Source of the DNA: Martelella sp. AD-3
GTDB taxonomy: Bacteria > Pseudomonadota > Alphaproteobacteria > Rhizobiales > Rhizobiaceae
Length of the DNA stretch: 64,000 bases
Assembly (NCBI RefSeq): GCF_001578105.1
Contig: NZ_CP014275.1
Coordinates: 806,001 to 870,000 of the forward strand
Direction: 5' to 3'
In this document: piece after piece, positions 1 through 64,000 of the stretch
Numbering within the stretch: the first letter of the stretch is position 1
Layout of the letters: every line of letters starts with the position of its first letter
The notes under the pieces: model-generated
Seen by the model: only the letters and a program-made list of their open reading frames with translations
Databases searched by the model: none
Told to the model about the DNA's origin: nothing
Program-made: the position numbers and the translations under genes

Positions 1-137
1 AGACGGACGAAAAACGGATGATGTGGGCGATGGGCGATATCGTCGAGAACCGTCCGCCGCTGTCGCGCTGGCATCCCGATTACTACCACGCCTTCATCGA
101 TTTTCTGTCGGGCACGCCGAAGAACCTGAAAGACTGA
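1..137 (+). CDS. Hypothetical protein, C-terminal fragment
   Basis: The window opens inside a plus-strand reading frame that ends at a TGA at 135-137. About 44 residues are visible, including the segment WHPDYYHAFIDFLSG near the end. The piece is acidic and aromatic, with no motif I can assign. It stops 4 bases before the GTG of the TfoX-like gene, so the two may share a transcript. The frame is open from the window edge and uses codons like its neighbours, which supports a real gene end, but the product is unknown. Confidence 0.5.
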   Translation, partial: TDEKRMMWAMGDIVENRPPLSRWHPDYYHAFIDFLSGTPKNLKD

Positions 138-141
138 GACC

Positions 142-486
142 GTGGCAATTGACGAGGAACTGGCGGCGCGGCTGCGCCACCGGCTGGAGGGCCTTGAAGG
201 CGTGAGCGAGAAGAAGATGTTCGGCGGGCTCTGCTTCCTCGTCAACGGCCACATGGTCGCCGCCGCAAGCCGCAGCAAGGCCGGCGAGAGGCGCTTTCTC
301 TTTCGCGTCGGAAAAGGCAATGCCGAGGCCGCCGCGCGTCTGGGCCATCCGCAGCCGATGGTTCATGGCGGCCGGAAGATGACCGGCTTCTACTATCTCG
401 ATGCCGACGACTGTCCGGATCCGGTGTTCGACGAATGGGTGTCGATCGCGCTGGAGAATGCCTTTTCACTGCCGCCGAAACCGTAG
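142..486 (+). CDS. TfoX/Sxy N-terminal domain protein
   Basis: A 114-residue protein made almost wholly of the TfoX N-terminal domain. The diagnostic features are EKKMFGGLCFLVNGHM near residues 28-43, followed by a conserved Met-containing stretch around PMVHGGRKMTGFYY. In gammaproteobacteria full-length TfoX/Sxy activates competence genes. Single-domain versions are common in alphaproteobacteria, where their role is not established, so I infer only family membership. It starts with GTG 4 bases after the preceding stop, suggesting translational coupling. No C-terminal TfoX helix-hairpin domain is present. Confidence 0.8.
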   Translation: MAIDEELAARLRHRLEGLEGVSEKKMFGGLCFLVNGHMVAAASRSKAGERRFLFRVGKGNAEAAARLGHPQPMVHGGRKMTGFYYLDADDCPDPVFDEWVSIALENAFSLPPKP

Positions 487-594
487 GACGTCTTCGGTGG
501 ACTGTGTGTGTCCGGAGCGAGGCTTGTCTTCGCCGTCCCCGCCGACCATATTGCCGCCATCGCTGACGCCAATCGCCGACAGGAGGCTCTCCCC

Positions 595-1224
595 ATGTAT
601 ACCGGCATCGTCCAGGCCGTCCGTCCGCTTGCGGATATCGCCGCCTATCCGGGCGGCAAGACCTTCACCGTTGCCTTTACTGACAGGCTGCTGGTCGATC
701 TGAAGCTCGGCGCCAGCGTCAATATCGAGGGCACCTGCCTTTCGGTCACCGGGATTGACGGCGGGAACGTCACCTTCGATGCGATGAACGCGACGCTGGA
801 GCGCACCAATCTTGGGAACCTTGAGGCGGGTCAGTCTGTCAATGTCGAGCGCTCGGCGAAAATGACGGACGAGAACGGCGGGCACGCGATCGCCGGCCAC
901 GTGGCGACCACGGCGGTTCTGGAAGAGATTTCGACGGCCGAGGAAAAGGCCTTCATCCGCTTCCGCGTGCCGCAGGACTGGGCGAAATACATCTTTCCGC
1001 GCGGCTACCTGGCGGTCAATGGCTGCAGCCTGACCGTTGCCGACGTGGAGGACAACCTGTTCACGATCAACTTGATTCCCGAGACGTTGCGACAGACGAC
1101 CTTTTCCCGCTACAGGCCGGGCGACCGCCTCAACATCGAGGTCGACCATCAGACGATGGTGATGGTGGACGTGATCGAACGCACGATGGCGCGGGTGCTG
1201 CCGGGCCTTGCCGGCAAGGCCTGA
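595..1224 (+). CDS. ribE: Riboflavin synthase, alpha subunit (E. coli RibC-like)
   Basis: A 209-residue riboflavin synthase that would convert two 6,7-dimethyl-8-ribityllumazine molecules to riboflavin plus a pyrimidine. It begins with the family signature MYTGIVQAV and contains two tandem lumazine-binding beta barrels; the second carries HAIAGHV and NGCSLTV. I chose the ATG at 595 because AGGAGG lies at 581-586 and because family members start with M(F/Y)TGIV. The sequence resembles the E. coli-type enzyme closely (TLERTNLGNL, LIPETLRQTT). No other rib gene is adjacent, so this is an orphan copy. A hairpin terminator follows. The gene converges with sodB. Confidence 0.93.
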   Translation: MYTGIVQAVRPLADIAAYPGGKTFTVAFTDRLLVDLKLGASVNIEGTCLSVTGIDGGNVTFDAMNATLERTNLGNLEAGQSVNVERSAKMTDENGGHAIAGHVATTAVLEEISTAEEKAFIRFRVPQDWAKYIFPRGYLAVNGCSLTVADVEDNLFTINLIPETLRQTTFSRYRPGDRLNIEVDHQTMVMVDVIERTMARVLPGLAGKA

Positions 1225-1231
1225 GCAGCAA

Positions 1232-1257
1232 AAAGCCCGGCGCAAGGACCGGGCTTT
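1232..1257. terminator. Bidirectional terminator between ribE and sodB
   Basis: A perfect 9-bp inverted repeat, AAAGCCCGG / CCGGGCTTT, with an 8-base loop lies between the converging ribE stop and sodB stop. The A-rich 5' flank and T-rich 3' arm would allow intrinsic termination in both directions. Confidence 0.85.
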
Positions 1258-1280
1258 CGCATTCCGTCAAGGACTGAACC

Positions 1281-1883
1281 TTATTTCGTGGCGCCTTCGT
1301 AGAGTTCCAGGACATAGTCCCAGTTGATGAGGCTGTCGACGAAGGCTTCCAGATATTTCGGGCGCGCGTTGCGGTAGTCGATGTAGTAGGAATGCTCCCA
1401 CACGTCGACGCCGAGGATCGGCTTCGCGCCATGAACGACCGGGTTTTCGCCGTTCGGGGTCTTCATGATCTCGAGCTTGCCGTCCTTGACGGCGAGCCAC
1501 GCCCAGCCTGAACCGAACTGGCCGACGCCTGCGGCGATGAAATCGGCCTTGAACTTGTCATAGCCGCCGAGATCGGACGAGATCGCGCTTTCGAGCGCGC
1601 CCGGCAGCTTGGTGCCGCCGCCGTCCTTCTTCATCCACTTCCAGAAATGCATGTGGTTGAAGTGCTGTGCGGCGTTGTTGAAGAGCGGCTGGTTGGAACC
1701 GTATGCCTTGACCATCACTTCTTCCACCGGAAGATTGCCGAGACCGGCTTCTTCCGCCAGCTTGTTGCCGGTGGTCACATAGGTGTTGTGGTGCTTGTCA
1801 TGGTGAAATTCAAGCGTCTCGGCCGACATGTAGGGGGCGAGCGCGTCGTAGGCGTAAGGCAGTTCCGGAAGTTCAAAAGCCAT
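1281..1883 (-). CDS. sodB: Superoxide dismutase, Fe/Mn family (Fe-type)
   Basis: A 200-residue cytoplasmic superoxide dismutase that converts superoxide to hydrogen peroxide and oxygen. Metal ligands are visible: the first His in EFHHDKHHNTYV (about residues 26-33), the second in AAQHFNHMHFW, and Asp/His in DVWEHSYYIDY. The AAQH context and GSGWAWL favour iron, as in FeSOD, though cambialistic enzymes exist. Length matches the family. The start is supported by AGAGGAG about 10 bases upstream. A plausible sigma-70-type promoter lies just upstream. Confidence 0.95.
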   Translation of the reverse strand: MAFELPELPYAYDALAPYMSAETLEFHHDKHHNTYVTTGNKLAEEAGLGNLPVEEVMVKAYGSNQPLFNNAAQHFNHMHFWKWMKKDGGGTKLPGALESAISSDLGGYDKFKADFIAAGVGQFGSGWAWLAVKDGKLEIMKTPNGENPVVHGAKPILGVDVWEHSYYIDYRNARPKYLEAFVDSLINWDYVLELYEGATK

Positions 1884-1923
1884 GTCTGGTACTCCTCTTT
1901 GTAATAAATTGACGCTTGCGAGT

Positions 1924-1952
1924 TACATAGTAAGCCCTTTGGAGAAGGGCAA
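1924..1952 (-). promoter_or_regulatory. Candidate sodB promoter
   Basis: Read on the minus strand, TTGCCC (1952-1947) and TATGTA (1929-1924) are separated by 17 bases, about 40 bases upstream of the sodB start. This is the expected geometry of a housekeeping promoter, but the hexamers are only moderate matches. Confidence 0.4.
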
Positions 1953-1990
1953 CCGGTAAGCCAGGAAATATCCCGGCGCGCTACCGGAAA

Positions 1991-2026
1991 GAAAGGGCGC
2001 TCGGATGCGTTCCGGTACGCCCTTTC
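1991..2026 (-). terminator. Terminator downstream of gcd
   Basis: The 9-bp inverted repeat GAAAGGGCG / CGCCCTTTC lies with an 18-base loop 30 bases beyond the gcd stop. On the minus strand it is followed by a T-rich run, consistent with intrinsic termination of gcd. Confidence 0.6.
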
Positions 2027-2055
2027 CCGTGGGCCGGCCCCTCGGGAGGCCTATC

Positions 2056-4386
2056 CTATCCCTCCGGCAGTTTGTAGGCGAGGATGTAGTCGCCCGTCTC
2101 TGTGCCGACAGAGCCGTGACCGCCGGCCACGATCAGCACATATTGCGTGCCGTCGGAGGTCTCGTAGGTCATCGGCGTCGCCTGCCCGCCGGCGGGAAGG
2201 CGGGCTTCCCAGAGCTGTTTTCCGGTCGTCAGGTCATAGCCGCGGAGGTAGTTGTCCATAGCAGCACCGAGGAAGGCGACGCCGCCCTTGGTGATGATCG
2301 GGCCGCCAATGCCGGGCACCCCCATCCTGATCTTCAGACCGAGCGGGTTCATGTCCTGGATCGTGCCGTTCTTGTGTTTCCAGACGATTTCGCCGGTCGT
2401 CAGATCCGCGCCGGCGACATAACCCCATGGCGGCGCCTGGCAGGGCACGCCAAGCGGGCCGAGCAGCGTGGAGAAGGCGACGGCATAGGGCGAGCCATTG
2501 TTGGAGTTGATGCCCTGTGTCGGCGCGCCCGGCTCCGTTTTCGGCACCAGCGTGGAGGTGTAGGCCATGTAGACCGGCATGGCGAACATCACCTGACGCT
2601 CCGGGTCGACGGCGACAGACCCCCAGTTCAGCGTGCCGAAATTACCGGGATAGACAATCGTGCCGTTGAGCGACGGCGGCGTGTAGCGGCCCTCGTAGTT
2701 GTACTGCTTCAGCTTGATCCGGCAGGCGAGCTGGTCGAGCAGCGAGGCGCCCCACATATCCTTGCCCGTCAATTTCGGCGGGTTGAAGGAAAGGGCGGAG
2801 ACAGGCTGGGTCGGCGACAGGTTCTCGCCTTCAAGACCGCCTTCCTGGGGAGCTGCAACTTCGGTCACCGGCAGGATCGGCTCGCCGGTCTCGCGGTTCA
2901 GCACGAAAACCTCGCCCTGCTTGGTCGGCATCACCAGCGCCGGCACGGTCTCTCCGTCAATGGTGAGATCGAGAAGCGGCGGCTGGGCCGGCGCATCCAT
3001 GTCCCACAGATCGTGGTGGACGCCCTGGAACACCCAGACCGGCTCGCCGGTCTCGACATCGAGCGCAGTCACCGAAGAGGAGTATTTCTCTTCCGAGGGC
3101 GAGCGGTTGAGGCCGATCTGGTCGGGAACGCGATTGCCGAAGGGCACATAAACCAGGCCCAGATCGCTGTCGCCGGACATCACCGTCCAGCTGTTCGGCG
3201 AATTCTTCGTATAGGTCTCGTCCGGGCCGAGCGGTTCGGTCTTGTCCGGATTGCCGGTGTCGAAATTCCAGATCAGTTCGCCGGTGTCGATGTCATAGGC
3301 GCGGATCACGCCGGACGGGCTCTGGGTGGAGTAATTGTCGTTGACCGCCCCGCCGACGATGATCTTGCCGGCAATGGCGAGCGGCGCCGAGGTGGAATAA
3401 TAGTACCCTTGAGTCTTGTAGGGCATGTTTGTTTCAAGATGCAGCGTGCCGTTTTCGGCGAAATCCTCGCAGATCGTGCCGTCCGCGGCATTGAGCGCGA
3501 TCAGGCGGGCATCCGCCGTCGGCAGGTAGACGCGGTTCTTGCAACGCTCGCCCTCGGCAATGTCCGGATCGGCGAAGTAGGTAACACCGCGGCAGGTCTG
3601 GTGCTGGCGGTTGCCGTCAACCGGCACTTGCGGATCGAACTTCCACCTCTGTTCACCCGTTTTGGCATCAAAGGCCATCGCCCAGCTATGCGGCGTGCAG
3701 ACATAGAGCGTATCGTCCACCATCAGCGGCGTATTCTCGTAGGTGGTCTCGACAACGTCGTTCGGCCCCTTCATGTCCCCCGTCTGGATCTGCCAGGCAA
3801 GCTCAAGGTCGCCGACGTTCTCCGTCGTGATCTGGTCGAGCGGCGAATAGCGCTGACCGCGTTCGGAACGGCCATAGGCATGCCATTCATCGGCGGGAAC
3901 ACGTTCGGTGACGGAAGCATCGGCGTTGCGAACACCCGGCAGCGAACCGTTGACCGCGTGCGGATCGGTAAAGAGCGACACCGCCGCCACGATGATCGAC
4001 AGCGTCACCGCGCCGGCCAGCGGCCAGGCGCCCGCGCGGGCTGCGGGTCTCTGTTCGGGAAAACCATATTCGTCGCGCAGGATCGGCCGGCGAACCCATG
4101 GCACGAGCATCCAGAGGCCGAGAAGCACGACCAGCCCGCCGCGCGCGCCAAGCTGCCACCAGTCAAGTCCGACCTCGAGCAGCGCCCAGGCGAGGGTGAC
4201 GAGAATGGTGACCCCGTAAACCCAGTAGGCAAGGGGGTTGCGCGCGAAAATGAGAAAAGACGTCGCCAGAAAGGCGGCGCCGGCAATCAGATAAAACCAG
4301 CTGCCGCCAAGGACGATCAGCCAGATTCCGCCGCCGCCCAGATAAAGGCCGATCAGCGCGAAAATCAATGATGTGAGCACGATCAT
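2056..4386 (-). CDS. gcd: Membrane-bound PQQ-dependent glucose dehydrogenase
   Basis: A 776-residue quinoprotein that oxidises glucose to gluconolactone at the periplasmic face and passes electrons to ubiquinone. About five hydrophobic segments occupy residues 1-130, followed by the eight-bladed PQQ propeller. Recognisable motifs include GRSERGQRYSPLDQIT at the start of the propeller, GVHHDLWDMDAPAQPPL, and TPMTYETSDGTQYV near the end. I chose ATG 4386 because AGGAG precedes it and the first membrane helix follows directly; an upstream in-frame extension to 4533 lacks these. No pqq biosynthesis gene is in the window, so cofactor supply must be encoded elsewhere or imported. Confidence 0.93.
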   Translation of the reverse strand: MIVLTSLIFALIGLYLGGGGIWLIVLGGSWFYLIAGAAFLATSFLIFARNPLAYWVYGVTILVTLAWALLEVGLDWWQLGARGGLVVLLGLWMLVPWVRRPILRDEYGFPEQRPAARAGAWPLAGAVTLSIIVAAVSLFTDPHAVNGSLPGVRNADASVTERVPADEWHAYGRSERGQRYSPLDQITTENVGDLELAWQIQTGDMKGPNDVVETTYENTPLMVDDTLYVCTPHSWAMAFDAKTGEQRWKFDPQVPVDGNRQHQTCRGVTYFADPDIAEGERCKNRVYLPTADARLIALNAADGTICEDFAENGTLHLETNMPYKTQGYYYSTSAPLAIAGKIIVGGAVNDNYSTQSPSGVIRAYDIDTGELIWNFDTGNPDKTEPLGPDETYTKNSPNSWTVMSGDSDLGLVYVPFGNRVPDQIGLNRSPSEEKYSSSVTALDVETGEPVWVFQGVHHDLWDMDAPAQPPLLDLTIDGETVPALVMPTKQGEVFVLNRETGEPILPVTEVAAPQEGGLEGENLSPTQPVSALSFNPPKLTGKDMWGASLLDQLACRIKLKQYNYEGRYTPPSLNGTIVYPGNFGTLNWGSVAVDPERQVMFAMPVYMAYTSTLVPKTEPGAPTQGINSNNGSPYAVAFSTLLGPLGVPCQAPPWGYVAGADLTTGEIVWKHKNGTIQDMNPLGLKIRMGVPGIGGPIITKGGVAFLGAAMDNYLRGYDLTTGKQLWEARLPAGGQATPMTYETSDGTQYVLIVAGGHGSVGTETGDYILAYKLPEG

Positions 4387-4548
4387 GATGGAAAATCTCC
4401 TGAAACTGGAGCTCTTTCCGGGCGATCTGGTTGAAATGAATAGGTAAAGCTTCGCAAAAAAAACAGGTCCCCAACGATCTCCCGGCGATACACGAACAAT
4501 CGCCGGTGATCCGCCGGCGCTGCCTGTTCGCAAAACGGGGCGCGCGCG

Positions 4549-5856
4549 CTATTGTTCCGGACTGTTTTTGCGGAAGGTCACCGGCGATGCCGCATTGACG
4601 CGCCCGGCCGCGCGCTCCACGCGCTCGATATCCGATTGAAAACGCAGGGTTTCCTGCGCTCGCGCCAAGGTCATCGTCGTGAACTTCTCCGACATTTCGG
4701 CAAAGCCGGCCATTTCCTCGTGGCTGAGCGCGCGACACGCGTGCAGAAGGTGGATGACCACTTCGGCCATGCCTGCGCCGTCCCGCGCCATGGCGGTGAA
4801 TGCGGCGTCGAAGAACTCCTCCGCCGTTATCGTCGGCATATGGATATGCGGATAGCGCGGCTCCCGGTCTTCATCCGGCCTTTCGCCCGCCTGCATGATG
4901 CGTACCAGATGCGTGACCACGTCGATTGCCGTGCCGGGATCGTTCACGGCGGGCGAAAGGGCGCGCAGCGCGATCTGCGACATCACCGTGACGCCGTAGA
5001 GCGGATCCTGCGTGTAGTTTCGTTCATGACCGATGGTGAAGGCCCGGGCGGCCTCGTTGACCATGCTCTCGTCCGCGACATCGGCGTCCTGCGGCAGCCG
5101 GATGCCGGCGATATGGCGACCGGGGGCCACGAATGCGCCCGGACGTTCCAGCACGTAGATATCGGCATCGAGCTTGCGCGCGACCGCATCCAGGGCGGCG
5201 ATGTCGATGAAACGCAGATAGCCCGTCTCGGGCGGGTCGATCATCTGCAGGCCGCCCGGCATGTGACCGTCGAAACGTCTTCCGCCGAGAAAAGGCTCGG
5301 CGCGGTAGTTGCGCATCGAGGTGATTGCCTGATCCTCGACCTGCTCGATGGTGCGGCTGATCTTGCCGAGGCGGCCGAGATAGTTGATCCAGCGCAGCAA
5401 TATGCCGATGATCAGAACGATGACGGCAAGCGTTGCGATGAACAGCACAAGCCGTCCGCCGGCGCCATAGAGATTGGTATTGAGCGCGATCAGGCCGACG
5501 AGGCTGAAAATGAAGGAGCCGAGAAAGGTCGAGAGCGCGGCCTGCGCGGTGCGGTCTTCCAGAAGCGTGCCGACGGCGCGCGGCGTGGCGCTGCTGGCAG
5601 CCGCCGAGGAGGCCTGAACCACGGTGTTGAGCGAAAAGATCAGCACCGTAAGCATGCTCGAGGCGATGATCGACAGGAGCGAGCCGACCGAATCGGCGCC
5701 GATCGTCCGGCCGAGCCCTTCGGGAATATAGGGGTTCAGGAGAACGCCGACCAGCGCCGTTGCAATTCCCGCAAGGCAGTAGATCGCGGCGACAAACCAC
5801 AATTGCCGCATCACTTGGGACAGGACCCATAACCGCCGGGACAGTTGAAGTTTCAT
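4549..5856 (-). CDS. DUF2254 family membrane protein
   Basis: A 435-residue protein matching DUF2254. Four hydrophobic helices lie in the first 180 residues (around 18-40, 62-85, 105-130 and 135-160), followed by a long soluble region. The conserved stretches are IASSMLTVLIFSLNTVVQASS, with an adjacent SATPRAVGTLLED, and ALSPAVNDPGTAIDVV, all typical of the family. Function is unknown; family members have been suggested to be channel-like, which is inference only. The gene lies 162 bases upstream of gcd on the same strand, too far for clear operon assignment. Confidence 0.85.
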   Translation of the reverse strand: MKLQLSRRLWVLSQVMRQLWFVAAIYCLAGIATALVGVLLNPYIPEGLGRTIGADSVGSLLSIIASSMLTVLIFSLNTVVQASSAAASSATPRAVGTLLEDRTAQAALSTFLGSFIFSLVGLIALNTNLYGAGGRLVLFIATLAVIVLIIGILLRWINYLGRLGKISRTIEQVEDQAITSMRNYRAEPFLGGRRFDGHMPGGLQMIDPPETGYLRFIDIAALDAVARKLDADIYVLERPGAFVAPGRHIAGIRLPQDADVADESMVNEAARAFTIGHERNYTQDPLYGVTVMSQIALRALSPAVNDPGTAIDVVTHLVRIMQAGERPDEDREPRYPHIHMPTITAEEFFDAAFTAMARDGAGMAEVVIHLLHACRALSHEEMAGFAEMSEKFTTMTLARAQETLRFQSDIERVERAAGRVNAASPVTFRKNSPEQ

Positions 5857-5916
5857 GGCGCTCTTTCTGTCTGGGCGGCTTTGGCCCGGCCCGTCTGGAG
5901 CCGGTCGACGGCGCCT

Positions 5917-6285
5917 TCAAGCCCGTCGGTATTGATCAACGATTTCGGCTTCGGCGCGAAGGACTTCGGCTTCTTCATCGCGGCCGTGAGCGGCAAGTAT
6001 GTCGGCTGCCTGCCGGCGCTCGCCAGCCTCCCTTTCCAGCAGGGCCCCCAAGCTCTTTGAGGTTAACTCGCCGCGCGCCGTTTCGGTTCCGTTCGAGCCA
6101 AAGGCACGTTGCGTGTAAGGCTCTCCGGCATTCTCGAGCTTGACGGCCTGCGCATTGTCGATCGCGGCGATCAGGGAACGGGTCACGCCCACGGTCAGGC
6201 TGTCGCGCGTCTGCATCGCGGCCTTCAGGTCGTCACGAAGCCGTGCCCGGAATTGACCGGCTATATCTGTCAGATGGCCCGTCAT
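5917..6285 (-). CDS. GatB/YqeY-like protein
   Basis: A 122-residue protein with the helical YqeY layout: LRDDLKAAMQTRDSLTVGVTR at the start, a central linker, and a C-terminal helix pair with RRQAADILAAHGRDEEAEVLRAE. YqeY proteins share the tRNA-binding tail fold of GatB, but a role in tRNA amidation has not been shown for stand-alone members. The protein is shorter than the roughly 150-residue family norm and lacks the usual C-terminal extension. It reads in the same direction as the DUF2254 gene, 60 bases upstream of it. Confidence 0.7.
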   Translation of the reverse strand: MTGHLTDIAGQFRARLRDDLKAAMQTRDSLTVGVTRSLIAAIDNAQAVKLENAGEPYTQRAFGSNGTETARGELTSKSLGALLEREAGERRQAADILAAHGRDEEAEVLRAEAEIVDQYRRA

Positions 6286-6388
6286 CCTGCCGTTTGCCCG
6301 TGCCTGAAATCCTTGATTGACAGGTCATTACAGCAATGCCGGCCGCCCGGCAACCAGAACGCCGGCCGTCGTTGTCAGGGTCCCTGTT

Positions 6389-8503
6389 TCAGCCCTCGGC
6401 CTTGCCCGAAACCTTGAGCGCGAAGGCATATTCGAGCGCGATTTCCTCCAGCCGCTGGAAGCGCCCGGACGCGCCGCCATGGCCGGCATCCATATTGGTG
6501 CGCAGCAGGATCGGGTTTTCGGCTGTGGTAAAGTCGCGCAGCCGCGCCACCCACTTTGCCGGTTCCCAATAGGTCACCCGCGGATCGGTCAGACCTGCAA
6601 GCGCCAGAATGGCGGGGTAGGGCTTTGCAGCCACATTGTCGTAGGGGCTGTAGCTGGCGATGTAGTCGTAGGCCGCTTCAGAGGCGATCGGGTTGCCCCA
6701 TTCCGGCCATTCGGGCGGCGTCAGCGGCAGCGTGTCGTCCAGCATGGTGGTGAGCACGTCGACGAAGGGCACGGCGGCGATGATGCCGGAGAATTTTTCC
6801 GGCGCCATGTTTGCGACCGCTCCCATCAGCATGCCGCCGGCCGATCCGCCCTCGGCAACGATCTTGCCGTAGGACGTGAAGTGCTCCGCCACCAGCGCAT
6901 CGGCGGCCGCGACGAAATCGGAGAAGGTGTTCTTCTTGGAGAACATCTTGCCGTTTTCGTACCATGCAAAGCCCTTGTCCTTGCCGCCGCGAATATGGGC
7001 GATGGCATAGATGAAGCCGCGGTCGACCAGCGACAGGCAATTGGTGGAAAAGGATGCCGGAATGGAAATGCCGTATGCGCCGTAACCGTAAAGCAGGCAG
7101 GGGGCGGAGCCGTCGAGCGGCGTATCCTTGCGGTAGACGAGGCTGACCGGCACCAGTTCGCCGTCTGCCGCCTTTGCCTGAATGCGGCGGGTCACGTAGT
7201 CGTCCGGATTGTGGCCGGAGGGCACTTCCTGGGTCTTCAAGAGTGTGCGTTCGCGCGTCGCCATATTGTAGTCATAGAGCTGGCTCGGCGTGGTCATCGA
7301 GGAATAGGAAAAGCGGATCGTATCCGTATCGTACTCCTGCGCGCCCTGAAGACCGAGCGCATAGGCTTCCTCGTCAAAGGCGATGGCGTGTTCCTCGCCG
7401 GTTTTGCGATCGCGGATGACGATGCGCGGCAAGCCGCCGAGGCGTTCGAGCCGCACCAGATGGTTTTCAAAGGCCATATGGGAGAGGATCAGCCGGCCTT
7501 CCTGATGCGGCACGATCTCCTTCCAGTTTTCCTTGGCCGGAGCGGAAACGGGCGCTTCTACGATCTTGAAATCCTTGGCGCCGCCGTCATTGGTCAGGAT
7601 GAAGAACACGTCGCCGCCCTCGGTGACGTCGTACTCCACCATGGTCTCGCGCTTTGCGACTATCTGCGGCGCGGCATCCAGCGCGTTGGTCGGGATGATG
7701 TGGACTTCCGATGTCTGGTGGTCATGGACATCGATGAAGATGAAATCATCGAGCAAGGACCCGCCGATGCCGACGAAAAAGCCCGGATCGGCTTCCTCAT
7801 AGACAAGCCGGTCCTCGCTTTGCGCCGTGCCGACGACATGGTGATAGACCTTGGAGGGGCGATGGTTCTCATCCACTTCCGTGTAGAAAAAGCTCTTGCC
7901 GTCCGGCGCCCAGACGCCGCTGCCGCCGGTGTTCTCGATCACGTCTTCAAGGTCTTTGCCGCCGGCAAGGTCGCGCACCTTGATGGTGTAAAATTCCGAT
8001 CCCTTGTCGTCAAAGCTCCACAGCGCGCGAGTGTGGTCGGTGGTGTGGAAGAAGCCGCCGAGATCGAAATAGGCCTTGCCTTCGCCCTCCCGGTCGCCGT
8101 CCAGAAGAACCGCGCGCAGGTCCGGATCATGCAAGTCGCCGTCGCGCGGGATACGGAAGAAATAAGGCTGCTCTCCGCCTGTGCGGTAGGCAGTGCCATA
8201 AGCGTAGGCGCCATCCTTCATCGGCACGGAGCTGTCGTCTTCCTTGATGCGCCCGCGCATTTCCGCAAACAGCGTCTTCTGAAACGCTTCCGTGTCGGCC
8301 ATCGCGGCTTTCATATAGGCGTTTTCAGCCTCCAGATGAGCGCGGATATCGGCCTCGAGAATGGATGGGTCCTTGAACATCGCCTGCCAGTTTGCAGCGC
8401 GCAGCCAGGCATAGTCATCGGCGCGGGTCTTGCCGTGGCGGGTGTCGGTCACGGGCTTGGCTTTGGCTTTCGGCGGGGCGGGGAGGTTCTTGAACGCGGT
8501 CAC
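6389..8503 (-). CDS. ptrB: Oligopeptidase B (S9A serine peptidase)
   Basis: A 704-residue prolyl-oligopeptidase-family enzyme that would cleave short peptides after basic residues. The N-terminal propeller starts with HGKTRADDYAWLR, typical of oligopeptidase B. The catalytic domain shows the nucleophile motif GGSAGGML, the Asp in GLTDPRV and the His in MDAGHGG. I prefer the GTG at 8503, preceded by AAGG, over an upstream GTG at 8554 with no ribosome site. No signal peptide is present, so it is cytoplasmic. The DUF930 gene is divergent, 144 bases away. Confidence 0.92.
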   Translation of the reverse strand: MTAFKNLPAPPKAKAKPVTDTRHGKTRADDYAWLRAANWQAMFKDPSILEADIRAHLEAENAYMKAAMADTEAFQKTLFAEMRGRIKEDDSSVPMKDGAYAYGTAYRTGGEQPYFFRIPRDGDLHDPDLRAVLLDGDREGEGKAYFDLGGFFHTTDHTRALWSFDDKGSEFYTIKVRDLAGGKDLEDVIENTGGSGVWAPDGKSFFYTEVDENHRPSKVYHHVVGTAQSEDRLVYEEADPGFFVGIGGSLLDDFIFIDVHDHQTSEVHIIPTNALDAAPQIVAKRETMVEYDVTEGGDVFFILTNDGGAKDFKIVEAPVSAPAKENWKEIVPHQEGRLILSHMAFENHLVRLERLGGLPRIVIRDRKTGEEHAIAFDEEAYALGLQGAQEYDTDTIRFSYSSMTTPSQLYDYNMATRERTLLKTQEVPSGHNPDDYVTRRIQAKAADGELVPVSLVYRKDTPLDGSAPCLLYGYGAYGISIPASFSTNCLSLVDRGFIYAIAHIRGGKDKGFAWYENGKMFSKKNTFSDFVAAADALVAEHFTSYGKIVAEGGSAGGMLMGAVANMAPEKFSGIIAAVPFVDVLTTMLDDTLPLTPPEWPEWGNPIASEAAYDYIASYSPYDNVAAKPYPAILALAGLTDPRVTYWEPAKWVARLRDFTTAENPILLRTNMDAGHGGASGRFQRLEEIALEYAFALKVSGKAEG

Positions 8504-8647
8504 GATGGCGGGCCTTGTTGTTGTCAGGTCGCCGGAACATAAGGCTGCCGCCACGCGACATCAAGCAGATGGCCGAAGACTTGCTTCCGGCGGCCGGATT
8601 GTGCATATGAAGGGTAATAATGTTACATGTCAGTCGGGAGAGCAAAC

Positions 8648-9037
8648 GTGTTCAGGACCGTTCTTGTGGCCGCATTCGTGGTTATGGCAGGCTCTCAGGC
8701 CTTGGCGCTCAACAAGCGCATCGCCGCTGAACTTGAGCGCCTCGAGCCCGAGGAGGAGCTGGAGCAGCGTTGCGACGTCGAGGCGCTTTCACGCATCGAT
8801 GCCGCCCGCGACGACATGACGCCGGACAAGGTGATCGCCTATACTTTCGCGACGCCCGAGGTGAAGGGACACACGATCGATGCCGACGGCGCCGTCTTTC
8901 GCTCTCACGAGCACTGGTATCACCTGCGCTATCATTGCGTAACCGATGCCAGCGCGCTGAACGTCACGGCCTTCAGCTTCGAGATCGGCACGGAAATTCC
9001 GCGCTCCGAATGGGAACGGAACTATCTCTACCCATGA
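8648..9037 (+). CDS. Secreted DUF930 domain protein
   Basis: A 129-residue exported protein with a signal peptide ending near AGSQALA, then a DUF930 domain: LEPEEELEQRCDVEALSRID, VIAYTFATPEV, AVFRSHEHWYHLRYHC and EIPRSEWERNYLYP. Two cysteines, in RCDVEA and LRYHCVT, probably form a disulfide. GTG 8648 is chosen because GGGAG lies 7 bases upstream and the signal peptide then starts directly; ATG 8627 is an alternative. The function of DUF930 is unknown. It is found mainly in Rhizobiales, which fits the rest of the window. Confidence 0.8.
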   Translation: MFRTVLVAAFVVMAGSQALALNKRIAAELERLEPEEELEQRCDVEALSRIDAARDDMTPDKVIAYTFATPEVKGHTIDADGAVFRSHEHWYHLRYHCVTDASALNVTAFSFEIGTEIPRSEWERNYLYP

Positions 9038-9082
9038 GAAGAAGCGGCCGGCGGGGTCATTCCGCGCGGCCGCGTTCAAGGC

Positions 9083-10369
9083 TCAGTCGAAGGTGACGGC
9101 CTTCAGCTTGTCGATCTTCAGCGCCTGTAGCGCGAGCTTTTCGTAAAACGGTTCGCTGACGCCCGTCCTCACCTTGCGCAGGAAGTATTTCTCGAAGCCG
9201 ACCTTCGCCGCATGCACCCAGCGGCCTTCCGAGGCCCAGTTGACGTTGCGCGGCGGAATTTGCGGCTGGGCCACGAAGGCGACGCCTCCGTCTCCGAAGT
9301 CGGCCAGGCAAACGGCGTTCCATGTGGCCTGGACATTGGGTTTTTCGCCGGCGATCAGGCGGGCGATATTGCCGACCGTGGCGGTCGCCATCGATTCGAT
9401 CATGAAGCCTGTCTTCGGCACGCCGACGGGAACGGCGGTCTTGCCTGTCGGCGCGATCGCGACGCAGACGCCAATGGCGAAGATGTTTTGAAAGGTCGGA
9501 TTCTGCTGGTGCTTGTCGATGATGACGAAGCCGCGCGGATTGGTCAGCCCCTCGATGCCGCGAATGGCCGACACGCCGCGGAAGGCCGGAAGCATCATCT
9601 TGAACGTCGCCGGCAGTTCGTGACGTTCCTTGACCGCGCCGTCCTCTCCGATCTCTTCGGCCACGACGCTTTCTTCGGTCATGTGATCGACGCGGGCATT
9701 GGTGATCCACTTGATGTGGCGTGCGCGCAGCTCGCTTTCCATCAGGCCCTTGGTGTCGCCAACCCCGTCGAGGCCGAGATGGCCGATATAGGGTTCAGGC
9801 GTGACGAAGGTCATCGGCACCCGGTCGCGCACCCTGGCATCGCGCAGCGCCTTGTCGAGGATGAAGGCGAATTCATAGGCCGGGCCGAAGCATGATGCGC
9901 CCTGAACGGCGCCGATGACGACCGGTCCCGGGTTTTCGACAAGCGCGTCAAAGGCGGACTTTGCCTCTCCCGCATGGCCGGTCTCGCACACTGACTGTGA
10001 AAAGCCCGTGCCGGGACCGAATCCCTCGATCTCGTCAAAGGCGAGTTCCGGACCGGTGGCGATCACCAGATAATCATAATCGACCATGCTGCCATCGGTC
10101 AGTTCCACCCGGTTTTCCGCCGCGTGGAGTTTCGCCGCGCCCTCGGGCCTCAGCGTGATGTTGCGTTTGGCGAAAACCGGGGCCAGGTCGACCTGGACGT
10201 CCTCCTCGGTGCGCCAGCCGACAGCCACCCAGGGGTTTGAGGGAACGAACGAATAGACGGATCCCTTGTTGATGACGGTGACCGAATGTTCGCGGCCGAG
10301 CTTCTCGCGCAATTCATAGGCGACGATGGTGCCTCCAAGGCCTGCGCCCAATACTACGATATGTGCCAT
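9083..10369 (-). CDS. sqr: Sulfide:quinone oxidoreductase
   Basis: A 428-residue FAD enzyme that oxidises sulfide to sulfane sulfur and reduces membrane ubiquinone. The Rossmann motif VVLGAGLGGTIVAYEL is at residues 5-20. All three catalytic cysteines are in place: Cys128 (QSVCET), Cys160 (GASCFGPAYEF) and Cys354 (NAVCLADFG). SNPWVAVGW and the amphipathic C terminus (FEKYFLRKVRTGVSEPFYE) also match the Acidithiobacillus-type enzyme, nearly residue for residue. The ATG at 10369 follows AGGGAGG. No persulfide dioxygenase or rhodanese is adjacent. Its promoter region carries two palindromes. Confidence 0.93.
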   Translation of the reverse strand: MAHIVVLGAGLGGTIVAYELREKLGREHSVTVINKGSVYSFVPSNPWVAVGWRTEEDVQVDLAPVFAKRNITLRPEGAAKLHAAENRVELTDGSMVDYDYLVIATGPELAFDEIEGFGPGTGFSQSVCETGHAGEAKSAFDALVENPGPVVIGAVQGASCFGPAYEFAFILDKALRDARVRDRVPMTFVTPEPYIGHLGLDGVGDTKGLMESELRARHIKWITNARVDHMTEESVVAEEIGEDGAVKERHELPATFKMMLPAFRGVSAIRGIEGLTNPRGFVIIDKHQQNPTFQNIFAIGVCVAIAPTGKTAVPVGVPKTGFMIESMATATVGNIARLIAGEKPNVQATWNAVCLADFGDGGVAFVAQPQIPPRNVNWASEGRWVHAAKVGFEKYFLRKVRTGVSEPFYEKLALQALKIDKLKAVTFD

Positions 10370-10463
10370 GTTTTCCTCCCTTAAAGATCAGGTCCGGCGA
10401 AGCGGAAACGGGCCAGGCCCGGACCTCCGGTCACCGCCGCTCCCGGTCAGTGCCAATTGACTT

Positions 10464-10501
10464 ATAGATATGTATTTCTATGAAGATACGCAATAGCGTA
10501 T
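10464..10501 (-). promoter_or_regulatory. sqr promoter overlapped by two palindromes
   Basis: On the minus strand, TTGCGT (10493-10488) and TATCTA (10470-10465) are 17 bases apart, a good sigma-70-type arrangement reading into sqr. A perfect dyad, ATACGC-AATA-GCGTAT (10486-10501), covers the -35 element, and an imperfect dyad, ATAGATATGTATTTCTAT (10464-10481), covers the -10 element. Such placement fits a repressor such as the sulfide-responsive ArsR-family proteins known for sqr genes, but the regulator is inferred and none is encoded nearby. Confidence 0.5.
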
Positions 10502-10560
10502 ATTTCAGTCGCACCGTTCGATGATCTGCGCTATAAAACTAACAATTATCAAATCTGAAA

Positions 10561-10574
10561 TTGACCTTGATCAA
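10561..10574. promoter_or_regulatory. FNR/FixK-type binding box
   Basis: TTGACCTTGATCAA has the TTGA-N6-TCAA symmetry of FNR/FixK/Anr sites, with nine of the ten TTGAT....ATCAA positions matched. It lies 122 bases from the usp start, suitable for activation of the usp-dksA transcript under low oxygen. It also faces the divergent sqr gene. Confidence 0.6.
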
Positions 10575-10695
10575 TGCGGAAGGCGACCGGCGGCGCGACT
10601 GTCGGGTCAACAGCCAGTAGACCCGGGTCGCCAGTCATGCTCTTGAAAGGCGAGTACCCTCTCAATCACGGGGGGAACCGGGAAAGGAGGAAACA

Positions 10696-11106
10696 ATGTT
10701 CAAGAAAATCATCGTACCGGTCGACATTTCCGTGCTCGACAGGGGACTCGACATTCTGACCAAGGCCAGCGAATTGCTGGATCCGGCCGGCGAGATCGTT
10801 CTGCTCCACGTGGTCGAGGAAATCCCGTCCTATCTGGCGATCGATGTGCCGGTGGATCTGATGGACAGCGCCGTTGACGATGCGCGCGACAAGCTGCAGG
10901 AACTGAGGTCCCGCGCCAAGGTGGATGCCGAGATCGAGTTGCGCACCGGCCCGCCGGCGCGTGAAATCCTGGCTTCGGCCAAGGCCCACAAGGCCGACCT
11001 CATTCTGGTGGCCTCCCATCGGCCCGATTTCTCGAATTACCTCATCGGCTCGACGGCCGACCGCGTGGTTCGCCACGCCGCTTGCTCCGTTCTCGTTCGC
11101 CGCTGA
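10696..11106 (+). CDS. Universal stress protein, UspA family
   Basis: A 136-residue single UspA domain. It starts with FKKIIVPVDISV and ends with the nucleotide-binding loop in VASHRPDFSNYLIGSTADRVVRHAACSVLVRR, where the G-S-T and preceding residues follow the ATP-binding Usp pattern in reduced form. GGAAAGGAGG precedes the start strongly. The DksA-like gene follows after 37 bases, so the two are probably co-transcribed. An FNR-type box upstream suggests induction by oxygen limitation, as known for many Usp genes in proteobacteria. Confidence 0.88.
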   Translation: MFKKIIVPVDISVLDRGLDILTKASELLDPAGEIVLLHVVEEIPSYLAIDVPVDLMDSAVDDARDKLQELRSRAKVDAEIELRTGPPAREILASAKAHKADLILVASHRPDFSNYLIGSTADRVVRHAACSVLVRR

Positions 11107-11143
11107 CGTTTGAGAACGCCCGACGGCAACAAGGGAGGAAAAC

Positions 11144-11467
11144 ATGGACGCGATGCGCTACAAGGCCCTGTTGGAGGGGCGCAAGGCCGAGATACTGACC
11201 CGGCTTCAGAAAATCGATACCGACCTCGGCCGGACCCGCAACCCGGACAGTCAGGACCGGGCGATGGAAGCCGAAAACGACGAGGTGCTCGAGGAGTTCG
11301 GCCATGTCGGCTCGGACGAGATCAAGGCGATCGATGCTGCATTGCAGCGCGTTGCGGATGGCACGTTCGGCGTCTGCGTGAAATGCGGCGACGCGATTGC
11401 CGAGGAAAGGCTGGAAGCCGTGCCCTTCACGCCTTTCTGCAAGACCTGCGCGGCCGATCTTCACTGA
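11144..11467 (+). CDS. TraR/DksA family zinc-finger protein
   Basis: A 107-residue short DksA-like protein. The C terminus holds a C4 zinc finger, Cys78/Cys81 and Cys99/Cys102 (CVKC...CKTC). The N-terminal coiled coil is shorter than in DksA (about 70 residues). Small DksA-like proteins can bind the RNA polymerase secondary channel and modulate stringent control; whether this one does is unknown. AGGGAGGAAAAC gives a good ribosome site. It follows the Usp gene in a probable two-gene transcript that ends at a strong hairpin. Confidence 0.88.
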   Translation: MDAMRYKALLEGRKAEILTRLQKIDTDLGRTRNPDSQDRAMEAENDEVLEEFGHVGSDEIKAIDAALQRVADGTFGVCVKCGDAIAEERLEAVPFTPFCKTCAADLH

Positions 11468-11490
11468 AGCCTGGCGCTGCACCGGATGAA

Positions 11491-11539
11491 GACCGGCGGA
11501 AGGTTGCATTGCAATGCGGCCTTTCGCCGGTCGCATTTT
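11491..11539 (+). terminator. Terminator after the usp-dksA transcript
   Basis: A long inverted repeat, GACCGGCGGAAGG / CCTTTCGCCGGTC (one mismatch), lies 24 bases after the DksA-like stop. Its loop is self-complementary (TTGCATTGCAA) and a GCATTTT run follows. Confidence 0.75.
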
Positions 11540-11626
11540 GGCGTTAGTCTTGCGGCAAACGGGTTCGCCGGGACCTGTTCCCCATCCTCGTTTGTTGATG
11601 ATGAAACGCCGGAGACGATTTTCCGA

Positions 11627-12292
11627 ATGAAGCAGTTCGCGCGCCGCGGCAGCCCTTACGACCTTGCCGAACTGATTGCCGACGGCATCGTCCACGGCGT
11701 CGGCGTGGTGATGGCGCTTGTCGGCGCCACGGTGCTGATCTTCTACGCCGCGGTGTGGACGAGCGCGGCCCAGATCGCCGCCGCCGCCGTCTATTCCGCC
11801 GGGCTGGTGCTGACGCTGTCGATCTCGTTTTCCTACAATCTCTGGCCGCCCAGGGCCGGGCGCAGCAAGGCAATCTGGAAGCGGCTCGATCACAGTTCGA
11901 TCTTCATCCTGATCGCCGCGACCTACACGCCCTTTCTCCAGCGCGGCATGGGCGATCCGCTGATCATGGCGCTGTTCGTCGGCGTCTGGATCATTGCCGC
12001 GCTCGGCATCGCGCTCAAGATGGCCTGGCCCGGCCGTTATGACCGTCTGGCGATCCTGCTCTACCTCGCCATGGGCTGGAGCGGGATCCTCGTCGCGCGG
12101 CCGCTTTTCCCGCTGCTGCCGCTTGCGACAAGCATTCTGATCGTCATCGGCGGGGTGATCTATTCCGCCGGCGTGCTTTTCCATGTGTGGGAGAAGCTCA
12201 GGTTCCAGAACGCGATCTGGCACGGATTTGTCGTTGCCGCCGCCGCCGTGCATTATGCGGCGGTGCTGACCTGTTTCAGCCTTGCAGGCTGA
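11627..12292 (+). CDS. Hemolysin III family membrane protein
   Basis: A 221-residue protein with seven predicted hydrophobic helices in the HlyIII/PAQR arrangement. The motifs ELIADGIVHGVGVV (helix 1), RLDHSSIFILIAATYTPF (helix 3) and FHVWEKLRFQNAIWHGFV (helix 7) contain the conserved Asp and His residues of the metal-binding site in this superfamily. Most bacterial members have no proven haemolytic function. ATG 11627 is preferred because GGAG precedes it and because the earlier in-frame stretch crosses the upstream terminator. Confidence 0.88.
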   Translation: MKQFARRGSPYDLAELIADGIVHGVGVVMALVGATVLIFYAAVWTSAAQIAAAAVYSAGLVLTLSISFSYNLWPPRAGRSKAIWKRLDHSSIFILIAATYTPFLQRGMGDPLIMALFVGVWIIAALGIALKMAWPGRYDRLAILLYLAMGWSGILVARPLFPLLPLATSILIVIGGVIYSAGVLFHVWEKLRFQNAIWHGFVVAAAAVHYAAVLTCFSLAG

Positions 12293-12370
12293 CGCCGGCA
12301 GACGGCGGAACCCAAACGACCGGTCGCGGCTTTGGCAACGAGACCGGCGAAAAGCATCAGGGAGAGAGAC

Positions 12371-12880
12371 ATGCATATTGTGAAAGCTCTGGCGGTGACG
12401 GCTCTGTTGTCCGCATCGCCCGCTCTGGCGGATGAGGAAGTGGTTTATTCCAACGATCTCGTGACTGAATGCGTGAGCCTTGCCGGGACCGAGGCGGACA
12501 TGCGGGTCTGCGCGGGCGTTTCCGCCGAGGCCTGCCAGAACGCCTCCGACTACGGATCGACCACGATCGGCCTGCAGGAATGCGCGGCGCTTGAAACCAA
12601 ATTCTGGGATGAATGGCTGAACCGGACCTATCGCGAACTGCTCGCCCGGGCCAAGGCGGCCGATGCAGAGGCCGAGAACGATCCGCGCGCCAATGGCGAA
12701 CTCGCCGAAAGTCTTCGCGACATGCAAAGGATCTGGATCAATTTTCGCGATGCGACCTGCGAATACGAGGCCAACCAGTATCAGGGCGGCACGATCGCCG
12801 GACCGGTCTATGCCGGCTGCCTGCTGCAGATGACCGCGGATCAGGCGATCTATCTGGACAATTCCTGGCCGACCTATTGA
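12371..12880 (+). CDS. LprI-like (DUF1311) secreted protein 1
   Basis: A 169-residue exported protein with a signal peptide ending at ASPALA-DE. The mature part has six cysteines and the LprI/DUF1311 core: LETKFWDEWLNRTYREL, then WINFRDATCEYEANQYQGGTI and a final Cys before QMTADQA. The family includes lysozyme inhibitors (LprI, MliC-like periplasmic proteins), but this assignment does not prove inhibition. GGAGAGAG precedes ATG 12371. The next gene is a clear tandem paralogue, 141 bases on. Confidence 0.8.
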   Translation: MHIVKALAVTALLSASPALADEEVVYSNDLVTECVSLAGTEADMRVCAGVSAEACQNASDYGSTTIGLQECAALETKFWDEWLNRTYRELLARAKAADAEAENDPRANGELAESLRDMQRIWINFRDATCEYEANQYQGGTIAGPVYAGCLLQMTADQAIYLDNSWPTY

Positions 12881-13021
12881 GCGAGGCTGCAATCTTGACC
12901 GCTCGCGTGAAGGAACGCCGACAATAGCGCTTTCCGGCCCCGGAGCGTCAGGTTTTGCCGATCAACGTATAATTGTCGTATGATCCTGATGAAATCGGAA
13001 CAGATGGATCAGGAGGATTTC

Positions 13022-13513
13022 ATGCGCCTGACGGCCTTTCTTGCCTTTTCGGTGCTGCTCCTTGCACCCGGCGCTCATGCGGAGGATATCATCTATTCCG
13101 ATGCGGCGACCGCACAATGCCTCGCCAAGGCCAGTTCGGTTGATGCGGGAGAAAAATGCATCGGCCTTTCGACGGAAAAGTGCATCAACGCCAATGATTT
13201 CGGACAGACATCCGCCGGCATGGTGAGCTGCACGGCGCACGAGACGGCCTTCTGGGACAAGCAGCTGAACGCGATCTACGAGAACGTCATGAAACAGGCG
13301 AAGAAGCTCGACGAAGGGGTCTCCGGTTCGTCGATCGCCGAAGCGCTGCTCGTAATGGAACGCGACTGGATAAAATATCGCGATGCGCGATGCGCCTTCG
13401 TCGAAAGTCAGACCCAGGGCGGGGCGATGGGCAAGACGCTTGCCGCCGGCTGCAGGCAGCAGACCACCGCCGATCAGGCGCTCTTCCTCAAATATGCGAT
13501 GATCGCCGAATAG
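13022..13513 (+). CDS. LprI-like (DUF1311) secreted protein 2
   Basis: A 163-residue paralogue of the preceding protein, with a signal peptide cut near GAHA-ED. It keeps the same pattern: EDIIYSDAATAQCLAKASS, HETAFWDKQLNAIYENV, WIKYRDARCAFVESQTQGG and TTADQALFLKYAM. The cysteine positions align with the first copy. A strong AGGAGG lies 6 bases before ATG 13022. The two copies have diverged well beyond recent duplication, so the pair is probably retained for separate roles. Periplasmic localisation is inferred from the signal peptide. Confidence 0.8.
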   Translation: MRLTAFLAFSVLLLAPGAHAEDIIYSDAATAQCLAKASSVDAGEKCIGLSTEKCINANDFGQTSAGMVSCTAHETAFWDKQLNAIYENVMKQAKKLDEGVSGSSIAEALLVMERDWIKYRDARCAFVESQTQGGAMGKTLAAGCRQQTTADQALFLKYAMIAE

Positions 13514-13587
13514 CGCTTTCGGCCCTCAGGGGTCTCTGGTATCGGTGTTCCAATCGGAAAACGCCTCGTCCCGGGATCCTCTGAACC

Positions 13588-14082
13588 ATGCTGATACGCA
13601 ACGCGCGGGAGGCCGATCTGCCGGCCATCCTCGAAATCTACAATGATGCCGTTCTCAATTCCACGGCGATCTGGAACGATATCCTCGTCGATCTGGATAA
13701 CCGCAAGGCCTGGCTCGAAGCCCGCGCGGCGCGCGGCTTTCCGGTCCTGGCGGCCGAGCGCGACGGCGCGGTGATCGGTTATGCAAGCTATGGCGACTGG
13801 CGACCGTTTGACGGGTACCGCCATACGGTCGAGCATTCGGTCTATGTGCACAGGGATTGCCGCGGCGGTGGGGCAGGGCGCAGGCTCATGGAAGCGCTGC
13901 TCGTGCGTGCGCGCGAAAACGGCGTGCATGCCATGATCGCGGCGATCGAGGGCGAGAACATCACCTCGATCGCGCTGCATGAGCGCCTCGGCTTCTTCCA
14001 TGTCGGGCGTTATCCGGAGGTCGGGACAAAATTCGGCCGCTGGCTCGATCTGGTGACGATGCAGTACAGGTTCGGTGACTGA
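13588..14082 (+). CDS. GNAT acetyltransferase, phosphinothricin/methionine sulfoximine type
   Basis: A 164-residue GNAT enzyme of the Pat/MddA group. Key features are IRNAREADLPAILEIYNDAV at the start, YRHTVEHSVYVHRDCRGGG with the acetyl-CoA loop RGGGAGRRLM, and ENITSIALHERLGFFHVG. Family enzymes acetylate phosphinothricin, methionine sulfoximine or methionine sulfone. The natural substrate here is unknown. It converges with glpK, with the two stop codons abutting. Confidence 0.85.
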   Translation: MLIRNAREADLPAILEIYNDAVLNSTAIWNDILVDLDNRKAWLEARAARGFPVLAAERDGAVIGYASYGDWRPFDGYRHTVEHSVYVHRDCRGGGAGRRLMEALLVRARENGVHAMIAAIEGENITSIALHERLGFFHVGRYPEVGTKFGRWLDLVTMQYRFGD

Positions 14083-15573
14083 TCAGATCGGACCGAGGGT
14101 CCGCTGAACCGCATTCTTCCAGCCCTTGTAGAGTTTCTCGCGCGTCTGCTCCTCCATCGCCGGCGTGAACTGGCGGTCGACGGCCCAGGCGGAGGCGAAT
14201 TCATTCAGGCCGGGATAGAGGCCGGCGCGGCTTCCCGCAAGCCAGGCCGCGCCCAGCGCCGTCGTTTCGACGACCTGCGGGCGGTCGACGGGCACGCCCA
14301 GAATGTCGGCGAGGAACTGCATGGTCCAGTCGTTGGCGCTCATGCCGCCGTCGACCCTCAGGATATTCGCCGAATCATGGCTGCCCCAGTCGCCATGCAT
14401 GGCCTCCAGCAGGTCGCGCGTCTGGTAGCCAACGCTTTGAAGCGCGGCGCGGGCAAATTCCGCCGGGCCGGAATTGCGGGTGAGCCCGTAGATTGCGCCG
14501 CGGCATTCGGCATCCCAGTAGGGCGCGCCGAGGCCGGTGAAGGCCGGCACCATGTAGAGCGTCTGCTCGCGGTCGGCGGCGTTTGCCAGCGCGTCGGTCT
14601 CGCGCGCATGGCGGATCACCTTCAGCCCGTCGCGCAGCCATTGCACGACGGCGCCGGCGATGAAGATCGAGCCCTCCAGAGCATAGGTCGGCTTGCCGTC
14701 AATCTGGTAGGCGATGGTCGAGAGCATCCGGCTTTCGCTTTTCACGAACTTGTCGCCGGTGTTGAGAAGCGCGAAACATCCGGTGCCATAGGTCGACTTG
14801 ATCATACCCGGCTCGAAACAGGCCTGACCGACGGTTGCCGCCTGCTGGTCGCCGGCGACGCCGAAAATCGGAATCTCGCGACCGAACAGGTCATCGCGCG
14901 TCATGCCGAAATCGGCGGCGCAATCCTTCACTTCCGGCAGAAGCGACATCGGGATATCGAGCAGCGCGCAGATGTCCTCGTCCCATTTTCCTTCGCGGAT
15001 ATTGTAGAGCATGGTGCGGGCGGCATTGGTGGCGTCGGTGACGTGGGACTTGCCGTCGGTCAGCCGCCAGATGAGATAGGTGTCGACCGTGCCGAAAGCG
15101 AGCCGTCCCTTTTCCGCCAGCGCCCTTGCGCCTTCCACATTGTCGAGCATCCATGCGATCTTGGTCGCCGAAAAATAGGGATCGAGGATGAGGCCGGTTG
15201 CGGAGGTGATGAAAGCCTCGTGGCCGTCTTCGCGCAGCCTGGCACAGGTGTCTGCCGTGCGGCGGTCCTGCCAGACGATCGCCTTGTGGATCGGCCGCCC
15301 GGTCTTGCGATCCCAGATCAGCGCGGTCTCGCGCTGGTTGGCGATGCCGATCGCGGCAATGTCGGCGGCATGGATATCGGCGCGCTCGATCGCTTCGCGG
15401 CAGGTCGCGGCAACCGTCGACCAGATATCCGCCGGCGCGTGTTCGACAAGGCCCGAGGCCGGGTAATACTGCCGGAACTCCTCCTGCGCCGAGGCCACCA
15501 GTTTCATGTTCGCGTCGAAAATAATCGCGCGGCTCGATGTCGTGCCCTGGTCGATCGCCAGAATGTGGCTCAT
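14083..15573 (-). CDS. glpK: Glycerol kinase
   Basis: A 496-residue FGGY kinase that phosphorylates glycerol to glycerol-3-phosphate with ATP. The N-terminal ATP loop DQGTTSSRA is at residues 8-16, the glycerol-contact region [11 protein letters not shown] follows, and the FGGY signature region [18 protein letters not shown] sits mid-protein. Length matches E. coli GlpK. It follows glpD by 24 bases on the same strand, with GGGGAGAAGGGC as ribosome site, so glpD-glpK is one operon. No glycerol facilitator gene is present here. Confidence 0.97.
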
Positions 15574-15597
15574 GCCCTTCTCCTCCCCGTTCGAAGT

Positions 15598-17127
15598 CTA
15601 TCGTGCCTGCTGCGCGACAAGCCATTCATCGAGCGCCGCGATCTCTTCCCCGCTCATGCGCAAGCCGAATTTCGTGCGCCGGAAAACGATATCCTCGGCC
15701 CGGCGCGCGAATTCGTTCTCCGCGAGCCAGCGCACCTCTGCCTCATAGAGCCCGGCGCCGAAGGCCTGCCCGAGGTCCTCGGGGCCGGAGGCATGGCCGA
15801 GCATCTTCCAGCAATCGGTGCCATAGGTGCGGATCAGGCGCAACGCCTGCGCCTCGCTCAAAAACGGATAATCCTCGCGAAGGCGTGCGGGAAGCGCGGC
15901 TGCGTCGCTCACCGGAAAATCTCCGCCCGGCAGTGTCGCGCCTGCCGTCCAGTCATCGCCGGCCTGTGGAAAGAACGGGGATAACTTGTGGAGAGCGGCC
16001 TCGGCGAGCTTGCGATGCGTGGTGATCTTGCCGCCGAAGACGCTGAGAAGCGGCGCGCCTTCCTTGCGTAGAGAGAGCACGTAGTCGCGGGTCGCCGCCG
16101 TTGCCGAGGAGGCGCCGTCGTCATAGAGCGGGCGCACGCCGGAATAGGTCCAGACGATGTCTTCGCGGGTGACCGGCTTGTCGAAATATTCAGACGCAAA
16201 GCGGCAGAGATAATCGGCCTCCTCATCGGTGCATTTCGCCGATGATGCCGGACCCTGATGGTCCTTGTCAGTGGTGCCGATCAGAGTGAAATCCTGCTCG
16301 TAGGGGATGGCGAAGATGATGCGCCCGTCGCTGCCCTGGAAGAAATAGCAGCGGTCGTGGTCGTAGAGCTTCTTGGTCACGATATGGCTGCCGCGCACGA
16401 GGCGAACCTTCTCTGACGTGTTGATGCCAAGCGCGCCGGCGATGATATCGGCGACCCAGGGACCGCCGGCATTGACCAGCGCGCGGGCAAGGACCGGCTG
16501 AAGCGGACCGTTCTCGTCCTCGAGTTCGATTTTCCACAGGCGGTCACCGCCGGCAGGAGTGTCCACCTGTTCTGCCCGCGTGACCTTCGTCCGGACCATG
16601 ACATTGACGCCGCGCTCGGCCGCATCGCGGGCCATCAGGCTCACGAGGCGCGCATCCTGCACCCAGCAATCCGAATACTCGAAGGCGCGCCGATATTCGC
16701 TTTTGAGCGCTTTTCCGGCGGGGTCTTTCGTCAGGTCGACACTTTTGGTGGCGGGCAGGATCTTGCGGCCGCCGAGATGGTCGTAAAGGAACAGGCCGAG
16801 CCTGATTAGCCACCAGGGGCGCAGGCCCTTGTGATGCGGCAGCACGAAACGCATCGGCCAGGAGATGTGCGGCATCGCCTTCAACAGCACCTCGCGCTCG
16901 ATCAGCGCCTCGCGCACGAGGCGGAACTCGTAATATTCCAGATAACGCAGCCCGCCGTGAAACAGCTTGGTCGAGGCCGAAGAGGTGGCAGAGGCGAGAT
17001 CATGCATTTCGGCGAGCGCCACGGAAAGACCGCGCCCGGCTGCATCGCGGGCAATGCCGACGCCGTTGACGCCGCCGCCGATGACGAAGATATCGATCGG
17101 CTCGGCTGGATTTTCGGCGCGCGACAT
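15598..17127 (-). CDS. glpD: Aerobic glycerol-3-phosphate dehydrogenase
   Basis: A 509-residue FAD enzyme that oxidises glycerol-3-phosphate to dihydroxyacetone phosphate and reduces quinone at the inner membrane. The FAD-binding motif IFVIGGGVNGVGIARDA lies near residues 13-29, the substrate-region motif SSASTKLFHGGLRYLE near 49-64, and FGGKITTHRKLAE near the C-terminal domain start. First gene of glpD-glpK. An ATGTTCG half-site 80-90 bases upstream resembles the E. coli GlpR operator half, and a GlpR-like repressor gene is encoded 10 kb away. Confidence 0.96.
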   Translation of the reverse strand: MSRAENPAEPIDIFVIGGGVNGVGIARDAAGRGLSVALAEMHDLASATSSASTKLFHGGLRYLEYYEFRLVREALIEREVLLKAMPHISWPMRFVLPHHKGLRPWWLIRLGLFLYDHLGGRKILPATKSVDLTKDPAGKALKSEYRRAFEYSDCWVQDARLVSLMARDAAERGVNVMVRTKVTRAEQVDTPAGGDRLWKIELEDENGPLQPVLARALVNAGGPWVADIIAGALGINTSEKVRLVRGSHIVTKKLYDHDRCYFFQGSDGRIIFAIPYEQDFTLIGTTDKDHQGPASSAKCTDEEADYLCRFASEYFDKPVTREDIVWTYSGVRPLYDDGASSATAATRDYVLSLRKEGAPLLSVFGGKITTHRKLAEAALHKLSPFFPQAGDDWTAGATLPGGDFPVSDAAALPARLREDYPFLSEAQALRLIRTYGTDCWKMLGHASGPEDLGQAFGAGLYEAEVRWLAENEFARRAEDIVFRRTKFGLRMSGEEIAALDEWLVAQQAR

Positions 17128-17207
17128 CGCGATGACTCCCGTTTGCTCTTGATAATCAGCAAGTCAGAATGCGCGTAAATCTTCGGAATGTCAAATTATA
17201 TGATCGC

Positions 17208-17220
17208 AAATGTTCGTTTT
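17208..17220. promoter_or_regulatory. GlpR-like half-site upstream of glpD
   Basis: AAATGTTCGTTTT contains ATGTTCG, identical to one arm of the E. coli GlpR operator. The second arm is poor here. The site is 81 bases upstream of the glpD start, and a similar element precedes the GlpR-like gene. Confidence 0.4.
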
Positions 17221-17228
17221 GCCTGGTC

Positions 17229-18620
17229 TCATTCCGCAGCCTGCGCGCCTCTGTGGCCGGACACTGCCGCTCCTGCATCCGCTCTCAGGCGCATCAGCGG
17301 AAAGACCGAGATGAGCGAGAGAATCGCGACGACGGCGAAGGCGATGTGGAAGTGGGCAACCGTCAGCTCGCCGCCGGTGAAATGGCCGGCAAGCTCGAGG
17401 ATCACGGCGGCGAAGGCGACGCCGAGCGCGAAACTCGCCTGCTGGAACATCGAGCTCATTGCCGTTGCCTGGCTTGCCTGGCTGTTTTCGATATCGGCAT
17501 AGGCGAGCGCGTTGACGCCGGTGAAGAAGAAGGAGCGGAACAGGCCCGAGCAGAACAGGATCGCCAGAATGACGAGATGCGGCGTCGTCGCCTCGAAGAA
17601 GGCGAAGGTGACAGTCAGCACCGCTGCTCCCAGCGATGCAATGATCAGCACGGTGCGGAAGCCGAAGGCGGAAAACACCTTCGGCGCGACGAATTTGGTC
17701 AGAAGCGCGCCGGCCGCGCCGATAAAGGTGATCATGCCGGATTCGAACGGGTTGAGGCCAAAGCCAAGCTGAAGCATCAGCGGCATCAGGAAAGGAAAGG
17801 CGCCCGTCGCCATGCGGAAAAACGTTGCCGACGATGTGGCGACGGCGAAGCTTGGATTGGAAAACAGCGACAGATTGAGAAGCGGCTTTTCGACCCGACG
17901 CGCGTGACGGATGTACCAGAACCCCGACAGGAAGCCGATTGCGGTGGTGATGAAGCCGGTCGCCGGCGGCAGGGCCGGCAAGCTGATTACCGAAAGACCG
18001 AAGACGATGCCGGAGGCGGCAAGCGCCACCAGGAAAAAACCCTTCCAGTCGAGGTTCGACGGCGGTTCGTCCTCGATCAGCGGCAGGAAGATGCCGGCCA
18101 TGATCAGGCCGACAATGCCGATCGGCACATTGATCAGAAAGATCCAGTGCCAGGAGAAATAGGTGGTGAGGAAGCCGCCGAGCGGCGGTCCCGCCATCGG
18201 GCCGAGAAGCGCCGGGATGGTCAGCAACGCCATGGCGCGCACCAGTTCGGAGCGGTTTGTGGTCCTCAGAATCACCAGGCGCCCGACCGGCGTCATCATC
18301 GCCCCACCCATGCCCTGCAGGAAGCGCGAGGCCACGAACTCGATCAGATTGCTCGAGATCGCGCAGAACACGGAGCCGATCAAAAAGACGATGATCGCCG
18401 CGCGAAACACGCGTTTGGCCCCGAAGCGGTCGGCCGTCCAGCCGGAAACGGGAATGAAGATCGCAAGCGCCACCATATAGGTGGTCAGCGCCAGTTTCAG
18501 CGTGATCGGTCCGACGTTCAGATCGGCGGCAATGGCCGGCAGCGCTGTCGAGATGACGGTCGAATCCATCTGCTCCATGAAGAGCGCAACGGCCATGATC
18601 AGCGGAACGATCGGATTCAT
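17229..18620 (-). CDS. MFS multidrug transporter, DHA2 (EmrB/QacA) type
   Basis: A 463-residue proton-coupled exporter with 12-14 hydrophobic helices. The first helix ends with the DHA2 signature FMEQMDSTVISTALPAIAADL, and the loop 2-3 motif GWTADRFGAKRVFR follows. Motif C (GPMAGPPLGGFL) in helix 5 marks it as an exporter. Substrate cannot be predicted. The gene lies 101 bases upstream of glpD on the same strand, and the Tat metallo-hydrolase is divergent. No TetR repressor is adjacent, which is unusual for drug exporters. Confidence 0.9.
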   Translation of the reverse strand: MNPIVPLIMAVALFMEQMDSTVISTALPAIAADLNVGPITLKLALTTYMVALAIFIPVSGWTADRFGAKRVFRAAIIVFLIGSVFCAISSNLIEFVASRFLQGMGGAMMTPVGRLVILRTTNRSELVRAMALLTIPALLGPMAGPPLGGFLTTYFSWHWIFLINVPIGIVGLIMAGIFLPLIEDEPPSNLDWKGFFLVALAASGIVFGLSVISLPALPPATGFITTAIGFLSGFWYIRHARRVEKPLLNLSLFSNPSFAVATSSATFFRMATGAFPFLMPLMLQLGFGLNPFESGMITFIGAAGALLTKFVAPKVFSAFGFRTVLIIASLGAAVLTVTFAFFEATTPHLVILAILFCSGLFRSFFFTGVNALAYADIENSQASQATAMSSMFQQASFALGVAFAAVILELAGHFTGGELTVAHFHIAFAVVAILSLISVFPLMRLRADAGAAVSGHRGAQAAE

Positions 18621-18817
18621 CTCTCGGCATCTCGAAAAAAAAGTGTGACAAGAGCAGATGTCTTAGCGGGCGGTTGCGCAAAAGCCAATGGCTGAAGCCG
18701 TTTCCCGCTCACGCAAATGTGACGCTCCAGTGAGGGCAAATACATGCGTCCGACTTGAAACCGACGCATCCTCCCCAAGGTCAGAGGTGTTGAATTTTCA
18801 TTCCAGGAGGACGATTG

Positions 18818-19813
18818 ATGACTGAGAATACTGGTATCAACCGCCGTCGTCTCATGGCCGGCGCGGGTCTGGCCGCCATCGCCACGCCCTTCGTGTCCGG
18901 CGCGACAAACGCCATGGCGCAGAACACGGAAGGCGACCGCATGAAGATGGTCGATGCGCCGCCAAGCGACAGTTTTGATCTCGGCGATTTCAAGCTGCTC
19001 GTCGTCGAGGACGGCACACGGCTGATGGAAAATCCCGGCGAGACCTTCGGGACCGGACAGGATCCGGAAACGGTTGCTGCGCTGCTTGAGGAAAACTTCC
19101 TGCCGCCGGACAGGCTGGTCAACGGCTTTGCGCCGGTGCTTGTCGATACCGGCAATGAGACCGTGCTGTTCGACACCGGCATGGGCCCGGCGGGTCGTTC
19201 CTGGGGCGCGGGGCGTCTGCGTGAAGGGCTGATTGCCAATGGCTACCAGCCGGAGGACATCGACATCGTCGTCATCACCCACATGCATGGCGACCACATC
19301 AACGGGCTGATGGAGGAAGACGGCCCCGCCTTTCCCAATGCCCGCTATGTCTTCGGCGAGAAGGAATATGCTTTCTGGAGCGATGATGCGCGCATGGGCA
19401 CGCCCGCCGAAGGCGGCCACCAGAGCGTGACTAAGCTGGTGACGCCGCTTGTCGATCAGGCGACCTTCATCGGCGGCGGTGATGAAGTCGTGCCCGGCAT
19501 CACGGCGATGGACGCCTTCGGCCACACGCCCGGCCATCTGATCTTCATGCTCGAATCGAGTGACGAAAGGCTGCTGCTGACGGCGGATACGGCGAATCAG
19601 TACGTGCTCTCGCTGCAGCGCCCGGACTGGCATGTGCGCTTCGACATGGACAAGGAGATGGCTGCCGCGACCCGCAGGCAGGTCTTCGACATGGTTGCCG
19701 CCGAGCGGATTCCCTTCCTCGGCTATCACATGCCGTTTCCCGCCGTCGGCTATGTGGAAAAGGTCGGAGACGGCTACAAATTCATGCCGAAGACGTACCA
19801 GTTCAAGGTTTGA
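18818..19813 (+). CDS. Tat-exported MBL-fold metallo-hydrolase
   Basis: A 331-residue metallo-beta-lactamase-fold enzyme. The N terminus has a twin-arginine signal, NRRRLMAGAGLAAIATPF, with cleavage near NAMA-QN. The zinc-binding HMHGDH motif lies near residue 150 and a later His in AFGHTPGHL completes the site. Substrates of such proteins range from lactones to aryl sulfates; I cannot choose. AGGAGG precedes ATG 18818. It is divergent from the MFS exporter, which raises the possibility of a shared detoxification role, but that is inference. Confidence 0.87.
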   Translation: MTENTGINRRRLMAGAGLAAIATPFVSGATNAMAQNTEGDRMKMVDAPPSDSFDLGDFKLLVVEDGTRLMENPGETFGTGQDPETVAALLEENFLPPDRLVNGFAPVLVDTGNETVLFDTGMGPAGRSWGAGRLREGLIANGYQPEDIDIVVITHMHGDHINGLMEEDGPAFPNARYVFGEKEYAFWSDDARMGTPAEGGHQSVTKLVTPLVDQATFIGGGDEVVPGITAMDAFGHTPGHLIFMLESSDERLLLTADTANQYVLSLQRPDWHVRFDMDKEMAAATRRQVFDMVAAERIPFLGYHMPFPAVGYVEKVGDGYKFMPKTYQFKV

Positions 19814-19820
19814 AAACACG

Positions 19821-19836
19821 CGGCGCAATTGCGCCG
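19821..19836 (+). terminator. Possible terminator after the MBL-fold gene
   Basis: A perfect 16-bp palindrome, CGGCGCAATTGCGCCG, sits 8 bases after the stop and is followed by TCTT. The T-tract is short, so termination is only probable. Confidence 0.45.
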
Positions 19837-19980
19837 TCTTCACAATCCGCCCGATCCGGAATGCGCATTTCGGATTGGGTATTTCCAACGCGTCATCTTC
19901 GTGTTACGAGCACTCGCCAACTTCCAGACTTATCTGCAAGGGACCGGACGGAACGCACCGCCCGGCCATTTCGTATTTGA

Positions 19981-22550
<2,570 letters not shown>

Positions 22551-22558
22551 GGCTGGAA

Positions 22559-22588
22559 GCCGCCGCAGCGTTTATCCGCAGCGGCGGC
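22559..22588. terminator. Bidirectional terminator
   Basis: GCCGCCGC / GCGGCGGC with a 14-base loop lies between the converging oxidoreductase and transglutaminase genes, followed on the plus strand by AATTCTT. Confidence 0.65.
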
Positions 22589-22597
22589 CAATTCTTG

Positions 22598-23416
22598 TCA
22601 GCTCTGGCTTTGCGACTGGCTCTGGCTGGCAACAGAGAGCTTGACCGCAAGGCTTTCCCTGCCGCCGCCGATGGTCATGCCGGAAACGGGGGCTGCATCC
22701 TTGTAGTCGAGGCCGCATGCGACGCGCACATAACGCTCGTCCGGGCAGACCTTGTTGGCGGCGTCGAAACCGACCCAGCCGAGGCCTTCCAGATAGCATT
22801 CCGCCCAGGCATGGCTTGCCGTCTGGTTCTCGAGGTCCGGCATATAGAGGTAGCCGGAGACATAACGTGCCGGCACCTTCATCTTGCGGGCTGAGGCAAT
22901 CACGATATGGGCATAATCCTGGCAGACGCCGGATTTGGTCTCCAGTGCCTCGCCGGCCGTGGTCGCGACGCTGGTCGCGCCCGGCTTGAAGGTCATGGTC
23001 TTGTGCAGCCGTTCCATCAGGTTGTGGAGCCTGGCCAGGTCGGAATCGCCTTCGAGTTTCTCGACCAGCTTTTCGATGGCCTTGTCCGCTTGCGTCAGCG
23101 GCGTCTGGCGCAGGAACAGCCAGAGCGGGATGTCCGGTGAAGCCGGGCCGAAAATGCCGTCCGTGTCGCGGGTTTCCACCGTCCCCGAGGCGATCAGACG
23201 AACGCTCGGGTGTTCCCCTTCGACGGAGACGAGCCGGACGTGGTTCTCGTACTGGTCGGTGTAGGCGACCTCGCTCTTGGCGCCCTCGATGGTCACGGCC
23301 CAGTCGCGGATTGTCTGGCCGGCCGAATCGACCGGCGTCAGCCGCAGCCGCTGCAGCGAGAACTGAACCGGGGTCTCGTAACTGTATTCAGTCACATGGT
23401 TGATGTTCAAAAGCAT
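22598..23416 (-). CDS. Transglutaminase-like protein of the ATP-grasp/alpha-E operon
   Basis: A 272-residue protein with an N-terminal beta domain (LLNINHVTEYSYETPVQFS) and a transglutaminase/protease core. The triad is visible: Cys in KSGVCQDYAHI, His in ASHAWAECY and Asp in GWVGFDAAN. The family includes papain-fold peptidases and transferases, and no substrate is known. The C terminus is an unusual Ser-Gln run (nine residues alternating S and Q). GAAGGG precedes ATG 23416. It is the third gene of the operon, 31 bases after the alpha-E gene. Confidence 0.9.
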   Translation of the reverse strand: MLLNINHVTEYSYETPVQFSLQRLRLTPVDSAGQTIRDWAVTIEGAKSEVAYTDQYENHVRLVSVEGEHPSVRLIASGTVETRDTDGIFGPASPDIPLWLFLRQTPLTQADKAIEKLVEKLEGDSDLARLHNLMERLHKTMTFKPGATSVATTAGEALETKSGVCQDYAHIVIASARKMKVPARYVSGYLYMPDLENQTASHAWAECYLEGLGWVGFDAANKVCPDERYVRVACGLDYKDAAPVSGMTIGGGRESLAVKLSVASQSQSQSQS

Positions 23417-23447
23417 CGCGTTTGTCCCTTCACGCCTTTCCGCACCC

Positions 23448-24389
23448 TCATGCGTAGAAGCGATACCCCTCGCTGATTTGCTGGCTGAGCTTGTTGTTGC
23501 GGCTGACGAAGTCCTCGAGGAACTGGTGCAGGCCGTTGTCCATGATCGTCTTGATCTTCTGGCTGCGAAGCGTGCTGCGGATGGCATGCGCGGTGTCGTG
23601 CGCCTCCAGCCGCTCGCCGTAATCGGCGGCGAGATAGTCCAGATTGAGCACGATCTTCTCGTAGGAATAGGCGAGCGAGCGCGGCAATTGCACGTCGAGG
23701 ATCAGGAATTCGGCAATCTGGCTCGGGCGGTACTCGCCGTTATGCACCCAGCCATAGGCCCGGTGTGCCGAGACCGAACGCAGGATCGATTCCCACTGCA
23801 GATTGTCGAGCGAGGTGCCAACGTGGTGCACGGAGGGCAACAGCACGTAATATTTCACGTCGAGAATGCGGCTGGTATTGTCCGCGCGCTCGATGAACGT
23901 GCCGATATGGGCGAAGTTGTAGATCTCGTTGCGCAGCATCGAGCCGTGGAACGTGCCGCGGATCAGCGCCGTCTTGTGCTTGACCAGGTCGATCGCCTTG
24001 GGCAGGTCGGCCGGCCTCAGCTTGGCCGAAAGCAGGCTGCGGCTTTCGATCCAGCACTCATTGGTGGCTTCCCATGTCTCGCGCGTCAGCGCGGTGCGCA
24101 CCAGGCGGGCATTGTTGCGGCCCGCGTCGATGCAGGAGACGACGCTCGAAGGATTGCGGCGGTCACGCAACAGGAAGTCGATGGCGTTGTCGGCCGTCAG
24201 CTTGCTGTGCACCTCGAAATAGGCTTCCTGGACGCCGGCGCTCTGCAGGATGCCGTCCCAGTCATCCGCGCCGTTGGAGCGCGTCAGCGCCACGCGCTGG
24301 CCGGCGTCGATCAGGCGGGCGATGTTCTCGGCGCGCTCGAAATAGCGGAACATCCAGAACAGGCCGTTTGCGGTTTTTCCAAGCATCAT
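23448..24389 (-). CDS. Alpha-E domain protein (DUF403)
   Basis: A 313-residue all-helical protein of the alpha-E family, starting MMLGKTANGLFWMFRYFERAEN. This arginine- and glutamate-rich opening is conserved in the family. Other conserved stretches include RGTFHGSMLRNEIYNF and FIERADNTSRILDVKYY. The biochemical role is unknown, but the family almost always occurs with the circularly permuted ATP-grasp protein. The upstream gene's stop and this start overlap as TGATG, with GGAGGA just before, indicating tight coupling. Confidence 0.9.
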   Translation of the reverse strand: MMLGKTANGLFWMFRYFERAENIARLIDAGQRVALTRSNGADDWDGILQSAGVQEAYFEVHSKLTADNAIDFLLRDRRNPSSVVSCIDAGRNNARLVRTALTRETWEATNECWIESRSLLSAKLRPADLPKAIDLVKHKTALIRGTFHGSMLRNEIYNFAHIGTFIERADNTSRILDVKYYVLLPSVHHVGTSLDNLQWESILRSVSAHRAYGWVHNGEYRPSQIAEFLILDVQLPRSLAYSYEKIVLNLDYLAADYGERLEAHDTAHAIRSTLRSQKIKTIMDNGLHQFLEDFVSRNNKLSQQISEGYRFYA

Positions 24390-25810
24390 CAGTCCTCCAG
24401 CACCCATGTATCCTTGGTTCCGCCGCCCTGGCTGGAATTGACCACCAGGGAGCCTTCCTTCAACGCAACGCGGGTGAGGCCGCCGGGCATGATCCGCACG
24501 CGGTCCGACACCAGCACATAGGGTCTGAGATCGACATGGCGCGGCGCGATGCCCTTCTTGACGAGGATCGGGACGGTGGAGAGCGAAAGCGTCGGCTGGG
24601 CGATGTAGTTCGCGGGCCTTGCGCGAAGCTTGGCGGTGAAGTCTTCCAGTTCCTTCCTGCTGGCCGCCGGGCCGACCAGCATGCCGTAGCCGCCGGAGCC
24701 ATGCACTTCCTTGACCACGAGGTCCGCAATATTGTCGAGCACATAAGCGAGGCTTTCCGGCTCCGAACAGCGCCAGGTCGGCACATTTTCCAGAAGCGGC
24801 TTCTGGCCGGTGTAGAATTCGACGATTTCCGGCATGTAGGAATAGATCGCCTTGTCATCGGCAATGCCGGTGCCCGGCGCGTTGGCGATGGTGACATGGC
24901 CGGCGCGGTAGACATCCATGATGCCCGGAATGCCGAGCGCGGAGTCCGGGCGGAAGGTCAGCGGGTCGAGGAAATCATCATCGACTCGGCGATAGATGAC
25001 ATCGATCGCCTCATAGCCGCGCGTGGTGCGCATCTTCACCTTGCCGTCGATCACGCGCAGGTCCTGACCCTCGACCAGTTCCACGCCCATCATGTCGGCA
25101 AGGAAGGAGTGCTCGTAATAGGCCGAATTATAGATGCCGGGCGTCAGAACGCCGACGCGCGGGCGGGTGCCGGAGAAACCGGGAGGGGCGAGCGTTGCAA
25201 GGCTCTGGCGCAGAAGCTGGGGATAGTCCTCCACGCGGCGCACCCGGTTCTTGTAGAACAGTTCGGGAAACATCTGCATCATGGTTTCCCGGTTTTCCAG
25301 CATGTAGGAAACGCCGGAGGGTGTGCGGGCATTGTCTTCCAGCACGTAGAACTGGTCCTCGCCCGTGCGCACGATGTCGGTGCCGACAATGTGGGTGTAG
25401 ACCCCGCCGGGCGGCTCGAAGCCGATCATCTGCGGCAGGAAGGCATCGTTTTCCTCGATCAGCCGGCGCGGCAGGCGGCCCGCCTTGATGATCTCCTGCT
25501 TGTGGTAGATGTCTTTCAGGAAGGCGTTCAGCGCAATCACGCGCTGTTCGATGCCGGCGGCGAGCTTGCGCCATTCCCGGCCGGAAATGATGCGCGGCAC
25601 GATGTCGAAGGGGATCAGCTTTTCCGAACTGTCGGCATGGCCGTAAACGGCGAAGGTGATGCCGGTCTTGCGGAAAATGTTTTCCGCATCGCGCGATTTC
25701 GCGATCAGGGATGCGGGGTTCTGCTGACTGTACCAGTCATAGTAGTCCTTGTAAGGGTCGCGCGGCTGGTTGTCCGCGGTCATCATTTCATCGAATGGCA
25801 AAGCGTTCAT
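24389..25810 (-). CDS. Circularly permuted ATP-grasp protein
   Basis: A 473-residue protein of the circularly permuted ATP-grasp type 2 family (DUF404/DUF407). Conserved regions include GREWRKLAAGIEQRVIALN, FYVLEDNARTPSGVSYMLEN, YRRVDDDFLDPL, IVKEVHGSGGYGMLVGP-like KEVHGSGGYGML, and the C-terminal SSQGGGTKDTWVLED. ATP-grasp enzymes generally ligate a carboxylate to an amine through an acyl-phosphate, so peptide-bond formation is a reasonable inference. Substrates are unknown. First gene of the operon; a 9-bp inverted repeat lies upstream. Confidence 0.92.
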   Translation of the reverse strand: MNALPFDEMMTADNQPRDPYKDYYDWYSQQNPASLIAKSRDAENIFRKTGITFAVYGHADSSEKLIPFDIVPRIISGREWRKLAAGIEQRVIALNAFLKDIYHKQEIIKAGRLPRRLIEENDAFLPQMIGFEPPGGVYTHIVGTDIVRTGEDQFYVLEDNARTPSGVSYMLENRETMMQMFPELFYKNRVRRVEDYPQLLRQSLATLAPPGFSGTRPRVGVLTPGIYNSAYYEHSFLADMMGVELVEGQDLRVIDGKVKMRTTRGYEAIDVIYRRVDDDFLDPLTFRPDSALGIPGIMDVYRAGHVTIANAPGTGIADDKAIYSYMPEIVEFYTGQKPLLENVPTWRCSEPESLAYVLDNIADLVVKEVHGSGGYGMLVGPAASRKELEDFTAKLRARPANYIAQPTLSLSTVPILVKKGIAPRHVDLRPYVLVSDRVRIMPGGLTRVALKEGSLVVNSSQGGGTKDTWVLED

Positions 25811-26139
25811 CCCCCGATTGTTATTATCGCATATCAATACAACATCTGAAGTAATGCAAGGACCATGCCTTCCTGCGGAACGCGGCATTTGCATGGTCCA
25901 ATACAACCAACGCGCTGAAATTCGGGCAGTTCCCCTCAAAATGCGCCGAATAAATGGGCAGGCGGCTCGTCGCGCTTGCGCATCTTCGGCGCGAGCGCTG
26001 CAGAGGCGCGTGCTCGGGCACGACAGAGACGTCAACAGATTTTGATATCGAACCTTTGGCCAGACCCTTCGGCCGACTTGCCGCCGTTGCATTCTGCGCT
26101 AGAATCTTTCCTTGAACACGCAGCGGAGTGGATCAGCGC
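25811..26139. other. 329-bp divergent intergenic region, ATP-grasp / lytic transglycosylase
   Basis: I see no gene here. The segment from 25811 to 25950 is less GC-rich than the flanks and contains the inverted repeat described separately. The right half is GC-rich with short self-complementary stretches (GCGCGAGCGCTGC, GTGCTCGGGCAC). A promoter for the transglycosylase gene probably lies in 26040-26115 but no clear hexamer pair stands out. Confidence 0.5.
25860..25899. promoter_or_regulatory. Inverted repeat upstream of the ATP-grasp operon
   Basis: GGACCATGC (25860-25868) and GCATGGTCC (25891-25899) form a perfect 9-bp inverted repeat with a 22-base spacer, 50-90 bases upstream of the ATP-grasp start. 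It could be an operator with two half-sites three helical turns apart or a 5'-leader hairpin. No function is established. Confidence 0.45.
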
Positions 26140-27279
26140 ATGCAAGCGACGAGACGCGCATTTTCTCTTATGGCGCTAGGGACCTTGCTCTCGGCCTGTT
26201 CGAGTAGTCTGTTCGGCGGGTCGCCGTCGGGTTCGACGCCCCCCGGCGCGATTGCCAATGCCGGATGGGACGCCTGGGTGGAGGATTTCAGGACCCGCGC
26301 CGAGGCGAAGGGCATTTCGCGGCAGACGCTGAATGCGGCGTTTGCCAACGCGGGCTATACACCCGACGTCATCGTACAGGACCGGAACCAGACCGAGTTC
26401 AACCGCACGCTCGAGGAGTACCTCGCCATCGCCGCCTCCGACGAGCGGGTGGCCAAGGGGCGCGCCAATTATGCCCGTTACCGGAATGTGCTGGAGCAGA
26501 TCGAGGCGGCCTACGGGGTTGACGGAACCGTGGTCGTCGCCGTCTGGGGGCTGGAGAGCATGTATGGCGAGCGGCGCGGCGATGTGCCGGTCGTCTCGGC
26601 GCTGTCGACGCTCGCCTATGAGGGACGGCGCGGCAGTTTCTTCGAAAGCCAGTTGCTGGGGGCTCTGAAAATCCTTCAGAACGGCGATATCAGCCCGCAG
26701 CGGATGACCGGAAGCTGGGCCGGCGCCATGGGGCATACGCAGTTCATTCCCACCTCCTATCTCGGCTATGCCGTCGATTTCAACGGAGACGGGCGTCGCG
26801 ATATCTGGAGCGACGATCCGACCGATGCGCTGGCAAGCACGGCCGCCTATCTCAACCGGTCCGGATGGCGCACGGGCGAACCCTGGGGCGGGGAGGCAGG
26901 TTCTCCGGGGGCATCCGTCGCCGGCGGTCGCCGCATTCAGCCGCACGACGGCGGGCCGGTTTTCGTCGTCGGGCCTAATTTCGATGTCATCAAGCGCTAC
27001 AACAATTCGACGAGCTACGCGATCGGCGTCGGCCACCTGGCCGACCGCATTGCCGGCGCCGGCCCGATCGCCGGGACGTTCCCGCCGGACCGCTACGGCT
27101 TTACCGCCGACCAGCGCAAGGCACTGCAGGCGGGATTGAAAGCCAGGGGCTATGACGCCGGCACGGTGGACGGCGTTTTCGGCACGCAGACGCGCGCGGC
27201 GATCTCGGCCTATCAGCGTGCAAACGGTCTCGCCGTTACGGGCGAGCCGTCAATGGATCTGTTGAGGCAGCTTGGCTGA
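26140..27279 (+). CDS. Lytic murein transglycosylase, MltB family, lipoprotein
   Basis: A 379-residue lipoprotein that would cleave glycan strands of peptidoglycan. The lipobox LLSAC places the lipidated Cys at residue 20. The MltB domain carries the catalytic Glu (about residue 139) in VWGLESMYGERRGD, plus AGAMGHTQFIPTSYL and DFNGDGRRDIW. A peptidoglycan-binding domain (KALQAGLKARGYDAGTVDG) closes the protein. ATG 26140 gives a proper signal peptide; GTG 26128 is an alternative with a worse ribosome site. It stands alone with no cell-wall genes adjacent. Confidence 0.93.
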   Translation: MQATRRAFSLMALGTLLSACSSSLFGGSPSGSTPPGAIANAGWDAWVEDFRTRAEAKGISRQTLNAAFANAGYTPDVIVQDRNQTEFNRTLEEYLAIAASDERVAKGRANYARYRNVLEQIEAAYGVDGTVVVAVWGLESMYGERRGDVPVVSALSTLAYEGRRGSFFESQLLGALKILQNGDISPQRMTGSWAGAMGHTQFIPTSYLGYAVDFNGDGRRDIWSDDPTDALASTAAYLNRSGWRTGEPWGGEAGSPGASVAGGRRIQPHDGGPVFVVGPNFDVIKRYNNSTSYAIGVGHLADRIAGAGPIAGTFPPDRYGFTADQRKALQAGLKARGYDAGTVDGVFGTQTRAAISAYQRANGLAVTGEPSMDLLRQLG

Positions 27280-27377
27280 CCGAAGCGCAGATCGGACTCG
27301 CGGCGTCGGCAAGCCTGCCGGCCGCCACTTTCATTCAAACGTCATCATAGGTTCAAAACCCTGTCACTTGCCGAGTG

Positions 27378-27395
27378 GATGTTCGTTCGCGCATC
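27378..27395. promoter_or_regulatory. GlpR-type operator candidate upstream of glpR
   Basis: GATGTTCGTTCGCGCATC is an imperfect dyad whose left arm contains ATGTTCG, as in the E. coli GlpR operator. The spacer is 2 bases shorter than in E. coli. It lies 23 bases before the repressor start, a position suited to autoregulation. Confidence 0.45.
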
Positions 27396-27418
27396 GAAAT
27401 CGCAATTCAGTGGCGTTA

Positions 27419-28192
27419 ATGAACATAAGTGACCGTCAAACGAAAATCCTGGCCCTGGTCGAAACGCATGGCGCGATGACCATAGAAATGCTGGCGGAGG
27501 AGTTTGGCGTTTCGCCGCAGACGATCCGCCGCGACGTCAACATGCTGTGCCGCGCCGACCAGCTGCGTCGCAGCCATGGCGGTGTGGAACGGATGAGCGC
27601 CGGTGTCAATCTCTCCTATGACAGCCGTCGCCTGTCGCACCCCGAAGCAAAGCGCCGGATCGGCCAGCTCGTCGCCCAGATGATCCCGAGCCGGGCCTCG
27701 GTGATGTTTTCGATCGGCACGACGCCGGAAATGGTGGCGGCCGCCATGGTGGATCATGACGATCTTACGGTGGTCACCAACAATCTGAACGTTGCCATGG
27801 CGCTCAGCCCGAACAGCTCCAACCGCATCTTCATTCCCGGCGGCATGATCCGGCTTCCCGACCGCGACCTGATCGGCCAGGAAGTGGAGACCATGTTCAA
27901 TGGCTACCGCGCCGATTTCGGCATATACGGCGTTGCCGGCGTTGAACCCGACGGCGCGCTTGTCGATTTCGACCAGCAGGAAGCGGCCGCGCGCGAAGCG
28001 ATCCGCATGAGCTGCCGCACCTCGATCCTGGTTGCCGACCGTTCCAAGTTCTCCCGCCCCGCGCCGGCCAAGCGCGGCCGGTTGGGCGATGCCGACATTC
28101 TCGTGCTCGACGGGCCGCCGACGCCGGAAATGGCGGCGTTGATCGAGGCAGAAGGCGTCGAGCTGCGCTATCCGGAGGGAGATCTGGTATGA
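27419..28192 (+). CDS. glpR: DeoR-family repressor, GlpR-like
   Basis: A 257-residue DeoR-family regulator. The N-terminal winged helix contains LAEEFGVSPQTIRRDVNML (about residues 23-41). The sugar-phosphate domain has FSIGTTPEMVAAA, VVTNNLNVAMAL, GQEVETMFNGYRADFGIYG and VADRSKFSRPA, which line up closely with E. coli GlpR. Its ligand is therefore predicted to be glycerol-3-phosphate and its target glpD-glpK at 14-17 kb. An ATGTTCG element lies just upstream of both genes. The ribosome site is weak. A rhizobial-type repeat follows the stop. Confidence 0.85.
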   Translation: MNISDRQTKILALVETHGAMTIEMLAEEFGVSPQTIRRDVNMLCRADQLRRSHGGVERMSAGVNLSYDSRRLSHPEAKRRIGQLVAQMIPSRASVMFSIGTTPEMVAAAMVDHDDLTVVTNNLNVAMALSPNSSNRIFIPGGMIRLPDRDLIGQEVETMFNGYRADFGIYGVAGVEPDGALVDFDQQEAAAREAIRMSCRTSILVADRSKFSRPAPAKRGRLGDADILVLDGPPTPEMAALIEAEGVELRYPEGDLV

Positions 28193-28269
28193 GCGGCAAC
28201 CGGAGCGGCGCTGTCTGCTCCGCCCCGCGCGCGAGCATTCGCTACAGCATCGGCCCGAAAATCGGAATC

Positions 28270-28347
28270 GATTTTCGGAAAGCACGATGCGTAGATTCAA
28301 TAGGTTAGAGCGTCCTTTGTGCATCCGAATGGATGCACGGCGCTCTA
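28270..28347. repeat. Interspersed rhizobial-type repeat with hairpin
   Basis: A non-coding element starting GATTTTCGGAAAGCACGATG and ending in a long hairpin, TAGAGCG...GTGCATCC-GAAT-GGATGCAC...CGCTCTA (28306-28347). I recognise this layout as an abundant intergenic repeat family in Rhizobiaceae genomes. It lies between the converging glpR and DUF1868 genes and may serve as a bidirectional terminator. Only one copy is seen in the window. Confidence 0.7.
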
Positions 28348-28376
28348 GGCGGAAAGCGAAAAACCGGCCGCCGATA

Positions 28377-29147
28377 TCAGCCCTTCGGCATCAGCCGTTT
28401 TTCCGTGCGGAAATGGTGCATGGTCTCAAAGGAGCAGAATTCGACCGGGCCGAGACGGATCTCCTGAAGCTCCGGATAGACCGCCTCGAACAAGGCCGAT
28501 GACTGCTCGACGTGGGCTTTCGCGGTTTCAGGCGGCATGCGCCGGATGCGATAGGCGAACGAGATGTGGAACTGGTAGCGGTCGTGATCCTCGCGCCTGA
28601 GGCCCGTCGCATCGGCAAGCCGGTCACGCATCCGCCAGAGTTCGTCGAAGCTTTCGCGGTCTGCTGGTTCGGCGTGGATGGAGTAGCCGGCCTTCAGGTG
28701 GTCGGCGCGCACGGTAACGCCGGAAAAACCCTCGATATCCGCAGAAGCAGCGAGAAAACGACGGTTCATCTCGTTAAGCGACAATCCGCGCTCCACGTCG
28801 TCCGGCCAGCCGTCCGTATCCAGCGGATTGCCGGAAATGCCGCAGAACACGGTCATGTGGAAGCTCTCGGGCGGCAGGAAGGTGAAATAGCGCGCCGTCG
28901 GCAGCGTCTTCAGCTTTTCCTGCAATTCGCAAAGGATAGCGTATTCGCTTGAAGACCTGTCGATATGGCAAATGAAGGTATTGCCTGGATAGGGCAGGAC
29001 GCGTCCATCCGTCGCGAATTTTCCGCCGCCGTTGTCAGACGTGATGGACGGCAGGGGCTTGCCCATCTTGCCGGTTTCATCGATGCGGTTGAGCCAGTTG
29101 TCGTGTTCAGCCTCGGTGCGCGCGGAATGGAAGTGTCGGGGGCTCAT
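28377..29147 (-). CDS. DUF1868 protein, 2H phosphoesterase-like
   Basis: A 256-residue protein of DUF1868, part of the 2H phosphoesterase superfamily. Both catalytic HxT/S motifs are intact: His97-Met-Thr99 in SFHMTVF and His194-Ile-Ser196 in YQFHISFAY. Superfamily members act on cyclic phosphates or RNA 2'-phosphate ends; this branch has no assigned substrate. The start ATG at 29147 has no strong ribosome site. It stands alone between glpR and the ABC importer. Confidence 0.8.
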   Translation of the reverse strand: MSPRHFHSARTEAEHDNWLNRIDETGKMGKPLPSITSDNGGGKFATDGRVLPYPGNTFICHIDRSSSEYAILCELQEKLKTLPTARYFTFLPPESFHMTVFCGISGNPLDTDGWPDDVERGLSLNEMNRRFLAASADIEGFSGVTVRADHLKAGYSIHAEPADRESFDELWRMRDRLADATGLRREDHDRYQFHISFAYRIRRMPPETAKAHVEQSSALFEAVYPELQEIRLGPVEFCSFETMHHFRTEKRLMPKG

Positions 29148-29189
29148 GAGAGCATGCCTTTTCTTGTTTTTCTTTGTAGGAGCGAGGAA

Positions 29190-29218
29190 GGCCCGGCAAT
29201 CGGTTCGACCGCCGGGCC
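29190..29218 (-). terminator. Terminator after the ABC importer operon
   Basis: GGCCCGGC / GCCGGGCC with an inner CGGT/ACCG pair forms a stable hairpin 17 bases after the binding-protein stop on the minus strand, followed there by TTCCTC. Confidence 0.65.
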
Positions 29219-29234
29219 AAGTGTTTCGCAGAAA

Positions 29235-30341
29235 TCAGCGCTCGAGGATGACGTTGTCGACGAAGGCTTCTTCCATCGCCGTCTTGAACGGCTGGGCGGC
29301 GCCCGGGACCGAGTATTGGCGCTGGTCGTTGGAGATCAGCGCGTTGCTGTCATCGGCATTGGCATTCATCGGCGCCGTGCCGAAGGTGGCGTTGAACGTC
29401 GTCTGGGTTTCCGGCGAGGTCAGCCAGTCGATCAGGAGGGCCGCTGCGGCCGGATGCGGGGCGTTTTGCGGAATGGCAACGCCGTTGCCGCCGCCGTTCA
29501 TGCCCATTTCCGGGATGTAGAGCTTGAGGTCCTTGCGCGCTTCGCCGCTCTTTTGCAGGCTTGCCAGATGGTCTTCCCAGACCGGGGCCATGAAGAGTTC
29601 GCCGTCGGACATGCGGATGATGCTGTCGGCGTTGGACGTGGTGATGACGTAGTCGTCGGCATAATCGTTGAAGAAAGCGAAGCCGGGCTCAAGCGCCTCG
29701 ATGCGGGCGGCGGAATCATCACCGTCGTTGAAGTCGAGACCGGACAGGACGCGCAGGATGTTCGAATAGAAGGACGGGCCGGAGCCGCCATTCTCATAGT
29801 TGAAGCCGAACTTGCCGGGATTGCCTTCCCAGAAGGCGGAGAAGTTTTCCGGCGTCTGCGGCAGGGCATTCTCGTCGACCTTGGCCGGGTCGTAGGCGAT
29901 GCCGGTCTGGTTGCCCCAATAGGCGTAAACATAGTCGCCGCCGTCGATATTGTTGACCGTGTTGATGCGGCCGGCATCCTCGGGCAGCATGGAAAGCGGG
30001 GTGAAGAGCTTGGCAAAATCAAGAGTCGACATGTCGCCATAGCCCCAGGCGAAGACGTCGATATCACCGGTGTCGCTGCCGCTTGCGGCGAGAAGCTTGT
30101 CGGCATTGCCGGAGGCCGTGCCGCCGGCCGGAATGTTCACCTTGATGCCGTATTTCTCTTCAAAAGGGGCGACGACCTTGCGGAAATCGTCCTGGAAATA
30201 CCAGACATACCAGTTGACCTCGCCTTCCTGCTTGGCCTTGGCGACGATGTCGTCCCAGCTCATCGCGGTGATGTCGGCAGCGAATGCGGCGCTTGCGCCA
30301 AACGCCAGTGCGGTGGTCGAAAAAATAAGCGTTTTCAGCAT
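29235..30341 (-). CDS. ABC importer, periplasmic substrate-binding protein
   Basis: A 368-residue periplasmic binding protein with a signal peptide (LIFSTTALAFGASAAFA). It belongs to the cluster that includes PotD-like and iron-type binding proteins; AYWGNQTGIAYDP and IPEMGMNGGGNGVAIPQNAPHP support this. Substrate is uncertain: polyamine-like or a sugar/polyol derivative, given the divergent ROK regulator. ATG 30341 follows GGAGAG. It is the last gene of a four-gene operon, ATPase-permease-permease-binding protein, an order in which the binding protein is distal. Confidence 0.88.
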   Translation of the reverse strand: MLKTLIFSTTALAFGASAAFAADITAMSWDDIVAKAKQEGEVNWYVWYFQDDFRKVVAPFEEKYGIKVNIPAGGTASGNADKLLAASGSDTGDIDVFAWGYGDMSTLDFAKLFTPLSMLPEDAGRINTVNNIDGGDYVYAYWGNQTGIAYDPAKVDENALPQTPENFSAFWEGNPGKFGFNYENGGSGPSFYSNILRVLSGLDFNDGDDSAARIEALEPGFAFFNDYADDYVITTSNADSIIRMSDGELFMAPVWEDHLASLQKSGEARKDLKLYIPEMGMNGGGNGVAIPQNAPHPAAAALLIDWLTSPETQTTFNATFGTAPMNANADDSNALISNDQRQYSVPGAAQPFKTAMEEAFVDNVILER

Positions 30342-30386
30342 TTTGACAGTCTCTCCGTTGGGTTTCTTCCTGGGCATGCGACCGCG

Positions 30387-31214
30387 TTATCCCTTGCCTG
30401 ATGCAAGCGTCGGATTGGCCGACTTCAGAAGCTTCTCGAGGATCAGCATCAGCAAAACATTGGGGACGACGAGGATGAGGGACAGCACTGCGGCGTTGGG
30501 ACGGACGAAGTCCTGGCCGAGCGCTGCGTAGAGAAGGGTCGGGACCGTGACGATTTCCGGCGAACCGACGATATAGGCGATGGCGAACTCCTCGATCGAC
30601 TGGATGAAGACGATGAGGAGCGTGGCGAAGATGCCGGGGCGCAGCGCCGGCAGATAGGCGGCCGTAAACCGCGCCCAGGGGCTCGCCCCGAGATCGCGCG
30701 CGGCATCGATATGATCCTGGCGGACCTGTTCGAAACTCACCGTCATGATCCGGATTGCGTAGGGCAGGAACAACACCGAATGGGCGAAGACGATGGCGCC
30801 GAAACGGAAGTTCTGCAGTCCGAGCGTGAACAGCAGCGCGGTAAAGAAGATCGAGGTGACGAAGGGCGGCACGACGAGCGGCAGAAGGCAGAGGATCTTG
30901 GCGACCTCACGCCCCGGAAAGGCGAAGCGCCCGAGCGCCAGCGCTGTCGGCAGCGACAGAAGCAGGCAGGTGACGGCCGCTGTCGGGGCAAGCGTGTAGG
31001 ACGTCAGAAGCGCCTGTTTGAGGCCGGAATGCTGCCACATGTCGCTCCAGCGGGCAAAGGACATCACCGGCGGCAGAAGCGTTGAGGCCGTCCAGGGCTC
31101 CGCCGGGTCGGTCAGCGACCACAGAACCGCGATGGCGAAGGGAATGATCAGCCAGACGGTGAAGACCACCGAAAGCAGGATCAGAAGGGCGAAATCGAGC
31201 TTCCTGCGGGTCAT
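30387..31214 (-). CDS. ABC importer permease (PotC-like)
   Basis: A 275-residue membrane protein with six hydrophobic helices. The cytoplasmic EAA loop is visible as HIDAARDLGASPWARFTAAYLPALRPG, which docks the ATPase. It starts with ATGA overlap with the upstream permease gene, so the two are co-translated. Sequence layout follows the second permease of polyamine/iron-type importers. Start ATG 31214 is fixed by the overlap. Confidence 0.9.
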   Translation of the reverse strand: MTRRKLDFALLILLSVVFTVWLIIPFAIAVLWSLTDPAEPWTASTLLPPVMSFARWSDMWQHSGLKQALLTSYTLAPTAAVTCLLLSLPTALALGRFAFPGREVAKILCLLPLVVPPFVTSIFFTALLFTLGLQNFRFGAIVFAHSVLFLPYAIRIMTVSFEQVRQDHIDAARDLGASPWARFTAAYLPALRPGIFATLLIVFIQSIEEFAIAYIVGSPEIVTVPTLLYAALGQDFVRPNAAVLSLILVVPNVLLMLILEKLLKSANPTLASGKG

Positions 31215-32065
31215 TTCAGCCGTCCCCTCATGATAAACCTTGCCGCGACCGCCAGAAGCGTCGAGCCCACCAGGGCAAGCGCCATCAGCGACACGCCGAC
31301 GACGGCGGCCGAATGCCAGTCGCCGCGACCCTTGAAGAACACCATCAGCTGGGCGAGCGACTGGACATTGGTGGGGCCGACAACCGTCTGGAAGGAGAAG
31401 TCGGCGAGCGCGCCGATGAAGATGATGACGAGGGCGGCCTGCATGGCGGAAACCGAGAGCGGCGCGATGACCTTGCGAAAGCGCGACCATGCGCCCGCGC
31501 CCATGTCGCGGGCGGCATCCAGCACGTCGTCGGAAATGCCCTGCACCGCGCCCGTCAGCAGCAGGAGCGCAAAGGGCAGGTTCTTCCACACCTGAAGGAT
31601 GAGGACGGCGATGCCGTGGCGGTCATTCTGCAGCCGATGCGGTTCGCTCCAGATGCCGAGCGCCTGCATCAGCTGGTTCAGCGGCCCGTGATAGGCGATG
31701 ATGTTCAAGAACAGGAAGGCCGCGACCAGCCCATGCACCAGCATCGGCGCCTTCAGCATGGAGCCGATGGTCATCGAGCCGGGGAAGGGTTTTCTCAGCC
31801 AGATCGCCAGCGGGTAGGCAAGGGCGACCGAGAGGATGGCGCTGACCGAGCCGATATAGAGCGAATAGCGCACCGAGCGGGAAAACAGCCTGCGGCCGAA
31901 AACCTCGCCCCAATATTCAAACGAGAACTGGCCTTCCGCCCCGAAACTGAAATAGCCGAGCGACTGGGCGACAGCCATGTAGATGACCGTGCCAATCAGC
32001 GCCAGGATCAGTCCGAGGCCGGGCATCAGCAGCGCAATGACAATAAGCCAGCGACGGGCGGTCAT
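31211..32065 (-). CDS. ABC importer permease (PotB-like)
   Basis: A 284-residue permease with about six membrane helices starting RRWLIVIALLMPGLGLILAL. The EAA loop reads VLDAARDMGAGAWSRFRKVIAPLS. It overlaps the ATPase gene by 4 bases on one side and the second permease gene by 4 bases on the other, giving a tightly coupled translation unit with fixed start and stop positions. Confidence 0.9.
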   Translation of the reverse strand: MTARRWLIVIALLMPGLGLILALIGTVIYMAVAQSLGYFSFGAEGQFSFEYWGEVFGRRLFSRSVRYSLYIGSVSAILSVALAYPLAIWLRKPFPGSMTIGSMLKAPMLVHGLVAAFLFLNIIAYHGPLNQLMQALGIWSEPHRLQNDRHGIAVLILQVWKNLPFALLLLTGAVQGISDDVLDAARDMGAGAWSRFRKVIAPLSVSAMQAALVIIFIGALADFSFQTVVGPTNVQSLAQLMVFFKGRGDWHSAAVVGVSLMALALVGSTLLAVAARFIMRGRLK

Positions 32066-33117
32066 GCCTCCGCTCCAAGCAGGATCACATCTTCCGGAGC
32101 GACGGTGAAATAGACGGTGTCGCCTTCTCTCAAGTCTGTTTCGCGGGCCTGGATACGGTAGGAAATGCCGTTGGTCCCGGCGATCAGATCGGTGAAGTGG
32201 CCCTGGAAGGTGCGGGTCACGACCGTGCCCGAAAGCGCGCCATCTGCAGGACCGCTCAGGAGCCGCGCGGTTTCCGGCCGGAAACAGAGGCAGATATTCC
32301 CCTCGGGAAGGGCAGCCTCGCGCGGGACCAAAAAAATGCCGGCAGGCGTTTCGATGAGCCGGTCCTTTCCGCCGTCGCGCGGCTTCAGCCTGGCCGGAAG
32401 GATATTGGCGCCGCCGATGAAATCGGCGACGAAACGGGTGGCGGGCTTGCGGTAGAGCACCTCCGGCGTGTCGGCCTGTTCCACCCGCCCGGCATTCATC
32501 ACGAAGATCCGGTCGGAAAGCGCCAGCGCCTCGGCCTGGTCATGGGTCACGTAGATGGCGGTGAGGGCGAAATCCTGCTGGATGCGGCGGATTTCGATGC
32601 GCACCTGATCGCGCAGCTTGGCATCGAGGTTGGACAGCGGCTCGTCAAAGAGGATGACGCCGGGACGCATGACGAGCGCCCTGCCGAGCGAGACCCGCTG
32701 CTGCTGGCCGCCGGAAAGCTGGTTCGGAAGCTTCTCAAGCTGCGGTTCCAGCCCGAGCTTTTCCGCCACCTCGCCGACGCGTGCGATACGGTCCCTGCGC
32801 GGAACTTTCTTCTGCTTGAGGCCGAATTCGAGATTTTCCTTCACGCTCAGATGCGGAAAGAGCGCATAGGACTGGAAGCAGAGCGCGGTATCGCGCGCCT
32901 CCGGCGGCCTGTCGGTCACATCGTTCCCGCCGAGAAAAATCCGGCCGGACGATGGTTTCAGAAAGCCGGAGATCATTTTCAACAGAGTGGTCTTGCCGCA
33001 GCCGGAAGGCCCGAGAAGCGTCACGAACTCGCCCGGCGCGACGTCGAAGCTGATGTCGTTGACGGCCGTGAAGCGGTCGAAACGCATGACCAGATGGTCT
33101 GCTGAAATGCCTGTCAT
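32062..33117 (-). CDS. ABC importer ATPase (PotA-like)
   Basis: A 351-residue ATPase that powers the importer. Walker A is GPSGCGKTTLL near residue 36, the signature LSGGQQQR near 134, and Walker B ILFDEPLSNLDA follows. The last 110 residues form a TOBE-type regulatory domain, as in PotA/MalK proteins. GGGGGAG precedes the start. It is the first gene of the operon and is divergent from the ROK regulator, with a possible operator between them. Confidence 0.93.
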   Translation of the reverse strand: MTGISADHLVMRFDRFTAVNDISFDVAPGEFVTLLGPSGCGKTTLLKMISGFLKPSSGRIFLGGNDVTDRPPEARDTALCFQSYALFPHLSVKENLEFGLKQKKVPRRDRIARVGEVAEKLGLEPQLEKLPNQLSGGQQQRVSLGRALVMRPGVILFDEPLSNLDAKLRDQVRIEIRRIQQDFALTAIYVTHDQAEALALSDRIFVMNAGRVEQADTPEVLYRKPATRFVADFIGGANILPARLKPRDGGKDRLIETPAGIFLVPREAALPEGNICLCFRPETARLLSGPADGALSGTVVTRTFQGHFTDLIAGTNGISYRIQARETDLREGDTVYFTVAPEDVILLGAEA

Positions 33118-33148
33118 TTATGTCTCCCCCTGTTGAGGTGATAGTTTA

Positions 33149-33165
33149 TTACTCATTGTAAGTAA
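33149..33165. promoter_or_regulatory. Candidate ROK operator
   Basis: TTACT-CATTGTA-AGTAA is a 5-bp dyad in a strikingly AT-rich stretch (33143-33178) between the divergent ABC ATPase and ROK genes. ROK repressors commonly bind AT-rich dyads, so this is a reasonable operator guess. Confidence 0.4.
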
Positions 33166-33289
33166 AATTAATATGACAATGGTGCTGCATTTTCCTGACA
33201 GCCGGGTTCGCGCCAGGACCGCAAATCTGGATTCCGGCGCACAAACATGCTCAAAGGCTTCTGGCGGCAGGCAGGAGATGAGGCGTGCA

Positions 33290-34459
33290 ATGGGCTCGGT
33301 GGAAGAGATGAGCGGTGCGGAGGGGGCAAATCCGATCTTTGAGATCGGCCGGAGCGGCGCGCTGGTTCTCGACGCCATCCGGCGCGGCGGCTCGGTCGCC
33401 CGTTCGGATCTCACCGAACGCACGCCGCTATCCCAGCAAAGCGTGCATCGCCTCGCCGAAGACCTTTTGGAAAAGGGTTTTCTCAGGCTGGAAGCGCCGA
33501 AAATCGCCGGAAGGGGCAAGCCGAGCCCGCGGCTGGCGCTCTCGCCGGACGGCGCATACGGGATCGGGATTGCCGTCGATACCGAAGAGGTGCGCGTCGC
33601 CGTCACCAATATTGTCGGCGATATCCTCCATCTCGTGATCCTCGACGTCGAGCCGAACGACCCCGAGCGCGTGCGCGATGAGGCGGCTGAGCGCGTGCCG
33701 GAGATCGTCGCGGGGCTGAAGCTTGACCGGCGCAGGATCGCAGGCGTCGGCATTTCCATGCAGGGCTATCGCCGCACGCGCTCCCTGGCCTTCGTGCCGC
33801 CGCCGAAGATTGCCGCCTGGCGTGACCGCGACGTGGGCGAGATCTTCTCAGGCGCGTTTGGCCTGCCGCTGATGGCGGAGAACAATGCCACGCTTGGCGC
33901 GGAAGCGGAAAACTGGGTCGGCGCCGGCCTGCGCTTCGACAATTTCGCCTATCTGTCGATCAATCTCGGTTTCGGCGGTGGCGTCGTCATCAACGGCGCG
34001 CCCTATCTCGGCTACCATATGAACGCGGCGGAAATTTCCTCGATCTACACGCCGGAAGAGCAGGAGCGCCGTCCGGCGCTCAGAACGCTGATTGCGATGC
34101 TGCGCGAGGCCGGGCGCGATATCGGCTCCGTCAATGCTTTGAAGCGGCACTATGACCCGTCCTGGCCGGAAATTGACCGCTGGATCGAACGGGTGACCCC
34201 CGCGCTCGACCAGATGCTCAGAGCGATGACCGGCATTCTCGATCCCGCGGCCATCGTCTTCGGCGGCGAAGCGCCGCGCGATCTGAGGGTACGTCTGGCG
34301 CAGGCCTCAAGTCCGCGCACGGTCGACGAGATCAACCTGCCGTTTCCCGGTCCCGAACTGCTGATCAGCGAGATCGAGACCGATCCGAATGTTCTGGGGG
34401 CCGCACTCCTGCCGATCCGCAAGCGATTGTTCAGTGCGACACCCGGTATTCACACCTGA
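33290..34459 (+). CDS. ROK family transcriptional regulator without zinc motif
   Basis: A 389-residue ROK protein with an N-terminal winged helix (RSDLTERTPLSQQSVHRLAEDL) and a ROK domain (YLSINLGFGGGVVINGAPYLG). The usual CxCGxxGC zinc motif after this segment is absent and the preceding conserved GEIGH is replaced by NAAEI, so sugar kinase activity is unlikely. It probably represses the divergent ABC operon. The start is uncertain: ATG 33290 has GAGG 6 bases upstream, while 33173 and 33308 are alternatives. It converges with the thiolase gene with 4 bases between stops. Confidence 0.85.
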   Translation: MGSVEEMSGAEGANPIFEIGRSGALVLDAIRRGGSVARSDLTERTPLSQQSVHRLAEDLLEKGFLRLEAPKIAGRGKPSPRLALSPDGAYGIGIAVDTEEVRVAVTNIVGDILHLVILDVEPNDPERVRDEAAERVPEIVAGLKLDRRRIAGVGISMQGYRRTRSLAFVPPPKIAAWRDRDVGEIFSGAFGLPLMAENNATLGAEAENWVGAGLRFDNFAYLSINLGFGGGVVINGAPYLGYHMNAAEISSIYTPEEQERRPALRTLIAMLREAGRDIGSVNALKRHYDPSWPEIDRWIERVTPALDQMLRAMTGILDPAAIVFGGEAPRDLRVRLAQASSPRTVDEINLPFPGPELLISEIETDPNVLGAALLPIRKRLFSATPGIHT

Positions 34460-34463
34460 ACGC

Positions 34464-35639
34464 CTATCCCCGCTCCACGCAGAGCGCGACGCCCATGCCG
34501 CCGCCGATACAGAGCGTGGCAAGGCCCTTGCGGACATCGCGACGCTTCATCTCGTGAAGCAGGGTCACAAGAATGCGTGCGCCGGAGGCGCCGATCGGAT
34601 GGCCGATGGCGATCGCCCCGCCATTGACGTTGACCTTGTCCGGGTCGAAGCCGAGCCCGTCATTGACGGCGCAGGCCTGGGCGGCAAAGGCTTCGTTGGC
34701 TTCGACAAGATCGAGGTCGCCGACGGACCAGCCGGCCTTTTCCAGCGCCTTCAGCGAGGCCGGGATCGGGCCGGTGCCCATGATGGAAGGGTCGACGCCG
34801 GCCGTTGCCCAGGAGGCGATGCGGGCAAGCGGCGTCAGTCCGCGTCGTGCGGCTTCATCGGCATGCATCAGGACGAGAGCGGCCGCGCCGTCATTGAGGC
34901 CAGAGGCATTGCCCGCCGTCACCGTGCCGTCCTTGTCGAAGGCCGGACGAAGGGCGGCCAGCGTCTCGGCGCTGGCATCGGGGCGGATCTGTTCATCGGT
35001 GTCGACAATGGTTTCGCTCCTGCGCGATTTGACGGCAAAGGGCACGATCTCCTCGGCAAACCGTCCGGCCTCGCGCGCGGCGGTCGCCTTGCGATGACTG
35101 GCAAGCGCGAACTCATCCTGGCGGGCGCGGTCGATACCGCATTGGCGCGCGATGTTTTCAGCGGTGATGCCCATATGCATGCCGCCGAAGGCGTCCGTCA
35201 GGCCATCGCCGACCATGGTGTCGACAAAACTTGCCGTGCCCATCTTGTGGCCGGAGCGCAGATGCGCGCAATGGGGCGAGAGCGACATGGATTCCTGTCC
35301 GCCGGCCACCACGATGCGGGCATCGCCCATGGCGATCTGCTGCATGCCGATTGCCACCGACCGCAGTCCGGAACCGCAGACCTGGTTGATCAGAAAGGCC
35401 GTCGCGCTATCGGGAATGCCGGTGGCAATCGCCGCCTGGCGGGCCGGGTTTTGTCCGGCGCCTGCTGTCAGCACCTGGCCGAGGATGACCTCGTCCACCT
35501 CTTCGGGGCTCACAGCAGCCCGCGCGAGCGCAGCAGCGATCGCCGTGCTGCCGAGCTGATGGGCGGGCACGCTGGCGAAGGACTTCATGAAGGCGCCGAC
35601 AGCCGTGCGTGCGGCGGAAACGATGACCACGTCGCTCAT
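34464..35639 (-). CDS. Acetyl-CoA acetyltransferase (thiolase)
   Basis: A 391-residue thiolase II. The acyl-enzyme Cys lies in [14 protein letters not shown] (about residue 88); the His and second Cys lie in [17 protein letters not shown] and [13 protein letters not shown]. Together with the two CoA-transferase genes it would convert acetoacetyl-CoA to two acetyl-CoA. A beta-ketoadipyl-CoA thiolase (PcaF) role is the main alternative, but the sequence looks closer to acetoacetyl-CoA thiolases. Start ATG 35639 overlaps the stop of the B subunit gene. Confidence 0.93.
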
Positions 35640-36295
35640 TGGCCGCTCTCCCGATCCAGCCCGACCTCGAAACGGGCCTCGGTCTTGGCTTTGATTTCCT
35701 CGAGGGTGACGCCATCGGCAAGTTCGGTAAGGACCATCTTCACCGGGCCTTGCCTTGCAATGGTGAAGACGCCGAGATCTGTGATCACCATGTCGGCCAC
35801 CCGCGTGCCGGTCAGCGGCAGTGTGCATTCGCGCAGGAGCTTCGGGGTGCCCTTCGCCTCATGCTCCATCACCACGACGACGCGCTTGACGCCGGCGACG
35901 AGATCCATCGCCCCGCCCATGCCCTTGACCATCTTGCCCGGGATCATCCAGTTGGCGAGATCGCCGTTTTCGGCCACCTGCATGGCGCCGAGGATCGACA
36001 GGTCTATATGACCGCCGCGGATCATGGCGAAGCTTTCCGATGAGGAGAAAAAGCTCGTCTGGGGCAGCGCGGTCACCGTCTGCTTGCCGGCATTGATCAG
36101 GTCCGCATCCTCTTCGCCTTCATACGGGAAGGGACCCATGCCCATCATGCCGTTCTCGCTCTGCAGGCGCACATCCATGTCGTCGGGAATGAAGTTGGCG
36201 ACAAGCGTCGGAATGCCGATGCCGAGATTGACATAGAAGCCGTCTTCGAGTTCGCGGGCGGCGCGGGCCGCCATCTGGTCACGTGTCCAGGCCAT
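35636..36295 (-). CDS. 3-oxoacid CoA-transferase, subunit B
   Basis: A 219-residue beta subunit of a class I CoA-transferase. The catalytic Glu is in [13 protein letters not shown] (near residue 46), and [13 protein letters not shown] precedes it. It would transfer CoA from succinyl-CoA to acetoacetate (ScoB/AtoA-like). It follows the A subunit by 1 base and overlaps the thiolase gene by 4 bases, so the three are one operon. Beta-ketoadipate transferase is the alternative. Confidence 0.92.
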
Positions 36296-36296
36296 G

Positions 36297-37010
36297 TCAC
36301 GCCTCCTCCGAATTGCGTTCGCGCACCGTGCGTTTTTCGATGTGCTTCACCGGGTCCGGCACATGAACGATGCGGGAAACGAAGATGCCGGGCGTATGGA
36401 TATGGTCGGGATCGATCTCGCCGGGGGCAACCAGATGCTCGACTTCGGCAACCGTCAGCCGGGCGGCGGTTGCCATGTCCGGATTGAAGTTGCGCGCGGT
36501 CTTGCGGTAGACGAGATTGCCTTCATGATCGCCCTTGTAGGCATGGACGAGGGCGACATCGGCGAAAAGGCCGGTCTCCATCACATAGTCCTCGCCGCCG
36601 AAGCTGCGAACCTCCTTGCCCTCGGCAATCATCGTGCCGACGCCGGTCTTGGTGAAGAAGGCCGGAATGCCCGCGCCGCCGGCGCGGATGCGTTCGGCCA
36701 GCGTGCCCTGCGGGTTGAATTCGAGTTCCAGCTCGCCGCCGAGATACTGTTCGGCGAAGAGTTTGTTCTCGCCCACATAGGACGAGATCATCTTCCTGAT
36801 CTGCCGCGTTTCCAGAAGCTTGCCGAGGCCGATGCCGTCGACGCCGGCATTGTTGGAGATGACCGTCAGGTCGCGCGCGCCCGACTGCAGGACCGCGTCG
36901 ATCAGCGCTTCGGGAATGCCGCACAGGCCGAAGCCGCCCGACATGATCACCATGCCGTCACGCAACTGACCGGCGAGCGCGTCTGCCGCCGATTGATAGA
37001 CTTTCCGCAT
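36297..37010 (-). CDS. 3-oxoacid CoA-transferase, subunit A
   Basis: A 237-residue alpha subunit of the same CoA-transferase. Conserved glycine motifs [15 protein letters not shown] (near residue 23) and [19 protein letters not shown] are visible. GGAGGC lies before the start. It leads the operon and is divergent from the PAS-LuxR regulator, 83 bases away, which probably controls it. A bdhA gene at 57 kb would supply acetoacetate from 3-hydroxybutyrate. Confidence 0.92.
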
Positions 37011-37077
37011 TTGCCTCCTCCCAGAGAAATTGCACTTTGTCAGATGCAGAATAAGGCTTGCGGCGGGGAAGGGCAGA

Positions 37078-37093
37078 GTCGTATTTATACGAC
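37078..37093. promoter_or_regulatory. 16-bp palindrome abutting the LuxR-type start
   Basis: GTCGTAT-TT-ATACGAC has perfect 7-bp arms and ends directly before the ATG of the PAS-LuxR gene. It lies in the 83-bp gap shared with the divergent CoA-transferase operon. Its symmetry fits a dimeric LuxR-type HTH site, and its position suggests autoregulation as well as control of the divergent operon. Confidence 0.55.
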
Positions 37094-37669
37094 ATGAATA
37101 CTGCTCAAACCGCCTTCACCCTGTCCGAGCTTCCGGTGCCGCTGGTCTTTGCCACGCATCGCGTGATCCGCGACTGCAACGCGGAATTCGCAGCGCTGTT
37201 CGGCTATGATCGCGCCACCCTCGTCAACAAGAGCTTCGCGCGTCTTTACCCGGCGATCGACGACTTCGTGCGCACCGGCGAGATGTGGCGGGACAATCTG
37301 CCGGGCGGCGCGGTCTATTACGACGAGCGCATCATGGCCGCGACCGACGGGCGCCGCTTCTGGTGCCGGGTCAGGGGGCGCTCGCACAATACGGACGATC
37401 CCTTCGCCGCCGCCGTCTATTGTTTCGAGCCGATCGCACGGCCGGTTTCGACGGCAAACAGGGGGCTGACCGGCCGCCAGCGCCAGATTCTGACGCTGGT
37501 TGCCCAGGGCAAGACCAATGCCGCGATCGCCGAGGAGCTGGGGCTTTCGCGCCGGACCATCGAGATGCACCGCCTGCGCATGACGCGGGCGCTTGGTCTT
37601 GCCAACACCGCCGAGCTCATTGCCTGGTTCCTCAACAGCGCCGAGGGCAGCGCGGAGCAGGGGCGGTAA
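37094..37669 (+). CDS. PAS-LuxR family transcriptional regulator
   Basis: A 191-residue regulator. The N-terminal two thirds form a PAS domain (ATHRVIRDCNAEFAALFGYD). The C terminus is a GerE-type HTH with LTGRQRQILTLVAQGKTNAAIAEELGLSRRT-like features, conserved Leu/Val spacing intact. It probably senses a small molecule or redox state and controls the divergent acetoacetate operon. ATG 37094 has no ribosome site of its own because the palindrome occupies that position; leaderless translation or a TTG at 37058 are alternatives. Confidence 0.83.
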   Translation: MNTAQTAFTLSELPVPLVFATHRVIRDCNAEFAALFGYDRATLVNKSFARLYPAIDDFVRTGEMWRDNLPGGAVYYDERIMAATDGRRFWCRVRGRSHNTDDPFAAAVYCFEPIARPVSTANRGLTGRQRQILTLVAQGKTNAAIAEELGLSRRTIEMHRLRMTRALGLANTAELIAWFLNSAEGSAEQGR

Positions 37670-37817
37670 ACCCGCGAACCGGCGGAGGCATGTCATGGAC
37701 ATGCGCGGCTGTGAGGCAGACCCTCGGCGCATGGCTGCGATGAGATATTGTCAATGTTCGTCGCTGCCGACCGGACTATACTGCGCGCAAGCACAATTCG
37801 CTTAAGGAGCAGACGTC

Positions 37818-37961
37818 ATGACTTTCGGACGTATCCAGGACAAGGCCGCTCGCGCGCGCAATCCGTTTGTTCGTTTCGCCCACGGCATTCACGATTTCAT
37901 CGAGACCTACCAGGACATTCAGCGCGAAGCCCGTCGGCGCTACCCTGACAGCTTCCGCTGA
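37818..37961 (+). CDS. 47-residue small basic protein
   Basis: A short gene with a strong AAGGAG 8 bases before its ATG. The product is basic and helical, starting MTFGRIQDKAARARN and ending REARRRYPDSFR, with an aromatic middle (FVRFAHGIHDFIETYQD). It has no signal peptide or membrane helix. A TATACT box lies at 37777-37782 but the -35 spacing is poor. I do not recognise a family. Clean codon use, ribosome site and isolation support a real gene. The radical-SAM gene begins 161 bases downstream. Confidence 0.6.
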   Translation: MTFGRIQDKAARARNPFVRFAHGIHDFIETYQDIQREARRRYPDSFR

Positions 37962-38013
37962 GGCGCCTCGCGGAGCGACCCCATAAGGAAGACGCGCGCG
38001 CCCTCCTCCAGAA

Positions 38014-38027
38014 ATGATGTCGATCAA
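38014..38027. promoter_or_regulatory. Weak FNR/FixK-like box
   Basis: ATGATGTCGATCAA matches TTGAT-N4-ATCAA except at the first T. It lies 96 bases before the start of the radical-SAM maturase gene. The right half, GATCAA, is perfect. Confidence 0.3.
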
Positions 38028-38122
38028 GGAAAGCCTCTCGTCGACATTCTATTCGGGCGATTGAGCGGCCCGTCAGTTGCGTTCTCGGCCGCGCCGGTGT
38101 CTCGCGACGGAGGAGGAAGCGA

Positions 38123-39445
38123 TTGACAGAACATCTGCCATTTCAGGTCATGGGCAAGCCAATCGGTCCGCGCTGCAATCTCGATTGCACCTACTGCTAC
38201 TATCTGGAAAAGGAAGAACTCTATCCGGACGTCAAGCGCTTCACCATGCCGGATGCGGTGCTTGAAACCTATATCCGCGACTATCTCGCCTCGCAGGCCG
38301 GCTTTCCCGCCCGGGAAATACGATTCAACTGGCAGGGCGGCGAACCGACCATGCTCGGCCTCGACTATTTCCGCCGCATCGTCGAGCTGCAGCAGAAACA
38401 TCTGCCGCGCGGCAAGACGATCGCCAACACGATCCAGACCAACGGCACGCTGCTGGACGACGAATGGTGCGCTTTTCTGAAGGACAATGATTTCCTCGTC
38501 GGCGTCAGCATAGACGGCCCGCGCGAACTCCACGACCGTTTCCGCACCTACCGCAACGGCCGCCCGAGTCATGCTGCCGTGATGGCGGGGATCGAGCGGA
38601 TGAAGGCGCACGACGTCGAATTCAACACGCTGACCGTCGTCAACCGCGAGAACGCCGCCTATCCGAAGGAAATCTATCAGTTCCTCAAGGATATCGGCTC
38701 CACCTATCTTCAGTTCATTCCGATTGTCGAGCGGACCGCCGACGGCCATTCTCTGGCGCCTGCGCCGCAGGTCGACGAGGACGGCGTCGCCTATAATGTG
38801 ACGGCCTGGAGCGTGCTGCCGCGGGCCTATGGCGATTTCCTCTGCGGCATCTTCGACGCATGGGTCAGCCGGGATGTCGGTCGCGTCTTCGTCCAGTTTT
38901 TCGACCTTCAGCTTGGCCTGTGGATGGGCGCTCCGGCGACGATGTGCTGGTTTGCCGAGACCTGCGGCCAGGGCCCGGCGCTTGAGCACAATGGCGACCT
39001 CTATGCCTGCGATCACTATGTGTATCCGGAGTACCGGCTCGGCAATGTAATCGAAATCCCGATTGCCGAGATGATGGCCTCCGACGCGCAACGTCAGTTC
39101 GGGCTGGACAAGCGCGAAGCGCTGCCTGCCCAGTGCCGGAGCTGCGATCTCCGGTTCGCCTGCAATGGCGGCTGTCCGAAGCATCGTTTCCTGAAAACGA
39201 AGGATGGAGAACCCAGGCTCAACTATTACTGCCGGTCGATGGCCCGGTTCAACAGGCATGCAGGCCCCGCCATGAAGGTCATGGCCCACCTCGTACGTTC
39301 GGGACGACCGGCTTCGGATATCATGCAACTGCGAAGATCGGGGCGGCTTCCCGGTGTTTCGGCCGTTGCGGGGCGGCCGGGCCGCAACGACCGCTGCCCC
39401 TGCGGCAGCGGACTGAAATACAAGCAGTGCTGCGGCAGGCCCTGA
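38123..39445 (+). CDS. Radical-SAM anaerobic sulfatase-maturase-like enzyme with SEC-C tail
   Basis: A 440-residue radical-SAM/SPASM enzyme. The [4Fe-4S]-SAM motif is Cys18-x3-Cys22-x2-Cys25, and the SPASM domain contains CRSCDLRFACNGGCPKHRF. Related anSME enzymes convert sulfatase Cys or Ser to formylglycine. No sulfatase gene is nearby, so the target is unknown. The last 20 residues form a SEC-C zinc motif (CPCGSGLKYKQCC, residues 425-437). TTG 38123 is the start because GGAGGAGG precedes it; ATG 38150 would be the first Met. Confidence 0.87.
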   Translation: MTEHLPFQVMGKPIGPRCNLDCTYCYYLEKEELYPDVKRFTMPDAVLETYIRDYLASQAGFPAREIRFNWQGGEPTMLGLDYFRRIVELQQKHLPRGKTIANTIQTNGTLLDDEWCAFLKDNDFLVGVSIDGPRELHDRFRTYRNGRPSHAAVMAGIERMKAHDVEFNTLTVVNRENAAYPKEIYQFLKDIGSTYLQFIPIVERTADGHSLAPAPQVDEDGVAYNVTAWSVLPRAYGDFLCGIFDAWVSRDVGRVFVQFFDLQLGLWMGAPATMCWFAETCGQGPALEHNGDLYACDHYVYPEYRLGNVIEIPIAEMMASDAQRQFGLDKREALPAQCRSCDLRFACNGGCPKHRFLKTKDGEPRLNYYCRSMARFNRHAGPAMKVMAHLVRSGRPASDIMQLRRSGRLPGVSAVAGRPGRNDRCPCGSGLKYKQCCGRP

Positions 39446-39517
39446 GCGCGGCCTGAAGCCTTCGCGATTGTGGCGCGCCGGAGAAGGCCCGCCTCGATCG
39501 GCGCGTCGCGTAAACGA

Positions 39518-39550
39518 AGAACCCCCGACGGCAGGGCCATCGGGGGTTCT
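39518..39550. terminator. Bidirectional terminator
   Basis: A perfect 11-bp inverted repeat, AGAACCCCCGA / TCGGGGGTTCT, with an 11-base loop lies between the converging maturase and rhlE genes. Confidence 0.8.
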
Positions 39551-39573
39551 CGCATCAGTACCTAACCGCGCGA

Positions 39574-40920
39574 TCAGGCGCTCTGGCGGCGATCATTCTG
39601 GCGGTTGCGCTGGCGGCGCGGACGCGATTTCGCCGGGCTGTTGCGGTTGGCGCCTTCACGATGACCGCTCTCGCGGGCATCGCCCGCGTGACGCTGGCCG
39701 CCGTTGCCGGAGGGCCGGGCGCGACGCGCCGGCTTGCCGGAACTGTTGCCGCGCCCGCCGCGGCCCTTCGCGGGACGGTCGGCATGGGCATGCGGCTCGC
39801 CGGAGGCGATCGCGATCTCGATGCCGGTCAGGCGCTGGATATCGCGCAGCAGCCCCGATTCCTCGGGCGTGCAGAAGGCGATCGCCTTGCCGTCATTGCC
39901 GGCGCGCGCGGTGCGGCCGATGCGGTGGACATAGGCGTCCGCCACTTCCGGCAGGTCGTAGTTATAGACATGGGTGACGCCGGGCACATCGATCCCGCGC
40001 GCGGCGACGTCCGTTGCCACCAGCACGTTGATCTCGCCGGTCTTGAAGGCTTTCAGCGCGCGCTCGCGCTGGCCCTGGCTCTTGTTGCCGTGGATCGAGG
40101 CCGTGGCAAAGCCGCGGCTGTCGAGGTGCTTCATCAGCTTTTCCGCGCCGTGCTTGGTGCGCAGGAAGACGATGGCGCGGCCTTCCGGATGGCTGGTCAG
40201 TTCCTGACGCAGGAGTTCGACCTTGTCGGCCTTGCCGGCAACGAAATGCACGGCCTGGTCCACCTTGTCGGCGGTCTTGCCGGGGGGCGAGACCTCGACG
40301 CGTTCCGGATTGGTGAGGAAGCGCTGCGAGAGATCGGCGATCGTTTTCGGCATGGTGGCCGAAAACAGCATGGTCTGGCGCGCGTCCGGCACCAGCGAGG
40401 CGATCTTCTTCAGATCGTGGATGAAGCCGAGGTCGAGCATCTGGTCGGCCTCGTCGAGGACGAGGAAGCGCACGGCGTCAAGCCGGAGCGCGCGTCGGTC
40501 CAGAAGGTCGAGCAGGCGGCCGGGCGTGGCGACCAGAATATCGGTGCCGGCGGCAAGCTGGTGCTGCTGCCGGTTGATCGATGCGCCGCCGACGACGATG
40601 TTGACCTTCAGCGGCGTCTTGCGGGCGAAAATGCGCAGGTTTTCTGCGATCTGGTTGACCAGTTCGCGCGTCGGAGCGAGGATCAGCGTCTTTACGGTCT
40701 TCGGGTCGGGTTTCCTGCCGTTCTGCAGCAGCATGTCGATCAGCGGCAGGCCGAAGGCGGCCGTCTTGCCGGTGCCGGTCTGGGCAAGGCCCATCACGTC
40801 ACGGCCCTCAAGCACCAGCGGAATCGCCTTTTCCTGGATCGGGGTCGGCTTTTCATAGCCTTCGCCGGCGATGCGGGAGACGAGCTGGGCGGAGAGGCCG
40901 AGTGTGGAAAAATCTGTCAA
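39574..40920 (-). CDS. rhlE: DEAD-box RNA helicase, RhlE type
   Basis: A 448-residue ATP-dependent RNA helicase. All motifs are visible: Q motif ([14 protein letters not shown]), motif I AQTGTGKT, motif II DEAD, motif III SAT, and motif [12 protein letters not shown]. The last 65 residues are a basic Arg/Gly/Asn tail typical of RNA-binding extensions. I propose a TTG start at 40920 ([12 protein letters not shown]), with AAAGG upstream; an in-frame GTG at 40956 has no ribosome site. It would act in rRNA maturation or mRNA decay. Confidence 0.9.
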
Positions 40921-41217
40921 ATCAATTGCGCCTTTCAAGGCATGCCGAAACACCACCCGAGCTTGGCCCTCATGGCCAAAGCCGGTGATTTCGGTTTCAA
41001 GAACCCCGCGTGAAGTGGGATCTCAGGGGTGGAAAATGCCTTCCGCGCGCCGGGTGGGAGCCCGGTCTTTCATCAAGCGCTTGACCTGACCTTGCCCGAA
41101 CCGCTGAGGTTCATCTTGGCGGGCATGCTCACGCGGCATGCGAACAGGTGGAAAGCCTGGGCCGTAAATGAGGCTTGGTCTGGCAAAAGTCAAGCGGCAA
41201 GTTCGTCGCGCCGGAAA
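40921..41217. other. 297-bp intergenic region, mnmD / rhlE
   Basis: Nothing firmly recognisable. The leader of rhlE occupies the left part. Short open frames here, such as one at 41029, run into the antisense of mnmD, have no ribosome site and no recognisable domain, and look like chance. Confidence 0.5.
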
Positions 41218-41955
41218 TCAGGGCGTTTCGGGCCGTTTGCCGGCCAGCATCTCCCGCTTTCCGGCAAAACCGGATTGCCGGCTGACTGAAAAGCCCGCCG
41301 CCTCAAGATTGCGGCGCACGAAACCGGCAGCGGCATAGGTGCCGAATGTGCCGCCCGGTCCGGTATGGTCGAAAACGGCCTGCATCAGCGCGGCAGACCA
41401 CATGTCAGGATTGCGGGATGGCGCGAAGCCATCGAGATACCATGCGTCGAAGCGCTCAGCGGACGCGGTAAGCGATGCGAGCGCGTCGCCGCAATGGACG
41501 GCAAGCCGCGTTTGCGGATCGATGCCGATCTCGACCGTTCCCGAAGGCTTGCCCGGCCAGCGCGAGACAAGCGCACGCCGTTCTTCCGCGATCTCCGGCC
41601 AGCGCGACAGCGCGCGGTCAATCTCGGCTGACGTCATCGGATAGCGTTCGAACGACGTGAAGGAGAGCCGTGCGCCAGCCGGACGGAGGCGCTTCCACTG
41701 GCGAAGCGTTTCGCAGAAATTGAGCCCCGTGCCGAAGCCGAGCTCGCCGATGGCCAGGGTTCCGCCGGCCCTCCAGCGTTCCGGCAGGCGGTTCGCTGCG
41801 ATGAAGACGTGATCGCACTCGGCCCGTCCGTCGGCCCTCGAATAGAAATGGTCCTGGAAGGCATTCGAGAACGGCATGTCGTTTTCGTGCCAGGAAAGCC
41901 CGCTCGCGCCGGTTTCGCTTGCATCATTGCCTTGTTTGTGGTCCGCATCGCCCAT
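41218..41955 (-). CDS. mnmD: tRNA 5-methylaminomethyl-2-thiouridine methyltransferase (MnmD)
   Basis: A 245-residue SAM methyltransferase that completes mnm5s2U34 in tRNA. The SAM loop is LAIGELGFGTGLNFCET and the signature DAWYLDGFAPSRNPDMWS follows. In E. coli this activity is the N-terminal half of MnmC; here it is a separate protein. The divergent gene encodes a FAD oxidoreductase that may correspond to the other half. The start overlaps or nearly overlaps the divergent gene's start region, so both share a very small promoter space. Confidence 0.92.
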   Translation of the reverse strand: MGDADHKQGNDASETGASGLSWHENDMPFSNAFQDHFYSRADGRAECDHVFIAANRLPERWRAGGTLAIGELGFGTGLNFCETLRQWKRLRPAGARLSFTSFERYPMTSAEIDRALSRWPEIAEERRALVSRWPGKPSGTVEIGIDPQTRLAVHCGDALASLTASAERFDAWYLDGFAPSRNPDMWSAALMQAVFDHTGPGGTFGTYAAAGFVRRNLEAAGFSVSRQSGFAGKREMLAGKRPETP

Positions 41956-41977
41956 GGTGAATGGCGATAATACGATT

Positions 41978-43147
41978 ATGACCGCGCGTCAAAACACATC
42001 GGCCGATCTTGTGATCATCGGCGCCGGGATCATGGGGCTCTGGGCTGCCTATCATGCCGAGAAAGAAGGCATCGAAACGCTTCTGGTTGATCGTGATGCC
42101 CCGGGCAGCGGCGCCAGCAACGGTCTTCTGGGCGCGCTCATGGCCTATATGCCGGACCAGTGGGACGAGAAGAAGCAGTTCCAGTTCGAGGCGCTCGCGG
42201 CGCTGGAGGGCCAGGTCCGGCTGCTGGAAGAGGAGACGGGACTGGAAACGGGTTATCGCCGCTCGGGCCGGGTCATGCCACTCTATCAGGAACGTCAGGT
42301 CAGGACCGCGCGCCTTCGCGCCGACGAGGCGGCGAGGAACTGGCGGCTCGGTGAGCATCGCTTCGAGTGGAAAGTGGTCGAGGAGCCGCCGGAGAAAGAC
42401 TGGCCGTCAAGGAGCGAGGGAGCGCTCGCCTATGTGCATGAAACGCTCGCCGCCCATGTCGCCCCGCGCGGCGTCGTAGCCGCCCTGAAGACTTTTCTCT
42501 CAACCGCCCGCCATGTTCGCATCATTCGAAAAGAGGTCGCCGCAATCGATGCCGGAGCGCATGGCATCGTGTTTTCGGTCGGGGAACGCATTGGCTTTGG
42601 AAAGGCCGTCGTCTCTGCCGGCGTGGGGGCTTTTTCGCTGCTGCAACCGCTCTGGGCGCCCGAGGGCCTGCCGCTCGGACGCCCGGTCAAGGGGCAGGCG
42701 GCGCTGCTTGCCGCCGCGTGCGACCCGGCGCTGCCGATCCTCTTTGACAACGGCCTTTATGTGATTGCCCATGCGCGCGGCCGGGTCGCGGTCGGCTCCA
42801 CCTCGGAAGATGAATTTGACCGGCCCTTTGCCACGGATGGCAAGCTTGAAGATCTGATCGCCGCTGCCCGCATCGCCGTTCCCGCGCTCCGCGATGCGCC
42901 GGTCGTCGAGCGCTGGGCGGGGCTTCGCCCGCGCGGCGTCCACCGCGAACCGATGATCGGGGCGCTGGAAGACATGCCCGACGTAATCGCGCTCGGCGGC
43001 GGCTTCAAGACAAGCTTCGGTATCGCCAACCGGCTCGCCGGTCACGCGATCGGCCTTGTCAGCGATAACACCGTTTCGGTGCAGGACCTGCCGGATATAT
43101 ATAACCTCGAAATTTACTTGAGGCGCGCCAATAAAAACCTCGGTTGA
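41978..43147 (+). CDS. FAD-dependent oxidoreductase, DAO family (possible MnmC oxidase)
   Basis: A 389-residue flavoprotein of the D-amino-acid-oxidase fold. The FAD motif LVIIGAGIMGLWAAYHAEKEG is near residues 11-31, with the C-terminal FAD contact GGGFKTSFGIANRLAG. Position back-to-back with mnmD suggests it performs the cmnm5U to nm5U oxidation, as the MnmC C-terminal domain does, but the sequence alone only shows the DAO family. ATG 41978 is preferred; ATG 41954 would make the two divergent start codons overlap. Confidence 0.75.
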   Translation: MTARQNTSADLVIIGAGIMGLWAAYHAEKEGIETLLVDRDAPGSGASNGLLGALMAYMPDQWDEKKQFQFEALAALEGQVRLLEEETGLETGYRRSGRVMPLYQERQVRTARLRADEAARNWRLGEHRFEWKVVEEPPEKDWPSRSEGALAYVHETLAAHVAPRGVVAALKTFLSTARHVRIIRKEVAAIDAGAHGIVFSVGERIGFGKAVVSAGVGAFSLLQPLWAPEGLPLGRPVKGQAALLAAACDPALPILFDNGLYVIAHARGRVAVGSTSEDEFDRPFATDGKLEDLIAAARIAVPALRDAPVVERWAGLRPRGVHREPMIGALEDMPDVIALGGGFKTSFGIANRLAGHAIGLVSDNTVSVQDLPDIYNLEIYLRRANKNLG

Positions 43148-43236
43148 GTGAGTAAAACCCTTCATCTCGTCGTATCAGTGTCATCGGAATCGCGTATCGG
43201 AAGGCATGTTCATCTGTATTTCTCCGTGTGACCCCG

Positions 43237-43959
43237 ATGCCCTCCGACAAGCCACGTTATGCCATCAGCTTCACCCCGGCGCCGCATGAGGCGCTCGGCA
43301 TTGTCGGGGCCAACTGGGTCGGCCGCAACGCCTATTCCGGCCAGCCGATCGAGCCGCCGATGATCGGCGGCATGTCGCTGTCGGAAATCGCCTTTCACAC
43401 TGCCCTGCCGCGCCGTTACGGTTTTCAGGGCATGCTGAAATCGCCGTTCCATCTTGCCGAAGGCACAAGCGAGGCGTTGCTGCTCAATGCGCTGATGCGG
43501 TTCGCCACAGGCTGGAAGCCGTTCTTCCTGCCGCCCCTGAAGGTCGTGAGACGACGCGACAGCCTGGCCTTCGCCCCGGCCGTCGCCGTGCCCGCACTCG
43601 ATGATCTCGCCGCCGCCGTGGTTTCCGAATTCGATCCGTTCCGCGCGCCCCTGAGCGAGGCGGAACTGGAGCGGCGCGACACCGGCTCGCTGTCGCCGGT
43701 GCAGTTTGCCAATCTCCACCGCTGGGGCGAACCGGACGTGCTGACGGCCTTTTCGTTCCATATGCCGTTGACCGGCCCGCTGCGGCCGCGCGACATGGAG
43801 CGGATGGAACGCGCGGCGCTGGAATTTTTCGGCCCGATCCTCGCCGAACCCGTGGAGTTCGAGAATATCGCGCTTTTCGTCGAAGAGGAGCCGGGCGCGC
43901 CGTTCTGTGTTCACTCCCTCCATCCCATGGGCGCGCTGCCGGCCCGGCGGACAGCCTGA
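43237..43959 (+). CDS. DUF1045 protein with degraded 2H motifs
   Basis: A 240-residue protein of DUF1045, a 2H phosphoesterase-like family otherwise known from phosphonate (phn) loci. Family landmarks remain: RYAISFTPAPHEALG, NWVGRNAYSG and PRRYGFQGMLKSPFHLAEG. Both catalytic motifs are altered. The usual GFHATLK is GFQGMLK (Gln64-Gly-Met66), and the usual FHMTLTG is FHMPLTG (His175-Met-Pro177). It therefore probably lacks phosphoesterase activity. It precedes puuE by 90 bases at the head of the purine operon. A GTG at 43228 is an alternative start. Confidence 0.8.
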   Translation: MPSDKPRYAISFTPAPHEALGIVGANWVGRNAYSGQPIEPPMIGGMSLSEIAFHTALPRRYGFQGMLKSPFHLAEGTSEALLLNALMRFATGWKPFFLPPLKVVRRRDSLAFAPAVAVPALDDLAAAVVSEFDPFRAPLSEAELERRDTGSLSPVQFANLHRWGEPDVLTAFSFHMPLTGPLRPRDMERMERAALEFFGPILAEPVEFENIALFVEEEPGAPFCVHSLHPMGALPARRTA

Positions 43960-44049
43960 GATGCTTGATTTCTGTGACTTTTGCGGCTTTCCTCTTTCGG
44001 TGTCCGGGCCGGTGGAGTAGCCTCGGACGATACTGAAAACGAGGCTTGC

Positions 44050-44985
44050 ATGAGTGCTGAAACGAGCGGGTATCCGCGCGAACTGATCGGCTATGGGCGC
44101 AATGCGCCGGATCCCAAATGGCCGGGAGATGCCCGCATCGCGGTGCAATTCGTCATCAATTATGAGGAAGGCGGCGAGAGCTGCATTCTCGACGGCGATC
44201 CCGCGTCGGAGAACCTCCTGTCGGAGATCGTCGGCGCCGAGCCGTGGCCCGGCCAGCGCAATCTCAACATGGAATCGCTTTACGAATACGGGTCGCGCGC
44301 CGGCTTCTGGCGGCTGCACCGTCTGTTCACGGGGTTGAAGATCCCGGTCACCGTATACGGCGTCACGCGCGCCATGGAGCGCAATCCGGAAGCCGTTGCC
44401 GCGATGAAGGAAGCGGACTGGGAGATCGCCAGCCACGGCCTGCGCTGGCTCGAATACAGGGATTTCGACATCGAGACCGAGCGCGCCCATATCCGCGAGG
44501 CGGTCAGGCTGCATACGGAACTGACGGGCGAGCGGCCCTACGGCCTCTACCAGGGCAAGCCCTCCATCAACACGCTCGCTCTGGTGATGGAGGAGGGGGG
44601 CTTCCTCTATTCCTCCGACACCTATGCCGATGACCTGCCCTATTGGGTGCGTACGCCCGAGGGAAAGCCGTTCCTGCGCATACCCTATACGCTCGACAAT
44701 AACGACATGCGCTTTGCCACGCCGCAGGGCTTCAATTCCGGCGAACAGTTCTTCGCCTATGTGAAGGACGCCTTCGACACGCTTTACGAAGAGGGCCGGC
44801 AGGGCGCGCCGAAGATGATGTCGGTCGGTCTGCATTGCCGTCTCGTCGGCAAGCCGGGTCGCACGGCGGCGCTGAAACGCTTTCTTGAATATGTTCAGAC
44901 GCACGACAGGGTGTGGATCCCCCGTCGCATCGACATTGCCCGCCACTGGTACGACCATCATCTGCCGAAGGAAGACGCCCCATGA
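44050..44985 (+). CDS. puuE: Allantoinase PuuE
   Basis: A 311-residue member of the polysaccharide-deacetylase-like allantoinases, which hydrolyse allantoin to allantoate. The family signature regions are VQFVINYEEGGE, ENLLSEIVG, QRNLNMESLYEYGSRAGFWR and GLYQGKPSINTLAL. Length fits PuuE. GAGG precedes ATG 44050. Its stop overlaps the uraD start (ATGA), which couples allantoin hydrolysis to production by UraD. Confidence 0.93.
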   Translation: MSAETSGYPRELIGYGRNAPDPKWPGDARIAVQFVINYEEGGESCILDGDPASENLLSEIVGAEPWPGQRNLNMESLYEYGSRAGFWRLHRLFTGLKIPVTVYGVTRAMERNPEAVAAMKEADWEIASHGLRWLEYRDFDIETERAHIREAVRLHTELTGERPYGLYQGKPSINTLALVMEEGGFLYSSDTYADDLPYWVRTPEGKPFLRIPYTLDNNDMRFATPQGFNSGEQFFAYVKDAFDTLYEEGRQGAPKMMSVGLHCRLVGKPGRTAALKRFLEYVQTHDRVWIPRRIDIARHWYDHHLPKEDAP

Positions 44986-45476
44986 TCGCACGCGAAGACT
45001 TTGTCAGCCGGTTTGGCGGCGTTTTCGAATATTCCCCCTTCATCGCCGAGCGCGCCTATGATCAGGGCCTTGTCGAAGAACCGCTGACGGCCGATGGCGT
45101 GCACAAGGCGTTGTGCACGGTGTTTCGCGCGGCGAGCGACGAGGAGCGTCTCGGGGTTCTGCGCAAGCATCCGGATCTTGCCGGAAAGCTCGCGGTTTCG
45201 GGAGAACTGACGGAGGAAAGCAGGCGCGAGCAGGCCGGCGCCGGGCTTGATCGGCTGAGCCCGGAAGAGCATGCGGAGTTTACGGGACTCAATTCCGCCT
45301 ATATAGAGAAATTCCAATTTCCTTTCATTATTGCAGTCAGCGGGCTCAATAAGGACGATATTCTCGCCGCCTTCAAACGCCGGATCGACAATTCCGCCGA
45401 GGAGGAGCTGGCTACCGCCTGTCACCAGGTCGAGAAGATCGCCGGGTTCCGCCTGCAGTCCCTTCTCGCGGAGTAA
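44982..45476 (+). CDS. uraD: OHCU decarboxylase
   Basis: A 164-residue enzyme that decarboxylates 2-oxo-4-hydroxy-4-carboxy-5-ureidoimidazoline to S-allantoin. The catalytic His63 is in KHPDLAGK, the Glu lies in EESRREQAGAGLD, and the IEKFQFPFIIAVSG segment is typical. It overlaps puuE by 4 bases and is followed after 3 bases by allantoicase, so all are in one transcript. Confidence 0.93.
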   Translation: MIAREDFVSRFGGVFEYSPFIAERAYDQGLVEEPLTADGVHKALCTVFRAASDEERLGVLRKHPDLAGKLAVSGELTEESRREQAGAGLDRLSPEEHAEFTGLNSAYIEKFQFPFIIAVSGLNKDDILAAFKRRIDNSAEEELATACHQVEKIAGFRLQSLLAE

Positions 45477-45479
45477 TTG

Positions 45480-46511
45480 ATGTCCGAACAAGAAACGAGT
45501 GTGGCCCTGCCCGATTTCGCCGTGGGCGCGATTAACCTTGCCTCGGCGCGGCTTGGCGCGCGCGCGATCTATGCGACCGACCAGTTCTTTGCGCCGCTGG
45601 CGCGCATGCTCAAGGATGATTCTCCGGTCTTCCTGCCCGGCGAGTATGACGAGCACGGCAAATGGATGGACGGCTGGGAAAGTCGCCGAAAGCGGGTGCC
45701 GGGCCATGACTGGGCGATCATCCGCCTTGCCATGCCGGGCCGAATCCGCGGCTTCGATGTCGATACCTCGCATTTCACCGGCAATTATCCGCCGCAATGC
45801 TCGATCGAAGGCTGCTATATGGAGAGCGGCGACCCGGACGAGAACGCCGATTGGCAGGAGGTTCTGGCAAAGCGCGATCTCGGGCCGGACAGCCACCATT
45901 TCTTCGAGATGGAGCAGGATACCCGCCAGAAGGTCTTCACCCATCTGAGGGTCCATATCTATCCCGATGGCGGGATTGCCCGACTCAGGGCCTATGGCTC
46001 GGCCTATTTCAACTGGGACAAGGTCGGCGACGGCGAGGAGGTCGATCTCGCCTATATTTTCGGCGGCACCCATGCGCTGCACTGGTCGGATGCCCATTAC
46101 GGCCATCCCGACCGCACGCTCGCGCCCGGACGCGGCGTCAATATGGGCGACGGCTGGGAAACCGCCCGCCGGCGCGGCCCCGGCCATGACTGGATGATCC
46201 TGAAGCTCGGCCATCCGGGCATCATTCGCCGCATCGTCGTCGATACGGCCCATTTCAAGGGCAATTTTCCCGATACCTGCATGCTGCTCGGCGCCAACCT
46301 GCCGGAGCAGAATGACGTATTCAGCGCGGAAGACCTGGCCGCATCGGAAAACTGGGCGCCGATCCTCGACGAGACCAAGCTTCAGGCGGACAATATCCAC
46401 GAATTCTCCGGCGCTTCGGTGCACAATATCGGCCCGGTGACCCATGTCCGGCTGGCGATCTTCCCGGACGGCGGGGTCAGCCGCCTGCGGCTATACGGAG
46501 TGAAGGCCTAG
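45480..46511 (+). CDS. alc: Allantoicase
   Basis: A 343-residue enzyme that hydrolyses allantoate to ureidoglycolate and urea. It is built of two tandem allantoicase domains, each with a matching signature: [16 protein letters not shown] (near residue 62) and [17 protein letters not shown] (near residue 221), and each with a VDTxHFxGNxP segment. GGAG precedes ATG 45480. Use of allantoicase rather than allantoate amidohydrolase means nitrogen leaves as urea; no urease gene is in the window. Confidence 0.93.
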
Positions 46512-46512
46512 G

Positions 46513-47013
46513 ATGAGCATCAGGTTGCCCGTTGAGAAACTCACCCCGGAGGCCTTCGCGCCCTTCGGCACGGTGATCGCGCCGGACCCCGCAACGGCAA
46601 GAACGATCAATGGCGGCACGACCACGCGCTTTCATGCGCTGGCCACCTGCGAGGCCTATGGCACGGATGCCGCAGTGGTCCTCAGCATCTTCCGGGGGAG
46701 CCCGCGGCGTTTTCCCTATCAGGTGGACATGATGGAGCGGCATCCGCTCGGCAGCCAGAGCTTTTCGCCGCTCTCGCCCCGTCCCTTCCTCGTCGTCGTA
46801 GCCGAGGATCACGGCGGCACGCCGGCCAAGCCACGCGTGTTTCTCGCGGAGAACGGGCAGGGGGTCAATTATCGCGCCAATGTCTGGCATCATCCGCTGA
46901 TGGCGCTTGGGAAGCCGAGCGATTTTCTGGTTGCCGATCGCGACGGTCCCGGCGACAATCTGGAGGAATATATCTATCCCGCTTTGTTCACCATCGAGGA
47001 GACTGACCTTTGA
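46513..47013 (+). CDS. allA: Ureidoglycolate lyase
   Basis: A 166-residue cupin-fold enzyme that cleaves ureidoglycolate to glyoxylate and urea. AllA landmarks include [16 protein letters not shown] at the start, [16 protein letters not shown], and [10 protein letters not shown] with conserved His residues. The start is 2 bases after the allantoicase stop, and its stop overlaps the TTG start of uraH. Confidence 0.93.
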
Positions 47014-47366
47014 CCGGCCTGACCACCCATGTTCTCGACACCGCGCTCGGCCAGCCCGCTTCGGAGATGAAGATCGATCTCTATCGTCTGCATGGCGAGA
47101 AGCGGGACTTCCTCAAGACGGTTTATACCAATGATGACGGCCGCGTTGACGGCGGGCCGATCATTGCCGGGGCTGACCTCGAAGTCGGGCAGTATGAACT
47201 GGTCTTCCATGCCGGCGAATATCTGCGGCGCAGCGGCGCGACGCTGACGGAGCCGGCCTTTCTGGAAGATATTCCGCTGCGTTTCGCCATCGCCGACGTG
47301 ACGGCGCATTATCACGTGCCGCTGCTGCTTTCGGCCCACGCTTATTCCACCTATCGCGGAAGCTGA
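47010..47366 (+). CDS. uraH: 5-Hydroxyisourate hydrolase
   Basis: A 118-residue transthyretin-like enzyme that hydrolyses 5-hydroxyisourate to OHCU. The N-terminal signature [14 protein letters not shown] and the C-terminal YRGS tetrapeptide are diagnostic; together with central Arg and His residues they form the active site. It starts with TTG, overlapping the allA stop, with GAGGAG 7 bases upstream. No signal peptide is present, so it is cytoplasmic. It receives the product of PuuD encoded in the converging operon. Confidence 0.93.
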
Positions 47367-47370
47367 TCCG

Positions 47371-48111
47371 ATGAAGGTCGCGGCAATCGCCGATATCCAT
47401 GGCAATATCGATGCGCTGGAGGCGGTGTTGGCCGATCTCGAGCGACACCAGCCGGATCTGATCGTCAATCTCGGCGACAGCCTGTCATCGCCGCTTGCGG
47501 CCGGCGAAACCGCCGACCGGCTACTGCCGCTGTCGCTGCCGACGGTGCGCGGCAATCATGACCGCTGGCTGGTCGACCGTCCGGAAAGCGAGATGGGCGA
47601 CTGGGAAGCGCCGGCCTTCCGGCAGCTTTCAGCCAGACATCTGCAATGGATCCGCGACATGCCAAGCGCGCTGGTTGTCGAGAGTGAGGTCTTTCTCTGT
47701 CACGCCACGCCGCAGAAGGACGACGTGATGTGGACCGAGGAACTTTTGCCGTCCGGCCATTTCGCGCTGAAGGAGCAGGCGGAAATCGAGGCGCTCGCGC
47801 AAGGGGTTGCCTATCCGCTGATCCTCTGCGGCCATTCCCACATTGCCCGTTCGGTGCTGCTTTCCGGCAACCGGATCCTCGTCAATCCCGGCTCCGTCGG
47901 CTGTCCCGGTTTTACCTACCACATCCCTGTCGACCACAAGCTGGAAACGGCGCACCCGTTTGCCTGCTACGCCATCGTCGAAAAGATGGAAGCCGGCTGG
48001 CAGCCGAGCTTCCATCAGGTCCGCTACGATACGTCCCGCATGGCCGCGCTGGCGCGCGAGGCGGGCTATGAGGATTGGGCGCGCGTGATCGGGACGGGGC
48101 GGGTGGATTAG
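47371..48111 (+). CDS. Metallophosphoesterase at the end of the purine operon
   Basis: A 246-residue calcineurin-like phosphoesterase. Metal-binding motifs are visible: DIHGN (residues 8-12), GDSLSS, GNHDRW (near 60) and GHSHIARS. It resembles YfcE/MJ0936-type phosphodiesterases. It begins 4 bases after uraH and so is probably co-transcribed with purine catabolism genes. A role in dephosphorylating purine nucleotides is an inference from position only. Converges with lldD across a repeat-bearing gap. Confidence 0.85.
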   Translation: MKVAAIADIHGNIDALEAVLADLERHQPDLIVNLGDSLSSPLAAGETADRLLPLSLPTVRGNHDRWLVDRPESEMGDWEAPAFRQLSARHLQWIRDMPSALVVESEVFLCHATPQKDDVMWTEELLPSGHFALKEQAEIEALAQGVAYPLILCGHSHIARSVLLSGNRILVNPGSVGCPGFTYHIPVDHKLETAHPFACYAIVEKMEAGWQPSFHQVRYDTSRMAALAREAGYEDWARVIGTGRVD

Positions 48112-48234
48112 GCGCTGTTGCGCGGCCGTTTGTCGAATGCTGGCCCAACCGTGACACGTCATCCCGGGGGCGACCATTGGTGACCGGTTTAGGCATCAGT
48201 CGGGTTTTTGTTTTGGTGTCCACCCATCCACCTG

Positions 48235-48262
48235 CGTCATGCTCAGGCTTGACCCGAGTATC
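48235..48262. repeat. Interspersed alphaproteobacterial repeat fragment
   Basis: CGTCATGCTCAGGC and TTGACCCGAGTATC resemble one end of a short dispersed repeat family common in alphaproteobacterial intergenic DNA (CATGCTCGGGCTTGACCCGAGCATC type). It lies in the 287-bp gap between the converging metallophosphoesterase and lldD genes. Confidence 0.5.
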
Positions 48263-48306
48263 AAGGCGTGGGGGAGCGGCTTAGTCGAATGGACGGGCGT
48301 ATGGCC

Positions 48307-48335
48307 CTGGACCCCGGCTCAAGGCCGGGGTGACG
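48307..48335. repeat. GC-rich hairpin repeat (REP-like)
   Basis: ACCCCGGCTCAAGGCCGGGGT forms a 7-bp hairpin (48312-48330) followed by GACG. This too belongs to a dispersed alphaproteobacterial repeat type and may act as a bidirectional terminator between the two converging operons. Confidence 0.55.
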
Positions 48336-48398
48336 AATGAATGGCAGGCATGCTCAGGGCCGCAATGGCCATTGCGGCAAACGACGACGGAACCGCGC

Positions 48399-49547
48399 CT
48401 AAAACCCCACCTTCGCGATGATATCCCGATCAATTTCCTCGATATCGCGCTTGCCGCAAAGGGCCATGGTCACGTCGAGTTCCTTGCGGATGATGTCGAG
48501 GGCGCGGGTGACGCCTTTCTTGCCCATGGCGCCAAGGCCGTAAAGGTAAGGACGGCCGATATAGGTGCCCTTTGCACCGAGCGCGCGGGCCTTCAGCACG
48601 TCCTGGCCGGAGCGGATGCCGCCATCCATATGGATTTCGATATCGCCCTGAACCGCATCGACGATTTCCGGCAGGACCGAGATCGAGGACCGCGCGCCAT
48701 CGAGCTGGCGGCCGCCGTGATTGGAGACGATGATCGCATCCGCGCCGGTCCTGGCAGCCATCCGCGCATCCTCGGCATCGAGCACGCCCTTCAGGATCAG
48801 CGGTCCGCCCCAGCGTTCCTTGATCCAGTCGACATCGGCCCAGGAGAGCTTCGGGTCGAACTGTTCGGCGGTCCAGACCGCAAGTGAGGAGAGATCGGAG
48901 GAGGCCGGCGCGTGGCCGACGATGTTGCGGAAGGTGCGGCGTTTGGTTTGAAGCATTTCGAGCGCCCAGAACGGCCGCGTCCCCACCTGCCAGACATGTT
49001 TCGGCGTGAATTTCGGCGGCGTTGAAAGGCCGTTGACGAGGTCCTTGTGGCGCTGACCGAGGATCTGCAGGTCAAGTGTGAGCACCAGCGCGCCGCATTT
49101 GGCCGCCTTTGCCCGGTCGATCAGATCGCCGACGAAGCCGCGATCCTTCATCACGTAAAGCTGGAACCAGAAGGGCTCTTTCGTGTTTTCCGCGACATCC
49201 TCGATCGAGCAGACGCTCATGGTCGAAAGCGTGAAGGGAACGCCCGCCTCTTCGGCCGCCTGCGCCGCCAGGATTTCGCCATCGGCATGCTGCATGCCGC
49301 AAAGCCCGGTCGGGGCGAGCGCAACGGGCATTGAGACCTTGCGGCCGATCATCGTCGTTTCCAGCGAGCGGTCGGTCATGTCGACCAGAACGCGCTGGCG
49401 CAGGTTGATCCTGGCGAAGTCCGTCTCGTTGGCGCGGTAGGTGCTTTCCGTCCAGGCGCCGCTGTCGGCATAGTCGAAAAACATCTTCGGCACGCGCCAT
49501 TTCGCGCGCTTCTTCAGGTCGGCAATGGTCAACGGCTCTGAAAACAT
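48399..49547 (-). CDS. FMN-dependent alpha-hydroxy-acid dehydrogenase, LldD-like
   Basis: A 382-residue FMN enzyme of the LldD/glycolate oxidase family. The active-site His lies in SNHGGRQLDGA and the FMN phosphate site in DGGIRSGQDVLKA; the N-terminal FDYADSGAWTEST carries the conserved Tyr. L-lactate is the usual substrate of this rhizobial branch. It lies 45 bases after guaD on the same strand and could be the last gene of the purine operon; that makes glycolate or a purine-derived hydroxy acid worth testing. ATG 49547 has a strong GGGGAGGAG. Confidence 0.87.
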   Translation of the reverse strand: MFSEPLTIADLKKRAKWRVPKMFFDYADSGAWTESTYRANETDFARINLRQRVLVDMTDRSLETTMIGRKVSMPVALAPTGLCGMQHADGEILAAQAAEEAGVPFTLSTMSVCSIEDVAENTKEPFWFQLYVMKDRGFVGDLIDRAKAAKCGALVLTLDLQILGQRHKDLVNGLSTPPKFTPKHVWQVGTRPFWALEMLQTKRRTFRNIVGHAPASSDLSSLAVWTAEQFDPKLSWADVDWIKERWGGPLILKGVLDAEDARMAARTGADAIIVSNHGGRQLDGARSSISVLPEIVDAVQGDIEIHMDGGIRSGQDVLKARALGAKGTYIGRPYLYGLGAMGKKGVTRALDIIRKELDVTMALCGKRDIEEIDRDIIAKVGF

Positions 49548-49592
49548 GAGCTCCTCCCCAATCAAATATGAATGCTCTTATTACATATGAGT

Positions 49593-50936
49593 TTACTTCT
49601 GCCAACCGGCCATTGGAAGCGGTGCCTGCAAAGCGGATTTCGCCGGGCTGCCGGCCACATAGGTCTCTGCGATCGCCCTGTCGTCGCCCATCGTTTGCAA
49701 CAGGAAGAGTTCCTCCGCAAGGGTGGTGACGGCTTCCATCTTCAGCGCCATGGCGGGTGTGGCGCGGGCGTCGAGCACCACGATATCGGCATCGCTACCA
49801 GGATCCAGCGTGCCGATCCGCCCGGTCAGCGTCAGCGCTTCGGCATTGCCGCGCGTCATCGCATAGAAGCTTTCCAACGGGTTCAACCGCGCGCCGCGCA
49901 ATTGCTGGATCTTGTAGGCCTCGTCCATGGTCTTCAGCATGGAGTAACTTGTGCCGCCGCCGATATCGGTGGCAACGGCGATGCGCACCGGCTTGTCGCG
50001 GGTCTCGTAATCCCTGAACGGGAACAGGCCCGAGCCGAGGAAGAGGTTGGACGTCGGGCAGTGGACGGCGACCGCGCCGGTCTCGTGAAGCAGGTCGCGT
50101 TCGCGCTCGGACAGGTGGATCGCGTGGCCGAGCAGGGTCTTCGCGCCGAGCAGATCGTAGCGGGCGTAGATATCGGTATAGTCCTGCGCTTCCGGATAAA
50201 GCTCCAGCGCGCGCTCGATTTCCGCCGTGTTTTCGGAAAGATGCGTCTGGATATGCAGGTCGGGAAACTCCCGCGCCAGCGCTCCGGTCACTTCCATCTG
50301 TTCATGCGAGGAGGTCAGCGCGAAGCGCGGCGAGATGACCACGTGGTTGCGCGCCTTGCCGTGCCAGTCGGCAATCACCGCCCTGGTGTCGTCATAGGCC
50401 GATTGCGGCGTGTCGGTCAGCGCTTCCGGCGCGTTGCAGTCCATCAGCACCTTGCCGCCGAGCATCAGCATGTTGCGTTTCGACGCTTCGGCGAAATACG
50501 CGTCCGCCGATGCCTTGTGCACCGAGCAATAGGCAACCGCCGTGGTCGTGCCCTGGCGGATCATCTCATCGAAGAAGGAAACGGCGATGCGGGCGCCGTG
50601 GGCGGGATCGGAAAAGCGCTGCTCCTCGACGAAGGTGTAGGTATTGAGCCATTCCAGAAGATTGGCGGCATAGGAGCCGACCACCTGCATCTGCGGAAAG
50701 TGAAGATGCGTGTCGATCAGGCCGGGCAGGATCAGCTTCGGCCGGTGGTCGATGATCTCCGCGCCCTCCGGCGCATCGAGCAGTACGGTTTCAAATGGCC
50801 CGAACGCCAAAATGCGGCCCTCTGAAATCAGCAGGCCGCCGTCGTCTTCGTAAACATAGCTTTCGGCGTCGGAAATCGACTGAGGCCGGCGGCTGAAGCT
50901 CAAAAGCCGGCCTCTCAGGATGCGTGGCGGTGTCAT
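49593..50936 (-). CDS. guaD: Guanine deaminase
   Basis: A 447-residue amidohydrolase that converts guanine to xanthine and ammonia. Zinc ligands are visible: DTHLHFPQ (HxH), HIQTHLSEN (His), GHAIHLSE (His) and VATDIGGG (Asp). The motif LNTYTFVEEQRFSDP is typical of GuaD. Its start overlaps the puuD stop by 4 bases, so both are co-translated. It feeds the XdhAB enzyme encoded upstream in the same operon. Confidence 0.95.
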   Translation of the reverse strand: MTPPRILRGRLLSFSRRPQSISDAESYVYEDDGGLLISEGRILAFGPFETVLLDAPEGAEIIDHRPKLILPGLIDTHLHFPQMQVVGSYAANLLEWLNTYTFVEEQRFSDPAHGARIAVSFFDEMIRQGTTTAVAYCSVHKASADAYFAEASKRNMLMLGGKVLMDCNAPEALTDTPQSAYDDTRAVIADWHGKARNHVVISPRFALTSSHEQMEVTGALAREFPDLHIQTHLSENTAEIERALELYPEAQDYTDIYARYDLLGAKTLLGHAIHLSERERDLLHETGAVAVHCPTSNLFLGSGLFPFRDYETRDKPVRIAVATDIGGGTSYSMLKTMDEAYKIQQLRGARLNPLESFYAMTRGNAEALTLTGRIGTLDPGSDADIVVLDARATPAMALKMEAVTTLAEELFLLQTMGDDRAIAETYVAGSPAKSALQAPLPMAGWQK

Positions 50937-52174
50937 TCAGCCTTCTTTCCGCTGGTGCTGGACCTGTACCAGGCCACCAGTTTTTGTCGCTCGTCATCCG
51001 TCATGCTGGTGACATTGCCGGGCGGCATGGCATGGCTGCGGCCGGCCTGCAAGTAAATCTGGTTCGCGCGCGCGGCGATTTCGGCGTCGGTCTCGAAGCG
51101 CACGTTCAGCGGCGGACGGTGAATGCCCTCATAGACGGGTTCTGCCATGTGGCACATCGAACAGCGAGTCGAGACGACTTCCTTCGCGGCGGCGAAATGC
51201 GCGTCCTCGGCAAACTTCTCGAAGGCGGGGGCCACCGCCATGTCGGAATTTTCCGACTTGAAGAACTGCGGCGAGGTGGAGAGCCACATGATCACGATGA
51301 AGATGATCGCCGTCAGCAGCCAGGTCCAGTTCGGCTCGCCCTTGCGGGCATGCACGGTGTTGAAATAGTGCCTTATGGTCACGCCCATCAGGAATACCAG
51401 CGAGGCGATGATCCAGCTGTATGTGGTCGCGAACGCCAGCGGATAGTGGTTCGACAGCATGAAGAAGATGACCGGCAGCGTCAGGTAGTTGTTGTGGAGC
51501 GAGCGCTGCTTGGCCTCCTTGCCGAGCTTCGGATCGGGCGTCTTTCCGGCCTTCAGGTCGGCCACCACGATCTTCTGGTTGGGGATGATCACGAAGAACA
51601 CATTGGCGGTCATGATCGTCGCGGTGAACGCGCCCATGTGCAGGAAGGCGGCGCGGCCGGTGAAGAGGTGCGAGTAGCCCCAGGCCATGAACACCAGCAG
51701 CACGTAGAGCAGCAGCATCAGCCCGATCGTGTGCTTGCCGAGCGGGGACTTGCAGAGATAGTGGTAGAACAGCCAGCCGATCGACAGCGATGCCAGCGAG
51801 ATCAGGATCGCGACCGGGGCGGAGACGTCGAGCACGCTGCGATTGACCAGGAACAGGTCCGCGCCGCCGTAATAGACCAGCGCCAGCATCAGGAAGCCGG
51901 ACATCCAGGTGAAATAGGATTCCCACTTGAACCAGATCAGGTGCTCCGGCATATGCGCCGGCGCGACCATGTATTTCTGTATATTGTAGAACCCGCCGCC
52001 ATGGACCTGCCATTCCTCGCCGGAAACGCCTTCCGGCAGCCCAGGACGGGCGACCAGACCGAGATCGAGCGCGATGAAATAAAAGGAAGAGCCGATCCAG
52101 GCGATGGCGGTGATGACATGCAGCCAGCGCACGGTGAATTGCGCCCATTCCCAGATGATGGCGAGTTCAAACAT
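50933..52174 (-). CDS. puuD: Urate hydroxylase PuuD, cytochrome-c-fused membrane protein
   Basis: A 413-residue integral membrane enzyme that oxidises urate to 5-hydroxyisourate and passes electrons to the respiratory chain. About eight hydrophobic helices cover residues 10-310. The C-terminal cytochrome c domain has a CSMCH haem motif at residues 338-342 and a likely axial Met383 in HAMPPGN. It replaces soluble uricase, avoiding hydrogen peroxide. It is 97 bases after xdhC and overlaps guaD. Confidence 0.95.
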   Translation of the reverse strand: MFELAIIWEWAQFTVRWLHVITAIAWIGSSFYFIALDLGLVARPGLPEGVSGEEWQVHGGGFYNIQKYMVAPAHMPEHLIWFKWESYFTWMSGFLMLALVYYGGADLFLVNRSVLDVSAPVAILISLASLSIGWLFYHYLCKSPLGKHTIGLMLLLYVLLVFMAWGYSHLFTGRAAFLHMGAFTATIMTANVFFVIIPNQKIVVADLKAGKTPDPKLGKEAKQRSLHNNYLTLPVIFFMLSNHYPLAFATTYSWIIASLVFLMGVTIRHYFNTVHARKGEPNWTWLLTAIIFIVIMWLSTSPQFFKSENSDMAVAPAFEKFAEDAHFAAAKEVVSTRCSMCHMAEPVYEGIHRPPLNVRFETDAEIAARANQIYLQAGRSHAMPPGNVTSMTDDERQKLVAWYRSSTSGKKAE

Positions 52175-52271
52175 AAATTGTGCCCCCGATAGTCAGATGT
52201 CGGAATGATGCGAAATTTCGGCGCGAAAAAAAAGAGCCGTCATGCGAAGAAAAGAAATTAGTTAAGGCTTT

Positions 52272-53108
52272 TCAGGTCTTTGCCCGTTCCGCGGGCAGCG
52301 TGCCCGCTTTTGCGGCAGAAATGACGTGGATAAGTTCGCTTGCAACCAAGGCGGCAATCACCGCCGGCCGCTTGTCGGCGACCCCGGCGCCGATCGGCAT
52401 GGTGAGCCGGGAAAGCGCGGTTTCGCTCAGGCCTTCCCTGCGTGCGTGGTTGAAAAACGTGGCGCGCTTGGTTTTCGAGCCGATCATGCCGCAATAGGCA
52501 AGATCGTCCCGTTTCAGCGCTTCCGTGGCGATCAGGAAATCGAGCGCATGGTCATGGGTGAGGATGACGGCGGCGCTGCCGGCCGGCATGCGCGCGACCT
52601 CGGCCTCCGGCATTGGCGACAGACGGAGTTCCACGGTTTCGGGAAGCGGACCATCCATGTCCGGGCGGGTCTCGATCACGCTCGTCTTGAAGGGAAGCGG
52701 CGCCAGCGCCGCCGCCAGAGCCGCGCCCACGTGACCGCCGCCGAAAATATAGACCGAGGGATAGGATGCCGCTTTTTCCGCAAGCGAGGTCAGCAGACTC
52801 TCGACCGTTCCGTCATCCGTTATCTCGAAGGCAAGAACCGCGCGCCCGCCGCAGCACTGGCCGATTTCTGGGCCGAGCGCAATATCGAGCCGCAGCGGTG
52901 CGTCATGCCCTTTCAGCAGACGCCGGGCATGGTCGATCGCGATATATTCGAGCTGGCCGCCGCCGATCGTCCCGCAGGTCCGGTTTGCGGACACGGCCAT
53001 CACCGCGCCTTCCTCGCGCGGCGTCGAGCCCCTGATCTCGGCCACCGTGACAATGAAAGAGGCCGGATGGTCTTCGAGGAAACGCCGGAATGTCGCGATC
53101 TCGCTCAT
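52272..53108 (-). CDS. xdhC: Xanthine dehydrogenase accessory protein XdhC
   Basis: A 278-residue chaperone that supplies sulfurated molybdenum cofactor to XdhB. The N-terminal AEIRGSTPREEGAVMAV and the GQCCGGRAVL segments are conserved, and a Rossmann-type YIFGGGHVGAALA lies near residue 99. It starts 4 bases after xdhB. Molybdenum cofactor biosynthesis genes are not in the window. Confidence 0.94.
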   Translation of the reverse strand: MSEIATFRRFLEDHPASFIVTVAEIRGSTPREEGAVMAVSANRTCGTIGGGQLEYIAIDHARRLLKGHDAPLRLDIALGPEIGQCCGGRAVLAFEITDDGTVESLLTSLAEKAASYPSVYIFGGGHVGAALAAALAPLPFKTSVIETRPDMDGPLPETVELRLSPMPEAEVARMPAGSAAVILTHDHALDFLIATEALKRDDLAYCGMIGSKTKRATFFNHARREGLSETALSRLTMPIGAGVADKRPAVIAALVASELIHVISAAKAGTLPAERAKT

Positions 53109-53112
53109 GGCC

Positions 53113-55458
53113 TTACGCCTTTTTCATCCGCTCCACCGCCATCAGCACGCGTTCGGGCGTTGCCGGCGCGTCGAGCTTCGGGCAGACGCGGTAGTCGGCA
53201 ACGCTGGCAACGGCCATGGAGATCGCCTCCAGCGCCGAGATTGCCAGCATGAAGGGCGGCTCGCCGACGGCCTTGGAGCGGCCGATGGTCGGCTCCATGT
53301 TTTCGGAAAAATCGGCAAGCTTGACATTGAAGATCTTCGGCCGGTCGGAGGCAAGCGGGATCTTGTAGGTGGACGGGGCATGGGTGCGAAGCCGCCCCTT
53401 GTCGTCCCACCACAATTCCTCGGTCGTCAGCCAGCCGAGCCCCTGCACGAAGCCGCCCTCGATCTGGCCGATATCGATGGCCGGATTGAGCGAGCGCCCG
53501 ACATCGTGGAGAATATCGGTGCGGTCGAACATGTATTCGCCGGTCAGCGTGTCGATCGAGACTTCCGTGCAGGCCGCGCCATAGGCGAAATAGTAAAACG
53601 GCCTGCCGCGACCCGCCGCGCGGGCCCAGTGGATCTTCGGCGTCTTGTAAAAACCTGCGGCCGAAAGCTGGATGCGGGCGAAATAGGCGGCCTTGATCAG
53701 ATCGGGGAAAGGAATTTCCTCCGTTCCCACGCGAACGCGATTTGGCAGAAATTCCACCTCTTCAGGCGTGACCTTCCAGTTCTCCGCGGCAAAGGCGACG
53801 AGCCGGTCGCGGATCTGCATCGCGCCGTTATAGGCGGCCATGCCGTTGAGGTCGGAACCCGAGGAGGCGGCCGTGGCAGACGTGTTCGGCACCTTGCCAG
53901 TGGTCGTCGCGGTGATCTTCACCCGTTCGAGGTCGATCTGGAAGACGTCGGCGACCACCTGCGCGACCTTGATGTAAAGCCCCTGGCCCATCTCCGTGCC
54001 GCCATGGTTGAGCTGCACCGAACCGTCCTGATAGACATGGACGAGCGCGCCGGCCTGGTTGAAGGCGGTCATGGTGAAGGAAATGCCGAATTTCACCGGG
54101 GTCAGCGCGATGCCCTTCCTGATCACCGGGCTGGTCCTGTTTAAATCGATGATCGCCTGGCGGCGGGCGCGATAGTCGGAGGTCTGTTCCAGTTCCTCGA
54201 CCACGCGCAGGATGATGTTGTCCTCCACCGTCTGGTGGTAGGGCGTTACATCGCGGCCAGAGCCGTTGGGGCCGTAGAAATTCGCCTTGCGGATATCGAG
54301 CGGATCTTTCTGCAGCGCATAGGCGATTTCCTCGATGAAGCGCTCGCCCGCCAGCATGCCCTGCGGTCCGCCGAAACCGCGATAGGCGGTGTTCGAGCAG
54401 GTATGCGTCTTCAACGGCCGCGAGACCATGTGAACGTTCGGATAATAATAGGAACTGTCGGCGTGAAACAGCGTGCGGTCGGTCACCGGCCCGGACAGGT
54501 CCGAGGAAAAGCCGCAGCGCGCGGCAAAGGTCGCATCGACGCCTTCGATCACGCCGTCATCGTCAAAGCCGATGTCGTAGAAGGCGACAAAGTCGTGACG
54601 CTTGCCGGTGATCGCCATGTCCTCGTCGCGGTCTGGCCGCACCTTGACGGCGCGGTTGAGTTTCTTGGCCGCAAGGGCCGCGATTGCGGCAAAGCCGTTG
54701 CCCTGCGTCTCCTTGCCGCCGAAGCCGCCGCCCATGCGCCGCTGATAGACGGTGACGGCATTGGACGGAATGTCGAGCACATGGCCGACGATGTGCTGGA
54801 TCTCGCTTGGATGCTGGGTGGACGACCAGACGGCCACCTCGTCATCCTCGCCGGGAATGGCGAGCGCGATCTGGCTTTCGAGGTAGAAATGCTCCTGCCC
54901 GCCGATCTCCATCTCTCCGGTGATCCTGTGGGGCGCCTTGTCGAGCGCGGCCCTCGCATCGCCGCGCTGCAATGTCATCGGGGTGATGACATTGGGCGCG
55001 TCATGGGCAATCGCGTCGCGGACGCTGGTCCAGAAGGGCAGGTCTTCATAGGTGACCTTCGCCAGCCTTGCAGCGGCGCGGGCCTGATGCCGGGTTTCGG
55101 CGATCACCGCGAACATGATCTGGCCGTGATACTCGACCTCTTCATTGGCAAAGAGCGGTTCGTCGTGATTGCCGCCCGAGGAAATGTCATTGGTGCCTGG
55201 CACGTCCTTTGCCGACAGCACGGCGACAACCCCAGGGGCTTTCTCCACGGCCGAGAGATCCATTGCGGCGATGCGCGCATGCGGGCGCTCGGAAAGGCCG
55301 AGGCCGACATGCAGGAGGCCTGCGGGTTCCGGAATATCATCGATATATTCGGCTGTGCCGGCGACATGCTTGTGAGCGGAATCATGGACGCGGGCCTTGT
55401 GCATGCCGCCGGAAATCTCGGTCTTCAGCGTCAGCGCTTCATTGGTCTGCTTGTCCAT
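53113..55458 (-). CDS. xdhB: Xanthine dehydrogenase, molybdopterin subunit
   Basis: A 781-residue large subunit that hydroxylates hypoxanthine and xanthine to urate. Molybdopterin contacts and active-site groups are visible: GGGFGGKETQ, the substrate Arg in AYRGFGGPQGML, and the catalytic Glu in AVGEPPFML near the C terminus. One base separates it from xdhA. The split XdhA (FeS-FAD) and XdhB arrangement is that of the alphaproteobacterial enzyme. Confidence 0.96.
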   Translation of the reverse strand: MDKQTNEALTLKTEISGGMHKARVHDSAHKHVAGTAEYIDDIPEPAGLLHVGLGLSERPHARIAAMDLSAVEKAPGVVAVLSAKDVPGTNDISSGGNHDEPLFANEEVEYHGQIMFAVIAETRHQARAAARLAKVTYEDLPFWTSVRDAIAHDAPNVITPMTLQRGDARAALDKAPHRITGEMEIGGQEHFYLESQIALAIPGEDDEVAVWSSTQHPSEIQHIVGHVLDIPSNAVTVYQRRMGGGFGGKETQGNGFAAIAALAAKKLNRAVKVRPDRDEDMAITGKRHDFVAFYDIGFDDDGVIEGVDATFAARCGFSSDLSGPVTDRTLFHADSSYYYPNVHMVSRPLKTHTCSNTAYRGFGGPQGMLAGERFIEEIAYALQKDPLDIRKANFYGPNGSGRDVTPYHQTVEDNIILRVVEELEQTSDYRARRQAIIDLNRTSPVIRKGIALTPVKFGISFTMTAFNQAGALVHVYQDGSVQLNHGGTEMGQGLYIKVAQVVADVFQIDLERVKITATTTGKVPNTSATAASSGSDLNGMAAYNGAMQIRDRLVAFAAENWKVTPEEVEFLPNRVRVGTEEIPFPDLIKAAYFARIQLSAAGFYKTPKIHWARAAGRGRPFYYFAYGAACTEVSIDTLTGEYMFDRTDILHDVGRSLNPAIDIGQIEGGFVQGLGWLTTEELWWDDKGRLRTHAPSTYKIPLASDRPKIFNVKLADFSENMEPTIGRSKAVGEPPFMLAISALEAISMAVASVADYRVCPKLDAPATPERVLMAVERMKKA

Positions 55459-55459
55459 C

Positions 55460-56923
55460 TCAGGCCTCCTCGCGTTCGAAGCGTGAAAGCTCCTGCGGGC
55501 TGCCGCCGGTTTCCAGCAGCAGGCGGGAGAGCAGGTTCCTGGCTGCCAACATACGGTACTCCGCCGTCGCGCGCATATCGGTCATCGGCTGGTAGTCGCT
55601 CTCAAAGGCCTGCCGCGCCGCTTCCACGGTCTCGGTCGTCCACGGCTTGCCGGCAAGGGCGGCCTCCACATGGGCCGCGCGCTTGGGAATGCCGGCCATG
55701 CCGCCATAGGCGATCCGGATTTTGTCGACCGTGCCATCGCGCGCAAGTTCCAGATAGAACGCGCCGCAAAGGGCGGAAATATCCTCCTCGCGGCGTTTGG
55801 AAACCTTGTAGACGGCGTAGTGCGCGCCCTTGGCCGGCTTCGGAACGGTGAGCGACAGCACGAATTCGCCCGGCCGTCTGTCCTGCTTGCCGTAGTCGCG
55901 GAAAAAATCCTCAAGCGCGATGGAGCGCGTGCCGTCCTTCGATTGCAGCGTCAGCGTCGCGCCGAGGGCGATCAGGGCAGGGGGCGTATCGCCGATCGGC
56001 GAGCCATTGGCGACATTGCCGCCGATCGTGCCCATATTGCGCACCTGCTCGCCGCCGATGCGGTTGATCAGCCGGGAGAGCGCGGGGATCTTGCCGGCAA
56101 GCGCCGGAAAGGCTTCCGTATAGGTGGCGCCCGCGCCGATGATGAAGCTTTTCTCCGTTTCGGTAATCGTCTGCAGCTCTTCCAGGTGGTTGATGAAGAC
56201 CATCGGGTTCAGCTCGCGCATCTGCTTGGTGACCCAGAGACCCACATCGGTGGAACCGGCAACGATGGTCGCATCGCGGTATTCGGCGAGCACCTCGGCA
56301 AGGGCCTCGACGGAGCCGGGAATGATCCCGCGCTTGCTTTCGTTGCCGATGGTGATGGTCTCGCCGGTCTTCATCGCCGCGAGCTTCGCCAGGATGGTCT
56401 CGCGCTCGCGCGCCAGCGCATCGAAGGCCGCATCCGGACGTATGGCGGAGGCCTTCTCCGCCGCCTTGATGATCGGCTCATAGCCGGTGCAGCGACAGAG
56501 ATTGCCCTGCAACGCCTTTTCGATGGCCTGACGCGAAGGTTTCTCGTTTTCCATCCACAGCGCGTAGAGCGACATGACGAAACCCGGCGTGCAGAAACCG
56601 CATTGCGAGCCGTTCATGTCGACCATGGCCTGCTGGACAGGGTGCAACACGCCGTCTTTTGCCGCCAGGTGCTCGACAGTGACGACATGGGTGGCGTTCA
56701 GCGAGGCGGTGAAGCGGATGCAGGCATTGACCGTCTCGTAGACGAGCCTGCCGCGCGTCAGCCTGCCGACGAGCACGGTGCAGGCGCCGCAATCGCCCTC
56801 GGCGCAGCCTTCCTTGGAGCCGGTCAGGCGCCGTTCAATGCGCAGATAGTCAAGCAGGGTTTCCGACGGCGAGAACCTGTCGCGCGTCACCTCCCTGTCA
56901 TTCAGGATGAACCGTATCGTCAT
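55460..56923 (-). CDS. xdhA: Xanthine dehydrogenase, FeS/FAD subunit
   Basis: A 487-residue small subunit. The first [2Fe-2S] cluster is in GCAEGDCGACTV plus an earlier-type Cys, the second in GSQCGFCTPG and GNLCRCTGYEP. The FAD domain follows with IGGEQVRNMGTIGGNVANGSP. It carries electrons from XdhB to NAD. ATG 56923 is chosen because AAGGA precedes it; a TTG one codon earlier is also in frame. It starts 33 bases after the bdhA stop. Confidence 0.96.
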   Translation of the reverse strand: MTIRFILNDREVTRDRFSPSETLLDYLRIERRLTGSKEGCAEGDCGACTVLVGRLTRGRLVYETVNACIRFTASLNATHVVTVEHLAAKDGVLHPVQQAMVDMNGSQCGFCTPGFVMSLYALWMENEKPSRQAIEKALQGNLCRCTGYEPIIKAAEKASAIRPDAAFDALARERETILAKLAAMKTGETITIGNESKRGIIPGSVEALAEVLAEYRDATIVAGSTDVGLWVTKQMRELNPMVFINHLEELQTITETEKSFIIGAGATYTEAFPALAGKIPALSRLINRIGGEQVRNMGTIGGNVANGSPIGDTPPALIALGATLTLQSKDGTRSIALEDFFRDYGKQDRRPGEFVLSLTVPKPAKGAHYAVYKVSKRREEDISALCGAFYLELARDGTVDKIRIAYGGMAGIPKRAAHVEAALAGKPWTTETVEAARQAFESDYQPMTDMRATAEYRMLAARNLLSRLLLETGGSPQELSRFEREEA

Positions 56924-56956
56924 CAAAATTCCTTCAGAAATACCCGGAGGCCGGCG

Positions 56957-57733
56957 CTATTGCGCGGTCCAGCCGCCGTCAATCGAAATATGCGTGCCGG
57001 TGACCTGGCAGGCGGCGTCGCTCGCTAGATAAAGCGCCGCGGCGGCAATCTGCTCGACGGTCACGAACTGCTTGGTCGGCTGGGCGGCGAGAAGAACGTC
57101 GGTCTTCACCTGTTCTTCCGTCATCCCGCGCGCCTTCGCCGTATCCGGGATCTGCCTTTCCACGAGCGGGGTCAGCACATAGCCGGGGCAGATGGCGTTG
57201 ACCGTGATGTTGTGGCGGGCAAGTTCCAGCGCGACCGTCTTCGTCAGCCCCATCATGCCGTGCTTTGCCGCCACATAGGCGGATTTGAACGGCGAGGCGA
57301 CCAGCCCGTGGGCCGAGACAAGGTTGATGATCCGCCCGTGGCCCGCCTGCTTCATCAGCGGAACCGCATGGTGGATCGTATGGAAAGAACTCGTCAGATT
57401 GATGGCAATGATCTGGTCCCATTTTTCCGGCGGAAAATCCTCGATCGGACTGACATGCTGGATGCCGGCATTGTTGACCAGGACGTCGAGACTTCCGAAG
57501 GTTTGGCGGGCCGTCGCGATCAGGTCCGCAATCTCGTCCGGCTTGGTCATGTCGGCGGGATGGTAGATCACCGAGCCGTCGCCGGTGCTGCCGATGCGCT
57601 CGACGGCCTGGTTGATGGTCTCTTCCGTGCCGAAGCCGTTGATGACGAGATTGTCGCCGGCCTTTGCGAAGCCTTCGGCAATGCCGAGGCCTATACCGCT
57701 TGTGGAGCCGGTCACCACTACAGTGCGCGCCAT
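56957..57733 (-). CDS. bdhA: 3-Hydroxybutyrate dehydrogenase
   Basis: A 258-residue short-chain dehydrogenase that interconverts 3-hydroxybutyrate and acetoacetate with NAD. The NAD loop GSTSGIGLGIAEGFAKAG is near residue 9, the catalytic Tyr and Lys are in SAYVAAKHG, and ITVNAICPGYVLTPLVE follows. QFVTVEQIAAAALYL and the length match BdhA. It sits directly upstream of xdhA in the same orientation, an unusual neighbour; its expected partners lie at 34-37 kb. Confidence 0.93.
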   Translation of the reverse strand: MARTVVVTGSTSGIGLGIAEGFAKAGDNLVINGFGTEETINQAVERIGSTGDGSVIYHPADMTKPDEIADLIATARQTFGSLDVLVNNAGIQHVSPIEDFPPEKWDQIIAINLTSSFHTIHHAVPLMKQAGHGRIINLVSAHGLVASPFKSAYVAAKHGMMGLTKTVALELARHNITVNAICPGYVLTPLVERQIPDTAKARGMTEEQVKTDVLLAAQPTKQFVTVEQIAAAALYLASDAACQVTGTHISIDGGWTAQ

Positions 57734-57979
57734 GATATGTCTGCCATTCCCGTTTTTGTTGTTGTTTGCGATTTGCCGGAAAGGTTATGCGCAAACCGGA
57801 AGCCATGCAATTGCTTGCATGCCGCGGGACGGCAAGAAATATGCGCCGCCGCAGGGCGCGCGACGGGCGGTGAACACAGCGTTTCGCAAGTGGCGACGTC
57901 CCGTCCCGTGACTTGCGGCAGGCGATGCTCCATATCAGGGCCAAACGCAATTCAGCTTTTGGCTTGGAAGGACGATCTG

Positions 57980-59026
57980 ATGGAACTGGGTGTCTTCACA
58001 TTTGCCGATGTCGACCCGTCTGACGGCATTGATCGCGGGAAAGAGGCGGAACGCCGCATGCGGGACCTGATGGAGGAAATCAGGCTGGCGGACGATGTCG
58101 GGCTCGACGTCTTCGGCGTCGGCGAGCACCACCGCGTCGACTATCTGGTCTCTTCTCCGGCAACCGTGCTCGCCGGCGCCGCCACGATCACGAAGACTAT
58201 CCGGCTGACGAGCGCGGTCTCGATCCTGTCATCGGATGATCCCGTACGCGTGTTCCAGCAGTTTTCCTCCGTTGACCTGCTGTCCTCGGGACGGGCGGAG
58301 ATCATGGCCGGGCGCGGCTCCTTCATCGAAAGTTTTCCGCTGTTCGGCTATCCGCTGGAAGCCTATGACGAGCTGTTTTCGGAAAAGCTCGATCTTCTGT
58401 TGAAGATCCGTGAAAACGAGAAGGTCACCTGGTCGGGCAACACGCGCGCGCCGCTCAAGGACCAGCCGGTCTATCCGCGTCCGGTGCAGAACCCTCTGCC
58501 GGTCTGGATCGCCGCAGGCGGCACGCCGCAATCGATGGCCCGCGCCGGCTTTCTCGGCCTGCCGCTGATCATAGCGATCCTGGGCGGTCAGCCGCGCCGG
58601 TTTGCGCCGCTCTTCGATATCCACCGCCAGGCGGGTCTGCAGGCCGGTCATGATCCGGCGAAGCTGAAGCGCGGCATTTCCGTCCATGGTTTTCTCGCCG
58701 ATACGGCGGAAGAGGCCGCCGACATCTTCTTCGAACCGCAGAAGGCCGTGATGGACCGGCTCGGGCGCGAGCGCGGCTGGGGGCCGCAGAGCCGGGCGCA
58801 GTTCGATGCCTCGATGGGACCGGAAGGCGCGCTCTTCGTCGGCGGGCCGGAGGACCTTGCGCGCAAGATTGTCGCCCACCAGCGCATTTTCGGTCTCGAC
58901 CGGTTCATGATTCAGTTCGCCGTCGGGCTTGTGCCGCAAGCGCAAGTGTTGCATGCCATCGAGCTGTTCGGCAAAAAGGTCGCGCCGATGGTGCGCGAAA
59001 TGCTCGCCGACGGCGAACCGGTTTAG
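57980..59026 (+). CDS. Luciferase-like flavin-dependent oxidoreductase
   Basis: A 348-residue LLM-class oxidoreductase. It starts MELGVFTFADVDP and shows the barrel landmarks GVGEHHRVDYLVSSPATVLAG and SILSSDDPVRVFQQFSSVDLL. Such proteins use reduced FMN or F420 to oxidise varied substrates; no substrate can be named. GGAAGGA precedes ATG 57980. It is divergent from bdhA (246-bp gap without an obvious operator) and is followed by map after 28 bases. Confidence 0.88.
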   Translation: MELGVFTFADVDPSDGIDRGKEAERRMRDLMEEIRLADDVGLDVFGVGEHHRVDYLVSSPATVLAGAATITKTIRLTSAVSILSSDDPVRVFQQFSSVDLLSSGRAEIMAGRGSFIESFPLFGYPLEAYDELFSEKLDLLLKIRENEKVTWSGNTRAPLKDQPVYPRPVQNPLPVWIAAGGTPQSMARAGFLGLPLIIAILGGQPRRFAPLFDIHRQAGLQAGHDPAKLKRGISVHGFLADTAEEAADIFFEPQKAVMDRLGRERGWGPQSRAQFDASMGPEGALFVGGPEDLARKIVAHQRIFGLDRFMIQFAVGLVPQAQVLHAIELFGKKVAPMVREMLADGEPV

Positions 59027-59054
59027 AATTCGAAAGTTGATAAAGAGGGCCTGA

Positions 59055-59813
59055 ATGATCGTCACGACAGAAGAAGAGCTTCAGGCCCTGAAGGACATCG
59101 GCCGCATCTGCGCGGGCGCGGTCGACATCATGTCGAAGGCGCTGGAGCCCGGCATTACGACGCTTGAACTTGACAAGATCGGCCGCAGGTTCCTGGAAGA
59201 CAACGGCGCGCAGTCGGCGCCGGAAGTGACCTATCGGTTTCCCGGAGCGACCTGCATTTCCGTCAACGAGGAGGTCGCCCACGGCATTCCGGGCGAGCGT
59301 GTGATTGCCGCCGGCGACCTCGTCAATATTGATGTTTCGGCCGAGAAGAACGGGTTTTTCTCCGACACCGGCGCATCCTTCGCCGTGCCGCCGGTGACAG
59401 CGAAGATCAAGCGCCTCTGCCGCGACGGCAAGCGGGCGATGTGGACGGGCATCAACCAGGTGAAACCCGGCGGCGAATTCGCCGATATCGGCAATGCCAT
59501 CGGCGATTTTGCCCGCAAGAATCGATATTCGCTGATCCGCAACCTCGCAAGCCACGGCATCGGCCGCTCGCTGCACGAGGAGCCCGCCGAGCTTTCCACC
59601 TGGCCGGACCCGAGCGAACGCCGGCGCATTGCCGAGGGGCATGTGTTCACTGTCGAGCCGTTTCTTTCGCTCGGCGGCGAATTCGCCGAGGAGGAAGAGG
59701 ACCGGGACTGGGTGCTCTATTCGATCCCGAAGGCGCTGACGGTCCAGTTCGAGCACACGCTGGTGGCAACCCGAAACGGCCCGGTGATCCTGACGCTGCC
59801 CGACGGCGAGTAG
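59055..59813 (+). CDS. map: Methionine aminopeptidase, type I
   Basis: A 252-residue enzyme that removes N-terminal Met. Metal ligands are visible: the Asp pair in NIDVSAEKNGFFSDTG, His in ASHGIGRSLHE, Glu in FTVEPFLS and Glu in QFEHTLVAT. The length fits type Ia enzymes without an N-terminal zinc finger. Rhizobia commonly carry more than one map gene; whether this is the housekeeping copy is not clear. It lies between the LLM oxidoreductase and bacA genes. Confidence 0.93.
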   Translation: MIVTTEEELQALKDIGRICAGAVDIMSKALEPGITTLELDKIGRRFLEDNGAQSAPEVTYRFPGATCISVNEEVAHGIPGERVIAAGDLVNIDVSAEKNGFFSDTGASFAVPPVTAKIKRLCRDGKRAMWTGINQVKPGGEFADIGNAIGDFARKNRYSLIRNLASHGIGRSLHEEPAELSTWPDPSERRRIAEGHVFTVEPFLSLGGEFAEEEEDRDWVLYSIPKALTVQFEHTLVATRNGPVILTLPDGE

Positions 59814-59941
59814 TATGCTCTCTGCTTGCGGCGCGAAGGCGTCTGCAAGACCTGAACAATGTTTAATTTCTCTTTCGGCCGTTTTTTGCCATAGATGGGC
59901 GGACAACTCCGTCATTCGCGATTTTCCGGAAGGCCAACCCC

Positions 59942-61213
59942 TTGTTTCAGTCGTTTTTTCCGAAGCCGAAACTGTTTTTCGCCTCCGCCCTGGTCTGGGC
60001 ACTGGTCGCAATCGCCGGCTGGTACGGCGTGGTGCGCGAACTGGGTGTTGCCGTAGGCTTCGCGCCCTATCCGGAAGGCGAGCAGCCGATCGGGCTTGCG
60101 CATTTCGTCACGCCCGACTTCCTGTGGTTCTACCTTTATTATGCCGTGTTCTCGGTGATCTTCGGCGTGTTCTGGTGGATCGTCGGTGACAATCGCAAAT
60201 GGCAGCCCTGGTCGGTTTGGGGGTCGCAACTGATCATCTTCGTCACCTATTTCTCGGTGCAGATTTCGGTTGCCATCAACAACTGGCGCCGTCCTTTCGG
60301 GGATACGTTGCAGGCCGCGCTGCAGGGCGAAGGCGGCATCACGGTCGGCGATTTCTATACGCTGATGCTGATCTTCCTGCAGATCGCCTTTCTGAGCGTC
60401 ACTCTTTTCATCGTTTCGCGCTTCTTCATCAGCCACTACATCTTCCGCTGGCGCACGGCGATGAATGATTACTATACCGGCATGTGGGAGCGCGTCCGTC
60501 ATATCGAGGGCGCATCCCAGCGCGTTCAGGAAGACACGATGCGTTTCGCCTCGATCATGGAAGGGCTCGGTGTTTCGATGATCGATTCGGTGATGACGCT
60601 GATCGCCTTTCTGCCGGTGCTGTTCTCGCTGTCGCAATATGTCACCGAACTGCCGATCGTCGGCGCGATTCCCGCTCCGCTTTTCACCGCGGCGATCTTC
60701 TGGTCGCTGTTCGGCACGATTTTGCTCGTCGTGGTCGGCATCAAGCTACCGGGACTGGAGTTTCGCAATCAGCGCGTCGAGGCCGCCTATCGTAAGGAAC
60801 TGGTCTATGGCGAGGACCATGAGGACCGCGCCGATCCGGTCACGCTGCAGGAGCTCTTCACCAATGTGCGCCGCAATTACTTCCGGCTCTATCTGCACTA
60901 CACCTACTTCAATCTCGCCCGCAGTCTCTACCTTCAGGCCGACAATATCTTCGGCTATTTCATTCTGGTGCCGGCGATCGTCGCCGGCGCGGTCACCTAC
61001 GGTCTCGTGCAGCAGATCGTGACAGCCTTCGGCCAGGTTGCCTCCTCGTTCCAGTATCTCGTGATGTCCTGGTCGACCATCATCGAGCTGATTTCGATCT
61101 ACAAGCGCCTGAAGGCCTTCGAGGCTGCGATCTTCGGTCAGCAACTGCCGGAGATCGACCGCGAGGACTATCAGGAGCCGGGCGGCGCAGTGGCCGATAC
61201 GCATCCCGATTGA
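59942..61213 (+). CDS. bacA: BacA/SbmA-family peptide transporter
   Basis: A 423-residue inner-membrane transporter of the BacA/SbmA family, which imports peptides such as bleomycin, microcins and plant NCR peptides. The N terminus [15 protein letters not shown] is nearly invariant in BacA proteins. Further signatures are [34 protein letters not shown] [12 protein letters not shown] and [20 protein letters not shown]. The TTG start at 59942 has GGAAGG 8 bases upstream and begins exactly at the conserved N terminus. A hairpin terminator follows. Confidence 0.93.
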
Positions 61214-61227
61214 GCAAATTGAAACCG

Positions 61228-61256
61228 CCGCCGTCTGAAGCGACTTCAAACGGCGG
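61228..61256 (+). terminator. Terminator after bacA
   Basis: CCGCCGT-C-TGAAG-CGA-CTTCA-A-ACGGCGG forms a 12-bp hairpin with one internal mismatch, 14 bases after the bacA stop, followed by TGTTTCG. Confidence 0.7.
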
Positions 61257-61309
61257 TGTTTCGCGCCTATTGTGCTGGCGGTATTTCGCGCCTTCAGGGG
61301 GATAGCGCC

Positions 61310-61897
61310 ATGGTCATGCTCATCGTTGCCGTGCTGGTTTTCACGGGCATTCATCTCATCAACACTTTCGCGCCGGGGTTTCGCCGCTCGATGATCGATC
61401 GTCTGGGCGAGAACGGTTGGAAGGGGGGCTTTTCGCTCGCGGCGCTGGCAGCGCTCGTCTTCATGATCTGGGCCTTCGGCCGGGCCCGTCAGGAAGGCAT
61501 CGTGCTCTACACGCCGCCCTTCTGGATGGCGCACGTCACCCTTCTTCTGATGCTTCTCGCGATGATCTGTCTTGCCGCAAGCTTCTTTCCGCCGGGTCGG
61601 ATCACGACGATGGCCAAGCATCCGATGGTGCTGTCCGTGAAGATCTGGGCTTTCGCCCATCTTCTGGCCAATGGCGAGGCGGCATCCGTCATCCTCTTTG
61701 CGGGCCTTCTCGTCTGGGCGGTGATCCTCAGGATTTCGCTGGCACGGCGCGAGCGCTCCGGCAATTACAGTCGCAAACCCTTCGTCTCCGCGCGCTACGA
61801 CGCCTATGCTTTCGTCCTCGGGGTCGTGCTCTGGGGACTGTTCATCTGGAAGCTTCACATCTGGCTGATCGGCGTTCCGGTGCCGCTCGCCATGTGA
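61310..61897 (+). CDS. NnrU family membrane protein
   Basis: A 195-residue integral membrane protein of the NnrU family, with about five hydrophobic helices. Landmarks are LVFTGIHLINTFAPGFR at the start, TMAKHPMVLSVKIWAFAHLLANGE, and SARYDAYAFVLG. NnrU occurs with nitric-oxide reduction genes in denitrifiers, but none are here, and many alphaproteobacteria carry orphan copies. Similar heme/isomerase-like relatives exist (15-cis-zeta-carotene isomerase family). GGGGGA precedes the ATG at 61310. Confidence 0.85.
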   Translation: MVMLIVAVLVFTGIHLINTFAPGFRRSMIDRLGENGWKGGFSLAALAALVFMIWAFGRARQEGIVLYTPPFWMAHVTLLLMLLAMICLAASFFPPGRITTMAKHPMVLSVKIWAFAHLLANGEAASVILFAGLLVWAVILRISLARRERSGNYSRKPFVSARYDAYAFVLGVVLWGLFIWKLHIWLIGVPVPLAM

Positions 61898-62014
61898 AAA
61901 CAGGCCGTCCGGTGCAATATCACCGTTGCCGCGCGGCTTTTTCCCTTACAACGGGATGAAAAAACGGCTAGAAGGCCCGGCACTGGAGAATGAAATTCGT
62001 GCCGGAGTGACGGA

Positions 62015-62695
62015 ATGGCAAATCAGGACGACAGTTTTATCCGCGAGGTCAACGAGGAGCTGCGTTCCGACAGGATGAAGGATGCGTGGCGGCGCTTCGG
62101 GCGTTATCTGATCGCCCTTGCCGTCCTGCTCGTCGTCGGAACCGCGGGCTGGCGCGGCTATGAATACTGGCAGGCGCGTGAAGCGGCCCAGTCCGGCGAT
62201 GTTTTCCTGACCGCGCTGAACCAGATCGAAGCCGGCAATCTTGCCGCCGCCGAAGAGACGCTGTCGAAGCTCGAGTCCGAAGGCCATGGGGCCTATCCGG
62301 TTCTTGCCGAATTGCGCGCAGCGACGCTTCTTTCCGAAGCGGGCGATACGGCCGCAGCGGTCTCCGCCTTCTCTTCGATTGGCAAGGATCGCAGCGTGCC
62401 GGAAGCGATCCGCGACGCCGCCAAGCTGCGCGCCGGCTGGCTGCTGGTCGATACCGGGACCTATGAACAGGTTTCGGCGGAAGTGGAAGCGCTTGCCAAT
62501 GACGGCAATCCGTTCCGCTTCTCCGCCCGGGAGATTCTCGGTCTTTCCGCCTATGGCCACCAGGATTACGCCCGCGCCCAGCAATGGTTCGAGGACGTCG
62601 CCAACGACCCCGAAGCCCCGCGCAATGTCTTGAACCGCGTGCAGATCCTGCTCGAGGTCATGACTGCCAATGGCGAAATCAAGGATGCCGGCTGA
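62015..62695 (+). CDS. YfgM-like membrane-anchored TPR protein
   Basis: A 226-residue protein with a short cytoplasmic start, one membrane helix ([20 protein letters not shown], about residues 33-52) and a periplasmic TPR-type helical region. In E. coli YfgM binds the SecYEG translocon and periplasmic chaperones. Position directly upstream of der is conserved in proteobacteria, though bamB of that neighbourhood is missing here. It starts [17 protein letters not shown]. Der begins 19 bases after its stop. Confidence 0.87.
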
Positions 62696-62714
62696 GCCGG
62701 CCCGCGAGGAACAG

Positions 62715-64000
62715 ATGAATTTCAAGGTCGCGATCGTCGGAAGGCCGAATGTCGGCAAGTCCACGCTGTTCAACCGTCTGGTCGGACAGAAGCTGGCGCT
62801 TGTTGACGACACGCCGGGCGTGACGCGCGACCGCCGGCCGGGCGAGGCGCGGCTGTTTGATTTGCGCTTCACCATCATCGATACGGCCGGTCTTGAAGAG
62901 GCTGCCGCCGACACGTTGCCGGGGCGCATGCGCGCGCAGACGGAAGCGGCGATCGACGAGGCCGACCTGTCGCTCTTTCTCATCGACGCCAAGGCCGGCC
63001 TGACGCCCGCCGACGCAACGCTTGCCGAACTGCTGCGTCGCCGCGGCAAACCGGTGGTGCTGGTTGCCAACAAGGCGGAAGCGCGTGGCTCGGATGCCGG
63101 CTTTTATGATGCCTTCACGCTGGGCCTAGGCGAGCCCTGTCCGATTTCCGCCGAACATGGCCAGGGCATGAACGATCTGCGCGAGGCGATCATCGAGGCG
63201 ATCGGCGAGGACCGCGCCTTCCCAAAGGAAGAGCCTGCCGAGGAAGCGCTCACCGATGTGATGCTGACGCGGGAAGAGGCGGAAAACCCGGAAGAGGCCG
63301 CCCCCTATGACGACAGCAAGCCCTTGCGGGTCGCGATCGTGGGCCGTCCGAACGCCGGAAAATCGACGCTGATCAACCGCTATCTCGGCGAGGAACGGCT
63401 GCTCACCGGCCCGGAAGCCGGCATCACCCGCGATTCCATTTCGGTGGAGTGGGAGTGGCGCGGCCGGCCGATCAAGCTGTTCGACACCGCCGGCATGCGC
63501 CGCAAGGCGCGGGTGGTCGAAAAACTTGAAAAACTTTCCGTCTCCGACGCGCTGCGGGCCATCCGTTTTGCCGAATGCGTGGTGATCGTCTTCGATGCCA
63601 CGATCCCGTTTGAAAAGCAGGACCTGCAGATTGTCGATCTCGTGCTGCGCGAGGGCAGGGCGGCCGTGATCGCGTTCAACAAATGGGACATGATCGAGGA
63701 CCGCCAGCAGGTGCTGGCGGATTTGCGCGAGAAGACAGAGCGGCTTTTGCCGCAGGCGCGCGGCATTCGCGCCGTGCCGATTTCCGGCGAGCGGGGCACC
63801 GGCCTCGACAAGCTGATGCAGGCGGTCGCCGATACTGACAAGGTGTGGAACCGCCGCATCTCGACGGCCAGGCTCAATCGCTGGCTCGACGGCCAGACGG
63901 TCAGCCACCCGCCGCCCGCCGTTTCCGGCCGGCGTCTTCGGATGAAATACATGACGCAGGTGAAAACCCGTCCGCCCGGCTTCATGATCTCCTGCACCAG
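62715..64000 (+). CDS. der: Ribosome-assembly GTPase Der (EngA), 3' end beyond window
   Basis: 428 codons of a double-GTPase needed for 50S ribosome assembly are visible. The two G1 loops are [11 protein letters not shown] (near residue 9) and [11 protein letters not shown] (near residue 212), followed by DTAGLEE and DTAGMRR G3 motifs and the NKWD G4 motif. The C-terminal KH-like domain begins near [19 protein letters not shown], and the frame runs off the window edge. AGGAACAG precedes ATG 62715. Only about 40-50 residues are missing compared with family length. Confidence 0.96.

Follow-up and report, generated by a model that had tools for sequence, protein, structure and literature searches.

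An apparent Anbu-operon derivative without Anbu, and with a glutamine-tailed transglutaminase, in Martelella sp. AD-3

What might an ATP-grasp ligase-like protein, an alpha-E protein and a transglutaminase-like cysteine enzyme (TGase) do together in a genome that has no Anbu, the proteasome homologue of the published Anbu operons? The question is raised by a locus of Martelella sp. AD-3 in which the three genes form one apparent operon with intact catalytic residues. The features of this locus within the window (i.e., the whole stretch of 64,000 nucleotides that was analysed) are as follows.

24389..25810, minus strand: first gene of the unit, a circularly permuted, ligase-like ATP-grasp protein of 473 aa (PF14403, E 2.2e-165; PF04174, 1e-144)
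23448..24389, minus strand: alpha-E protein of 313 aa (PF04168, 1.6e-89)
22598..23416, minus strand: TGase of 272 aa (PF08379, 2e-20; PF01841, 8.1e-21) with the triad C165/H202/D218
22601..22627, minus strand: C-terminal tail SQSQSQSQS of the TGase, in mixed codons (AGC/TCG, CAG/CAA)
25811..25870, minus strand: conserved promoter-like module (clade GCAYGSTTCTTGCATTGC..TTGTAYTCAAATG..GGGG; window GGCATGGTCCTTGCATT..TTGTATTGATATG..GGGGG)

The Pfam matches, obtained with mechanical open reading frames slightly longer than the genes listed, bear out the gene identities given in the original prediction for all three proteins. The tight coupling that it described is equally evident, as the trio is co-oriented and the alpha-E start overlaps the ATP-grasp stop by 1 nt (TGATG). 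It had also called for a comparison of gene order, and we found the order ATP-grasp, alpha-E, TGase to be identical in 110/110 loci of the comparison, which include 103 distinct ATP-grasp sequences and exclude the second window copy (L011), with 14/111 rows of the gene-order table flagged solely because they were stored on the reverse strand. PF14403, PF04168 and PF08379/PF01841 proteins, in this order, co-oriented and tight, are the arrangement by which an Anbu operon is recognised. The upstream module is, from its sequence conservation, promoter-like: CTTGCA[TA]T occurs in 102/107 Anbu-less loci (counted without the Anbu-bearing L031, L033 and L036), followed by a loose TTGTAY-like box in 98. 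A GGCATGGTCCTTGCA site 45-60 bp before the start resembles a sigma54 site; we rejected a sigma54 promoter, as GG at -25/-24 was found in just 4/102 loci, the window among them. The sigma54 consensus was enriched neither in the window (12 observed vs 10.9 expected) nor in the genome (32 matches vs 76 for the reversed control).

Conservation of the putative active sites was assessed for each protein. The intact Cys-His-Asp triad that had been claimed for the TGase is indeed kept throughout the family: among 115 full TGases, Cys165 is present in 115/115 and His202 and Asp218 in 114/115 each, the sole exception being a truncated 170-aa frame. The alpha-E protein has two ER motifs (ERAENIAR, 18-25, and ERADNTSR, 167-174), in which E18, R19, R25, E167 and R174 are kept in 150/150. 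The most conserved member of the trio is the ATP-grasp. Each of its 18 positions checked is kept in 149-150/150 rows (136 distinct). Loss of catalytic residues in most orthologues, which would have spoken against the original prediction, is thus not what we see. The whole-chain fold of the ATP-grasp model agrees with ATP-grasp ligases of the glutathione synthetase/GspS type, its matches being glutathione synthetases, YgiC/YjfC and glutathionylspermidine synthetase (GspS). Comparing profiles with E. coli GspS yielded no match, and the conserved ATP/Mg and substrate residues remain candidates; the E-x-N of the window ATP-grasp presumably corresponds to that of the solved ligases. The alpha-E protein was modelled with a pLDDT of 92 and had no Foldseek match in the PDB at E<=0.001.

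The connection to Anbu made in the original prediction was well founded, in that the trio corresponds to the published Anbu operon minus Anbu. Its statement that no Anbu gene adjoins the trio extends to the whole genome, where the only PF00227 match is HslV, adjoining HslU, and an Anbu N-terminus query found nothing. What it left out was that Anbu had been lost secondarily, that a paralogous system is present elsewhere in the genome and that the TGase has a conserved Gln tail. The relatives of the window locus are Anbu operons, with Anbu just downstream of the TGase, and across 299 sampled Pseudomonadota genomes the ATP-grasp was found in 172 and Anbu in 120. Anbu is missing in 27/27 sampled genomes of the window clade, and in the ATP-grasp tree (where the Anbu status of named loci was scored by adjacency only) 50 Anbu-less rows group together as a single clade, with an SH-aLRT of 96, nested in rows that have Anbu. 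The window clade apparently lost Anbu once. On this sequence evidence, the trio is an Anbu-operon derivative, descended from a four-gene operon and remaining after loss of the proteasome-like gene. At matched divergence, the trio showed no relaxation in the Anbu-less clade; the unmatched median rate ratios were higher in that clade, at 3.28 vs 2.31 for TGase/ATP-grasp and 2.31 vs 1.84 for alpha-E/ATP-grasp.

Some other relatives have kept Anbu and lost the TGase. Judging by gene content, TGase and Anbu are therefore dispensable separately, and ATP-grasp and alpha-E would form the core. The distribution also carries a suggestion, and only that, that loss of the TGase never goes together with loss of Anbu: a partial test covering Rhizobiaceae and the phylum sample found no counter-example. 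Within Rhizobiaceae, where the support comes from few loss events, a TGase match lies beside the ATP-grasp in 29/29 Anbu-less genomes, one of them (G004) with a distant form. From the phylum sample, 32 of 54 Anbu-less genomes were read; in 21 of these the TGase lies downstream, and 9 further ones have a Bact_transglu_N protein upstream or elsewhere, a count that leaves out G300, G389 and the 22 unread genomes. A 'core-only' reading of five loci (G169, G183, G187, G360 and G385) was dropped, as each has a TGase within ~0.7 kb upstream.

A further conserved feature is the C-terminus of the TGase. Where Anbu is adjacent, Gln is among the last two residues in 69/69 TGases and is the very last in 62/69. 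Within the window clade, the end has become an (xQ)n repeat tail in 83/83 TGases, as against 0/472 control ORFs (the longest mechanical frames of >=250 aa that do not overlap, unverified as genes) and 0/30 Anbu-bearing Rhizobiaceae; here, one of the final two residues is Gln in 83/83, and it is exactly last in only 10/83. Without adjacent Anbu and outside this clade, the final two residues include Gln in 14/26 and lack it in 12/26. These counts leave out L084, whose TGase is truncated, and the distant form L170, and score L286 as Anbu-adjacent, its Anbu having been placed there by the phylum survey and missed by the local profile. The association between Anbu and Gln has a Fisher p of 2.4e-6 when phylogeny is ignored, and was not significant on 6 phylogenetic pairs (2 the same way, 0 opposite, 4 without difference). 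Repeated (xQ)n tails occur in separate lineages and, at some loci, the tail is on alpha-E; it is missing from alpha-E in 3/4 TGase-less loci read. The idea that TGase and alpha-E tails exclude each other was dropped (p 0.21). No earlier mention of the conserved tail was found in the searchable literature.

Comparison with known systems narrows what such a set of proteins might do. The Anbu operon, as described in the accessible parts of PMC5666114 and PMC6376114, has the same gene order and families as the window trio, which differs in having no Anbu beside it or in the genome and in a TGase end grown to (SQ)n. The paralogous DUF2126-type system that this genome also carries (L008) shares the ATP-grasp, alpha-E and Bact_transglu_N TGase; there, however, ATP-grasp and alpha-E are fused (851 aa), a 1110-aa TGase-DUF2126 protein is added, the ATP-grasp is 31% identical to that of the window and neither of the two TGases ends in Gln. 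Relative to glutathionylspermidine synthetase/amidase (E. coli gss) and trypanothione synthetase, the window has a hydrolase that is TGase-fold and a separate protein, and an alpha-E in addition. The Methylobacillus flagellatus structure 3n6x bears the name 'putative glutathionylspermidine synthase', and to our knowledge no functional test of it exists. YgiC/YjfC of E. coli share 10-11% identity with the window ATP-grasp, and we know of no alpha-E or TGase partners for them. They have been named peptidylpolyamine synthetases (PMC12568646, in part).

As far as the cited sections go, the literature searched names no substrate, just as the original prediction had stated. For a homologous ATP-grasp, PMC6376114 reports phosphate release from ATP that could not be distinguished from plain hydrolysis and was not stimulated by Gln, Glu or Anbu; the same portion reports that neither Anbu peptidase activity nor a complex of operon proteins was detected. 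Because the FLAG tag in that pull-down sat on the TGase C-terminus, the negative result may not be final. In the part of PMC5666114 seen, no new form of Anbu arose when it was co-expressed with the operon proteins. A response of related genes to nitrogen limitation is described in PMC5491218 and PMC5666114 (both in excerpt), although the cluster in the former, with its large TGase, looks closer to the DUF2126-type system.

Our leading, still tentative, reading is that a ligase and a cysteine hydrolase form and cleave amides at the C-termini of peptides, the Gln tail being a likely built-in substrate or docking handle. We infer that ATP-grasp and alpha-E, its steady partner, would be the core ligase: the ATP-grasp would activate a peptide carboxylate as an acyl phosphate, to be joined to an amine as in glutathione synthetase, glutathionylspermidine synthetase and YgiC/YjfC. 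The TGase-fold enzyme would cut or exchange the amide, like the cysteine amidase of glutathionylspermidine synthetase, and its own C-terminal Gln, the (SQ)n tail in the window clade, would be the most plausible candidate for an intrinsic substrate or docking handle. Weighing against this reading are the negative published results on Anbu activity, complex formation and ATP-grasp stimulation, the 12/26 TGases that lack Gln, the loss of the Anbu-Gln association on phylogenetic pairs, the 3/4 TGase-less loci with an untailed alpha-E and the higher unmatched rate ratios of the Anbu-less clade. The ligase-plus-amidase idea of the original prediction agrees with the closest solved folds, its chemistry being predicted.

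A possible but less favoured explanation is that the product of the trio is a free metabolite, a small peptide or an amide (e.g., a peptide-amine conjugate), the tail being only an assembly or stability feature. The nearest solved folds of known reaction (glutathione synthetase, GspS, trypanothione synthetase and Cp1B of E-64 synthesis) are compatible with it, as is a metagenomic clone with ATP-grasp, alpha-E, transglutaminase and protease genes that a review table (PMC7764037, in the part available) lists as active against nematodes. It leaves unexplained, however, the invariable Gln of Anbu-adjacent TGases, the repeat tails of separate lineages and the tail on alpha-E, and conservation of a biosynthetic neighbour was not seen among five genes beside the window trio, which each recur in 0-2/80 named loci. 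That the system instead serves protein turnover, with the TGase tail docking on Anbu as HslU tails do on HslV, the ATP-grasp and TGase tagging or untagging proteins, and the window clade retaining the tagging half and using another protease, seems improbable to us. The Gln counts with and without adjacent Anbu fit such docking, Fuchs et al. favour degradation over peptide synthesis (PMC5666114, as far as seen) and a groove of Anbu could accommodate an HslU tail when the structures are superposed (PMC6376114, likewise); yet the xQ repeats belong to the Anbu-less clade, the Anbu-Gln correlation is lost after phylogenetic pairing and no complex was seen in the published pull-downs, in which the TGase was tagged at its C-terminus.

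About equally improbable is that the Gln/(xQ)n tail serves as a tag in the manner of Pup, ligated to amines or proteins by ATP-grasp and alpha-E and removed or digested by the TGase (with Anbu where present), the window clade doing so without Anbu. As in the Pup-proteasome system (PMC7947786, in the portion available), a protein with Gln at or near its C-terminus accompanies an ATP-dependent ligase, with a proteasome homologue as third element in Anbu operons; the Gln is, however, exactly last in only 10/83 TGases of the window clade and among the last two residues in only 14/26 elsewhere without adjacent Anbu. Here, by contrast, Gln is on a 272-aa enzyme rather than a small tag, the ligase has an ATP-grasp rather than the GS-fold of PafA and Anbu is absent, so that the window locus lacks the pairing of a GS-fold PafA ligase with a small tag protein. 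We give least credence to the TGase being a true crosslinker or deamidase of Gln-rich tails that releases ammonia in nitrogen starvation, with the ATP-grasp as a separate step. A related B. cenocepacia cluster is NtrC/sigma54-dependent and ammonia release has been suggested (PMC5491218 and PMC6376114, respectively, each in part), and DUF403/404/407 follow urea metabolism in marine metagenomes (PMC3597751). However, few Gln per protein would make a poor ammonia source, the window operon has no sigma54 promoter as judged by GG at -25/-24 (4/102 loci) and the ATP-grasp would not be expected to be the most conserved member if its role were a side one.

Returning to amide making and cutting at peptide C-termini, the window clade, which has the trio without the proteasome-like part, separates the question of the ligase and TGase from that of Anbu, and the Gln tail offers a specific candidate for the substrate, or for a docking site, of a widespread system.

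The three genes that the original prediction described as tightly coupled form one apparent operon, the first two overlapping by 1 nt and the last two lying 31 bp apart:

25810-24389, minus strand, ATP-grasp gene (PF14403), first gene of the apparent operon
24389-23448, minus strand, alpha-E gene (PF04168), same apparent operon
23416-22598, minus strand, transglutaminase (TGase) gene, same apparent operon

The window ATP-grasp shares 97% identity with the M. limonii protein, which fits the window's most likely origin in a Martelella species (Rhizobiaceae). A comparison of gene order in relatives recovered the trio in identical order in 110 of 110 loci (103 when identical ATP-grasp and alpha-E sequences are counted once). 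Since the window neighbours tested were not conserved beside the trio in these relatives, the unit is the trio itself. Positions 18815-19813 of the window encode a metallo-beta-lactamase fold protein, whose closest model is the AidB lactonase (137.5 of 360 bits, far under the cut-off).

No Anbu, the proteasome-like peptidase of the published four-gene Anbu operon, had been seen beside the trio, and the same held for every one of the 77 window-type loci whose sequence continues downstream for 1 kb or more. Anbu lay directly downstream in 20/20 same-family loci (taken from the 70 that were available) with ATP-grasps sharing 61-80% identity with the window protein. A search of the whole window genome found HslV, adjoining HslU, as its sole proteasome-family gene. 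Among 121 same-family genomes sampled, ATP-grasp was present in 100, including every one of the 71 with Anbu. Anbu was absent in 27 of the 32 genomes with an ATP-grasp at least 79% identical and present in 66/68 below 79%, where the contig of one of the two exceptions (G077) ends soon after. On a tree of 86 ATP-grasps (a quick search without bootstrap, with named loci scored by adjacency only), 50 Anbu-less rows formed one clade (SH-aLRT 96). The window trio is an Anbu operon without Anbu: the proposed operon of unknown chemistry is real; it is a derived form of a system already known, not of a new one.

Sequence comparisons did not clearly indicate that the trio was relaxed after Anbu loss. 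At matched ATP-grasp divergence (0.12-0.20; 162 pairs without and 159 with Anbu, all non-independent), alpha-E difference was 0.299 without vs. 0.303 with Anbu, and TGase difference 0.410 vs. 0.406. Over all pairs, where divergence is lower among the Anbu-less pairs and few differences underlie some of the ratios, median ratios to ATP-grasp were 3.28 in the Anbu-less clade vs. 2.31 with Anbu for TGase, and 2.31 vs. 1.84 for alpha-E. Catalytic positions, whose loss had been named as counting against the prediction, remain conserved.

The opposite loss, of TGase with Anbu kept, occurs as well. In eight genomes Anbu lies about 1.1-1.2 kb past ATP-grasp, leaving space for alpha-E only (from coordinates; four loci read), and searches of these genomes and G027 found no TGase orthologue (best matches E ≥ 8e-26; three control genomes, 1.9e-180, 6.8e-87 and 2e-79). 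In the ATP-grasp tree, the four loci that were read group together as a single clade (support 99); paralogous TGases, still encoded in the orthologue-less genomes, could act as substitutes. Across 299 Pseudomonadota genomes, ATP-grasp (E ≤ 1e-90) was found in 172 and Anbu in 120; 118 genomes had both, 54 only ATP-grasp and 2 only Anbu. Some of the 172, at about 50% identity, adjoin a large TGase (1116-1142-aa frames) and may be DUF2126-type members. Because alpha-E was adjacent to ATP-grasp in 39/40 loci read (33 of these lie in Anbu-less genomes, of which 32 out of 54 were covered), the two constitute a near-constant core. A Bact_transglu_N protein was looked for and not found in G199 and G273, both with Anbu. 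G333 splits the system between two loci (L225 and L224), one with ATP-grasp and alpha-E and the other with ATP-grasp and TGase but no alpha-E. At L215 and L227, in genomes without Anbu, a zinc metallopeptidase-like protein (family PF15887 at L227) lies beside the core, downstream of alpha-E on the opposite strand.

The window genome also carries a paralogous, DUF2126-type system:

L008:5555-12421 (C1:1195554-1202420), second system, three proteins

These are a 1110-aa TGase-DUF2126 putative amidoligase, an 851-aa protein in which ATP-grasp and alpha-E are fused, unlike the separate genes of the window trio, and a 298-aa TGase; glycogen branching enzyme and phosphorylase genes adjoin them. A further adjacent pair of transglutaminase-like proteins (L010:2193-4059; C1:2.01 Mb) had no ATP-grasp match there, and one of the two lacks a detected N-terminal Bact_transglu domain.

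A conserved module precedes the ATP-grasp start in 102/107 Anbu-less loci. It resembles a sigma54 site, but GG at -25/-24 was present in only 4/102, window included; because the module fails this test, we do not claim nitrogen control of the window operon. At L148, elsewhere in the genome (C1:3024611-3024628), the sigma54-like CGGCACGAAACTTGCT lies about 50 bp ahead of a 286-aa frame that is presumably ureD (urease accessory). Published work links the system to nitrogen in a B. cenocepacia cluster, large TGase included (PMC5491218), in marine metagenomes (PMC3597751) and in P. putida (as cited in PMC5666114). In an S. meliloti association study, one hit fell in a regulatory region upstream or otherwise part of a COG2308 gene (PMC8407117); that gene may be a member of either system. 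A table sourced to a thesis lists anti-nematode activity for metagenomic clone jj117, with ATP-grasp, alpha-E, transglutaminase and protease genes (PMC7764037).

Many of the TGases themselves share a glutamine tail. With Anbu adjacent, Gln was within the last two residues in 69/69 (30 Rhizobiaceae, 39 wider) and final in 62. Within the window clade, which lacks Anbu, all 83 distinct TGases had Gln within the last two residues and at least three xQ dipeptides (alternating residue-Gln) within the last 16. Such repeats occurred in 0/30 Anbu-bearing Rhizobiaceae, the closest of which (L164-L166) have a plain ..TVEQ end. In an independent sample comprising 120 gamma-type TGases (named members mostly Pseudomonas and kin), 116 had Gln within the last two residues and 46 had xQ repeats. 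As controls, terminal Gln was found in 0/150 and 1/80 ATP-grasps, 2/34 and 2/39 Anbu proteins, 1/12 paralogous TGases and 13/472 other long ORFs (xQ repeats, 0/472); alpha-E gave a mixed result as a control (32/150, with the ending ..YRFYQ, and 8/79). The tail is not a plain DNA repeat, since codons were mixed in the seven repeats looked at. On a 74-row tree, the repeat state requires at least 8 changes.

In a few loci alpha-E bears the tail instead: an SQ or Q tail at L167 (which has lost TGase but retains Anbu), L215 and L227, and a poly-Q tail at L214, L219 and L220, where the TGases lack Gln; no such tail was seen on alpha-E at L131, L134 and L136, other TGase-less loci. As counter-evidence, outside the window clade Gln was missing from the last two residues in 12/26 TGases of loci without adjacent Anbu, and the Anbu-Gln link did not hold up in a phylogenetic pair test. 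The literature searched, accessible in part, held no mention of the TGase tail, nor did the accessible text of the Anbu papers contain "C-terminal glutamine".

In published experiments, a homologous ATP-grasp produced phosphate from ATP with no stimulation by Gln, Glu or Anbu, no peptidase activity of Anbu was detected and no complex was found (PMC6376114). The TGase in that work was FLAG-tagged at its C-terminus, so that a terminal Gln, if present there, would be masked. Fuchs et al. favour protein degradation and report co-expression to be without effect (PMC5666114). Our best guess, a tentative one that we hold at somewhat less than even chances, pairs a peptide-carboxylate ligase and a cysteine hydrolase; within this ligase/hydrolase reading, the Gln tail is the step of greatest interest for testing.
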